Part shown: positions 1-36,591 of the stretch, in pieces | Layout: every line of letters begins with the position of its first letter | How positions within the stretch are numbered: position 1 is the stretch's first letter | NCBI GenBank assembly: GCA_947444785.1 | Contig: CANFBG010000008.1 | Location: 1 to 36,591 of the forward strand | Length of the DNA stretch: 36,591 bases | Origin: Microbacteriaceae bacterium | GTDB lineage: Bacteria > Actinomycetota > Actinomycetes > Actinomycetales > Microbacteriaceae | Direction of reading: 5' to 3' | Program-made: the position numbers and the translations under genes | The notes under the pieces: model-generated | Seen by the model: the letters and a program-made list of their open reading frames with translations, nothing else | Database searches by the model: none | What the model was told of the DNA's origin: nothing

Positions 1-1
1 A

Positions 2-520
2 CTGATCGCCTTGGCCGGATGCGCCGTCACCGCCCCGCAGGCCCCGTCGCCCTCTGGCTCCGCGGCGCAGCCCGCCCCGATCTTCGCAACCGACGAGGAG
101 GCCTTGGCCGCCGCCACGAAGGCCTACGCTGCCTACCTAGCCGTGAGTGATGCAATAACGGCGAATCCGGATGCAGATTCAACACGCATCGCAGATGTAG
201 TGTCTCAGCAAAATATCCAGAACAACGTCGAAGGGTTCTTATCGCTTGCGGCAAAGGGCAGCCGCAGCATTGGTGCAACGGTGCTGGATTCACCGCGGCT
301 TCAAGGGAGCACTGTGGTCGGTGGTCGAGCACATGTTGTCGTCTATTTATGCATTGACGTGTCAGGAATCCGGCTGTATGACGTTTCCGGAGCGGATGTG
401 ACGCCGTCTGGGCGCTCAGATCGAGTCCCGGTTGAGGCGACTCTCGTCAGCAATAGACAGGGAAGTCAAGGACTCCTCGTCGATAGGACAGCGCCGTGGA
501 CCGCCGACTCCTTCTGCTGA
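2..520 (+). CDS. Partial lipoprotein of unknown function (5' end outside window)
   Basis: The reading frame is open from the first bases of the window. It starts with the tail of a signal peptide and a lipobox (LIALAGC), so the true start lies upstream and the ORF-track start at 11 is artificial. The Cys would be lipidated, which places the protein on the outer face of the membrane. An Ala/Ser/Pro-rich linker follows, then a region of about 140 residues ending in PWTADSFC. Two further cysteines, one in YLCIDVSG and one at the very C-terminus, could form a disulfide. I do not recognise the family. The next gene starts inside this one with a 25-bp overlap, so the two are probably co-translated and may act together at the cell surface. 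Confidence is high for a lipoprotein and none is offered for a specific role. Confidence 0.75.
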   Translation: MIALAGCAVTAPQAPSPSGSAAQPAPIFATDEEALAAATKAYAAYLAVSDAITANPDADSTRIADVVSQQNIQNNVEGFLSLAAKGSRSIGATVLDSPRLQGSTVVGGRAHVVVYLCIDVSGIRLYDVSGADVTPSGRSDRVPVEATLVSNRQGSQGLLVDRTAPWTADSFC

Positions 521-1266
521 GCCTCGCTGTCGGGCTGGTGTTCGCAGTGCTTGGCGGCAATCCTGCAGTGGCAAGTGGGTCCTGCAACGCGGTGAATTTT
601 CTTGAAGGAACGTGCGACGCGGTTGTTTCGGGCGGGGGTGTCGACCTTTCGGGGGAGTCGAGTTCGGGCGGGGGCTCAGATGCTGGGGCCGGTGTGCCTG
701 ATCCGGGCGCCGGGCTGGAGTGCGAGGGGCTTGCCGGGTGCGGGGTGGACCGTCCGCTCGACTTCGTCGTTATTGCCCCGCCGAACGTGACTCTCGACGA
801 CATCGTGAGATTCGTGCCGGAATCGGGAGCCGCAGGGATGGAGCCCTCGGGCTGGATCGTTGTCGGATTGCCGACGAACTTCTTTGCTGACGCATCGCGA
901 CACGTTCAGGCCGGCATCGTGCTCGAACAGCCGGCCGAGGTCAGGTTCACCCCGACCTCATTCACCTGGGACTACGGCGACGGCACCTCGCAAACCGTCG
1001 CTGCGCCGGGCGATACCTGGGCGAACCTCGGGCTCGCCGAATTCAGTGCCACCGAGGCAGGCCACACATTCGTCGATGCCGGCCCCTTCACCATCCGGCT
1101 GGTTGTCGCCTACTCGGCCGAGTATCGGTTCGGAGCGGGCCCGTTCCTCCCGCTCGCGGGAAGTGTGCCCGCATCGACCCTCGAACTGGTGGCGCTCGCG
1201 GGCGACGCACAAACCGTTCTCGTCGGCGGACAGTGCTCTGATTCGCGTCGCGGGCCCGGGTGCTAG
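496..1266 (+). CDS. Secreted PKD-domain protein
   Basis: This is a 256-residue exported protein. It starts at a GTG that lies within the upstream lipoprotein gene. The N-terminus is a typical signal peptide (MDRRLLLLSLAVGLVF, probable cleavage after AVA near residue 27). A Gly/Ser-rich spacer follows at about 50-70. Residues of about 145-235 look like a PKD (Ig-like) domain, with the diagnostic WDYGDGT, HTFVDAGPFTIRLVV and a closing beta strand. At least six cysteines sit in three close pairs, two before the PKD domain and one at the C-terminus, suggesting disulfides outside the cell. PKD domains usually mediate protein or carbohydrate contacts at the surface. No catalytic motif or anchor is visible, so retention may depend on the overlapping lipoprotein. 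Confidence 0.75.
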   Translation: MDRRLLLLSLAVGLVFAVLGGNPAVASGSCNAVNFLEGTCDAVVSGGGVDLSGESSSGGGSDAGAGVPDPGAGLECEGLAGCGVDRPLDFVVIAPPNVTLDDIVRFVPESGAAGMEPSGWIVVGLPTNFFADASRHVQAGIVLEQPAEVRFTPTSFTWDYGDGTSQTVAAPGDTWANLGLAEFSATEAGHTFVDAGPFTIRLVVAYSAEYRFGAGPFLPLAGSVPASTLELVALAGDAQTVLVGGQCSDSRRGPGC

Positions 1267-1346
1267 GACAATAAGAAGTGGCTAGGGATTCGGCTATGGG
1301 CCCACGATTCCGTTGATAGCTGATTCCTAAGATCCGGCAGAGCGTT

Positions 1347-1379
1347 TTCAGCCTAGACATAGACAACGTTCAGGTTAGA
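1347..1379 (+). promoter_or_regulatory. Direct repeat TTCAGnnTAGA x2 upstream of htrA-like gene
   Basis: TTCAGCCTAGA (1347-1357) and TTCAGGTTAGA (1369-1379) match at 9 of 11 positions and are 22 bp apart start to start, about two helical turns. They end 34 bp before the TTG start of the HtrA-like protease. Such spacing suits a tandem-binding response regulator. Mycobacterial pepD (HtrA-like) is controlled by MprAB, so an envelope-stress regulator is a reasonable guess, but no regulator gene is nearby. The remainder of the 1267-1413 gap holds nothing else I can support. Confidence 0.35.
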
Positions 1380-1413
1380 TCGGGATGCTTACCTTGCTTG
1401 AAAGGAGCACACA

Positions 1414-3072
<1,659 letters not shown>

Positions 3073-3082
3073 ATCAACCAAC

Positions 3083-3120
3083 ACGAATCCCCGAGTCGCT
3101 TGAGCGGCTCGGGGATTCGT
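3083..3120 (+). terminator. Hairpin terminator after htrA-like gene
   Basis: A perfect 13-bp inverted repeat, ACGAATCCCCGAG (3083-3095) and CTCGGGGATTCGT (3108-3120), is separated by 12 bases and starts 10 bp after the protease stop codon. No long T-run follows, only cgttg, which is common for actinobacterial terminators. It separates the protease from the glycosyltransferase gene. Confidence 0.8.
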
Positions 3121-3151
3121 CGTTGAATCAGGGGCGCTGAACTGGCTTCGG

Positions 3152-3179
3152 TTGGCCATCAGATCATCTACGGTAGATT
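3152..3179 (+). promoter_or_regulatory. Possible sigma-70-type promoter for glycosyltransferase gene
   Basis: TTGGCC (3152-3157) and TAGATT (3174-3179) are separated by 16 bp, each with 4 of 6 consensus matches. They lie just after the terminator and about 110 bp before the chosen start of the glycosyltransferase. The call rests on spacing and position only. Confidence 0.4.
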
Positions 3180-3288
3180 CAGAGTGCCGTAATGGGACAG
3201 CCGGGGTGGGCGGGGGCTCGCGCCGTGCGTCATCCGATTCGCCCCTCGACCCGTGACTCGCAACACGGACCGACCGAGAGTGGAACCA

Positions 3289-4356
3289 ATGAGTGTCAGC
3301 AGTTCAAGCAACACGCCGCCGGGCGTGTCCTACCTGATGCCGGTCTTCAGCGAGGCAACCCACATCGAGGCAGCGCTCGACAGCATTCTGGCCCAGGACT
3401 ACGAGGGAAACTACGACGTCATCGTCGTTCTCGGCGCGAGCTTCGACGGTACGGATGAGATCCTGGAGGCTCGTGCGCGGAGCGACAATCGCATCCGTGT
3501 GCTCGACAACCCCTCGGGCTCTATTCCTGATGCGCTGAACATCGGCCTGGCCGCATCCTTTTATCCCATCATCGTGCGCGTCAGTGCTCGCTCGGTGCTC
3601 GACCCGTCCTACACTCGCGTCGCCGTCGAGGCCCTGTCGCGAACGGATGCCGCAGAGGTTGGCGGCGTCATGCGCGCCGTCGGCACCACCGATTTCGAGA
3701 GGGCTGTCGCCATTGCGTATGACTCTCCGCTGGGACTCATCGGTGAAGAGCGTCATCCCGATAATGCCGAGGGCCAGGCCGAGACCGCGTACCTCGGCGT
3801 ATTTCCGCGGCCGTGGCTGACAAAGATCGGCCCGTTCGACGATGACGCCCACCGCGGGCAGGACTGGGATCTGGGTATGCGCTTGCGTGAAGCCGGAGGA
3901 ATCATCTGGTTCACGCCCAAGATGACTCTCGCCTATCGTCCCCAGCCGAACGCCGAGGAGTTGAGTCGACAGTTCTTCATCACCGGCCTCTGGCGAGGCG
4001 ATCACACTCGGCGATACACGCCTGAGCATCCGGTGCTCTTCTACGCCCGCCCCATCGCGGTTCTTGCCGTGCTCCTGGGCCTACCGCTCGGCTGCCTCGG
4101 CTACCTCGGAGTCGTTGCGGGCGCCCAAGGGTTCGGGGCGTTCATCTCCTGGCTCCTGGTCTGCGGTCTACTGTTGCCGCTCGGCTATTTCCTGACCACG
4201 GTGGTGCTGGCGATCAAATGGGGCATAGCCGCCAACGCCCGAACCGGTGCGGCGCTGATGGTCGTCTTTCCCAGCATTCACTTCAGCTGGGGTGTCGGCT
4301 TCGTCCTGGGCTTCCTGAGATTCGCCAACCCGATCACGGAGCGCTTGGAGGCGTAG
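3289..4356 (+). CDS. Membrane-bound family 2 glycosyltransferase (ExoA-like), altered metal site
   Basis: This is a GT2 glycosyltransferase of about 355 residues that likely transfers an activated sugar to a lipid or growing polysaccharide at the inner membrane face. The start is the ATG at 3289 (MSVSSSS); the track start at 3253 is an upstream in-frame GTG. The GT-A domain shows SYLMPVFSEATHIEAAL, the nucleotide-binding LGASFDGTDEI (49-59) and RGQDWDLGMRLREAGG (189-204). The C-terminal 100 residues hold about three transmembrane segments. Where relatives, as I recall them, carry VRVDGHG or VRVDAH, this protein reads VRVSARS (97-103), so the metal-binding Asp and the His are replaced. Activity may therefore be changed. 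The last 79 bp overlap the convergent EcsC-like gene. Confidence 0.85.
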   Translation: MSVSSSSNTPPGVSYLMPVFSEATHIEAALDSILAQDYEGNYDVIVVLGASFDGTDEILEARARSDNRIRVLDNPSGSIPDALNIGLAASFYPIIVRVSARSVLDPSYTRVAVEALSRTDAAEVGGVMRAVGTTDFERAVAIAYDSPLGLIGEERHPDNAEGQAETAYLGVFPRPWLTKIGPFDDDAHRGQDWDLGMRLREAGGIIWFTPKMTLAYRPQPNAEELSRQFFITGLWRGDHTRRYTPEHPVLFYARPIAVLAVLLGLPLGCLGYLGVVAGAQGFGAFISWLLVCGLLLPLGYFLTTVVLAIKWGIAANARTGAALMVVFPSIHFSWGVGFVLGFLRFANPITERLEA

Positions 4357-5087
4357 GGCTCTGCAGGCTTGACGGCGAGTTCCGCGGGGAATTCCTGCGG
4401 AGCGGGCCCGAAGGCGAGCCGGGCGCTGCGAATGATCCGCTTCCCGAGGATGTGGTTGCCTGTGCCGCCGATCACAGCACCGATGCCGAATGGCACGAGG
4501 CGGCCGATAGCCCCGGCGCCCGTGCGCGCGGCGAAGTGTCGCAGAAATGATGACTTCAGGCGGTCGGCGATGGGCCCGAGTGCGGTTCCGGGCAGGGTGC
4601 GGGTGACGAGGGTGCCCCAGTAGGCGCTGCGGGATACACCGACGCCGGAGACCTGGCCGGCGAGCTGGCGAACGAGATCGGCCCCGGCCGTGCCCAGCAT
4701 CATCGACATCACCAGCATCCGGGCCCGCTCGGGTTCTTCGACGGCGATGCCGTGCACTTCGGTCACCGACTGGGCGAACAGGGCGCTGGCCTCAAGAAAC
4801 CCTGCCGTCTCGGCCCCGGTCAGGGCCAGCGTGAGGCCCCAGCTGACGCCTGGCACGACAGAACTTGCACCGACTGCGGCCCCGCCGGTCGTGACGGCCG
4901 CGAGAAACCGGGTCTCCAGGATGCGGATGATCCGCTCGGGGGACGCATCCGGATACCGGCGGCGAATCGAGCGGATGTGGGCGAGCACCACGGGCCGATG
5001 GATGCTGAGGGCTCCATCGACGGTGCGAGCCAGTCGCGGATGCAAAGAATTCTCGGTGGTAATCAAGGAATCTGGTTGGGCATCCAT
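4278..5087 (-). CDS. EcsC-like membrane-associated protein
   Basis: This is a 269-residue protein of unknown function. The central part is rich in Gly/Ala hydrophobic stretches (FLAAVTTGGAAVGASSVVPGVSW, MLVMSMMLGTAGADLV, GRLVPFGIGAVIGGTGN), which resembles the EcsC family and suggests membrane association. That assignment is by pattern only. The C-terminal 45 residues are basic and Pro-rich. The ATG at 5087 sits 6 nt downstream of a TAGCCT box, which indicates a leaderless transcript. The gene is divergent from the drug exporter and its 3' end overlaps the glycosyltransferase gene tail-to-tail by 79 bp. Confidence 0.7.
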   Translation of the reverse strand: MDAQPDSLITTENSLHPRLARTVDGALSIHRPVVLAHIRSIRRRYPDASPERIIRILETRFLAAVTTGGAAVGASSVVPGVSWGLTLALTGAETAGFLEASALFAQSVTEVHGIAVEEPERARMLVMSMMLGTAGADLVRQLAGQVSGVGVSRSAYWGTLVTRTLPGTALGPIADRLKSSFLRHFAARTGAGAIGRLVPFGIGAVIGGTGNHILGKRIIRSARLAFGPAPQEFPAELAVKPAEPYASKRSVIGLANLRKPRTKPTPQLK

Positions 5088-5093
5088 GACTAC

Positions 5094-5099
5094 AGGCTA
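5094..5099 (-). promoter_or_regulatory. -10 box TAGCCT for leaderless EcsC-like transcript
   Basis: On the minus strand TAGCCT is followed by exactly 6 nt and then the ATG at 5087, placing the predicted transcription start on the start codon. Eleven other genes in this window share this arrangement. Confidence 0.55.
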
Positions 5100-5155
5100 T
5101 GTGTAAAGTTCTTGCCGGGGGCAATCCGTTTCATCCGTTTGAGAGGCCCCACGTC

Positions 5156-6613
5156 ATGAGTGCTCCGAGTCCCACCGTTCTGAACCCGCACCGGTGGTTG
5201 ATCCTTGCGGTCATGCTGGCGGCCGAGATCATGGACCTCCTCGATTCGACGGTCGTGAACGTTGCCGGCCCGTCGCTCGAGAGTCAGCTCGGCGCCAACC
5301 CGACCCAGCTCCAATGGGTGATCGGCGGCTATGCGTTGACATTGGGAGCCGGCCTCATCCTGGGCGGCAGGCTCGGCGACCGCTTTGGTCGACGCTCCAT
5401 GTTCCTGTTCGGCCTCATCGGCTTCACCGCTGCGTCCCTTCTCTGCGCGATCGCCCCCAGCATTGAATTGCTCATCGTCTTCCGCCTCGTGCAGGGACTC
5501 CTTGCCGCGATGCTGCTGCCCCAGGGGTTCGGCCTGATCCGGGCCGCGTTCCCGCCAGAGGAGATCGGCAAGGCATTCGCCGTCTTCGGCCCCGTCTTCG
5601 GACTCGGCGGCATCCTCGGCCCGATCATCGGTGGCGGGCTGATTCAGGCGGACCTCTTCGGCACCGGCTGGCGCTTCGTGTTCCTCGTGAACGTGCCCAT
5701 CGGCATCATCGCCGCGGTGATCGCATGGCGACTGGTGCCGCGCACCCCGGGGAATGCGGCCGTGAAGATCGACCTCGTGGGGTCGGCGATCATCGCCGTC
5801 TCATCGGGGCTGCTGGTCTGGCCGCTCATTCAAGGACAGGCGGCCGGCTGGCCGGCCTGGACCTTCGCGTCGATCGCCGCATCCTTCGTGGGCTTCGCCC
5901 TCTTCGCCCTGCAGCAGCGAGCCAGTGCTGCCCGGGGCGGTACCCCGCTGGTAACCCCTACCCTGTTCCAGAAGTCCTCCTACACGGCCGGCCTCGGCGG
6001 AATCGCGCTCTTCTTCGCCGGCATGATCGGTGTGCAGCTCGTTCTGACGCTGTTCCTTCAGATCGGGGAGAATTTCAGCGCGGGTGAGGCCGGACTCGGC
6101 AATCTCCCCCTCGCGATCGGCAGCGGCATCGGCGGTGCCATCAGCGGCGCCGTGCTGGCAGACAAGCTCGGGCGCAGTGTGCTGCAGATCGGAGCCCTCA
6201 TCCAGCTCGGGGGAGCGGCGCTGCTCTACTTCGCGCTGTCGAACCTCGACGCGTTCTCGATCTGGCAGCTTGTTCCCGGCATGCTGATCGCCGGCCTCGG
6301 CACCGGCCTCGTCATTGCGGCGCTCTTCAACGTTCTCCTGGGCTCGGTCGAGGATCACGAGGTCGGCTCGGCTTCGGGGCTGCTCACCGCCGTGCAGTCG
6401 ATCGCCTCCTCTGTCGGCGTGGCCATCTTCGGCTCGGCCTTCTTCGCCAGTGTGGCCCTCGGGCAGCCGGGCGAGGGGTTCCGCAACGCCCTGCTGATCC
6501 AGGGCGCCCTGGTCGTCGTCTTCATTGCGATCTCGCCCCTGTTTCCGCGGCGCGCCCGCCCGGAGGGTGAGGAGCCGCAGGCCGCCCCCGAGGCTGTGGG
6601 TGCCGCCGGCTAA
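5156..6613 (+). CDS. MFS multidrug exporter, DHA2 (EmrB/QacA, 14-TM) family
   Basis: This proton-coupled exporter has about 485 residues. I chose the ATG at 5156 (MSAPSPTVLNPHRW), preceded by GAGAGG nine bases upstream; the track start at 5099 would add a non-conserved hydrophilic stretch. Family motifs are clear: the DHA2-type LDSTVVNVAGPS (29-40) in TM1, motif A GGRLGDRFGRR (70-80) and motif C GPVFGLGGILGPIIGG (145-160), which marks exporters. About 14 hydrophobic segments follow in the usual spacing. The C-terminus is short and charged. Substrates cannot be told from sequence; relatives export dyes, antiseptics or antibiotics. It is divergent from the EcsC-like gene, and no TetR or MarR regulator lies beside it. 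Confidence 0.92.
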   Translation: MSAPSPTVLNPHRWLILAVMLAAEIMDLLDSTVVNVAGPSLESQLGANPTQLQWVIGGYALTLGAGLILGGRLGDRFGRRSMFLFGLIGFTAASLLCAIAPSIELLIVFRLVQGLLAAMLLPQGFGLIRAAFPPEEIGKAFAVFGPVFGLGGILGPIIGGGLIQADLFGTGWRFVFLVNVPIGIIAAVIAWRLVPRTPGNAAVKIDLVGSAIIAVSSGLLVWPLIQGQAAGWPAWTFASIAASFVGFALFALQQRASAARGGTPLVTPTLFQKSSYTAGLGGIALFFAGMIGVQLVLTLFLQIGENFSAGEAGLGNLPLAIGSGIGGAISGAVLADKLGRSVLQIGALIQLGGAALLYFALSNLDAFSIWQLVPGMLIAGLGTGLVIAALFNVLLGSVEDHEVGSASGLLTAVQSIASSVGVAIFGSAFFASVALGQPGEGFRNALLIQGALVVVFIAISPLFPRRARPEGEEPQAAPEAVGAAG

Positions 6614-6666
6614 CCACTGGTCAACTCGGGTTTCCGGACTCTGGGTTTTCTCCGAGGTCGAGCACG

Positions 6667-6672
6667 TATCGT
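6667..6672 (+). promoter_or_regulatory. -10 box TATCGT for leaderless DUF427 transcript
   Basis: TATCGT is followed by 6 nt (CGAGGA) and then the ATG at 6679. The GAGGA touching the ATG is too close to serve as a Shine-Dalgarno site, which favours leaderless translation. Confidence 0.5.
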
Positions 6673-6678
6673 CGAGGA

Positions 6679-7185
6679 ATGAACCGTCAGCCTCTCGCCC
6701 CCATCACTCCGCAGCCCGGCCAGGAATCCGTCTGGGACTACCCCCGGCCGCCCCGGGTAGAGGCTACGCGCGACCGCATCGTGATCGAGTTCGGCGGGGT
6801 TGTGCTGCTGGACACCACGGATGCCGTGCGCGTGCTGGAGACGAGCCATCCGCCGGTCTACTACGTGCCGATCGACGCCGTCGAGGGTGGGGCGCTCGAG
6901 CCTGCCCGGGGGCAGTCCTTCTGCGAGTTCAAGGGCATGGCCGGGTACCTGACCGTGGTGGGCCCCAAGGGCCTTCGAGCCGAGGGGGCAGCCTGGTACT
7001 ACTCGAACCCGAATGAGGGCTACGAGGTTTTGAAGGACCGGGTGGCGATCTACCCCTCGGCCATGGACCGCTGCACGGTGAACGGCGAGGTCGTTCAGGC
7101 GCAGGAGGGTGACTTCTACGGCGGCTGGATCACATCGAAGGTTGTCGGACCATTCAAGGGAGCGCCGGGAACCCTCGGCTGGTAA
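6679..7185 (+). CDS. DUF427 domain protein
   Basis: This is a 168-residue cytosolic protein of the DUF427 family. It shows the usual opening ESVWDYPRPP (about 15-24), then a small beta-rich domain with FCEFKGMAGYLTV (about 81-93), AAWYYSNPNEGYEVLKDRVAIYPSAMD (about 106-132) and FYGGWIT. There is no signal peptide or membrane segment. The biochemical role of DUF427 is not established to my knowledge. The gene stands alone between the exporter and a G-rich repeat, convergent with DUF3097. Confidence 0.88.
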   Translation: MNRQPLAPITPQPGQESVWDYPRPPRVEATRDRIVIEFGGVVLLDTTDAVRVLETSHPPVYYVPIDAVEGGALEPARGQSFCEFKGMAGYLTVVGPKGLRAEGAAWYYSNPNEGYEVLKDRVAIYPSAMDRCTVNGEVVQAQEGDFYGGWITSKVVGPFKGAPGTLGW

Positions 7186-7195
7186 GGCGCATGGT

Positions 7196-7249
7196 TCTCG
7201 GGCCTCGGGCCTCGGGTCTCCGGTCTCGGTTTGGGGTCTCGGGTTTCGG
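7196..7249 (+). repeat. Degenerate tandem array of a 7-bp unit, YCTCGGG
   Basis: About eight units follow one another: TCTCGGG, CCTCGGG, CCTCGGG, TCTCCGG, TCTCGGT, TTGGGG, TCTCGGG, TTTCGG. The array fills nearly the whole gap between the convergent DUF427 and DUF3097 stop codons. Five G-runs of at least three (7200, 7207, 7214, 7233, 7241) give it G-quadruplex potential on the plus strand. It may have arisen by slippage; a role in ending transcription from both sides is possible but unproven. Confidence 0.8.
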
Positions 7250-7263
7250 CCCGATCCGCCCGG

Positions 7264-8109
7264 CTACTCGCTCGTGACGAAGTCGATCAGCTGCTCGACG
7301 CGGCCCAGCAGCTCCGGCTCGAGATCGGTGTAGGTCGAGACCCGGCCCAGGATGCGCTGCCACGCCCGGGCGATGTCGGCCTGATCTTCGTGCGGCCAGC
7401 CGAAGGCCGTGCAGATGCCGTGCTTCCATTCGATCGAGCGGGGTACGACGGGCCAGGCGGCGATACCGAGCCGCGCCGGCTTCACCGACTGCCAGACATC
7501 GACATACGGATGCCCGAGAACGATCACGCTGTCCTGGAACGGACCCCGGGCCACGGCATCGGCGATGCGGCTCTCCTTGGAGTTCGGCACGAGGTGGTCG
7601 ACGAGCACTCCCACCCGACGCCCCGGGCCCGGCTTGAACTCGGCCAAGACATCGGCGAGATGGTCGACGCCCTCGAGGTACTCGACAACGACGCCCTCGC
7701 CCCGCAGGTCTGAGCCCCAGACCTTCTCGACGAGCTCGGCGTCGTGCCGGCCCTCGACGAAGATGCGGCTGGCGCGAGCGACGCGGGCACGCTCCTGCGG
7801 CGCCGCGATCGAGCCCGATGCGGTGCGGCCGAGGCTGTGCGCATCCTTCGTGCGGGGGGCGCGCACTGCGACGGGGGTTCCCTCGAAGAGGAAGCCGGGG
7901 CCGAGCGGGAACATGCGTCGGCGGCCCTTGCGATCTTCGAGTTCGACCATGCGGCCCTCGATGCGCACGACAGAGCCGACGAAGTCGGTCGAGACCTCTT
8001 CCAGCACGAGATCGGGCAGGGCCTCAACGATCGGCAGCACGGCCTTGGGGGCCCGGCGGGTGAAGTCTGCGAGCACATCTGAGCCGTACCGGTCGTCGTT
8101 GTCTGTCAC
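7264..8109 (-). CDS. DUF3097 protein
   Basis: This 281-residue protein is conserved among actinobacteria and has no known function. Residues of about 20-85 form a beta-rich segment (VVRIEGRMVELEDRKGRRRMFPLGPGF). The larger C-terminal part begins with RIFVEGRHDAELVEKVWG and continues through GVVVEYLEGVDHL and VGVLVDHLVPNSKES. The GRHDAELVEK then DHL arrangement recalls a Toprim-like fold with acidic residues, which would suggest nucleic-acid work, but this is only inference. The GTG start at 8109 lies 6 nt after a TAGCCT box, so the message is probably leaderless. The gene is monocistronic and faces away from the aldo/keto reductase. Confidence 0.87.
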   Translation of the reverse strand: MTDNDDRYGSDVLADFTRRAPKAVLPIVEALPDLVLEEVSTDFVGSVVRIEGRMVELEDRKGRRRMFPLGPGFLFEGTPVAVRAPRTKDAHSLGRTASGSIAAPQERARVARASRIFVEGRHDAELVEKVWGSDLRGEGVVVEYLEGVDHLADVLAEFKPGPGRRVGVLVDHLVPNSKESRIADAVARGPFQDSVIVLGHPYVDVWQSVKPARLGIAAWPVVPRSIEWKHGICTAFGWPHEDQADIARAWQRILGRVSTYTDLEPELLGRVEQLIDFVTSE

Positions 8110-8115
8110 CTGTTC

Positions 8116-8121
8116 AGGCTA
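8116..8121 (-). promoter_or_regulatory. -10 box TAGCCT for leaderless DUF3097 transcript
   Basis: Minus-strand TAGCCT, 6 nt (GAACAG), then the GTG start at 8109. Confidence 0.55.
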
Positions 8122-8228
8122 ACAACAGGGGTCGGGATCGCCGCTGAGGCTCGCTCGGAGGCACGGGATCTCCGACGGGCGTAGCGTAGTAGTCGTATCG
8201 ATTCGATTTACGACGAGAGCGAGCCACA

Positions 8229-9269
8229 ATGAAGTACCGCAATCTAGGAAACTCCGGCACGATCGTCTCCGAGTTCGCGCTCGGCACGATGACCTTTGGC
8301 CCGGAGGCGAGCGAGCAGGTCTCGCACGAGATCCTCGACACGTACGTCGCCGCGGGCGGCAACTTCGTCGACACGGCCGACGTCTACGGCAACCCCGGCG
8401 GCCACTCCGAGGAGATCGTCGGCCGCTGGCTCACGGCCCACCCGACCGAGGCAGCCCAGGTCGTACTCACCACGAAGGGCCGCTTCCCGATGGGCGCCGG
8501 CCCGAACGACCTCGGACTCTCTCGCAGACACCTCGGCCGCGCGCTGGATGACTCACTCACCCGCCTCGGCGTCGAGCAGATCGACCTCTACCAGATGCAC
8601 GCGTGGGACGCCTCGACGCCCATCGCCGAGACGCTGCGCTTTCTCGATGACGCGATCTCCGCGGGCAAGATCGGCCACTACGGCTTCTCGAACTTCCTCG
8701 GCTGGCAGCTGACGAAGGCCGTGCACGTCGCCGCGGCCCACGGCTTCGCCCCGCCGGTCTCCCTGCAGCCGCAGTACAGCCTGCTGGTGCGAGACATCGA
8801 GCACGAGATCGTTCCCGCCGCTCTGGATGCCGCGATCGGCCTGCTGCCCTGGTCGCCCCTCGCGGGTGGCTGGCTGAGTGGAAAGTACCTGCGCGACACC
8901 CTGCCGACGGGTGCGACCCGCCTCGGGGAGAACCCGAACCGCGGTATGGAGGCCTGGCCTGACCGCAACTCCGACCCCCGCACCTGGGCTGTCATCGAGG
9001 CCGTCGCCGCGGTGGCCGCAACCCACGGCGCATCCTCGGCCCAGGTTGCCCTCGCCTGGCTCGGCGCCCAGCCGGGAGTCACCTCGGTGATCCTCGGAGC
9101 GCGCACCGTCGCCCAGCTCGCCGACAACCTCGGCGCGTCAGCCCTGGAGCTCTCGGCAACAGAGCATGACGCCCTGACCGAGATCAGCTCCCCGCGGGTC
9201 GCCGAGTACCCCTACGGAGTGCAGGGTGTCGCCCAGCGCCATCGCGCCCTGGGTGGCGGCCGGGCCTAG
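8229..9269 (+). CDS. Aldo/keto reductase
   Basis: This 346-residue NADPH-dependent oxidoreductase of the AKR superfamily (a TIM barrel in the cytosol) reduces aldehydes or ketones. The catalytic tetrad is complete: Asp48 and Tyr53 (DTADVYG), Lys83 (TTKG) and His124 (YQMHAWD). GHYGFSNF and the C-terminal cofactor segment (SVILGARTVAQLADNL) are also present. The ATG at 8229 lacks a strong Shine-Dalgarno, with GAGAGCGAG about 7-15 bases upstream as the best candidate. The natural substrate is unknown. It is divergent from DUF3097 and followed by about 105 bp of apparently empty sequence before the biotin operon end. Confidence 0.93.
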   Translation: MKYRNLGNSGTIVSEFALGTMTFGPEASEQVSHEILDTYVAAGGNFVDTADVYGNPGGHSEEIVGRWLTAHPTEAAQVVLTTKGRFPMGAGPNDLGLSRRHLGRALDDSLTRLGVEQIDLYQMHAWDASTPIAETLRFLDDAISAGKIGHYGFSNFLGWQLTKAVHVAAAHGFAPPVSLQPQYSLLVRDIEHEIVPAALDAAIGLLPWSPLAGGWLSGKYLRDTLPTGATRLGENPNRGMEAWPDRNSDPRTWAVIEAVAAVAATHGASSAQVALAWLGAQPGVTSVILGARTVAQLADNLGASALELSATEHDALTEISSPRVAEYPYGVQGVAQRHRALGGGRA

Positions 9270-9374
9270 GCGCGCTGAGTTAGGACGCATGGGCAGGACT
9301 GACGCTCACAACGACATCGACCGCCGTTGCTCTTGCATCTCGAAATGTCAGTCGGTAGCCGCCGCGAGCGGAAC

Positions 9375-9701
9375 TCAGGACTGGAAGTAGAGGTGCGAGT
9401 GCAGTCGGCAGCCCTCGTTGAACTCGGCGGCACAGGTGGGGCAGGCGTCGACCTGGAGGTAGGCCTTGATCGAAAGTTCTGTCTTGCAGACTCCGCAGAG
9501 CAGGGCCTTCTCGTCGCGCCGGTCGAGGGGCCACTGCTCGGCGGGGTGCGTTGCGGTCTGCTCGTGACAGAGATGGCACGGGTAATAGAGCTGACAACAG
9601 GCGAACTTGATGGCGATGACGTCTTTGGTCGTGCCGTAGTGCACGCAGCGCGTCTCGTCGTCGATGGCGGGGCCATAGACCGTGGGACCGGAGAAGATCA
9701 A
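9375..9701 (-). CDS. CHY zinc-finger protein, last gene of the biotin uptake operon
   Basis: This 108-residue protein has the full CHY zinc-finger signature. It runs DETRCVHYGTTKDVIAIKF, then CCQLYYPCHLCH, a downstream His, CGVCKTEL, CPTCAAEFNEGC and HSHLYF. About ten Cys plus several His would bind several zinc ions. Relatives include eukaryotic Hot13 and the CHY region of Pirh2; bacterial members have no settled function. Translation starts at a TTG that overlaps the bioN stop (TTGA), so it is translationally coupled to the biotin transporter. A role linked to biotin or metal handling is therefore possible. It has no signal peptide or membrane segment. Confidence 0.9.
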   Translation of the reverse strand: MIFSGPTVYGPAIDDETRCVHYGTTKDVIAIKFACCQLYYPCHLCHEQTATHPAEQWPLDRRDEKALLCGVCKTELSIKAYLQVDACPTCAAEFNEGCRLHSHLYFQS

Positions 9702-10294
9702 TCGATGCCCCGGGCGGCGAGGGCGTCGGCGAGCTCGTCGGAGTGCTTCAGCGACAGGATCAGCAGCGGCACGACGAAGGTGGCGGGGCGCACGGGCACG
9801 CCGCGCGCGCGTTGGGCGTCGCGGATTCTCGTCGCGATTCCCATGATGACCGGGATCGTTGTGATCGTCATGCCGAGGAGCAGGCCGACCCTGGCGGGGT
9901 CTACGCCGAAGCGGCGAAGCGGCCCCAGGGCGTGCTCCGTCGCATCCAGGAGGGCGGGGATTCGGGTCGTGAGCGTGATCAGGGCGGCGAGCACGATGAC
10001 CGCGAGGACGCGGCCGGTGTTCGTTGCTGCGGCCAGCGGCGGCAAGAAGATCAGCTGCGTGACCAGCATGATCACGATCACCCAGCGCACGACGGAGATC
10101 TGGGCGAGGAGCGTGCCCAGGCCGAGACCGGCGGCGAGGTAGCCGATGATCGCCAGGGCGGCGGCCACCGGAACGGTGAACGGGTTCTCGGCGGAGAGGG
10201 TGATCGCCAGCGCGACGATCATGAAGACGAGCACCTTGGCTCCGGCCGGTGCACGGTGCAGCGGGCTGGTGCCCTCCCGGTACAGGGCGATCAC
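9698..10294 (-). CDS. bioN: BioN, transmembrane (T) component of the biotin ECF transporter
   Basis: This is a 198-residue EcfT/CbiQ-family membrane protein that couples the ATPase BioM to the biotin-binding BioY. About five or six hydrophobic segments are visible. Two Ala-Arg-Gly coupling motifs are present: RDAQRARG (158-165) and ADALAARG (189-196), the usual contacts to the ATPase. The length is normal for BioN, which is shorter than group II EcfT proteins. It overlaps bioM upstream (ATGA) and the CHY gene downstream (TTGA) by 4 bp. The biotin assignment rests on the adjacent bioY and bioM genes. Confidence 0.93.
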   Translation of the reverse strand: MIALYREGTSPLHRAPAGAKVLVFMIVALAITLSAENPFTVPVAAALAIIGYLAAGLGLGTLLAQISVVRWVIVIMLVTQLIFLPPLAAATNTGRVLAVIVLAALITLTTRIPALLDATEHALGPLRRFGVDPARVGLLLGMTITTIPVIMGIATRIRDAQRARGVPVRPATFVVPLLILSLKHSDELADALAARGID

Positions 10295-10983
10295 GCGTGC
10301 TCGCGCTCGTAGCGGTCGACGACGAAATCGGGCTCGCCCCGTTCTACGAGGCGGCCCTCCTCGAATCTCAGAACGACGTCACAGCGCCGCGCGAGATTGA
10401 GGTCATGGGTGACGAGAACCAGCTGCTGTGTCAGCTCGTCGAGAAGGTGGTTGCCGATGCGTCGGGTGTTCGCGGCGTCCAGCATCGCCGTCGGCTCGTC
10501 AGCCACCACGAGGTCGGGCTCGCCGATCAGCACGGTGCTCAGGGCGAGCAGCTGCTTCTGGCCGCCCGAGAGGCCGTGGGCCGGGGCGGCGGAGTGTGCG
10601 GTCAGGCCGTAGGCCTCAAGTGTTGCCGCGACACGCTCGGCAACCTCGGTGCGGGAGAGCCCGCGACCGCGCAGGGAGAACGCCACGTCTTCGGCGACCG
10701 TGGGCATGACGATCTGCGCATCCGGATTGCTGAAGATGAAGCCGACCCGCCGGCGCAGCTGCTTCGCCTGACCGGCTGGATCGAGGCCGTGCACCCGCAC
10801 CTGCCCGGTGGTGGGCAGTACGAGGGCGTTCAACATGCGCGCGAAGGTGGACTTCCCCGAGCCGTTCGAGCCGATCACGCCGATGCGCCGCTCGGTCAGG
10901 GTAACCGAGACATCGCTCAGGGCAGGACGGTCGCCGAAGTCGACGGAGACTCCGTCGAAGCTGATCTCGGAAGCGGAGGTCAC
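10291..10983 (-). CDS. bioM: BioM, ATPase (A) component of the biotin ECF transporter
   Basis: This is an ABC ATPase of 230 residues. The track ORF runs much further upstream through bioY in another frame; the real start is the GTG at 10983, which overlaps the bioY stop as GTGA. All ABC motifs are present: Walker A GSNGSGKST (38-46), an ECF-type Q-loop FSNPDAQIV, signature LSGGQKQLLAL, Walker B LVVADEPTAMLD and H-loop LVTHDLN. It powers biotin uptake through BioN and BioY at the cytoplasmic membrane. Confidence 0.94.
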   Translation of the reverse strand: MTSASEISFDGVSVDFGDRPALSDVSVTLTERRIGVIGSNGSGKSTFARMLNALVLPTTGQVRVHGLDPAGQAKQLRRRVGFIFSNPDAQIVMPTVAEDVAFSLRGRGLSRTEVAERVAATLEAYGLTAHSAAPAHGLSGGQKQLLALSTVLIGEPDLVVADEPTAMLDAANTRRIGNHLLDELTQQLVLVTHDLNLARRCDVVLRFEEGRLVERGEPDFVVDRYEREHA

Positions 10984-11582
10984 CGGGCCGAGACTGAGGC
11001 TTTGGCTGTGACGGCGGGCTTGCGGCCGAATGCCGCGGGGTAGGCGCGGTAGAGGGCGAGGGTGATCAGGGTCGTCACGATGACCTTGATGATGTCGCCC
11101 GGCAGGAAGACGACGTTCGAGAGGGCAGCTTGGCCAAGAGGCAGTTTTGTCACGAGCGACAGCACGGGGATGCCGATGGCGTAGACGACGAGAACGCCGC
11201 CGACAAACGAGCCGAGGGCGATGCGCCACCACGATGGCTTGCGGATGTTGCCGCGCACGATGGCACCGATGACGAACGCTCCGAGGATCCAACCGATCAA
11301 GTACCCGCCGGTCGGGCCGGCGAAGACACCGGCGCCGCCACGTCCACCGGACAGCAGCGGCAGGCCGATGAAGACGAGTACCTCGAAGACGGCGACGGCC
11401 GCGGCTCCGCGCCAGGAACCCAGGACGGCGCCGGCCAGCATGACGCCGAGCGTCTGGGCGGTGATCGGCACGGCTCCGCCGAACGCGGGAATGGCCGCGG
11501 GGATGCCAAGCACGGCGATGATGGCGGCGAAGACCGCGATGCGGGTGATGTCGCGAATCTCGAATCGGTTTTTCTGGGCCAT
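10980..11582 (-). CDS. bioY: BioY, biotin-binding (S) component
   Basis: This is a 200-residue membrane protein with about six transmembrane segments and the BioY hallmarks, including VPITAQTLGVMLAGAVLG and GPTGGYLIGWILGAF. It captures biotin for the BioMN energising module. I place the start at the ATG at 11582 (MAQKNRFEIRD), with GAAGGA nine bases upstream. The track start at 11666 would run through the operators and begins opposite the bioQ start codon. It is the first gene of bioY-bioM-bioN-CHY, and the two BioQ-like palindromes lie 32-62 bp upstream of its start codon. Confidence 0.95.
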   Translation of the reverse strand: MAQKNRFEIRDITRIAVFAAIIAVLGIPAAIPAFGGAVPITAQTLGVMLAGAVLGSWRGAAAVAVFEVLVFIGLPLLSGGRGGAGVFAGPTGGYLIGWILGAFVIGAIVRGNIRKPSWWRIALGSFVGGVLVVYAIGIPVLSLVTKLPLGQAALSNVVFLPGDIIKVIVTTLITLALYRAYPAAFGRKPAVTAKASVSAR

Positions 11583-11613
11583 GACGTGTTCCTTCACCTC
11601 GTGGGCATTCACC

Positions 11614-11626
11614 TGAACGCCGTTCA
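11614..11626. promoter_or_regulatory. BioQ-type operator 1, TGAACGCCGTTCA
   Basis: This is a perfect 13-bp palindrome with TGAAC and GTTCA arms and a 3-bp spacer. It closely matches the BioQ motif described in Corynebacterium glutamicum (TGAAC-N3-GTTAC). It sits in the bioY-bioQ divergent region, nearer to bioY. Confidence 0.85.
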
Positions 11627-11644
11627 CCTGAACACTGTACAGGT
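11626..11644. promoter_or_regulatory. BioQ-type operator 2, 19-bp near-palindrome
   Basis: ACCTGAACACTGTACAGGT is palindromic around position 11635 except for one mismatched pair. It contains TGAAC-N3-GTACA. Its centre is 15 bp from the centre of operator 1. Its right edge ends 13 bp before GGAGGA of the regulator gene, so occupancy should block bioQ and probably bioY transcription. Confidence 0.82.
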
Positions 11645-11665
11645 AGCTGATACGGTGGAGGAACA

Positions 11666-12298
11666 ATGACTAAATCAGGCGACGCCAGCGACAGATACGT
11701 GCGGCACACCCGCGAGGACGTCGCCGCGGCGGCTCTCGCCATTCTCGACGAGTACGGCCTGCCCGACCTTACGATGCGCCGCCTCGCCTCGACCCTCGAC
11801 GTGCAGCCCAGCGCCCTCTACTGGCACTTCGACAACAAGCAGACCCTGTTGGCGCATCTGGCCGACCAGATCATCGCCCGCGCTGCTGTCGTGCGACCGA
11901 GCACGAACGACTGGGCTGGTTCCGTGCGGGGCGAGGCCGAGGCCCTTCGCGACGCACTGCTGGCATTCCGCGACGGCGCCGAGGTCGTCTCCAGCACGCT
12001 GGCCCTCGGGCTCGGCGCGGGCCAGGCCCAGGAGCGTCTCGCCCGGGCGATCGCTGCCGCCGGCTTCGAGCCAGAGACGTGCGAGATCGCTGCCGCCGCG
12101 TTTCTGCACTTCATCCTCGGTCACGTCTCCCACGAGCAGCAGCGGCTTCAGGCAGACAGCCTCGGCGTGGTGAACCCGGCGCTTTCGGCAGACCCCGCCG
12201 GCATCAAGGCGGGCTCGCTCGTGAGGCAGTCCTTCGACTTCGGCATCACCCTGCTCGTGACCGGTCTCGAGCAGCAGCGCACGAGCCTCCGCCGCTGA
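11666..12298 (+). CDS. bioQ: TetR-family regulator of biotin uptake, BioQ-like
   Basis: This is a 210-residue TetR-family repressor. Residues of about 12-60 form the DNA-binding domain (TREDVAAAALAILDEYGLPDLTMRRLASTLDVQPSALYWHF), and the remainder resembles the TetR_C ligand domain. It is divergent from bioYMN and shares an 83-bp region that contains two BioQ-type operators. BioQ represses biotin genes in corynebacteria and mycobacteria, so autoregulation plus repression of bioYMN is expected here. The ATG follows GGAGGA with a short 3-4 nt spacer. Assignment as BioQ depends on context and operator; the fold alone would only say TetR. No biotin synthesis genes lie in the window. Confidence 0.88.
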   Translation: MTKSGDASDRYVRHTREDVAAAALAILDEYGLPDLTMRRLASTLDVQPSALYWHFDNKQTLLAHLADQIIARAAVVRPSTNDWAGSVRGEAEALRDALLAFRDGAEVVSSTLALGLGAGQAQERLARAIAAAGFEPETCEIAAAAFLHFILGHVSHEQQRLQADSLGVVNPALSADPAGIKAGSLVRQSFDFGITLLVTGLEQQRTSLRR

Positions 12299-12316
12299 GT
12301 CAGAGCGGCAAGGCGC

Positions 12317-12322
12317 TAGCGT
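12317..12322 (+). promoter_or_regulatory. -10 box TAGCGT for leaderless LysE-type exporter transcript
   Basis: TAGCGT, 6 nt (CAGATC), then the ATG at 12329. This suggests the exporter has its own promoter despite lying only 30 bp after bioQ. Confidence 0.5.
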
Positions 12323-12328
12323 CAGATC

Positions 12329-12985
12329 ATGACCATCACTCAGGCGCTGCTCTCGTTCGCCCTGATCGCGGCGCTCTTGACGATAATTCCGGGGCTCGAT
12401 ACCGCGCTGGTGCTGCGCTCGGCGATCACCCGGGGCGGCCGCTATGCGCTTGCGACGGCGGTGGGGATCAATACCGGCGCTCTCGTGTGGGGGATCGCGG
12501 CGGCGGTCGGGGCATCCGCGTTGCTGGCGACATCCGAGGTGGCGTATCGAATACTGACGCTGGCCGGAGCGGCGTACATGGTCATCTTCGGCGTCACTCT
12601 CTTCTACAGGAGCTTTCGCCGGGAGCCACACGTGGCGACACTCGTGACGGAGGCGGCTCCGGCACGGCGGCCCGTTCGCCGCGGTGACCTCGCCACGGCC
12701 TGGGCGAGCGGAGTCGGCACGAACCTGCTGAATCCGAAGGTCGGCATCTTCTACATCGCCACGATTCCGCAGTTCATTCCGGCCGGCGTGAACCCCCTTC
12801 TGATGGGCATTCTGCTGGCGCTCGTGCACAATGTGTTCGGCTTGGCCTGGGCGGGCCTCATAATCGGAAGTACGAAGATAGCGGCCCGGTGGCTTGCGAG
12901 CCCCGCCGTGACGAAGATCACCGATCGCGTCACGGGCACCGTTCTGGTTGGATTCGGCCTCAAGCTGGCGATCTGGCCCAACTGA
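12329..12985 (+). CDS. LysE/RhtB-family amino-acid exporter
   Basis: This is a 218-residue membrane protein with about six transmembrane helices. The N-terminal family signature is clear: IIPGLDTALVLRSAITRGGRYALATAVGINTGALVWG (about 19-55). The second half repeats the pattern (GVGTNLLNPKVGIFYIATIPQFI). Relatives export amino acids such as homoserine, threonine or lysine; the substrate here is unknown. There is a charged loop of about 25 residues near the middle (FRREPHVATLVTEAAPARRP). The 50-bp gap to the ABC-F gene does not exclude read-through. Confidence 0.92.
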   Translation: MTITQALLSFALIAALLTIIPGLDTALVLRSAITRGGRYALATAVGINTGALVWGIAAAVGASALLATSEVAYRILTLAGAAYMVIFGVTLFYRSFRREPHVATLVTEAAPARRPVRRGDLATAWASGVGTNLLNPKVGIFYIATIPQFIPAGVNPLLMGILLALVHNVFGLAWAGLIIGSTKIAARWLASPAVTKITDRVTGTVLVGFGLKLAIWPN

Positions 12986-13035
12986 TCTTCGTTCCCACAC
13001 TTCCCACTAACCACACGTCCCGAGAGGACACACCC

Positions 13036-14628
13036 ATGAGCCTCATCAGGATGCAGGACATCAGCGTCAAGTACGAGAACACCCAGATTCTGCGCGAGGT
13101 GTTCTTCCGCCTCGAGCCCGGCGACCGCGTGGGCATGATCGGCAAGAACGGCTCGGGCAAGACGACCATCCTAAAGCTCGCGCTCGAGCAGGTCATTCCC
13201 GACAGCGGCACGGTCTCGATCGAGCAGGGCACCAAGATCGGCTACTTCTCCCAGTTCTCCGAGCTGGATGGCACGGCCACCATCGCTGAGGTTCTCGACG
13301 GCCTGTTCGTCGAAATCAAGGCGGTCGAGGCTGAGCTGGCCTCGATCGACGTGGCCATCGCGGCAGACCCCTCGGGCAACGGCCTCGACGCGCTGATCCA
13401 GCGCCAGGGCGAGCTGTTCGAGGAGATGGAGCGCCTCGACGGCTGGGACTACCAGCGCCACATCGATACCGCCCTCACGACGCTGGGCTTCAGCGAGGAG
13501 CACCGGGTTTTGCCCATCGACGATCTCTCGGGCGGCTGGCGCAACCGGGCCGCGCTCGCGAAGATCCTGCTCGAGGCGCCCGACGTGCTGCTGCTGGACG
13601 AGCCGACAAACTTCCTCGACGTCGCCGGCGTCGAGTGGCTCGAGTCGTGGTTCCGGGACTTCAAGGGCGCCGCCGTCATCGTCTCGCACGACCGGCGCTT
13701 CCTCGATGCCGTCGTCACCCGCATCATCGAGGTCGAGAACTTCCACCTGCACGAGTACCCCGGAAACTTCGGCGAGTACGTCATCGCCAAGCAGTTTCGC
13801 CTGAAGAGCATCGAGGCGCAGTTCGTGCACGAGAACGAGCTGCTGGCGTTCGAGGCCGAGGGCATCGCCGATCGCCGCGAGGCGCTGAAGGCCTCGAGCA
13901 AGAAGCTCGACGGCCAGCTGGCCCAGATCAAGAAGAACCGCGCGCCGCGACCGGTCGACGAGATCATCACGGAAATCTATCGGGGCCTGCACATCAAGGA
14001 TGTCCTCTGCCGGGTCGAGCGCCTGACCAAGAGCTACGGCGACAAGCTGCTCTTCAACGACGTGACGTTCGAGATTCGCCGGGGCAACCGCTTCGTCGTC
14101 CTCGGCGCCAACGGCAGCGGCAAGAGCACGCTGCTTCGCGTATTGACCGGTGAGGAATCCGCCGACTCGGGGCGCGCCGACTGGGCCAAGGGCGCGGGCT
14201 TCGTCTCCTACAACCAGATGCTGGCCGACCTCGATGTGACCGACACCGTGAGTCACGCCGTGAACGCCCTGCCCGACAGCCTCGCGCTGACGGCGACCAA
14301 GAAGTCGGTCAACCGCTTCCTCGCGATGTTCCAGTTCTCCGAGGCCGACCTCAAGAAGAAGATCGGCGATCTCTCCGGTGGCCAGCGCGCCCGCGTGGCG
14401 ATGGCGCAGTGCCTGCTTTCCGGCGCATCCGTCCTGCTGCTGGATGAGCCCACCAACCACCTCGACATGTCGAGCACTCAGGTGATGGAGCGGGCCCTGA
14501 TGCACTTCCCGGGCGCCATCGTCGTCGTGAGCCACGACCGGTTCTTCACCGACAAGATCGCCAACCGGCGCCTCGTGTTCGGTTCCCCTGCGGCCGCCCC
14601 CGGCGAGATCGAGTACCGCGCGGCGTAG
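13036..14628 (+). CDS. ABC-F ATPase (ribosome-associated type)
   Basis: This is a soluble protein of 530 residues with two ABC ATPase domains and no membrane segments, as in the ABC-F family that acts on the ribosome. The start is the ATG at 13036 with GAGAGGA seven bases upstream; the track start at 12889 is spurious. NBD1 has GKNGSGKTT (36-44), LSGGWRNR and LLLDEPTNFLD. A charged linker (LKASSKKLDGQLAQIKKNRAP) precedes NBD2, which has GANGSGKST, LSGGQRAR and LLLDEPTNHLD. Family members set translation pace or protect ribosomes from antibiotics; motif reading cannot separate the two. It is probably co-transcribed with the small AlkD-like gene 21 bp downstream. Confidence 0.93.
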   Translation: MSLIRMQDISVKYENTQILREVFFRLEPGDRVGMIGKNGSGKTTILKLALEQVIPDSGTVSIEQGTKIGYFSQFSELDGTATIAEVLDGLFVEIKAVEAELASIDVAIAADPSGNGLDALIQRQGELFEEMERLDGWDYQRHIDTALTTLGFSEEHRVLPIDDLSGGWRNRAALAKILLEAPDVLLLDEPTNFLDVAGVEWLESWFRDFKGAAVIVSHDRRFLDAVVTRIIEVENFHLHEYPGNFGEYVIAKQFRLKSIEAQFVHENELLAFEAEGIADRREALKASSKKLDGQLAQIKKNRAPRPVDEIITEIYRGLHIKDVLCRVERLTKSYGDKLLFNDVTFEIRRGNRFVVLGANGSGKSTLLRVLTGEESADSGRADWAKGAGFVSYNQMLADLDVTDTVSHAVNALPDSLALTATKKSVNRFLAMFQFSEADLKKKIGDLSGGQRARVAMAQCLLSGASVLLLDEPTNHLDMSSTQVMERALMHFPGAIVVVSHDRFFTDKIANRRLVFGSPAAAPGEIEYRAA

Positions 14629-14649
14629 AGCCCGGGGGAGAATTAGCGG

Positions 14650-15159
14650 ATGAGTCAGGCGGGGGAGTTCATCGATGCCGCTCTTCAGCGTGAGGCATCG
14701 GAGAGCCGGGCCGATGAGGATTTCTATCGTCTGGGCAGCCCGGGCGAGCTGACGTTCTATGGCGCCTCGATGGGTGCGATTCGCGGCACACTTCGTGACC
14801 TTGAGCGGGGACACCCGGCGCTCTCGCACGATGAGCTGACCGCACTCAGCTCGGAGTTGTGGGCCGTGCCGGTATTCGAGCGGAGGCTCGCAGCGATAGT
14901 GCTCCTGCAGTCCCACGCTTATCTTCTGATCAGCAGCGACCTGACCCGGCTGGAGGGCTTTCTTCGCACCGGGGTCGTCGCTGAGCTTGTCGAACCGCTC
15001 GTCAACGATGTGATCCGCCCACTGGTTCAGTCCCTCACCGATGCAGCGCTGGACCGCGCCGTGACGGTGCTCGATCGCTGGGCGGCCGATGGGAACCCGT
15101 GGCTGGCCTACGCCGCCCGGGAACTCAGTGCCGGCCCCGGCCGCTCAACTCGTCGATGA
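14650..15159 (+). CDS. Short, degenerate AlkD-like (DNA alkylation repair) protein
   Basis: This 169-residue protein resembles the first two thirds of AlkD-type HEAT-repeat DNA glycosylases (about 230 residues). Matching parts include DEDFYRLGSPGELTFYGASMGAIRGTLRDL, ELWAVPVFERRLAAIVLLQ and DGNPWLAYAARELS. Where AlkD proteins have a Trp-Asp then Asp motif, this one reads AELVE, so the base-excising Asp and its Trp partner seem to be Ala, Glu and Glu. It also stops about 60 residues early, and its last 35 bp overlap the end of mnhG. It may bind DNA without cutting, or be decaying. A GGGGGAG site supports the start. Confidence 0.65.
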   Translation: MSQAGEFIDAALQREASESRADEDFYRLGSPGELTFYGASMGAIRGTLRDLERGHPALSHDELTALSSELWAVPVFERRLAAIVLLQSHAYLLISSDLTRLEGFLRTGVVAELVEPLVNDVIRPLVQSLTDAALDRAVTVLDRWAADGNPWLAYAARELSAGPGRSTRR

Positions 15160-15466
15160 TCAGGATGTCGCTGCGCAGGTGTTCGCTCGTATAGGCCGCG
15201 CGTCCCACGAGGTGCGCTGCCATGGGGGCGGTCAGCGCCTGGAACAGCACGATGGCGACGACCAGGGTGACCGTTGCCAGGGTGAGGTTGTTGACGGCCA
15301 CATCGAGGGTGACCGCCATCAGCCCGAAGATCTGGGGTTTCGTGGCCGCGTGCAGCCTGGAGAGTACGTCGGGGAAGCGGATCAGCCCGACGCCGGCGGC
15401 GAGGCACATGACGGCCGAGACGAGAACGAGGGCACCGGTCAGGATGTCGCGGACGAGGTCGCTCAT
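15125..15466 (-). CDS. mnhG: MrpG/MnhG subunit of Na+/H+ antiporter
   Basis: This is a 113-residue membrane protein with three transmembrane helices and the family core GLIRFPDVLSRLHAATKPQIFGL (about 27-49). It is a small subunit of the multi-protein Mrp cation/proton antiporter and is needed for assembly. It is the last gene of the operon, overlaps mnhF by ATGA, and shares 35 bp tail-to-tail with the AlkD-like gene. Confidence 0.94.
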   Translation of the reverse strand: MSDLVRDILTGALVLVSAVMCLAAGVGLIRFPDVLSRLHAATKPQIFGLMAVTLDVAVNNLTLATVTLVVAIVLFQALTAPMAAHLVGRAAYTSEHLRSDILIIDELSGRGRH

Positions 15467-15726
15467 GCGCGGTCTCTCTTCGGCAGGAACCGGGCGACGC
15501 TGAAGGAGCCGAGCACGGCGAACAGTGCGAGCACCAGCAGCACGGGCAGGTTGTCGGTGTGCCGGTTGATCGCCATCTCGGCACCGAGGGCGCAGATCAC
15601 GGTTGACACCAGTACGTCACCGGCGACGACCCGGTCGAGCACGGATGGCCCCCGCACGATTCGGTAGACGGCCAGCAGGGCGCTGGCCGCGAACAGCACC
15701 CCCGCGATCGCAATGACGATTCCCAT
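15463..15726 (-). CDS. mnhF: MrpF/MnhF subunit
   Basis: The protein has 87 residues. The track shows it only as the end of a longer ORF; the real start is the ATG at 15726, which shares one base with the mnhE stop (TGATG). It has three hydrophobic helices and the conserved RIVRGPSVLDRVVAGDVL (22-39), whose Asp is a family hallmark. It is a small Mrp subunit in the cytoplasmic membrane. Confidence 0.93.
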   Translation of the reverse strand: MGIVIAIAGVLFAASALLAVYRIVRGPSVLDRVVAGDVLVSTVICALGAEMAINRHTDNLPVLLVLALFAVLGSFSVARFLPKRDRA

Positions 15727-16328
15727 CAGACGGATCCCTCGCTCTCGTGTTTCTCGTGACGGCCCGGATGCTTCGTTGCGGACTGGAGGCGGCGAACGCG
15801 CTCCAGGTCTTCTTTGGAGCCGAAGGCGTTGACGATTCGGCGCTCGGTCTTCATCACGGACTCTCGGAACGTGTCGGTCTCGGCGATGCTCTTCATATTC
15901 AAGACGTGCAGGTAGAGGGTCGAATTCACCCGGTCGATGTCGACGACGATCGAACCGGGAACGATCGACGTGGCGACGGCGGTCCAGGTCAGGATGAGGT
16001 CGCTGCGGGTGCGAAGCGGCACCTGGATGATCGCGTTCGTGAGTCGCAGGCGCGGCCACAGGGCCAGGAGGGCGACCTCGGTTGAGGCCCGCGCGATATC
16101 GCTGAGAAGTCGCATCAGGAAGGTGAGGGTGAACCAGGGGTTCAGGCGACCGCTGAGCTTCACGGCAGGAAGGTAGAAGACGACCGAGACGAGCAGCGCC
16201 AGCACGGCGCCCGTGACAAGGTTCAGCCAGGTGAACTTTCCCCAGAGCAGCATCCACAGAACGACAAGCCCCGCGAGCAGCGGCAGCTGGCTGGCGAAGT
16301 TCGCCAGACGAACTCTCACGGTCGTCAT
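15726..16328 (-). CDS. mnhE: MrpE/MnhE subunit
   Basis: The protein has 200 residues. N-terminal membrane helices (LLAGLVVLWMLLWGKFTWLNLVTGAVLALLVSVVFYLP) precede a conserved cytosolic domain with TAVATSIVPGSIVVDID and LYLHVLNMKS. The C-terminal 40 residues are charged (KTERRIVNAFGSKEDLERVRRL) and longer than in short MrpE proteins. It overlaps mnhD by 4 bp. Confidence 0.93.
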   Translation of the reverse strand: MTTVRVRLANFASQLPLLAGLVVLWMLLWGKFTWLNLVTGAVLALLVSVVFYLPAVKLSGRLNPWFTLTFLMRLLSDIARASTEVALLALWPRLRLTNAIIQVPLRTRSDLILTWTAVATSIVPGSIVVDIDRVNSTLYLHVLNMKSIAETDTFRESVMKTERRIVNAFGSKEDLERVRRLQSATKHPGRHEKHESEGSV

Positions 16329-17884
16329 GGTGTGCCGTTCGGGAAGACGGCGTCGATGTAGGTCGACGGATTCTGGATGTCGGCCGCGGCGCGCGCCGTG
16401 TAGTCAAAGATGGGCCCGGCGAAGACGGTGAGGCTGAGGCTCAGCAACAGCATGGCCGAGGTTGCACCGATCATCAGGGGGGACAGCTTCTTGGTCAGCA
16501 CCTCGCCCTCGTCCTGGGGGTCCTCCTGAAGGGACGCACTCATGGCCGAGCTGTAGTCGATGAGCTGCTTCGTCGGCCGCCAGAACGCCATGTTCCACGC
16601 CCGGGCCAGGGCATAGAGGGTGAGCAGCGAGGTCAGGGCGCCGGCGGCGATCAGGATGTAGATGAGCACGCCTCCCGAGGCCACGCCCGCCTGGAACAGC
16701 GCAAGCTTTCCGAGGAACCCGGAGAACGGCGGGATTCCGCCGAGGTTGAGGGCGCCGAGGAAGAAGATGCCGGCGACAAGAGGCGCCGACTTGAGCAGGC
16801 CGCCGAGGCGGGACAGCGACGTGGTGCCGCCGGTGCGCTCGATGAGCCCCGCGGTCAGGAACAGTGTGGTCTGCACGGTGATGTGGTGCACCACGTAGTA
16901 GATCGTCGCGGCGATCGCCAGCGGCGTGCCGATTGCGATGCCGAGGATCAGATAGCCGATGTGGCTGACGAGGGTGAAGGAGAGCATCCGTTTTATATCG
17001 GCCTGCGCCAGGGCGCCCAGAATGCCGATCACAAGCGTCAGGCCCGCCACGATCAAGAGGGGGATCTGCAGGGGGCTGTCGGGGAACAGCAGGGTCTGGG
17101 TGCGCAGGATCGCATAGACGCCGACCTTGGTGAGCAGTCCCGCGAACACGGCGGTCACGGGTGCGGGCGCCGTCGGATAGGAGTCGGGCAGCCAGAACGA
17201 CAGCGGGAAGACGGCCGCCTTGATGCTGAACGCGAGCAGCAGCAGCAGCCCCAGGATGAGCTGGACGTCGCCGGGAAGAGCCGGGATGCGCTCGGCCAGA
17301 AGCGCCAGGGTGACGGTGCCGGTCGCGCCGTAGATCAGCGCGATTGCGGCCAGGAACATGATCGAGGAGACCAGGCTGACGACGATGTACGTGATGCCGA
17401 CGCGGATGCGTGCGCCGGTGCCGCCCAGGGTCAGCAGCACGTAACTGGCAGAGAGCAGCATCTCGAAGCCGACGTACATGTTGAAGAGGTCACCCGCGAT
17501 GAACGCGTTGAACAGGCCGGCGCCCAGCACGAGGTAGGTGGGGTGGAAGATCGACACCGGGGCGTCGCTGTCGCCGTCGGCGATGCCCTGGCCCACCGCG
17601 AAGAGCAGCACGCCGAGCAGCATCAGGGCGGAGATCAGCACCATCATCGCGCTGAGGCGATCGACGACGAGCACGATGCCCCACGGCGGCTGCCAACCGC
17701 CGATCTGAACGACGGCCGGGCCGGTGGCGTCGACCATGCCGAGGAGGACGGCGCTGATGGCGACAACGGCGGCAAGGCTCACCAGGCTGACGAGGACCTG
17801 CAGTCTGCGGCGGCGGCCGAGCACGAGGGCAATCGCCGCACCGAGCAGGGGGATCATCACGATCAGGGGAACGAGGATGTTCAT
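16325..17884 (-). CDS. mnhD: MrpD/MnhD subunit (NuoL/M/N-like)
   Basis: This is a 519-residue membrane protein of the complex I antiporter-like family with about 14 helices. The proton-path glutamate is visible at residue 141 (NMYVGFEMLLSASYV), and the later AAVFPLSFWLPDSYPTAPAPVTAVFAG motif with its Lys is present. The C-terminal 100 residues carry a charged loop (LQEDPQDEGEVLTKK) before a last helix. It works with MrpA in ion translocation. Confidence 0.95.
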   Translation of the reverse strand: MNILVPLIVMIPLLGAAIALVLGRRRRLQVLVSLVSLAAVVAISAVLLGMVDATGPAVVQIGGWQPPWGIVLVVDRLSAMMVLISALMLLGVLLFAVGQGIADGDSDAPVSIFHPTYLVLGAGLFNAFIAGDLFNMYVGFEMLLSASYVLLTLGGTGARIRVGITYIVVSLVSSIMFLAAIALIYGATGTVTLALLAERIPALPGDVQLILGLLLLLAFSIKAAVFPLSFWLPDSYPTAPAPVTAVFAGLLTKVGVYAILRTQTLLFPDSPLQIPLLIVAGLTLVIGILGALAQADIKRMLSFTLVSHIGYLILGIAIGTPLAIAATIYYVVHHITVQTTLFLTAGLIERTGGTTSLSRLGGLLKSAPLVAGIFFLGALNLGGIPPFSGFLGKLALFQAGVASGGVLIYILIAAGALTSLLTLYALARAWNMAFWRPTKQLIDYSSAMSASLQEDPQDEGEVLTKKLSPLMIGATSAMLLLSLSLTVFAGPIFDYTARAAADIQNPSTYIDAVFPNGTP

Positions 17885-18387
17885 CGGCCGTCTCCTTCGC
17901 GGTGGGTTCGGGGAGCCGGCGAATCGAGGCTGGCGAGGGTATCGCTGTCGTGGCTCTCGCTCTCATCCAGGGAGGCCTGCAGGGCGTCTTCGTCGTCGGA
18001 GGTGGAGCGGAAGGTCTCCTCGGCGCTCTCCTCCGTCTCGGATTCGTGCTCGTCGGTGACGGTGTCGCCCTCGTCGCCGAGCCGGGCCAGCCACCACGAG
18101 CGGTAGATCAGGGCCAGGAGCAGCGCGGTGATGCCGAAGTTGATGACGATCGCGGTCAGCATCAGTACCTGGGGAATGGGATCGACCATCGTTTCGTCGA
18201 GACTCGTGCCGGTGACGATGGGCGAGCTGCCCGGGCGGCCGCTCATGATGAAGATCAGCAGGTTGGTGGCATTGCCGACGAGCAGGAAGCCGATCAGCAC
18301 GCGGGTCAGGCTGCGCTCGAGCATGATGTAGACGCCGGCGGCGTACATCACGGCCATCAGGATGACGAGGGTCAGGGATGCGCTCAT
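17881..18387 (-). CDS. mnhC: MrpC/MnhC subunit with long acidic tail
   Basis: This is a 168-residue NuoK-like subunit. Residues 1-100 hold three helices with GVYIMLERSLTRVLIGFLLVGNATNLLIF and DPIPQVLMLTAIVINFGITA, normal for MrpC. The C-terminal part, about residues 105-168, is an Asp/Glu/Ser-rich extension (TDEHESETEESAEETF and onward). Standard MrpC proteins are about 110-120 residues, so this tail is extra. It would face the cytoplasm or the outside as a flexible acidic segment. It overlaps its neighbours by 4 bp on both sides. Confidence 0.94.
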   Translation of the reverse strand: MSASLTLVILMAVMYAAGVYIMLERSLTRVLIGFLLVGNATNLLIFIMSGRPGSSPIVTGTSLDETMVDPIPQVLMLTAIVINFGITALLLALIYRSWWLARLGDEGDTVTDEHESETEESAEETFRSTSDDEDALQASLDESESHDSDTLASLDSPAPRTHREGDGR

Positions 18388-21380
18388 CGCGTGACCCTCC
18401 GGCCCGAATCGGTCGTCGGGGTGGCGGATGCTGGCGTGCTCGCCATCGTGGTCGCCATCGTGGGCAGGCGGAGTGCCTGCGTGTCGGTGAGCTGGGGGCC
18501 GTCGGGCTCAGCGCCATCCGTCTCGCTCTGGCGATCGATCTCGCTGCCGAGGCTGCGCAGGATGTCGTAGACGAGCCCGATGACGACGAGGTACACGCCG
18601 ACATCGAAGATGGTGGAGGTGCCGAACGACACCGACCCCAGCACGGGCAGTTCGGTGCTGAAGTAGGCCGACTCCAGCGGGAGGCCGCCGAAGAACAGCG
18701 AGGCGGTGGCGGTGCCGACGGCGAGGATGATGCCGAGTCCGAGGATCTTTCCGGGGTCGATGGGAGCCGCCTCGCCGAGCTCGTAGCGCCCGCCGGCGAG
18801 GTAGCGCGCCACGAGGGCAAGGCCCGCGAGCAGTCCGCCGGCAAAGCCGCCGCCGGGTTCGTTGTGGCCGGCAAACAGCAGGTAGACGGAGACGATGATC
18901 GCCGGGTGGAACAGCAGGCGGATCAACACCTCGACCAGGATCGACCGGTTCTTGGTGGCGACCGTGCGGCCGGCGAGCAGCCAGGTCTGGCGGGAGACGG
19001 CGTGGCCTGCGGTCGAGACCTCGGGGTCGCTGACGACGCGGCGGCGGTTGGCGGCCAGCCGACGGCGGCGGGAGTCGCTGAGACGCGGCACGGCGGCGTT
19101 TCGACCCGAGACGAATAGCAGGCTTGCCACACCCGTCGCGACGACGATAAGCACCGCTATCTCGCCCATGGTGTCCCACGCGCGGATATCGACGAGCATG
19201 ACATTGACGATGTTGTTGCCGTGCCCATCCTCGACCGCGAGTCGGGGGAGTTCGCCCGAGATGCTGGGGGCGGTGCGGGCGCCGAGGGCGATGACGCCGA
19301 TGGTGCCCATCACCAATCCGACCAGGATGCCGATGACGGCACGGCGTTTGCGATGCTTCGGCCGGTTGTGCTGGGCGATGTTTCTCGGCAGCCGGCGCAG
19401 CACGAGCACGAAGACGACGAGGGTGATGGTTTCGACCAGGGCCTGCGTCAGGGCGAGGTCGGGGGCGCCGTGGAAGGCGAAGAGAACGACGAGCCCGTAT
19501 CCGGTGACGCCGGCGAGCAGCACGGCGGTCACTCGCTGTTTTGCGCGCGCTGCCATGACCGCGGCGATGGCCATGATGACGGCGATGAGCACCTGGCCGG
19601 GGTAGTCCCACAGCACGAGGGTCTCGGGCCAGGTGCGGTTCACGAAGGTGGCGAAGCCGAGCGCGAGTACGAAGACGACGAGAATCGTGCCGAGGTACTG
19701 GGTCAGGCCACCCTTCTGGGCGAAGTGCGTGACTCGCGCGGCGAAGCGATCGACCGAGCGCACGAGCACGCCGTAGCTCTGGCCGGCATCGATCCACGGC
19801 GGAACGCTCGCCTGGATCTTGGCGATGCGGCGCCGGCCGCGGAACATCAGGTAGCCGAGAATAACGACCACGGCGCTGAGCCCGAGGGCCGGCTCGAAGC
19901 CGTGCCAGAGGGCCAGTGAGGCGTCGCCGCCGCCGGGCACGGTGTTGGCATACGGCTCGAGCAGGAGGCCGAGGCCGCCGGCGAGCGGGCCGAGCAGCAG
20001 GGTGGCGACACCGAGCACGGCGGGGGCCAGCATCGCGTCCCAGCGGCTCGGCGCCAGCGCGGTGGGCGCCATATCGGGGCGGTTGCCGAAGGCACCCCAG
20101 AAGAAGCGGATGCTGTATGCCACGGTGAGAATAGACCCGACCGCGGTTCCGATGAGCGCCACCCAACCCCAGGCGGAACCGGCAAGTCCTGACGCGAGGA
20201 ACGCCGTGAAGACGGCCTCCTTGGCGACGAAGCCGATCAGCGGCGGCAGCCCCATCATGGAGGCCACGGCGATCGCGGCGATCACCGCGAGGGCGGGGTC
20301 GCTGCGGCCGATGCCCGAGAGCTTCCGGAAGTCGCGCGTGCCGGCGCGGTGGTCGATGATGCCCACGACGAGGAACAGTGCGGCCTTGTAGAGCGCATGG
20401 GCGAGCAGCAGGGTGGCGCCGGCGAGGGCGGCGTCCCTGGTGCCGAAACCGACGACGACCATCAGGAATCCGAGCTGGCTGACCGTGCCGTAGGCCAGCA
20501 TCAGCTTGATGTCGTACTGGCGAAGCGAGCGCCAGGCCCCGACGAGCATCGTCCAGACGCCGAGGGTGACGAGCACGGGGATCCAGCCGTCGCTGTCCGC
20601 GTAGCCGGGCGCGAAGCGGGCGACGAGGTAGATGCCGGCCTTGACCATTGCGGCTGCGTGCAGGTAGGCGCTGACCGGGGTGGGGGCGGCCATCGCGGCG
20701 GGCAGCCAGAAGTGGAACGGCACGAGGGCCGACTTCGAGAGCGCGCCGACGAGAATGAGGATCATGGCCCCGGTGCCGATGGCACCCGTGACCGGATTCG
20801 CGACGATCGCGGCCAACGACGTGGTGCCGGCGGCGACCGAGATCATCACGACGCCCACCAGCATGACCAGCCCGCCGAAGGTCGTCACGAGCAGTGCCTG
20901 CAGGGCGGCGCCGCGGCTCTCCTGCTTTGCCGTGTAGTGCCCGATCAGGAGGTAGGAGAGAACGCTGGTGATCTCCCAGAACATGAACATGACGATGATG
21001 TCGTCTGAGGTGACGAGGCCGTACATCGTGCCGGCGAAGGCGAGCAGGAGTGCGGCGAAGCGGCCGAGCCCCGGTTCGTCCCGTGCGAAGTAGCGGGCAC
21101 AGTAGAGCAGCACCAGCGCACCGATGCCGGTGACCACGAGCGCCAGAAGCCAGGCGAGGGTATCGACTCGGAAGGACAGTGAGACCCCGAGCTGCGGGAT
21201 CCACGGGAGGCTCTCCGTGACCGGGTCTCCCGCAGTCACCGCGGCCGTCTGGCTGAGGGTGAAGGCGAACGCCGCCGCGGGCATGAGGGCCGCGACATAG
21301 AAGACCCGGGGACCGAGGAGCCTGGTGATGAAGGGCGTGAGAATCGACAGTGCCAGAAAGCCCAGAAGGATTATCGCCAT
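18384..21380 (-). CDS. mnhA: MrpA-MrpB fusion (MnhA/B) subunit
   Basis: This 998-residue protein is the largest subunit of the Mrp antiporter. Residues 1-600 are NuoL-like with conserved Glu136 (MFMFWEITSVLSYLLIGHY) and FHFWLPAAMAAPTPVSAYLHAA. Then come the MnhA C-terminal domain (AVLLAGVTGYGLVVLFAFHGAPDLALTQ) and, from about residue 815, a complete MrpB domain marked by GHNEPGGGFAGGL and FDVGVYLVVIGLVYDIL. No separate mnhB exists in the operon, which agrees with a fusion. The ATG at 21380 follows GGAAGG. It is the first gene; a TTAGAC/GTCTAA palindrome lies about 50-65 bp upstream. Confidence 0.95.
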   Translation of the reverse strand: MAIILLGFLALSILTPFITRLLGPRVFYVAALMPAAAFAFTLSQTAAVTAGDPVTESLPWIPQLGVSLSFRVDTLAWLLALVVTGIGALVLLYCARYFARDEPGLGRFAALLLAFAGTMYGLVTSDDIIVMFMFWEITSVLSYLLIGHYTAKQESRGAALQALLVTTFGGLVMLVGVVMISVAAGTTSLAAIVANPVTGAIGTGAMILILVGALSKSALVPFHFWLPAAMAAPTPVSAYLHAAAMVKAGIYLVARFAPGYADSDGWIPVLVTLGVWTMLVGAWRSLRQYDIKLMLAYGTVSQLGFLMVVVGFGTRDAALAGATLLLAHALYKAALFLVVGIIDHRAGTRDFRKLSGIGRSDPALAVIAAIAVASMMGLPPLIGFVAKEAVFTAFLASGLAGSAWGWVALIGTAVGSILTVAYSIRFFWGAFGNRPDMAPTALAPSRWDAMLAPAVLGVATLLLGPLAGGLGLLLEPYANTVPGGGDASLALWHGFEPALGLSAVVVILGYLMFRGRRRIAKIQASVPPWIDAGQSYGVLVRSVDRFAARVTHFAQKGGLTQYLGTILVVFVLALGFATFVNRTWPETLVLWDYPGQVLIAVIMAIAAVMAARAKQRVTAVLLAGVTGYGLVVLFAFHGAPDLALTQALVETITLVVFVLVLRRLPRNIAQHNRPKHRKRRAVIGILVGLVMGTIGVIALGARTAPSISGELPRLAVEDGHGNNIVNVMLVDIRAWDTMGEIAVLIVVATGVASLLFVSGRNAAVPRLSDSRRRRLAANRRRVVSDPEVSTAGHAVSRQTWLLAGRTVATKNRSILVEVLIRLLFHPAIIVSVYLLFAGHNEPGGGFAGGLLAGLALVARYLAGGRYELGEAAPIDPGKILGLGIILAVGTATASLFFGGLPLESAYFSTELPVLGSVSFGTSTIFDVGVYLVVIGLVYDILRSLGSEIDRQSETDGAEPDGPQLTDTQALRLPTMATTMASTPASATPTTDSGRRVTR

Positions 21381-21428
21381 AGGGCCTTCCGGGTCAATGA
21401 AAACGATTCGGGTCTTGTCGAAAAGGCT

Positions 21429-21445
21429 TTAGACCCTGAGTCTAA
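21429..21445. promoter_or_regulatory. Palindrome TTAGAC-N5-GTCTAA upstream of the mnh operon
   Basis: This has perfect 6-bp arms around a 5-bp centre and lies 49-65 bp before the mnhA start codon in a 110-bp gap. It is AT-richer than its surroundings and overlaps TCTAAA/TAGACT elements that could act as a -10 box for the minus strand. It is a plausible operator for Na+ or pH control of the operon. It could also be the end of a terminator, but the arms are short. Confidence 0.4.
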
Positions 21446-21490
21446 CGGTTCACTACCCCTGATTGGGTCACGCGCCATCAGTGAAGCGCA

Positions 21491-22396
21491 TCAGGTGATG
21501 TGTGGCGAGGCCTCCGCGAGAGGCGCAGTCGGCATGTCGCGCTGGGTGGCGATGGCGGTCGCCGCCGCCGCGCAGACGAGCACGATGGCCGCGATCTGAA
21601 CCAACGACAGTGCCTCGGCCAGAAGGAGCCAGCCGAAGAGTGCAGCCACGACCGGCCCGAACGACGTGATGATCGCGTACAGCCTTGCCGTGATCCGCCG
21701 CAGGATGTAGGTATCGAGGCTGTAGGGCAGCGCCGACGAGAGAACGCCGATGCCGAGCAGGAGGGCGATGACGGGCCAGGTGATCCGGCCGGTGTCGAGG
21801 GTCAAGAGCGCCAGCGGGGCGATGATCACGAGGCTCACGGCGCTGGCGACGGTGAGGCCCTCGAGGCCGGGCAGTGTCAGCGCGACTCGGCGGGTGAGCA
21901 GGATGTAGCCGGCCCAGGCGGCTGCGGCGATCAGGGCCAGCACGATGCCCCAGACGTTGATCGACCCGTCAATGCCTGTCAGGGCGAGAACGCCGATCGC
22001 CGCGACCGCAACGCAGATGACGTCGAGGATGCGTCGGGAGAGCGCGAGTGCCAGCGCCAGGGGACCTAGGAACTCGATCGTCGCCGCGATACCCAGGCCC
22101 AGCAGGTGCACTGCCTGATAGAACGTCAGGTTCATGATCGCAAGATCGATTCCCAGCAGGATGGCGGGATACAGCCGCGGCCAGGTGAATGAGGCGCGGC
22201 TGGGCCGGTAGAACGGGCCCACTGCGAGGACCATCACGAGCTGCCTCACGGCGACGACCAGGGTGGCCCCGACGATGGGGATGGCGAGGCCGGCCAGGGC
22301 GGAGCCGAAGTTGATGCTGACCTCGGTGCCCACCTGGGTGAGGGCTCCGGCGGTGCGTCGTCCTGACGCGCTCTTCCGGGCGTCGTGCGCGATCAT
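21491..22396 (-). CDS. EamA/RhtA-type exporter (DMT superfamily)
   Basis: This is a 301-residue membrane protein with about ten helices in two EamA repeats. It resembles RhtA threonine/homoserine exporters (for example NLTFYQAVHLLGLGIAATIEFLGPLALALA and SSALPYSLDTYILRRITARLYAIITSFGPVVAALFGWLLLAEAL). The start is the ATG at 22396, which overlaps the upstream acetyltransferase stop as ATGA; the track start at 22519 runs into that gene. Co-translation with an acetyltransferase suggests a modify-or-export pair, but the substrate is unknown. Confidence 0.9.
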   Translation of the reverse strand: MIAHDARKSASGRRTAGALTQVGTEVSINFGSALAGLAIPIVGATLVVAVRQLVMVLAVGPFYRPSRASFTWPRLYPAILLGIDLAIMNLTFYQAVHLLGLGIAATIEFLGPLALALALSRRILDVICVAVAAIGVLALTGIDGSINVWGIVLALIAAAAWAGYILLTRRVALTLPGLEGLTVASAVSLVIIAPLALLTLDTGRITWPVIALLLGIGVLSSALPYSLDTYILRRITARLYAIITSFGPVVAALFGWLLLAEALSLVQIAAIVLVCAAAATAIATQRDMPTAPLAEASPHIT

Positions 22397-22866
22397 CGCC
22401 CGGCGAACGCTTCGAGCGCATCCCGGTCGAGGCCGAAGATCGACCAGTCCTCCAGGGGCTTGGCGCCGATCGATCTGTAGAAGTTGATCGCCGGCTCGTT
22501 CCAGTCGAGCACCGACCACTGGAACCGGCCGTAGCCGCGCTCGACGCAGACGGCCGCGAGTGCCTTCAGCAGTGCGGTACCGACCCCCGCGCCGCGATGC
22601 TCGGGCAGAACGAACAGGTCCTCGAGGTAGATTCCGGCGCGTCCGGTCCAGGTGGAGAAATTTCTGAACCAGAGGGCGACCCCGACGACGACGCCCTCGA
22701 TCTCCGCGACATGCGCAAAGACGATGGCGCTCTCGCCGAACAGCGCCGCGGCTATCGATTCCTCGGTGGACTCGACCTGATCGAGCTCGCGCTCGTATTC
22801 CGCGAGCCCACGGATGAGCCCGAAGATCGCGGTCGAATCGGAGGGTAAAGCGGTGCGGATGATCAT
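22393..22866 (-). CDS. GNAT-family N-acetyltransferase
   Basis: This is an N-acetyltransferase of about 157 residues. The GNAT core is intact: acceptor-side LIRGLAEYERELDQV, AEIEGVVVGVALWF, YLEDLFVLPEHRGAGVGTALLKALA (acetyl-CoA loop RGAGVG) and WNEPAINFYRSIGAKPLEDWSIFGLD. The pattern LEDLFVLPEHRG is typical of the diamine (SSAT-like) acetyltransferase group, so a small amine substrate is possible. I chose the ATG at 22866 because a TAGCCT box lies 6 nt upstream; the track's GTG is two codons earlier. Confidence 0.88.
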   Translation of the reverse strand: MIIRTALPSDSTAIFGLIRGLAEYERELDQVESTEESIAAALFGESAIVFAHVAEIEGVVVGVALWFRNFSTWTGRAGIYLEDLFVLPEHRGAGVGTALLKALAAVCVERGYGRFQWSVLDWNEPAINFYRSIGAKPLEDWSIFGLDRDALEAFAGR

Positions 22867-22872
22867 TGGCAC

Positions 22873-22878
22873 AGGCTA
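22873..22878 (-). promoter_or_regulatory. -10 box TAGCCT for leaderless GNAT-EamA transcript
   Basis: Minus-strand TAGCCT, 6 nt (GTGCCA), then the ATG at 22866. The same 85-bp region must also carry the promoter of the divergent acetyltransferase, for which TACTAT (22895-22900) is a candidate -10. Confidence 0.5.
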
Positions 22879-22951
22879 ACGGATTGTCGAACTGTACTAT
22901 TCACGGACGGACTGCACAGTCGCGGGCGGCTGTCTGACGAAGGGAAACCGA

Positions 22952-23440
22952 ATGCGTCTGGCTCGCCTGACCGATGTCGACACGGTAATCGACCTCGTCG
23001 TCTCCGCCGGGATGTTCGAGCGCAGCGAGACCCAGCTGCTGCGCGACATGATGGGCGACTACTTCGAGACCGAGCACGCGGAGGGGCATCGCTTCGTCGT
23101 GCTCGAGCATGACGGCACCGTCGTCGGGGTGGCGTACTACCAGCCGCGGGCAGCGACGGATCGGGTCTGGGACCTGACGATGATTGCCGTGCGACCGTCG
23201 GGCCAGCGCCAAGGATACGGCGCCCAGGTGCTGGGCTCTGTCGAGACCGACCTGCGGGAGCGGGGCCAGCGGCTGCTGATCGTGGAAACCTCGGCAACGC
23301 CGCAGTATCAGCAGGCGCGCGCGTTCTATCTGAAGGCGGGCTTCGATGAGGAGGCCCGGGTCAGGGACTACTGGGAGGCGGGCGACGACCTCGTGATCTT
23401 CCGCAAGTCCCTCGCGATCGAGGAAGGGGCGAGCCGGTGA
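22952..23440 (+). CDS. GNAT-family N-acetyltransferase
   Basis: The protein has 162 residues. The acetyl-CoA binding loop VRPSGQRQGYGAQVL (about 77-91) and the closing SATPQYQQARAFYLKAGFDEEARVRDYWEAGDDLVIFRK define a GNAT fold. The sequence resembles small-molecule or amino-acid acetyltransferases common in bacteria; the substrate is unknown. A GAAGGGA site 6 nt upstream supports the ATG. The stop overlaps the next gene as GTGA. Confidence 0.9.
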   Translation: MRLARLTDVDTVIDLVVSAGMFERSETQLLRDMMGDYFETEHAEGHRFVVLEHDGTVVGVAYYQPRAATDRVWDLTMIAVRPSGQRQGYGAQVLGSVETDLRERGQRLLIVETSATPQYQQARAFYLKAGFDEEARVRDYWEAGDDLVIFRKSLAIEEGASR

Positions 23441-23790
23441 CGCCCGATGAACTCACGACATTCCTTCTTGGCTTGAACGGGGCAGAGGCAACGTATCCGT
23501 TCGGCCCGGAGGCGCGGGTCATGAAGGTGGCGGGGAAGGTCTTCGCCATCGACTCTCCCGATGCCCCGGAGCGCTTGATCACCCTGAAGGCGCTGCCGGA
23601 GGATGTCCCGCGGCTCATCCGGAGCGTGCCCGAGGTGGGGCCGGGGTACCACATGAACAAGAAGCACTGGGTAACGGTGCGCCTCGATGGCGCGCTCGAA
23701 GCGGGTCACATCAAAGAACTCATCGTCGAGTCACACAGCCTCATCGTGGCGGCCCTGCCCCGAAACATTCGCCTGGGCCTTCAAGGCTAG
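23437..23790 (+). CDS. MmcQ/YjbR family protein
   Basis: This 117-residue protein of the YjbR (CyaY-like fold) family has no firm function, although members are thought to bind DNA. Signature parts are TYPFGPEARVMKVAGKVFAI, ERLITLKALPEDVPRLIRSVPEVGPGYHMNKKHWVTVRLDGAL and the closing ELIVESHSLIVAALP. The GTG start overlaps the acetyltransferase stop, so the two are co-translated. Confidence 0.92.
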   Translation: MTPDELTTFLLGLNGAEATYPFGPEARVMKVAGKVFAIDSPDAPERLITLKALPEDVPRLIRSVPEVGPGYHMNKKHWVTVRLDGALEAGHIKELIVESHSLIVAALPRNIRLGLQG

Positions 23791-23795
23791 GGGCG

Positions 23796-23801
23796 TAGGT
23801 T
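23796..23801 (+). promoter_or_regulatory. -10 box TAGGTT for leaderless oxidoreductase transcript
   Basis: TAGGTT, 6 nt (TGGCCC), then the ATG at 23808. Confidence 0.5.
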
Positions 23802-23807
23802 TGGCCC

Positions 23808-24746
23808 ATGGCAACCACATGGATCGCAACGGATTTCGGCGGGCTCGACGTCTTCACCCCTATCGACGCGAAGGTTCCCGCGCCGCGAACCGGTGAGGTC
23901 AGCATCCGGGTGCTGGCCGCCGGCATGAACCCCGCGGACTTCAAGCATGTCGCGCACGGTACCGACCGCTCCCTCCTGCCGGTGGCGGTGGGCTACGAGG
24001 TTTCGGGGGTCATCTCGGCCATCGGAGCGGATACCCAGATCGCCTCGGGCGGCGGTTCCGTGGGCGACGAGGTGCTCGCATTCCGCGTTGCCGGGGGCTA
24101 CTCGTCGGAAATGACGGTTCCCGCCCGTGACGTCTTCGCCAAGCCTGCCAACCTCGGCTTCCCCGAGGCGGCAAACCTGCTGCTGGCGGGCACAACGGCG
24201 GCGGAAATGCTTGCCGTCACGCGGGTGGAGCGGGGCGACACCGTTCTCTTGCACGGCGCATCCGGAGCCGTCGGGGTCAGCGTGCTGCAGCAGGCGAGAC
24301 TGGCGGGCGTACACGTGATCGGAACGGCCAGCCCCGCTAACTTCGACGAGGTTCGCCGCTTCGGCGGAATCCCTCTCGCCTATGGACCCGGCCTTCTCGA
24401 TCGCGTTCGAGAGGCGGCTCCGGCTGGAATCGTCGCCGCCCTGGACGCGGTCGGCACGGATGAGGCGATCGATGTCTCGCTCGCCCTCGTTGGCGACCGG
24501 AACCGCATCGTAAGCATTGCGGCATTCGGGCGCGCAGCGATTGACGGATACCGCGTCATCGCGGGCGCCATGCCCGAGAGCGCGGCGTTCCGTGAGCAGA
24601 TCCGAGAGCACCTCATCGCGCTCGCGGCCGCCGGCGAACTCGTCGTGCCGATCGCCCGCACCTTTCCGCTCTCCGAGGCGCGCGAGGCGCTGGAGTTTCT
24701 CAGCGCCCAGCATCCGGGCGGCAAGCTCGCGCTAATCCCCGAGTAG
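23808..24746 (+). CDS. Zinc-free MDR oxidoreductase (quinone oxidoreductase-like)
   Basis: This is a 312-residue NADPH-dependent reductase of the medium-chain dehydrogenase family. The N-terminal GroES-like part has VLAAGMNPADFKHV and VGYEVSGVISAIG. The zinc-ligand cysteines of alcohol dehydrogenases are absent, as expected for quinone oxidoreductases. The Rossmann motif appears as LLHGASGAVGVSVLQQARLAGVHVIGTAS. The C-terminus (FPLSEAREALEFLSAQHPGGKLALIPE) is typical. Likely substrates are quinones or enones. It ends 3 bp from the convergent SCO6745-like gene with no visible terminator. Confidence 0.92.
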   Translation: MATTWIATDFGGLDVFTPIDAKVPAPRTGEVSIRVLAAGMNPADFKHVAHGTDRSLLPVAVGYEVSGVISAIGADTQIASGGGSVGDEVLAFRVAGGYSSEMTVPARDVFAKPANLGFPEAANLLLAGTTAAEMLAVTRVERGDTVLLHGASGAVGVSVLQQARLAGVHVIGTASPANFDEVRRFGGIPLAYGPGLLDRVREAAPAGIVAALDAVGTDEAIDVSLALVGDRNRIVSIAAFGRAAIDGYRVIAGAMPESAAFREQIREHLIALAAAGELVVPIARTFPLSEAREALEFLSAQHPGGKLALIPE

Positions 24747-24749
24747 GCA

Positions 24750-25652
24750 TTACCGCGGCCGCGGCGTGGTGGGCACGGCGACGGCGTCGGGATCGAGAAC
24801 CGGATTCCAGAGGGAGTGCCTGCCTGCCGGACCCTCCTCTGGGAGCACCGCCAGGCAGGCAACGGCGATCGGGTGAAGAAGCTGGGCTATGTCGCGCAGT
24901 TGCGCGTCGGCCAGCCCGTGCCAGGGGTGAAGGGCGAGCCGATCTGTCAGCTGTTCGGCCCGGGTCAGGGTCTCCATTCCGTTGGGGGTGAGCGTGTTCT
25001 CGGCGCTGACCAGCCCGCGAAAGACGAGGTCGTCGAACTCGGCGTTCCATTCGTCCTCTGTCCAGCCTCGGGCCTTCTGCATGATCGCCGCGTCCAGATC
25101 CACGGCACACCGCAACACGATCGTGCTGAGGCCGGCGATCTCCTCGGTGACCAGCGCCAGGACGTGGCCATCGCCGCGGTGCTCGCGAAGTGTCGTCGCA
25201 GCCTGCCAGAGCTTCTCATAGGCATCCTCCGGTCGGTGGAGGGCGGCATTCGCGGCGGCGAGGGGGCGTCCGATCGTGTCTACGCGATCGGCGGCCTCGG
25301 CGAGCGCGGCCGCAGCGGCGGCGACGGTTCCAGCGTCGGGAAACACCCGGTGTAGGGTGCTCGCGGCCCCGATCGCCCGGGCGTTCAGAACGCTCTCCAC
25401 CGGCGCCGCAGCCCAGGCCGCGGGCAGGGACCGGGCTATGAGTGCGGGGGAGAACCCGCTGAAAACGGCGACGACGGGCGCAGCGTTGACCGGGCCAAGC
25501 GGTGCCGCGCGGCCGGCGAAGTAGCCGTCCCAGTAGCGGGGAAGTCCGACATCGGCGAAGGCCTGCCTGGCCTCCGGGGCGAAATAGCTCACGGCGTGGA
25601 TGGGCTCGAACAGCGTCCACAGCGCTCGGGTCAGGTGTTCTCTCTGCTGCAT
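24750..25652 (-). CDS. SCO6745-family protein of unknown function
   Basis: This 300-residue actinobacterial protein starts LTRALWTLFEPIHAVSYFAPEARQAFADVGLPRYWDGYFAGRAAPLG, the hallmark of the SCO6745 (EvbL-like) family. The remainder is Ala-rich and helical, ending in a segment with LTPNGMETLTRAEQLTDRLALHPWHGL. The N-terminal His and Tyr/Phe pattern is strongly conserved in the family, but no reaction is known to me. The ATG has GAGGAG five bases upstream. It lies 44 bp after the HutD/Ves gene on the same strand and could be read with it. Confidence 0.85.
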   Translation of the reverse strand: MQQREHLTRALWTLFEPIHAVSYFAPEARQAFADVGLPRYWDGYFAGRAAPLGPVNAAPVVAVFSGFSPALIARSLPAAWAAAPVESVLNARAIGAASTLHRVFPDAGTVAAAAAALAEAADRVDTIGRPLAAANAALHRPEDAYEKLWQAATTLREHRGDGHVLALVTEEIAGLSTIVLRCAVDLDAAIMQKARGWTEDEWNAEFDDLVFRGLVSAENTLTPNGMETLTRAEQLTDRLALHPWHGLADAQLRDIAQLLHPIAVACLAVLPEEGPAGRHSLWNPVLDPDAVAVPTTPRPR

Positions 25653-25696
25653 CAGGTCTCCTCAGTCCGCGATGAGATGAGCCTACGTGCCTCGGG

Positions 25697-26275
25697 TCAG
25701 TCGGCGTCGGTGACGGATGCCACCGCGATTCGGCCTGTTCCGCGGAGGGTGATCTGGGCTCCCGGCGACATCACGAGGGCATCGTTGGGCTGCATTCTCT
25801 TCTCATCCACCAGGAGCGTCCCCTCGAGAGCGACGATGAGCAGGCTTTCCCCTGCCGCACTCGCCCGGGTCCAGCTTCCGTCGATGCCGGTCAGGGTGAG
25901 AGATCCGATCGTCAACCCGCGCGTGGTCATCAGGTTGAGGTCGAGGCTGGGCCGGGCCACATTGATCGCCGCCACAGCTGCCTCGCCGGCGAAGCGCACG
26001 ACGTCGTACTGGCCACAGCTTCGCGATGCGGAATCAATGGTCAGTTCCAGTCCGCCCGGGGAGAGGGGCATGAGCTGCCGGTCTATCCCTGGGTAGCCGG
26101 AGAATTCGCTCGAGTTGACGATCGTCGCGATCGAGACCCGCCACCGAAAGGCCTCCGGGGCGTCGGCGATTGTTGGGGAGCTGAATACGTCTTGGCTCAT
26201 ACCCCTGCCGTTTCGCCAGGGGGTATCGACCCGGTCTGCGGCCGGAAGGTAGGTGATTCCGTTGAACAAGGTCAT
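25697..26275 (-). CDS. HutD/Ves family cupin
   Basis: The protein has 192 residues. The track merges it with an antisense shadow; the start is the ATG at 26275, overlapping the permease stop as ATGA. The family pattern is clear: DTPWRNGRGMSQDVF, FRWRVSIATIVNSSEFSGYPGIDRQLMPLSPGGLELTI and ESLLIVALEGTLLVDEKRMQPNDALVM. HutD proteins often accompany histidine use genes, and Ves-like proteins are cupins of unclear function. Here it is coupled to an amino-acid permease, which would fit import and use of histidine or a similar compound, but no hut enzymes are present. Confidence 0.87.
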   Translation of the reverse strand: MTLFNGITYLPAADRVDTPWRNGRGMSQDVFSSPTIADAPEAFRWRVSIATIVNSSEFSGYPGIDRQLMPLSPGGLELTIDSASRSCGQYDVVRFAGEAAVAAINVARPSLDLNLMTTRGLTIGSLTLTGIDGSWTRASAAGESLLIVALEGTLLVDEKRMQPNDALVMSPGAQITLRGTGRIAVASVTDAD

Positions 26276-27696
26276 TCCCCTCGACTGGCAAGCCTCGCCA
26301 GCAGTCGCTCCTCTGCGTCGTGGCCCGGCGCGATCCCGGCGGGGACGCGCAGGAAAAAGATTAGTCCGCCGGCCCACCAGAGGCCGAAGAGGATCCACGG
26401 TTCGATGGCCAGCGACGCGGGCATCCCGGGCAGATACAGGCTGAGCAGGCCGAGACAGAGCGCGACGGAGACGACCCCGATGATCAGACCGCCCCGGCCC
26501 CTGCCGCCAATCCGAAGCGGTCGGTCCATGCGCGGCTCGCGCCGGCGCAGGATGAGGAAGACCAGTGAGACGAGGGCGTAGGCGATGACGATGTTCGGCG
26601 AGCCGGAGTCGACCAGCCAGCCGAGCATGTTCGCACCGAAGAACGGGGCGATCACCGAGAGTCCGCCGATGAAGATCAGGGCATTCACGGGCGTGCGGTA
26701 CTTCGGGTGCAGCGCGCCGAACCACGCCGGCAGCATCCCCGAGCGAGCCATCGAGTACATCAGGCGCGAGGCGCCGAGCAGCAGGGCGTTCCACGAGGTG
26801 AGGATGCCGGCGATGCCGCCCGCGATGAGGACCTTGGCCATGGTGTCGCTGCCGAAGAGCGCGCCCATCGCATCCGCTGTGGCAATATCGGCGCCGACCA
26901 ACTCGGCCGCGGGCAGCGCTGACGAGGTGACCAGGATGATTCCCGCGTACCAGATCGTCGCGAGCACGACCGCGATGACCACCAGTTTGCCGATCTGGCG
27001 GGGAGCGACGTTGACCTCCTCGGCCGACTGCGGGATGACATCGAAGCCGACGAAGAGGAATGGAACGACCACGAGCACGGCGAAGAACCCCGCGGTGCCG
27101 CCCGTGAAGAACGGCGCCATGTTCGAAGCGTCGCCGCCGGTGAGTGACCCGGCCAGCATGGTGAGGCCGATGATCACCAGGAACAGCACCACGAAGGTCT
27201 GGATGACCCCGGCCATTTTCACCCCGCGGATGTTGACAGCCGTGATCACGACGGCGGCCACGGCCCCCACGAGTGCCCAGGTGAGATGCACCTCATCGCC
27301 GGCGATGTTCCACAGGGGAATCTGGCTGAGATTCGGGGCCAGATACTCGACGGTGCGGGGCAGTGCGACCGCCTCGAAGGCAACGATCGTGACATAGCCG
27401 CCGGTGATCGCCCACGAGCCGATGAACGACCAACGCGGTCCCATGCCCCGCAGTAGGAAGTTGTGCTCGCCGCCGGCCTTGGGCATCGCGGCGGTGAGCT
27501 CGGCATAGGTCAGCCCGACGACCGCCATGATCGCGCCTCCGACCACCATCGCGAGCACCGCGCCGAACGTGCCGGCCGAGCTGATCCAGTCCCCGGTGAG
27601 CACGACCCAGCCGAAGCCGATCATGGCACCGAAGCCGAGGGCCAGCGCGTCGCGGTTGCCGAGGACTTTCAAGAACGTGGGTTTGGAGGTATCCAT
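26272..27696 (-). CDS. APC-family amino-acid permease
   Basis: This is a 474-residue importer with about 12 helices. The opening NRDALALGFGAMIGFGWVVLTGDW is the substrate-binding TM1 of APC transporters. YAELTAAMPKAGGEHNFLLRGMGPRWSFIGSWA (TM2-3), FVGFDVIPQSAEEVNVAPRQIG (TM6) and SWNALLLGASRLMYSMARSGMLP (TM8) follow in order. The substrate is probably an amino acid or amine. The ATG lies 6 nt after a TAGGCT box. It leads a likely operon with HutD/Ves and perhaps the SCO6745-like gene. Confidence 0.92.
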   Translation of the reverse strand: MDTSKPTFLKVLGNRDALALGFGAMIGFGWVVLTGDWISSAGTFGAVLAMVVGGAIMAVVGLTYAELTAAMPKAGGEHNFLLRGMGPRWSFIGSWAITGGYVTIVAFEAVALPRTVEYLAPNLSQIPLWNIAGDEVHLTWALVGAVAAVVITAVNIRGVKMAGVIQTFVVLFLVIIGLTMLAGSLTGGDASNMAPFFTGGTAGFFAVLVVVPFLFVGFDVIPQSAEEVNVAPRQIGKLVVIAVVLATIWYAGIILVTSSALPAAELVGADIATADAMGALFGSDTMAKVLIAGGIAGILTSWNALLLGASRLMYSMARSGMLPAWFGALHPKYRTPVNALIFIGGLSVIAPFFGANMLGWLVDSGSPNIVIAYALVSLVFLILRRREPRMDRPLRIGGRGRGGLIIGVVSVALCLGLLSLYLPGMPASLAIEPWILFGLWWAGGLIFFLRVPAGIAPGHDAEERLLARLASRGE

Positions 27697-27702
27697 TTTT
27701 CG

Positions 27703-27708
27703 AGCCTA
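27703..27708 (-). promoter_or_regulatory. -10 box TAGGCT for leaderless permease transcript
   Basis: Minus-strand TAGGCT, 6 nt (CGAAAA), then the ATG at 27696. Confidence 0.55.
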
Positions 27709-27816
27709 GGCACCACTGGCCATATGAGCCCTATTCGAGGCACACTGTTTACAGGATTGTCGTGGGGAGCCTCTTGAAATCCGGCTCCTTGTTCGAGCCC
27801 AACCGAGAGGAACCCC

Positions 27817-28332
27817 ATGGAGACCTTCGCGTCAATCACGATCGGAGCCGCGTTCGCTGCGCTCTACCTAGGTGTGATTGTCTTCGCGATCGTTCAGATC
27901 TATCGGCGGCCCGAGCTCAGTGAGCTCGAGAAGGCCGTCTGGATCGTGGCGGTGTTTCTCGCGCCGGTGATCAGCGCCATCGTGTGGTTCCTCGCCGGCT
28001 CGCATCCGTTCGGATTTCGTCTGACTCGCGACCGCCGGAAGGAGCGACCGAGGCTGCTCGATTGTCTCTGGGCAGGCTCCTTGCCCGCTTGGCCACCTCG
28101 GGCGCATGACAGTGTTGGCGGATGGACTGGCCGCACGCTGAACTCATCGTCACAGAGCGACTCTCGTTGGAACCGCTGCGGATGGAACACGCGGACTCAA
28201 TGGTCGCTGTGCTCGCCGGTGCGTCGCTTTATGAATTCACGGGAGGGGTCGCGCCGACACTGGATCGGCTCCGCAGCCGCTTCGCCGCTCAGTCGGTCGG
28301 GCACTCGGCTGATGGCTCGCAAGGGTGGCTGA
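27817..28332 (+). CDS. Small PLDc_N membrane protein whose frame runs on into the next gene
   Basis: Residues 1-75 are a PLDc_N-type membrane protein: two helices around RRPELSELEKAVWIVAVFLAPVISAIVWFLAG, then HPFGFRLTRDRR. This is normal for small actinobacterial two-helix proteins. The frame then continues without a stop for about 95 residues of unlikely composition and overlaps the GNAT remnant in another frame. A -1 (or +2) shift near 28045 would give TEAARLSLGRLLARLATSGA and a stop at 28109, just before the next start. So a frameshift or lost stop is likely. The start has GAGAGGAA five bases upstream. Confidence 0.55.
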   Translation: METFASITIGAAFAALYLGVIVFAIVQIYRRPELSELEKAVWIVAVFLAPVISAIVWFLAGSHPFGFRLTRDRRKERPRLLDCLWAGSLPAWPPRAHDSVGGWTGRTLNSSSQSDSRWNRCGWNTRTQWSLCSPVRRFMNSREGSRRHWIGSAAASPLSRSGTRLMARKGG

Positions 28333-28538
28333 ACTGGGTCGTGCGCCTTGCTGCCACCGACGATCCACTGGGTTTCGTGCAGGCGACTGTTACGCTCGAC
28401 TGGCTGCGATCGAAGGGAGTCAGCCATTTCGTCGCCCACATCCATCCGGATCACCAGGCCTCGATGGGCGTCGCGCGGAAACTGGGCCTGAGCCCGAGTC
28501 TTGCCGAGAAAGACGGCGAGGTTCGCTGGGAGTCCTGA
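28122..28538 (+). pseudogene. GNAT acetyltransferase remnant lacking the acetyl-CoA loop
   Basis: The frame is open for 138 residues and resembles a GNAT protein at both ends: ELIVTERLSLEPLRMEHADSMVAVLAGASLYEFTGG at the N-terminus and LDWLRSKGVSHFVAHIHPDHQASMGVARKLGL near the C-terminus. The two parts join directly at DDPLGFVQATVT/LDWLRSKG (about 28390-28400). Full relatives carry about 30-40 residues there, including the strand and R/Q-x-x-G-x-G/A loop that hold acetyl-CoA. An in-frame deletion has removed it, so the product should be inactive as an acetyltransferase. The upstream PLDc_N gene also looks broken. Confidence 0.75.
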
Positions 28539-28544
28539 ATTGCG

Positions 28545-29198
28545 TCAGACGAGGCCGAGGAGGGCGCGGAAGGCGCTCACACCCTCGACCTCAAGTGGCG
28601 GCTGGGGGCGGTTCAGGGTGGCGGCGGTGAGCACCAGGCTCTGACTCAGGGCGACTTCGCCGTCCCGTCGATTCAGGCGAGTGATGCCGTTTTCGCGATA
28701 GCCGACCTTTCTCGAGACGGCGAGGGAGGCGGGATTGTCCAGGAAGGCCGCTGAGGTGACCTCTTCGGCGGCCAGGTGATCGAACATGAAGGCGCAAAGC
28801 GTTTGGCGCATCATCGTGCCGATGCCTCGGCCGTGGTGCTGCATGCCCAGCCACGAGCCGGTCTCGCCCGTTCTCGTTATCAGGTAGTCCTTCGTCGAAA
28901 TGCTCTGGCAGCCCACGACCTCGCCGTCGTAGCGCACCGTTGTCTCGAGAGTCCAGGACGCGGGTGAGAAGGCAGCTCGTTGTGCCCAGTGGTACTGAAG
29001 GAGCCGCTGGCGAACCTCGCTGGGGGAGCCCGAGGTCCATGGGAAGAAGAACGGCATCTCGGCAGGGGAATGGATGCCGTTCCGGACGAGGGCATCGAGC
29101 TCGGGAAAGTCGGAGTCCCTGACGGGAGAAAGCGACACCGGGCCGCAGGTGATCGTCAGGGCGAAGGGTGGCCACAGTTCGTTGATATTTCGGGGCAT
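28545..29198 (-). CDS. GNAT-family (RimJ-like) acetyltransferase
   Basis: The protein has 217 residues. The N-terminal part (SLSPVRDSDFPELDALVRNGI) and substrate side (SSWTLETTVRYDGEVVGCQSIS-like region with TLETTVRYDGEVVG) lead to the acetyl-CoA loop GMQHHGRGIGTMMRQTL, followed by EVTSAAFLDNPASLAVSRKVGYRENGITRLNRRDGE. This is the RimJ/RimL-like branch that acts on protein N-termini or small amines. The C-terminal 35 residues after LVLT are extra. The ATG lies 6 nt after TAGGGT. Confidence 0.88.
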   Translation of the reverse strand: MPRNINELWPPFALTITCGPVSLSPVRDSDFPELDALVRNGIHSPAEMPFFFPWTSGSPSEVRQRLLQYHWAQRAAFSPASWTLETTVRYDGEVVGCQSISTKDYLITRTGETGSWLGMQHHGRGIGTMMRQTLCAFMFDHLAAEEVTSAAFLDNPASLAVSRKVGYRENGITRLNRRDGEVALSQSLVLTAATLNRPQPPLEVEGVSAFRALLGLV

Positions 29199-29204
29199 TT
29201 CAAC

Positions 29205-29210
29205 ACCCTA
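29205..29210 (-). promoter_or_regulatory. -10 box TAGGGT for leaderless GNAT transcript
   Basis: Minus-strand TAGGGT, 6 nt (GTTGAA), then the ATG at 29198. Confidence 0.5.
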
Positions 29211-29267
29211 CGCGCGGTTCCGGCGGCCTGATTTTGCGGGCAAAGCCCGGTGGTGGAAGATTCACTC

Positions 29268-29921
29268 ATGAGCCACAGCGATCACCACTCCGACCACGAC
29301 GCAGTCCACGAAACCGACACCGTCGGCGACAAGTGGGACAGGCGATACTCCGAGATGGCGGAGCTGTGGAGCGGGGAGCCGAATGCGACCCTCGTGAAGG
29401 AGACGCGTGGGCTTCGCCCCGGGCGCGCGCTCGACGTCGGCTGTGGCGAGGGGGCGGATGCCATCTGGCTGGCCGACGAGGGCTGGAAGGTCACCGCATT
29501 GGACGTCTCGAAGGTGGCGCTCGACCGTGCCGCGGCCCAGGCCGTTCTCGTCGGCGTTCAGGTGCGCTGGCTGCACTCGGGACTGGTCGAGGCAGGCTTG
29601 GCGCCGCGCACCTTTGAACTGGTCACCGCCCAGTACCCCGCACTGCCGCGTACCGAGGACAACGCCGCCGAGCGTGCGCTGATGGATGCCGTGGCGCTCG
29701 GTGGAACGCTGCTCATCGTGCATCACCCGGTACCCGCCGATGCTGAAGCCAACTCCCACGGCTTCAATCTCAGAGACTACGTAGGCCCGTCGCATGTCGC
29801 CGCGCTGTTGGGTGACAACTGGGAGATCGAGGTCGACGAGACCCGTCCCCGGCACGTCGCCACCGGTGCCGGATCGCACCACACCGAGGATGTCATCCTG
29901 CGGGCGCGCCGCCTGGGCTGA
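29268..29921 (+). CDS. Class I SAM-dependent methyltransferase with His-rich N-terminus
   Basis: This is a methyltransferase of about 217 residues. The start is the ATG at 29268 with GGAAGA about eight bases upstream; the track start at 29250 is a GTG before it. The first 17 residues (MSHSDHHSDHDAVHETD) are His/Asp-rich and could bind metal. Then come KWDRRYSEMAELWSGEPN and the SAM motif GRALDVGCGEGADAIWLADEGWKVTALDVS, as in TehB or thiopurine-type methyltransferases. A role in metalloid or thiol detoxification is possible but not shown. Confidence 0.9.
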   Translation: MSHSDHHSDHDAVHETDTVGDKWDRRYSEMAELWSGEPNATLVKETRGLRPGRALDVGCGEGADAIWLADEGWKVTALDVSKVALDRAAAQAVLVGVQVRWLHSGLVEAGLAPRTFELVTAQYPALPRTEDNAAERALMDAVALGGTLLIVHHPVPADAEANSHGFNLRDYVGPSHVAALLGDNWEIEVDETRPRHVATGAGSHHTEDVILRARRLG

Positions 29922-29927
29922 GGTGTT

Positions 29928-29933
29928 TAGGCT
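29928..29933 (+). promoter_or_regulatory. -10 box TAGGCT for leaderless phosphomutase-like transcript
   Basis: TAGGCT, 7 nt (GTAGGGC), then the ATG at 29941. Confidence 0.5.
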
Positions 29934-29940
29934 GTAGGGC

Positions 29941-30648
29941 ATGGCTACAGTAATCCTCGTTCGACACGGTCGCACCACCGCCAATGCAACGGGCATGCTC
30001 GCCGGGAGAACGCCCGGTGTGCTCCTCGACGAGGTCGGCCGGGCGCAGGCGACAGCAACGGGGGAGAGGCTGGCCGTCGTGCCGCTCGTCGCCGTGGTCT
30101 CGAGCCCGCTGGAGCGCTGCGTGGAGACCTCGCGGTTCATTCTCGACCGCCAGCCTGCCTCGCTCGTGATGCCGATCGAAGACGACCTCAACGAGTGCGA
30201 CTACGGCGACTGGCAGGGCCGCGCGCTCGGCGAGCTCGCCAAGGAGTCGCTGTGGCCCAAGGTGCAGGCGCATCCTGCGGGCGTCACATTCCCCGGCGGG
30301 GAGTCGATGGCCTACATGCAGGCGCGCTCCGTCGCGGCGATTCGGCGTCTCGATGCCGCCTTCGAGGCCGAGCACGGCCCGGGCGCAGTGTGGGTCGCGG
30401 TGAGTCACGGCGACATCATCAAATCGATCCTTGCCGACGCCTACGGCATGCACCTCGACCTCTTCCAGCGCATCAACGTGGGCCCGGCCTCGGTGTCGAT
30501 CATCCGCTACGGGGCGAATCGCCCCGACGTCATCTCGACCAACACCGATTCGGGCGACCTGTCGTGGCTTCGAGCGGCGGCGCCCGTCGGCGACGCGCCG
30601 GTCGGTGGCGGGGCGGGCCATCAGGCTGTACCCGAGTCGCGCTCCTAA
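29941..30648 (+). CDS. Histidine phosphatase / phosphoglycerate mutase-like protein (MSMEG_4193 type)
   Basis: This 235-residue enzyme belongs to the histidine phosphatase superfamily. The phosphorylated His is in the RHG motif (Arg8-His9-Gly10). Arg59 (SPLERC), the acid Glu85 (LNECDYGDWQG) and His156 (VAVSHGDI) complete the site. It is followed by DUF3090 and SCO1664-family genes, the partners of the MSMEG_4193-type putative phosphomutases in actinobacteria. The substrate is unknown. The C-terminal 25 residues are Gly/Ala-rich. The TAA stop is also the first half of the -10 box of the next gene. Confidence 0.93.
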   Translation: MATVILVRHGRTTANATGMLAGRTPGVLLDEVGRAQATATGERLAVVPLVAVVSSPLERCVETSRFILDRQPASLVMPIEDDLNECDYGDWQGRALGELAKESLWPKVQAHPAGVTFPGGESMAYMQARSVAAIRRLDAAFEAEHGPGAVWVAVSHGDIIKSILADAYGMHLDLFQRINVGPASVSIIRYGANRPDVISTNTDSGDLSWLRAAAPVGDAPVGGGAGHQAVPESRS

Positions 30649-30651
30649 GAT
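30646..30651 (+). promoter_or_regulatory. -10 box TAAGAT for leaderless DUF3090 transcript
   Basis: TAAGAT is built on the TAA stop of the phosphomutase-like gene and is followed by 6 nt (ATCTCC) and the ATG at 30658. The operon may therefore have an internal leaderless promoter. Confidence 0.5.
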
Positions 30652-30657
30652 ATCTCC

Positions 30658-31206
30658 ATGCCAACAATCGTCCATGAGTTCGCCTGGCCCGATCGCGTCG
30701 TCATCGGCACCGTCGGTCAGCCTGGGTCGCGCACCTTCTACCTGCAGGTTCGCAGCGGCCGGCAGATCGTCAGCGTCACGCTCGAGAAGCAGCAGTCCAT
30801 GCTCTTGGCCGAGAAGATCGATGAGATCCTCGACCAGCTGATGGCCACCGAGGGCAACCCGCTCAGCATTCCGACGATCACCCCCATTGAGCTCGTCGAC
30901 AACGACCCGCTCGAGCAGCCCGTGCAGGAGGAGTTCCGTGCCGGGGCCATGGGACTGGGTTGGGATCCCTCGACGGCGCAGATCGTGATCGAGGCTTTCC
31001 CGACGGTGGAGTCCGATGAGGACGAATCTTTCGAGGAGACGACGTCGCCCGAGGAAATGCTCGTCGTTCGGATCCCTGTCGGTACCGCCCGCGCATTCTC
31101 CATGCGCACTCGCGAGGTCGTCGGTGCCGGTCGCCCGCTCTGCCCGCTCTGCGCCAACCCCGTGGACCCGGAAGGTCACACCTGCACCTTCCCCGACGGC
31201 TTCTAA
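30658..31206 (+). CDS. DUF3090 protein with C-terminal zinc-knuckle-like motif
   Basis: This 182-residue actinobacterial protein of unknown function has a beta-rich N-terminal part (VVIGTVGQPGSRTFYLQVRSGRQIVSVTLEKQQ). A conserved stretch follows around EEFRAGAMGLGWDPSTAQIVIEAFP, then an acidic linker (ESDEDESFEETTSPEE). The end reads CPLCANPVDPEGHTC: Cys162, Cys165, His174 and Cys176 form a C-x2-C-x8-H-x-C set able to bind zinc. It lies 9 bp after the phosphomutase-like gene and 2 bp before the SCO1664-like gene. Confidence 0.92.
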   Translation: MPTIVHEFAWPDRVVIGTVGQPGSRTFYLQVRSGRQIVSVTLEKQQSMLLAEKIDEILDQLMATEGNPLSIPTITPIELVDNDPLEQPVQEEFRAGAMGLGWDPSTAQIVIEAFPTVESDEDESFEETTSPEEMLVVRIPVGTARAFSMRTREVVGAGRPLCPLCANPVDPEGHTCTFPDGF

Positions 31207-31208
31207 CC

Positions 31209-31976
31209 ATGGCTGAGGCCAGGCTCCTCGACGGCAGCCTCGAGCTCACCGGTCGAATCGAGACGGCCTCGAACGCGAGCTTCCTCGGCAGCATCGACGG
31301 CGTGCTGGTGATCTATAAGCCGATTGCCGGGGAGCAGCCGCTGTGGGACTTTCCCGACGGTGACCTCGCGGGTCGCGAGGCTGCGGCCTACCTCGTGTCA
31401 GAGGCGTTCGGCTGGAATGTGGTGCCCCAAACGTGGCTCCGCGACGGCCCGCTGGGCATGGGCATGGTGCAACTTTGGCAGGAGACCGACCCGGAACAGG
31501 ATGCCGTCGACCTGGTCGCCAAGAAGGCCGTGCCCGAGAGCGGATGGCGGCGGGTTTTCGACGGCAAAGACGAGCGGGGCCGCTCGGTTGCCCTCATCCA
31601 CGAGGACTCAGCGGCTCTTCGACGGATGGCGGTGTTCGACGTCGTCGTCAACAATGCCGACCGCAAGGGCGATCACGTTCTGGCGATGGCCGACGGTCAC
31701 CGTTACGGCGTCGATCACGGGCTCACCTTCCACGCCGAGCACAAGTTGCGAACGGTGCTGTGGGGCTGGCTGGGTGAAGACCTCAACGACGCCGAGCGAG
31801 AGGGCATCGCCCGGGTGCGCGCAGCCCTTGGCGCTGAGCTCGGCCAGTCGCTCGAAAGCCTGATCACGGCGGAGGAGATCCAGGAATTGGCTGCCCGATG
31901 CGATCGTCTTCTTGCTGAGGGCACATTCCCGGCCCCGCAGGGTCGGATGCCCGCGGTGCCCTGGCCTCTGTTCTAG
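31209..31976 (+). CDS. SCO1664-family protein, kinase-like
   Basis: This is a 255-residue actinobacterial protein. Motifs resemble HipA/PI3-4-kinase-type enzymes: an ATP-site lysine in VLVIYKPIAGEQPLWDFP (Lys37), EAAAYLVSEAFGWNVVPQTWLRDGPLG, a catalytic-loop-like FDVVVNNADRKGDH (143-156) and a metal-site-like GVDHG (167-171). I infer a small-molecule or protein kinase, which would balance the phosphatase-type enzyme two genes upstream. In many actinobacteria this trio is found near the mycothiol gene mshC; here no mshC follows. Its start is 2 bp after the DUF3090 stop, so the genes are translationally coupled. Confidence 0.88.
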   Translation: MAEARLLDGSLELTGRIETASNASFLGSIDGVLVIYKPIAGEQPLWDFPDGDLAGREAAAYLVSEAFGWNVVPQTWLRDGPLGMGMVQLWQETDPEQDAVDLVAKKAVPESGWRRVFDGKDERGRSVALIHEDSAALRRMAVFDVVVNNADRKGDHVLAMADGHRYGVDHGLTFHAEHKLRTVLWGWLGEDLNDAEREGIARVRAALGAELGQSLESLITAEEIQELAARCDRLLAEGTFPAPQGRMPAVPWPLF

Positions 31977-31998
31977 GAACACGGCAACGCCCGCTCGG

Positions 31999-32370
31999 CT
32001 ACTTCTTTTTCTTTGCCTCGTTGAAGGCGATGGCGGAACGAATGAGATCCTGCAACGCCGCCTCGCCGGTCGCATCCGCTTCGAAGAAATCAATGGCCCG
32101 GCGCTGGTTGCCCTCGAGCTCTGCGTTGAAGAGGCCGTCGGGGTCGGGAAGCGAGGCGCCGTACATGAAGGTCAGCTTGACCTTGTTCTTGAAGATGTTG
32201 CCGACGCAGATGATCCCGCTCATCTCCCAGACGGGGGAGCCCATCCACTTCCACTCCTCGTAGACTCCGGGATCAACCGCGCGTATGGCCGCCCGAAGGC
32301 TCGCCAGCTTCGCACCACGCCAGTCGGGGTGCTTCGCGATCAGGGCGTCGATCTCCTCGGTGGGGGTCAT
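31999..32370 (-). CDS. DUF1801 (YdhG-like) protein
   Basis: This 123-residue cytosolic protein of the DUF1801 family shows IDALIAKHPDWRGAKLASLRAAIRAVDPGVYEEWKWMGSPVWEMSGIICVG and KVKLTFMYGASLPDPDGLF. Function is not established; the fold is frataxin-like. The C-terminus ends in a run of lysines. The ATG overlaps the stop of the VOC gene (ATGA), so both are made from one message. Confidence 0.9.
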   Translation of the reverse strand: MTPTEEIDALIAKHPDWRGAKLASLRAAIRAVDPGVYEEWKWMGSPVWEMSGIICVGNIFKNKVKLTFMYGASLPDPDGLFNAELEGNQRRAIDFFEADATGEAALQDLIRSAIAFNEAKKKK

Positions 32371-33002
32371 CGGTCCGTAACCTTCTCTGTCGTGGTGGCC
32401 TCCCAGACGAAGCCGTCGGGATCGGTGAACGCGCCCGAGTCGCCGCCGAGGATGAGGCGGTGGCTTCCACTGCCATCCGGGGCGACTCCGGCGTCTTTGG
32501 CGAGCGCGTTGAAGCCGTAGAGCGCAAGCTTGACGGGGCTCTCGGGCGTGGTGAACTCGACATATTTGCGGCCGTAGCTCTTCGCGACTGCCAGCCCGCG
32601 ATCAACCAGGAAATTCTTGGTTGCGGCGACATCCCGCGCGCCCAGCAGCAACACGATGGATTCGAATGTTCGACTCGCCGGCGCGGTGTCCTTCTTGTGT
32701 GAGGTCGCAACCTTCCAGATCGATCCGTCGGGAGACTGAATGACGCCCCCGAACCCCCAGAACGACTTTGCAGCCGGCTTCAACGATTTAGCACCCGCGT
32801 CAAGCGCCGCATCCAGCAGGGCGCGGACATTGGCGGGCTGTGCAACGAGCAGGGAGAGGTGGAAACCGCGGAAGCCCGACGTGGGCGCCGCTGTTGATTC
32901 ACGCAGCCCCAGTTGGCCGGTCACTCCGAACGCTCTCGTGTAGAACTCGGTGGCCTCATCGACGTTGTCTACCTCGAGGCTGACGGACTCAAGAAACGGC
33001 AT
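32367..33002 (-). CDS. VOC-family (glyoxalase/bleomycin-resistance fold) protein
   Basis: The protein has about 211 residues in two VOC modules: LESVSLEVDNVDEATEFYTRAFGV to SPDGSIWKVAT, and SIVLLLGARDVAATKNFLVDRGLAV to FTDPDGFVWEATT. The usual metal ligands (His and Glu) are only partly recognisable. Function is unknown; such proteins often accompany DUF1801. I chose the ATG at 33002 because GAAGGA lies five bases upstream; the ATG at 33008 is directly against that site. Confidence 0.88.
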   Translation of the reverse strand: MPFLESVSLEVDNVDEATEFYTRAFGVTGQLGLRESTAAPTSGFRGFHLSLLVAQPANVRALLDAALDAGAKSLKPAAKSFWGFGGVIQSPDGSIWKVATSHKKDTAPASRTFESIVLLLGARDVAATKNFLVDRGLAVAKSYGRKYVEFTTPESPVKLALYGFNALAKDAGVAPDGSGSHRLILGGDSGAFTDPDGFVWEATTTEKVTDR

Positions 33003-33122
33003 GCTCATCCTTCGGGGTTCTGGTCAGGCCCTACTGACGGCGATTATCCTATCCACCCCGGTAGGGTTTGCATCGCAACTCTGCCGAAACCGGGGGACGG
33101 CATTCACTGAAGGAGGCACCCG

Positions 33123-35483
<2,361 letters not shown>

Positions 35484-35527
35484 CGCCCAGTACTTCGTTG
35501 CAGGCGCGGTGCCAACGTCCGTTCGAA

Positions 35528-35533
35528 TAAAAT
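35528..35533 (+). promoter_or_regulatory. -10 box TAAAAT for leaderless azoreductase transcript
   Basis: TAAAAT, 6 nt (CGACCT), then the ATG at 35540. It is the closest of the set to the TATAAT consensus. Confidence 0.6.
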
Positions 35534-35539
35534 CGACCT

Positions 35540-36187
35540 ATGCCCAGTCTTCTGCACCTCGACTCATCGTCCGACCTCACGACCTCGCGCTCGCGGGCCA
35601 TCACCCAGACCTTCGCCGACACGTGGCGCGGACTCGGCGATGACCACGTGGTTATCTATCGCGACCTGCACACAGACGCCCTGCCCCACCTATCGGATGC
35701 GTCGCTGCACTTCCCGCCGCACCTGCGGCCGGCAGGTGCCAGCCCCAGCGCCGCGCAGGAGGCCCTGCAATCGGAGATCATTGCCGAGCTGCTCGCCGCC
35801 GACGTCGTGCTTATCGGGGTGCCGCTCTACAACTACTCCATGCCCTCGACCTTGAAGGCGTGGATCGACTACATCCACGTGCCGGCAGTCACCGCGCCGT
35901 TCGACGACCCGGCGACACAGCAGCCGATGGCTGGACGTCCGGTCGTGCTCATCTCCACCCGAGGAGGTGCATACGACCGGGGGACACCAACCGAGTTCGA
36001 TGACCACGCACTTCCGGCCTTAAAGCTCATACTGGAGGATGCGCTGGGTATGGCCCTCGAGGCGATCGTCGCCACGCGCACGCTCAGTGAACGCTTCGGG
36101 GCTCCGGCAGACGAGGTCGACAAGCAGCACGCCGAGCTTGCTGCCGCACACGAGGCTGCGGTTGAGGCTGCGCGTCGACTGGGCTAG
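35540..36187 (+). CDS. azoR: FMN-dependent NADH:quinone reductase / azoreductase
   Basis: This 215-residue flavodoxin-fold enzyme uses NADH to reduce quinones and azo compounds by two electrons. FMN contacts are visible at DSSSDLTTSRSR (8-19), PLYNYSMPSTLKAWID (95-110) and STRGGAYDRGTP (139-150), all diagnostic for AzoR. The length is normal. It follows the UvrA-like gene by 56 bp with its own predicted leaderless promoter. A quinone-stress or detoxification role fits the family. Confidence 0.92.
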   Translation: MPSLLHLDSSSDLTTSRSRAITQTFADTWRGLGDDHVVIYRDLHTDALPHLSDASLHFPPHLRPAGASPSAAQEALQSEIIAELLAADVVLIGVPLYNYSMPSTLKAWIDYIHVPAVTAPFDDPATQQPMAGRPVVLISTRGGAYDRGTPTEFDDHALPALKLILEDALGMALEAIVATRTLSERFGAPADEVDKQHAELAAAHEAAVEAARRLG

Positions 36188-36264
36188 AGCATTACTGCCG
36201 ATCGAGCTAGCGAAAGTTCCTTGTAAATACTTTCCACAGCCTCGTATTAAGCTTCGAATCTCCG

Positions 36265-36270
36265 TAGAAT
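36265..36270 (+). promoter_or_regulatory. -10 box TAGAAT for leaderless DUF222 transcript
   Basis: TAGAAT, 6 nt (AGTGTC), then the ATG at 36277. The 36195-36276 stretch before it is clearly more AT-rich than the flanking genes. Confidence 0.55.
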
Positions 36271-36276
36271 AGTGTC

Positions 36277-36591
36277 ATGACAACGATTCCGGAGCAGCTC
36301 ACAGAAGCGACCATCGCGGTCGCGTCTGTGGAGTGCACCGCGTCGAGTGTCGGCGCCCTGACCGACGGGGCCCTCATCGAGTCCCTCGCCCTCGCGGCGT
36401 TGCTCTGCCGGGCCTCCGACCGGCATGCCGCGGCCCTGTCAGCCGAGATCGCCCAACGTTCCCGGTACGAACTCGGCGCCAACCGGCTCTCGTCCCGGGA
36501 AGGACACAAAGATGCCACCGCGATGATCCAAGCGACCCTGAAATCCTCCAAAGTCGACGCCGCCCGCAGCATCCAAGTCGGTACCCTTCTC
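36277..36591 (+). CDS. DUF222 / 13E12-repeat-type protein, N-terminal part (runs off window)
   Basis: The frame is open from the ATG at 36277 to the window end (105 codons) and is absent from the ORF track because it has no stop here. The translation begins MTTIPEQLTEATIAVA and contains ALLCRASDRHAAALSAEIAQRSRYELGANRLSSREGHKDATAMIQ. That matches the start of DUF222 proteins, which usually end in an HNH nuclease domain and are present in many copies in actinobacterial genomes (13E12 family). The HNH part lies outside the window, so nuclease activity is inferred. The track ORF at 36207-36572 on the other strand is a shadow. Confidence 0.82.
   Translation, partial: MTTIPEQLTEATIAVASVECTASSVGALTDGALIESLALAALLCRASDRHAAALSAEIAQRSRYELGANRLSSREGHKDATAMIQATLKSSKVDAARSIQVGTLL

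Follow-up and report, generated by a model that had tools for sequence, protein, structure and literature searches.

A conserved phosphatase-DUF3090-kinase trio located away from mshC in a Microbacteriaceae genome, and its candidate role in reversible phosphorylation

The window analyzed here (36,591 bases) is one whole contig of the 263-contig assembly of a Microbacteriaceae bacterium. It carries three genes in the order phosphatase, DUF3090, and SCO1664-family protein, all on the plus strand, and the open reading frames agreed with the tight packing given in a preliminary description of this DNA, with gaps of 9 bp (phosphatase/DUF3090) and 2 bp (DUF3090/kinase). The genes and their presumed functional residues are as follows.

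29941..30648, plus strand: MSMEG_4193-family histidine phosphatase ("putative phosphomutase"), 235 aa; TIGR03848 302 bits, PF00300 154 bits
29962..29970, plus strand: RHG motif of the phosphatase (R8, H9, G10), with H9 as the phospho-acceptor histidine
30115-30117, plus strand: R59 of the phosphatase site, invariant in 36 orthologues
30193-30195, plus strand: E85 of the phosphatase site, at least 90% conserved in 36 orthologues
30406-30408, plus strand: H156 of the phosphatase site, invariant in 36 orthologues
30658..31206, plus strand: DUF3090/TIGR03847 protein, 182 aa; TIGR03847 240 bits
31141..31185, plus strand: C162-x2-C165-x8-H174-x-C176, putative zinc site; conservation assessed in 43 orthologues
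31209..31976, plus strand: SCO1664-family predicted kinase of PI4KII/HipA fold, 255 aa; TIGR03843 359 bits
31317..31319, plus strand: K37 of YKP, the presumed ATP-binding lysine (role inferred from the fold), invariant in 43 orthologues
31659..31676, plus strand: catalytic loop D151-R152-K153-G-D-H156, with D, R, K, and H invariant; aligns with NTDRGNDN of PI4KII
31713..31721, plus strand: D169-H-G, metal-binding DFG equivalent, with D169 invariant; aligns with IDNG of PI4KII

Because all three proteins exceeded the curated cut-offs by a wide margin (302 versus 204 bits for TIGR03848; 240 versus 117 for TIGR03847 and 225 versus 27 for PF11290; 359 versus 172.4 for TIGR03843, over profile positions 2-253 of 253), the window locus is, as judged from sequence, a further copy of a trio already known. 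A gene for a SAM-dependent methyltransferase (29250-29921) ends 19 bp upstream of the phosphatase gene and is possibly cotranscribed with the trio; no relative of it was found at any other fetched trio locus. A UvrA-like ABC protein, as read from its sequence, is encoded at 33123-35483 and was not conserved beside the trio elsewhere. Promoter/terminator and Rfam scans found nothing.

The preliminary description had put the trio forward as an undescribed system. This does not stand, as NCBIfam has curated models of all three families, the link to mshC has been published (PMC4255298), the Mycobacterium tuberculosis phosphatase Rv2135c has already been assayed (PMC3866925), and the CxxC..HxC motif of DUF3090 has been noted earlier (PMC9425974). 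What lies in the window is an already recognized, strongly conserved trio. DUF3090 orthologues have also been mentioned in passing in transposon-screen and interactome tables, and in the literature searched we found no assays of the SCO1664-family kinase or of DUF3090. The TIGRFAM notes, as we understand them, already treat these families as one system of three genes in which the probable kinase is related to PI kinases.

The histidine-phosphatase site was intact, as had been proposed: RHG, R59, E85, and H156 were all present, and across 36 orthologues R8, H9, R59, and H156 were invariant and E85 was conserved in at least 90%. The active-site residues and the PF00300 match (154 bits) place the protein in branch 1 of the histidine phosphatase superfamily, and by family it appears to be the orthologue of Rv2135c. 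In assays, Rv2135c behaved as an acid phosphatase with a high Km and broad activity, had small phosphomonoesters as substrates, and showed no phosphoglycerate mutase activity (PMC3866925). The kinase and its partner could also catalyze successive steps, the former producing a (bis)phosphate and the latter, a protein of phosphatase fold, acting as a true mutase. While the NCBIfam name "putative phosphomutase" and the constant pairing of the two enzymes would fit such a scheme, the behavior of Rv2135c, a phosphatase lacking phosphoglycerate mutase activity, argues against it, and we regard it as very unlikely.

The middle protein ends in the C-x2-C-x8-H-x-C tail that had been pointed out before. 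Among 43 DUF3090 orthologues, C162, C165, and C176 were invariant and H174 was conserved in at least 90%, giving the four conserved ligands expected of a candidate zinc ribbon or knuckle. In the predicted structure (pLDDT 86), a beta-rich body that includes two beta-alpha units precedes the C-terminal metal-ligand motif. No significant fold match to DUF3090 was found in the PDB, the best hit being human PURA (E 0.039, prob 0.41, TM 0.27-0.32). A weak alignment of the two halves of the protein with each other (probability 42%) hints at a strand-helix unit that is repeated, which we treat as a lead only. DUF3090 may plausibly bind zinc and could serve as an adaptor.

The YKP, NNADRKGDH, and VDHG elements noted in the preliminary description were all present in the SCO1664-like protein, and its key residues (K37, E57, D151, R152, K153, H156, and D169) were invariant in 43 kinase orthologues that were 35-52% identical to the window protein. 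The structure prediction suggested there, with comparison to the HipA and PI4K folds, yielded a PI4KII/HipA kinase fold with a kinase-type active site. The AlphaFold model, built from the 43 orthologues, had a mean pLDDT of 95.4, and its best Foldseek hits were PI4KII-beta (1.8e-6), CtkA (1.1e-5), and PI4KII-alpha (1.4e-5); a profile search of PDB sequences, independent of Foldseek, also ranked PI4KII first (3.2e-6). The profile alignment paired NNADRKGGH with NTDRGNDN of PI4KII, and IDHG with IDNG. PF00454 matched 41 of the 43 family members at E<=0.1, and HipA_2 matched 9 of them, weakly. The window kinase itself scored below the Pfam PI3_PI4_kinase cut-off (19.5 versus 27.1 bits), no HipA model matched it in Pfam, and no HipB gene is adjacent, the neighbors being the phosphatase and DUF3090. 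The replacement of the catalytic-loop Asn of PI4KII by His156 makes the SCO1664 family distinct, and it also means that kinase activity is not certain. From the model, we expect the SCO1664-family protein to work like a kinase of the PI4KII/HipA fold, and we do not assign it as a PI4 kinase. The closest named copy of the kinase was that of Cryobacterium cryoconiti (77% identical), which fits a Microbacteriaceae-like source for the window. A record titled Vibrio cholerae 35D (WNZI01000005.1, L108) carries an actinobacterial trio with a kinase 69% identical to that of the window, which suggests that this assembly is mislabelled or contaminated. No viral copies of the kinase were found.

To place the trio across the phylum, 60 loci were fetched from 59 genomes sampled across Actinomycetota. 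At 58 of these, far more than chance would give, phosphatase, DUF3090, and kinase followed one another directly in this order and on the same strand, with gaps mostly <110 bp; the exceptions were a second copy in genome G008, which lacks DUF3090, and a noise-level hit (L084). The order was kept with and without mshC as a neighbor, in keeping with the earlier suggestion that the trio can stand as an independent unit, and the trio is inherited as one ordered unit. Among 150 Microbacteriaceae, kinase and phosphatase occurred in exactly the same 41 genomes, 39 of which had DUF3090; the two that lacked it belong to one genus. In Gryllotalpicola (L158), phosphatase and kinase stand with no DUF3090 between them, and in the control genome of Corynebacterium glutamicum, both enzymes scored over the cut-off with no TIGR03847 match. 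Since kinase and phosphatase were always together and DUF3090 was sometimes missing, the pair forms the core that cannot be reduced further, DUF3090 can be dispensed with, and the pair has persisted without DUF3090 on at least two occasions. The distances of the three genes were correlated (r 0.66-0.68), which shows that they share a history but does not tell function from linkage. The second copy in G008 is a distant-type phosphatase-kinase pair (L036) beside a separate full trio. Apparent DUF3090-kinase fusions at two loci (L164 and L168) were rejected as artefacts, the first of a frameshift and the second of a stretch of undetermined bases; in Curtobacterium flaccumfaciens (L164 6455-7768, CP121450.1), the frameshift breaks DUF3090, running into the kinase gene, and the broken gene reads as a pseudogene or a sequencing error.

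Apart from uppP and mshC in some Actinomycetes, no constant fourth partner gene was found at the fetched loci. This bears on the idea that the trio combines a protein kinase of HipA/CtkA type with a dedicated phosphatase, the kinase modifying Ser/Thr of a cellular protein such as a translation or cell-wall enzyme, the phosphatase undoing this, and DUF3090 selecting the target. CtkA, a HipA-type Ser/Thr protein kinase, is among the best solved fold matches, HipA_2 matched 9 of 43 members weakly, and a putative zinc protein would fit target binding. However, the best fold matches were to PI4KII, Rv2135c acts on small phosphomonoesters, and no constant partner gene offers itself as the target; we therefore consider a protein substrate unlikely, if still worth serious attention.

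The preliminary description had also stated that mshC was absent and that the trio often sits beside it. The gene is missing from the window only: in the host genome, it is present on another contig (C249), directly after uppP, in the arrangement M20 peptidase-uppP-mshC, and the trio does not separate uppP from mshC there. The neighborhood with mshC held for most non-Micrococcales Actinomycetes examined, with the trio between uppP and mshC in Streptomyces-like genomes, Nocardioidaceae, Kribbella, and Mycobacterium-like genomes, but not for the Micrococcales examined, in which uppP and mshC were together where seen and the trio was located away. As this separation runs throughout the Micrococcales examined, having the trio apart from mshC characterizes the wider group and not the host genome alone. 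Two loci showed intermediate arrangements in which mshC-uppP-M20 runs on the opposite strand near the trio: the distance is at most 6 kb in Arthrobacter sp. H5 (L179) and about 9 kb in genome G417 (L267). SCO1664 has been described as always linked to mshC (PMC4255298), but constant linkage holds for only part of the phylum.

The neighborhood of uppP raises the possibility that the trio works on the cell wall carrier lipid, through its phosphatase and a lipid kinase, in undecaprenol/undecaprenyl-phosphate metabolism. Rv2135c has been tentatively tied to uppP and undecaprenyl metabolism (PMC3866925), many Actinomycetes have uppP upstream of the trio, and uppS lies two genes downstream of it in one distant group. 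In Microbacteriaceae, however, uppP and mshC are together without the trio, and at most of the distant loci neither uppP nor uppS is present. Moreover, recO-uppS is a common housekeeping neighborhood, and we hold a role in carrier-lipid metabolism to be remote.

We next looked at which genes co-occur with the kinase. Across 297 genomes, kinase and MshA were found together in 112, kinase only in 8, MshA only in 11, and neither in 166 (phi 0.87), and outside the host class the corresponding counts were 82, 8, 11, and 161 (phi 0.84); the 120 kinase genomes counted leave out one noise-level hit, and the phi values ignore phylogeny and may reflect few clade-level events. The association with MshC, divergent forms counted, was looser than that with MshA (phi 0.64 over the 297 genomes), and in 50 genomes with the kinase no MshC was found at the threshold applied. 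The distant MshA calls appear to be real, because proteins sampled from trio genomes outside the host class kept the phosphate-contacting residues K78 (R in one), Y110, T134, and R154, and because several distant mshA genes share a flanking gene with Streptomyces mshA. We take these residues to be the inositol-phosphate contacts of the C. glutamicum structure; their numbering was confirmed by counting residues in C. glutamicum MshA. Each of the three MshA-like proteins taken from genomes without the trio had lost one or two phosphate-contacting residues. Within Microbacteriaceae, the MshA profile was discarded as a test, being uninformative because orthologue and paralogue scores merge there at 290-368 bits.

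Divergent MshC proteins scored 380-445 bits, short of the TIGR03447 cut-off (485), and were separate from CysS in 11 trio genomes with both genes; the curated cut-off probably misses real MshC. Such genes were seen in distant Actinomycetota (loci L183-L194, in genomes G130, G216, G016, G100, G031, and others), and within ~3-8 kb of a PIP-synthase-like gene in G031, G016, G130, G100, and G198. Genomes such as G001, G009, G024, G037, and G121 have MshA and the trio with a single MshC/CysS-like gene at or near CysS-level score, and the inositol-phosphate residues of MshA were conserved in those checked (G001, G009, G037, and G121). In these genomes, GlcNAc-inositol may have a non-mycothiol use.

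In Microbacteriaceae, all 41 trio genomes have mshC, while 51 of the 92 mshC genomes lack the trio; the trio is thus not required for mycothiol as such. In 11 of 11 trio-less mshC genomes checked, MshA had all its phosphate-contacting residues. These counts weigh on whether the trio phosphatase is MshA2, the GlcNAc-Ins-P phosphatase of mycothiol synthesis, for which we know of no firm gene assignment; the kinase and DUF3090 would then control this enzyme or recycle the intermediate. The co-occurrence of the kinase with MshA and the mshC linkage in many Actinomycetes speak for this assignment, as does the MshA2 phosphatase step drawn between MshA and MshB (PMC2628429, PMC9736012). Against it, the phosphatase is not found in Microbacteriaceae wherever an Ins-P-using MshA and MshC occur: 51 mshC genomes are without a TIGR03848 phosphatase, and the Ins-P phosphate site of MshA was kept in 11 of 11 checked. 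As those 51 genomes need another phosphatase, the trio enzyme could be MshA2 only in some lineages, and the fact that mycothiol does not require the trio weighs against its being the only MshA2. We judge the assignment improbable. We see a similarly small chance for a dedicated phospho-cycle between GlcNAc-inositol phosphate, which MshA makes, and the dephosphorylated compound, in which the phosphatase would perform the MshA2 step in most lineages and the kinase would reverse or control it. If such a cycle were true, the trio system would predate MshC, and the many distant Actinomycetota that have MshA and the trio with no detected MshC would be expected to use GlcNAc-inositol in a second way that does not depend on MshC.

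A further candidate is a phosphatidylinositol kinase paired with the PIP phosphatase of mycobacterial PI synthesis. The PI4KII fold would fit this, the PIP phosphatase of that pathway has yet to be identified (PMC6506517), and PIP-synthase-like genes were present in all 15 distant trio genomes tested. In contrast, no PIP synthase was found in any of the 25 trio-bearing Microbacteriaceae tested, host included (best 43.7 bits versus a cut-off of 170), which, with phosphatidylinositol availability judged by the PIP-synthase route only, argues against a phosphatidylinositol kinase. This reading is largely refuted and hardly credible to us, and phosphatidylinositol is probably not the substrate.

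Together, these results lead us to propose, at somewhat less than an even chance, that the trio is a reversible-phosphorylation module whose substrate is perhaps on the MshA/inositol branch. In this module, the SCO1664-family kinase would use ATP to phosphorylate a hydroxyl of one substrate, and the MSMEG_4193-family histidine phosphatase would remove the phosphate added by the kinase or an equivalent one, so that both enzymes would act on the same compound. DUF3090, with its putative zinc site, would be an accessory that may dock or regulate the kinase-phosphatase pair and that is occasionally dispensed with. More tentatively still, the co-occurrence data hint that the substrate might lie on the GlcNAc-inositol phosphate branch opened by MshA.

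New here are the independence of the trio from mshC across the Micrococcales examined, the kinase-phosphatase core pair, the kinase-MshA co-occurrence over 297 genomes, and the evidence against phosphatidylinositol in the host family. The phylum that includes M. tuberculosis and Streptomyces conserves the pair, and the surveys narrow the search for its substrate to one that is probably not phosphatidylinositol and not strictly tied to mycothiol, and that has a strong association with MshA. The trio phosphatase is now testable as MshA2 and is an unlikely candidate for the mycobacterial PIP phosphatase.

Among known systems, the type II PI4-kinases (4PLA, 4WTV, and 9HHM) share with the window kinase the fold (1.8e-6 to 1.4e-5), the DR catalytic loop, and the ID[HN]G motif, but they are ~450 aa long compared to 255 aa and only 16% identical, their catalytic-loop Asn is His in the window protein, and the host family is without PIP synthase. 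HipA and CtkA protein kinases are likewise similar in fold (CtkA 3AKK, E 1.1e-5), at 10% identity, whereas the window kinase is paired with a phosphatase and has no HipB-type antitoxin partner. The window phosphatase and Rv2135c belong to the same family by annotation and have the same Arg, Glu, and His site after RHG/RHA, the motif being RHA in Rv2135c and RHG in the window protein. After its own family, the nearest function-assigned model was the alpha-ribazole phosphatase CobC, with the window protein (103 bits) falling below the CobC cut-off of 163 bits. The closest relative of the locus as a whole is the MSMEG_4193/DUF3090/SCO1664 trio of M. tuberculosis and other actinobacteria, in which we take Rv2134c and Rv2133c to be the counterparts of DUF3090 and SCO1664; the families, far above their cut-offs, and the order and strand are the same, while the window and the other Micrococcales examined differ in having no trio inserted between uppP and mshC.
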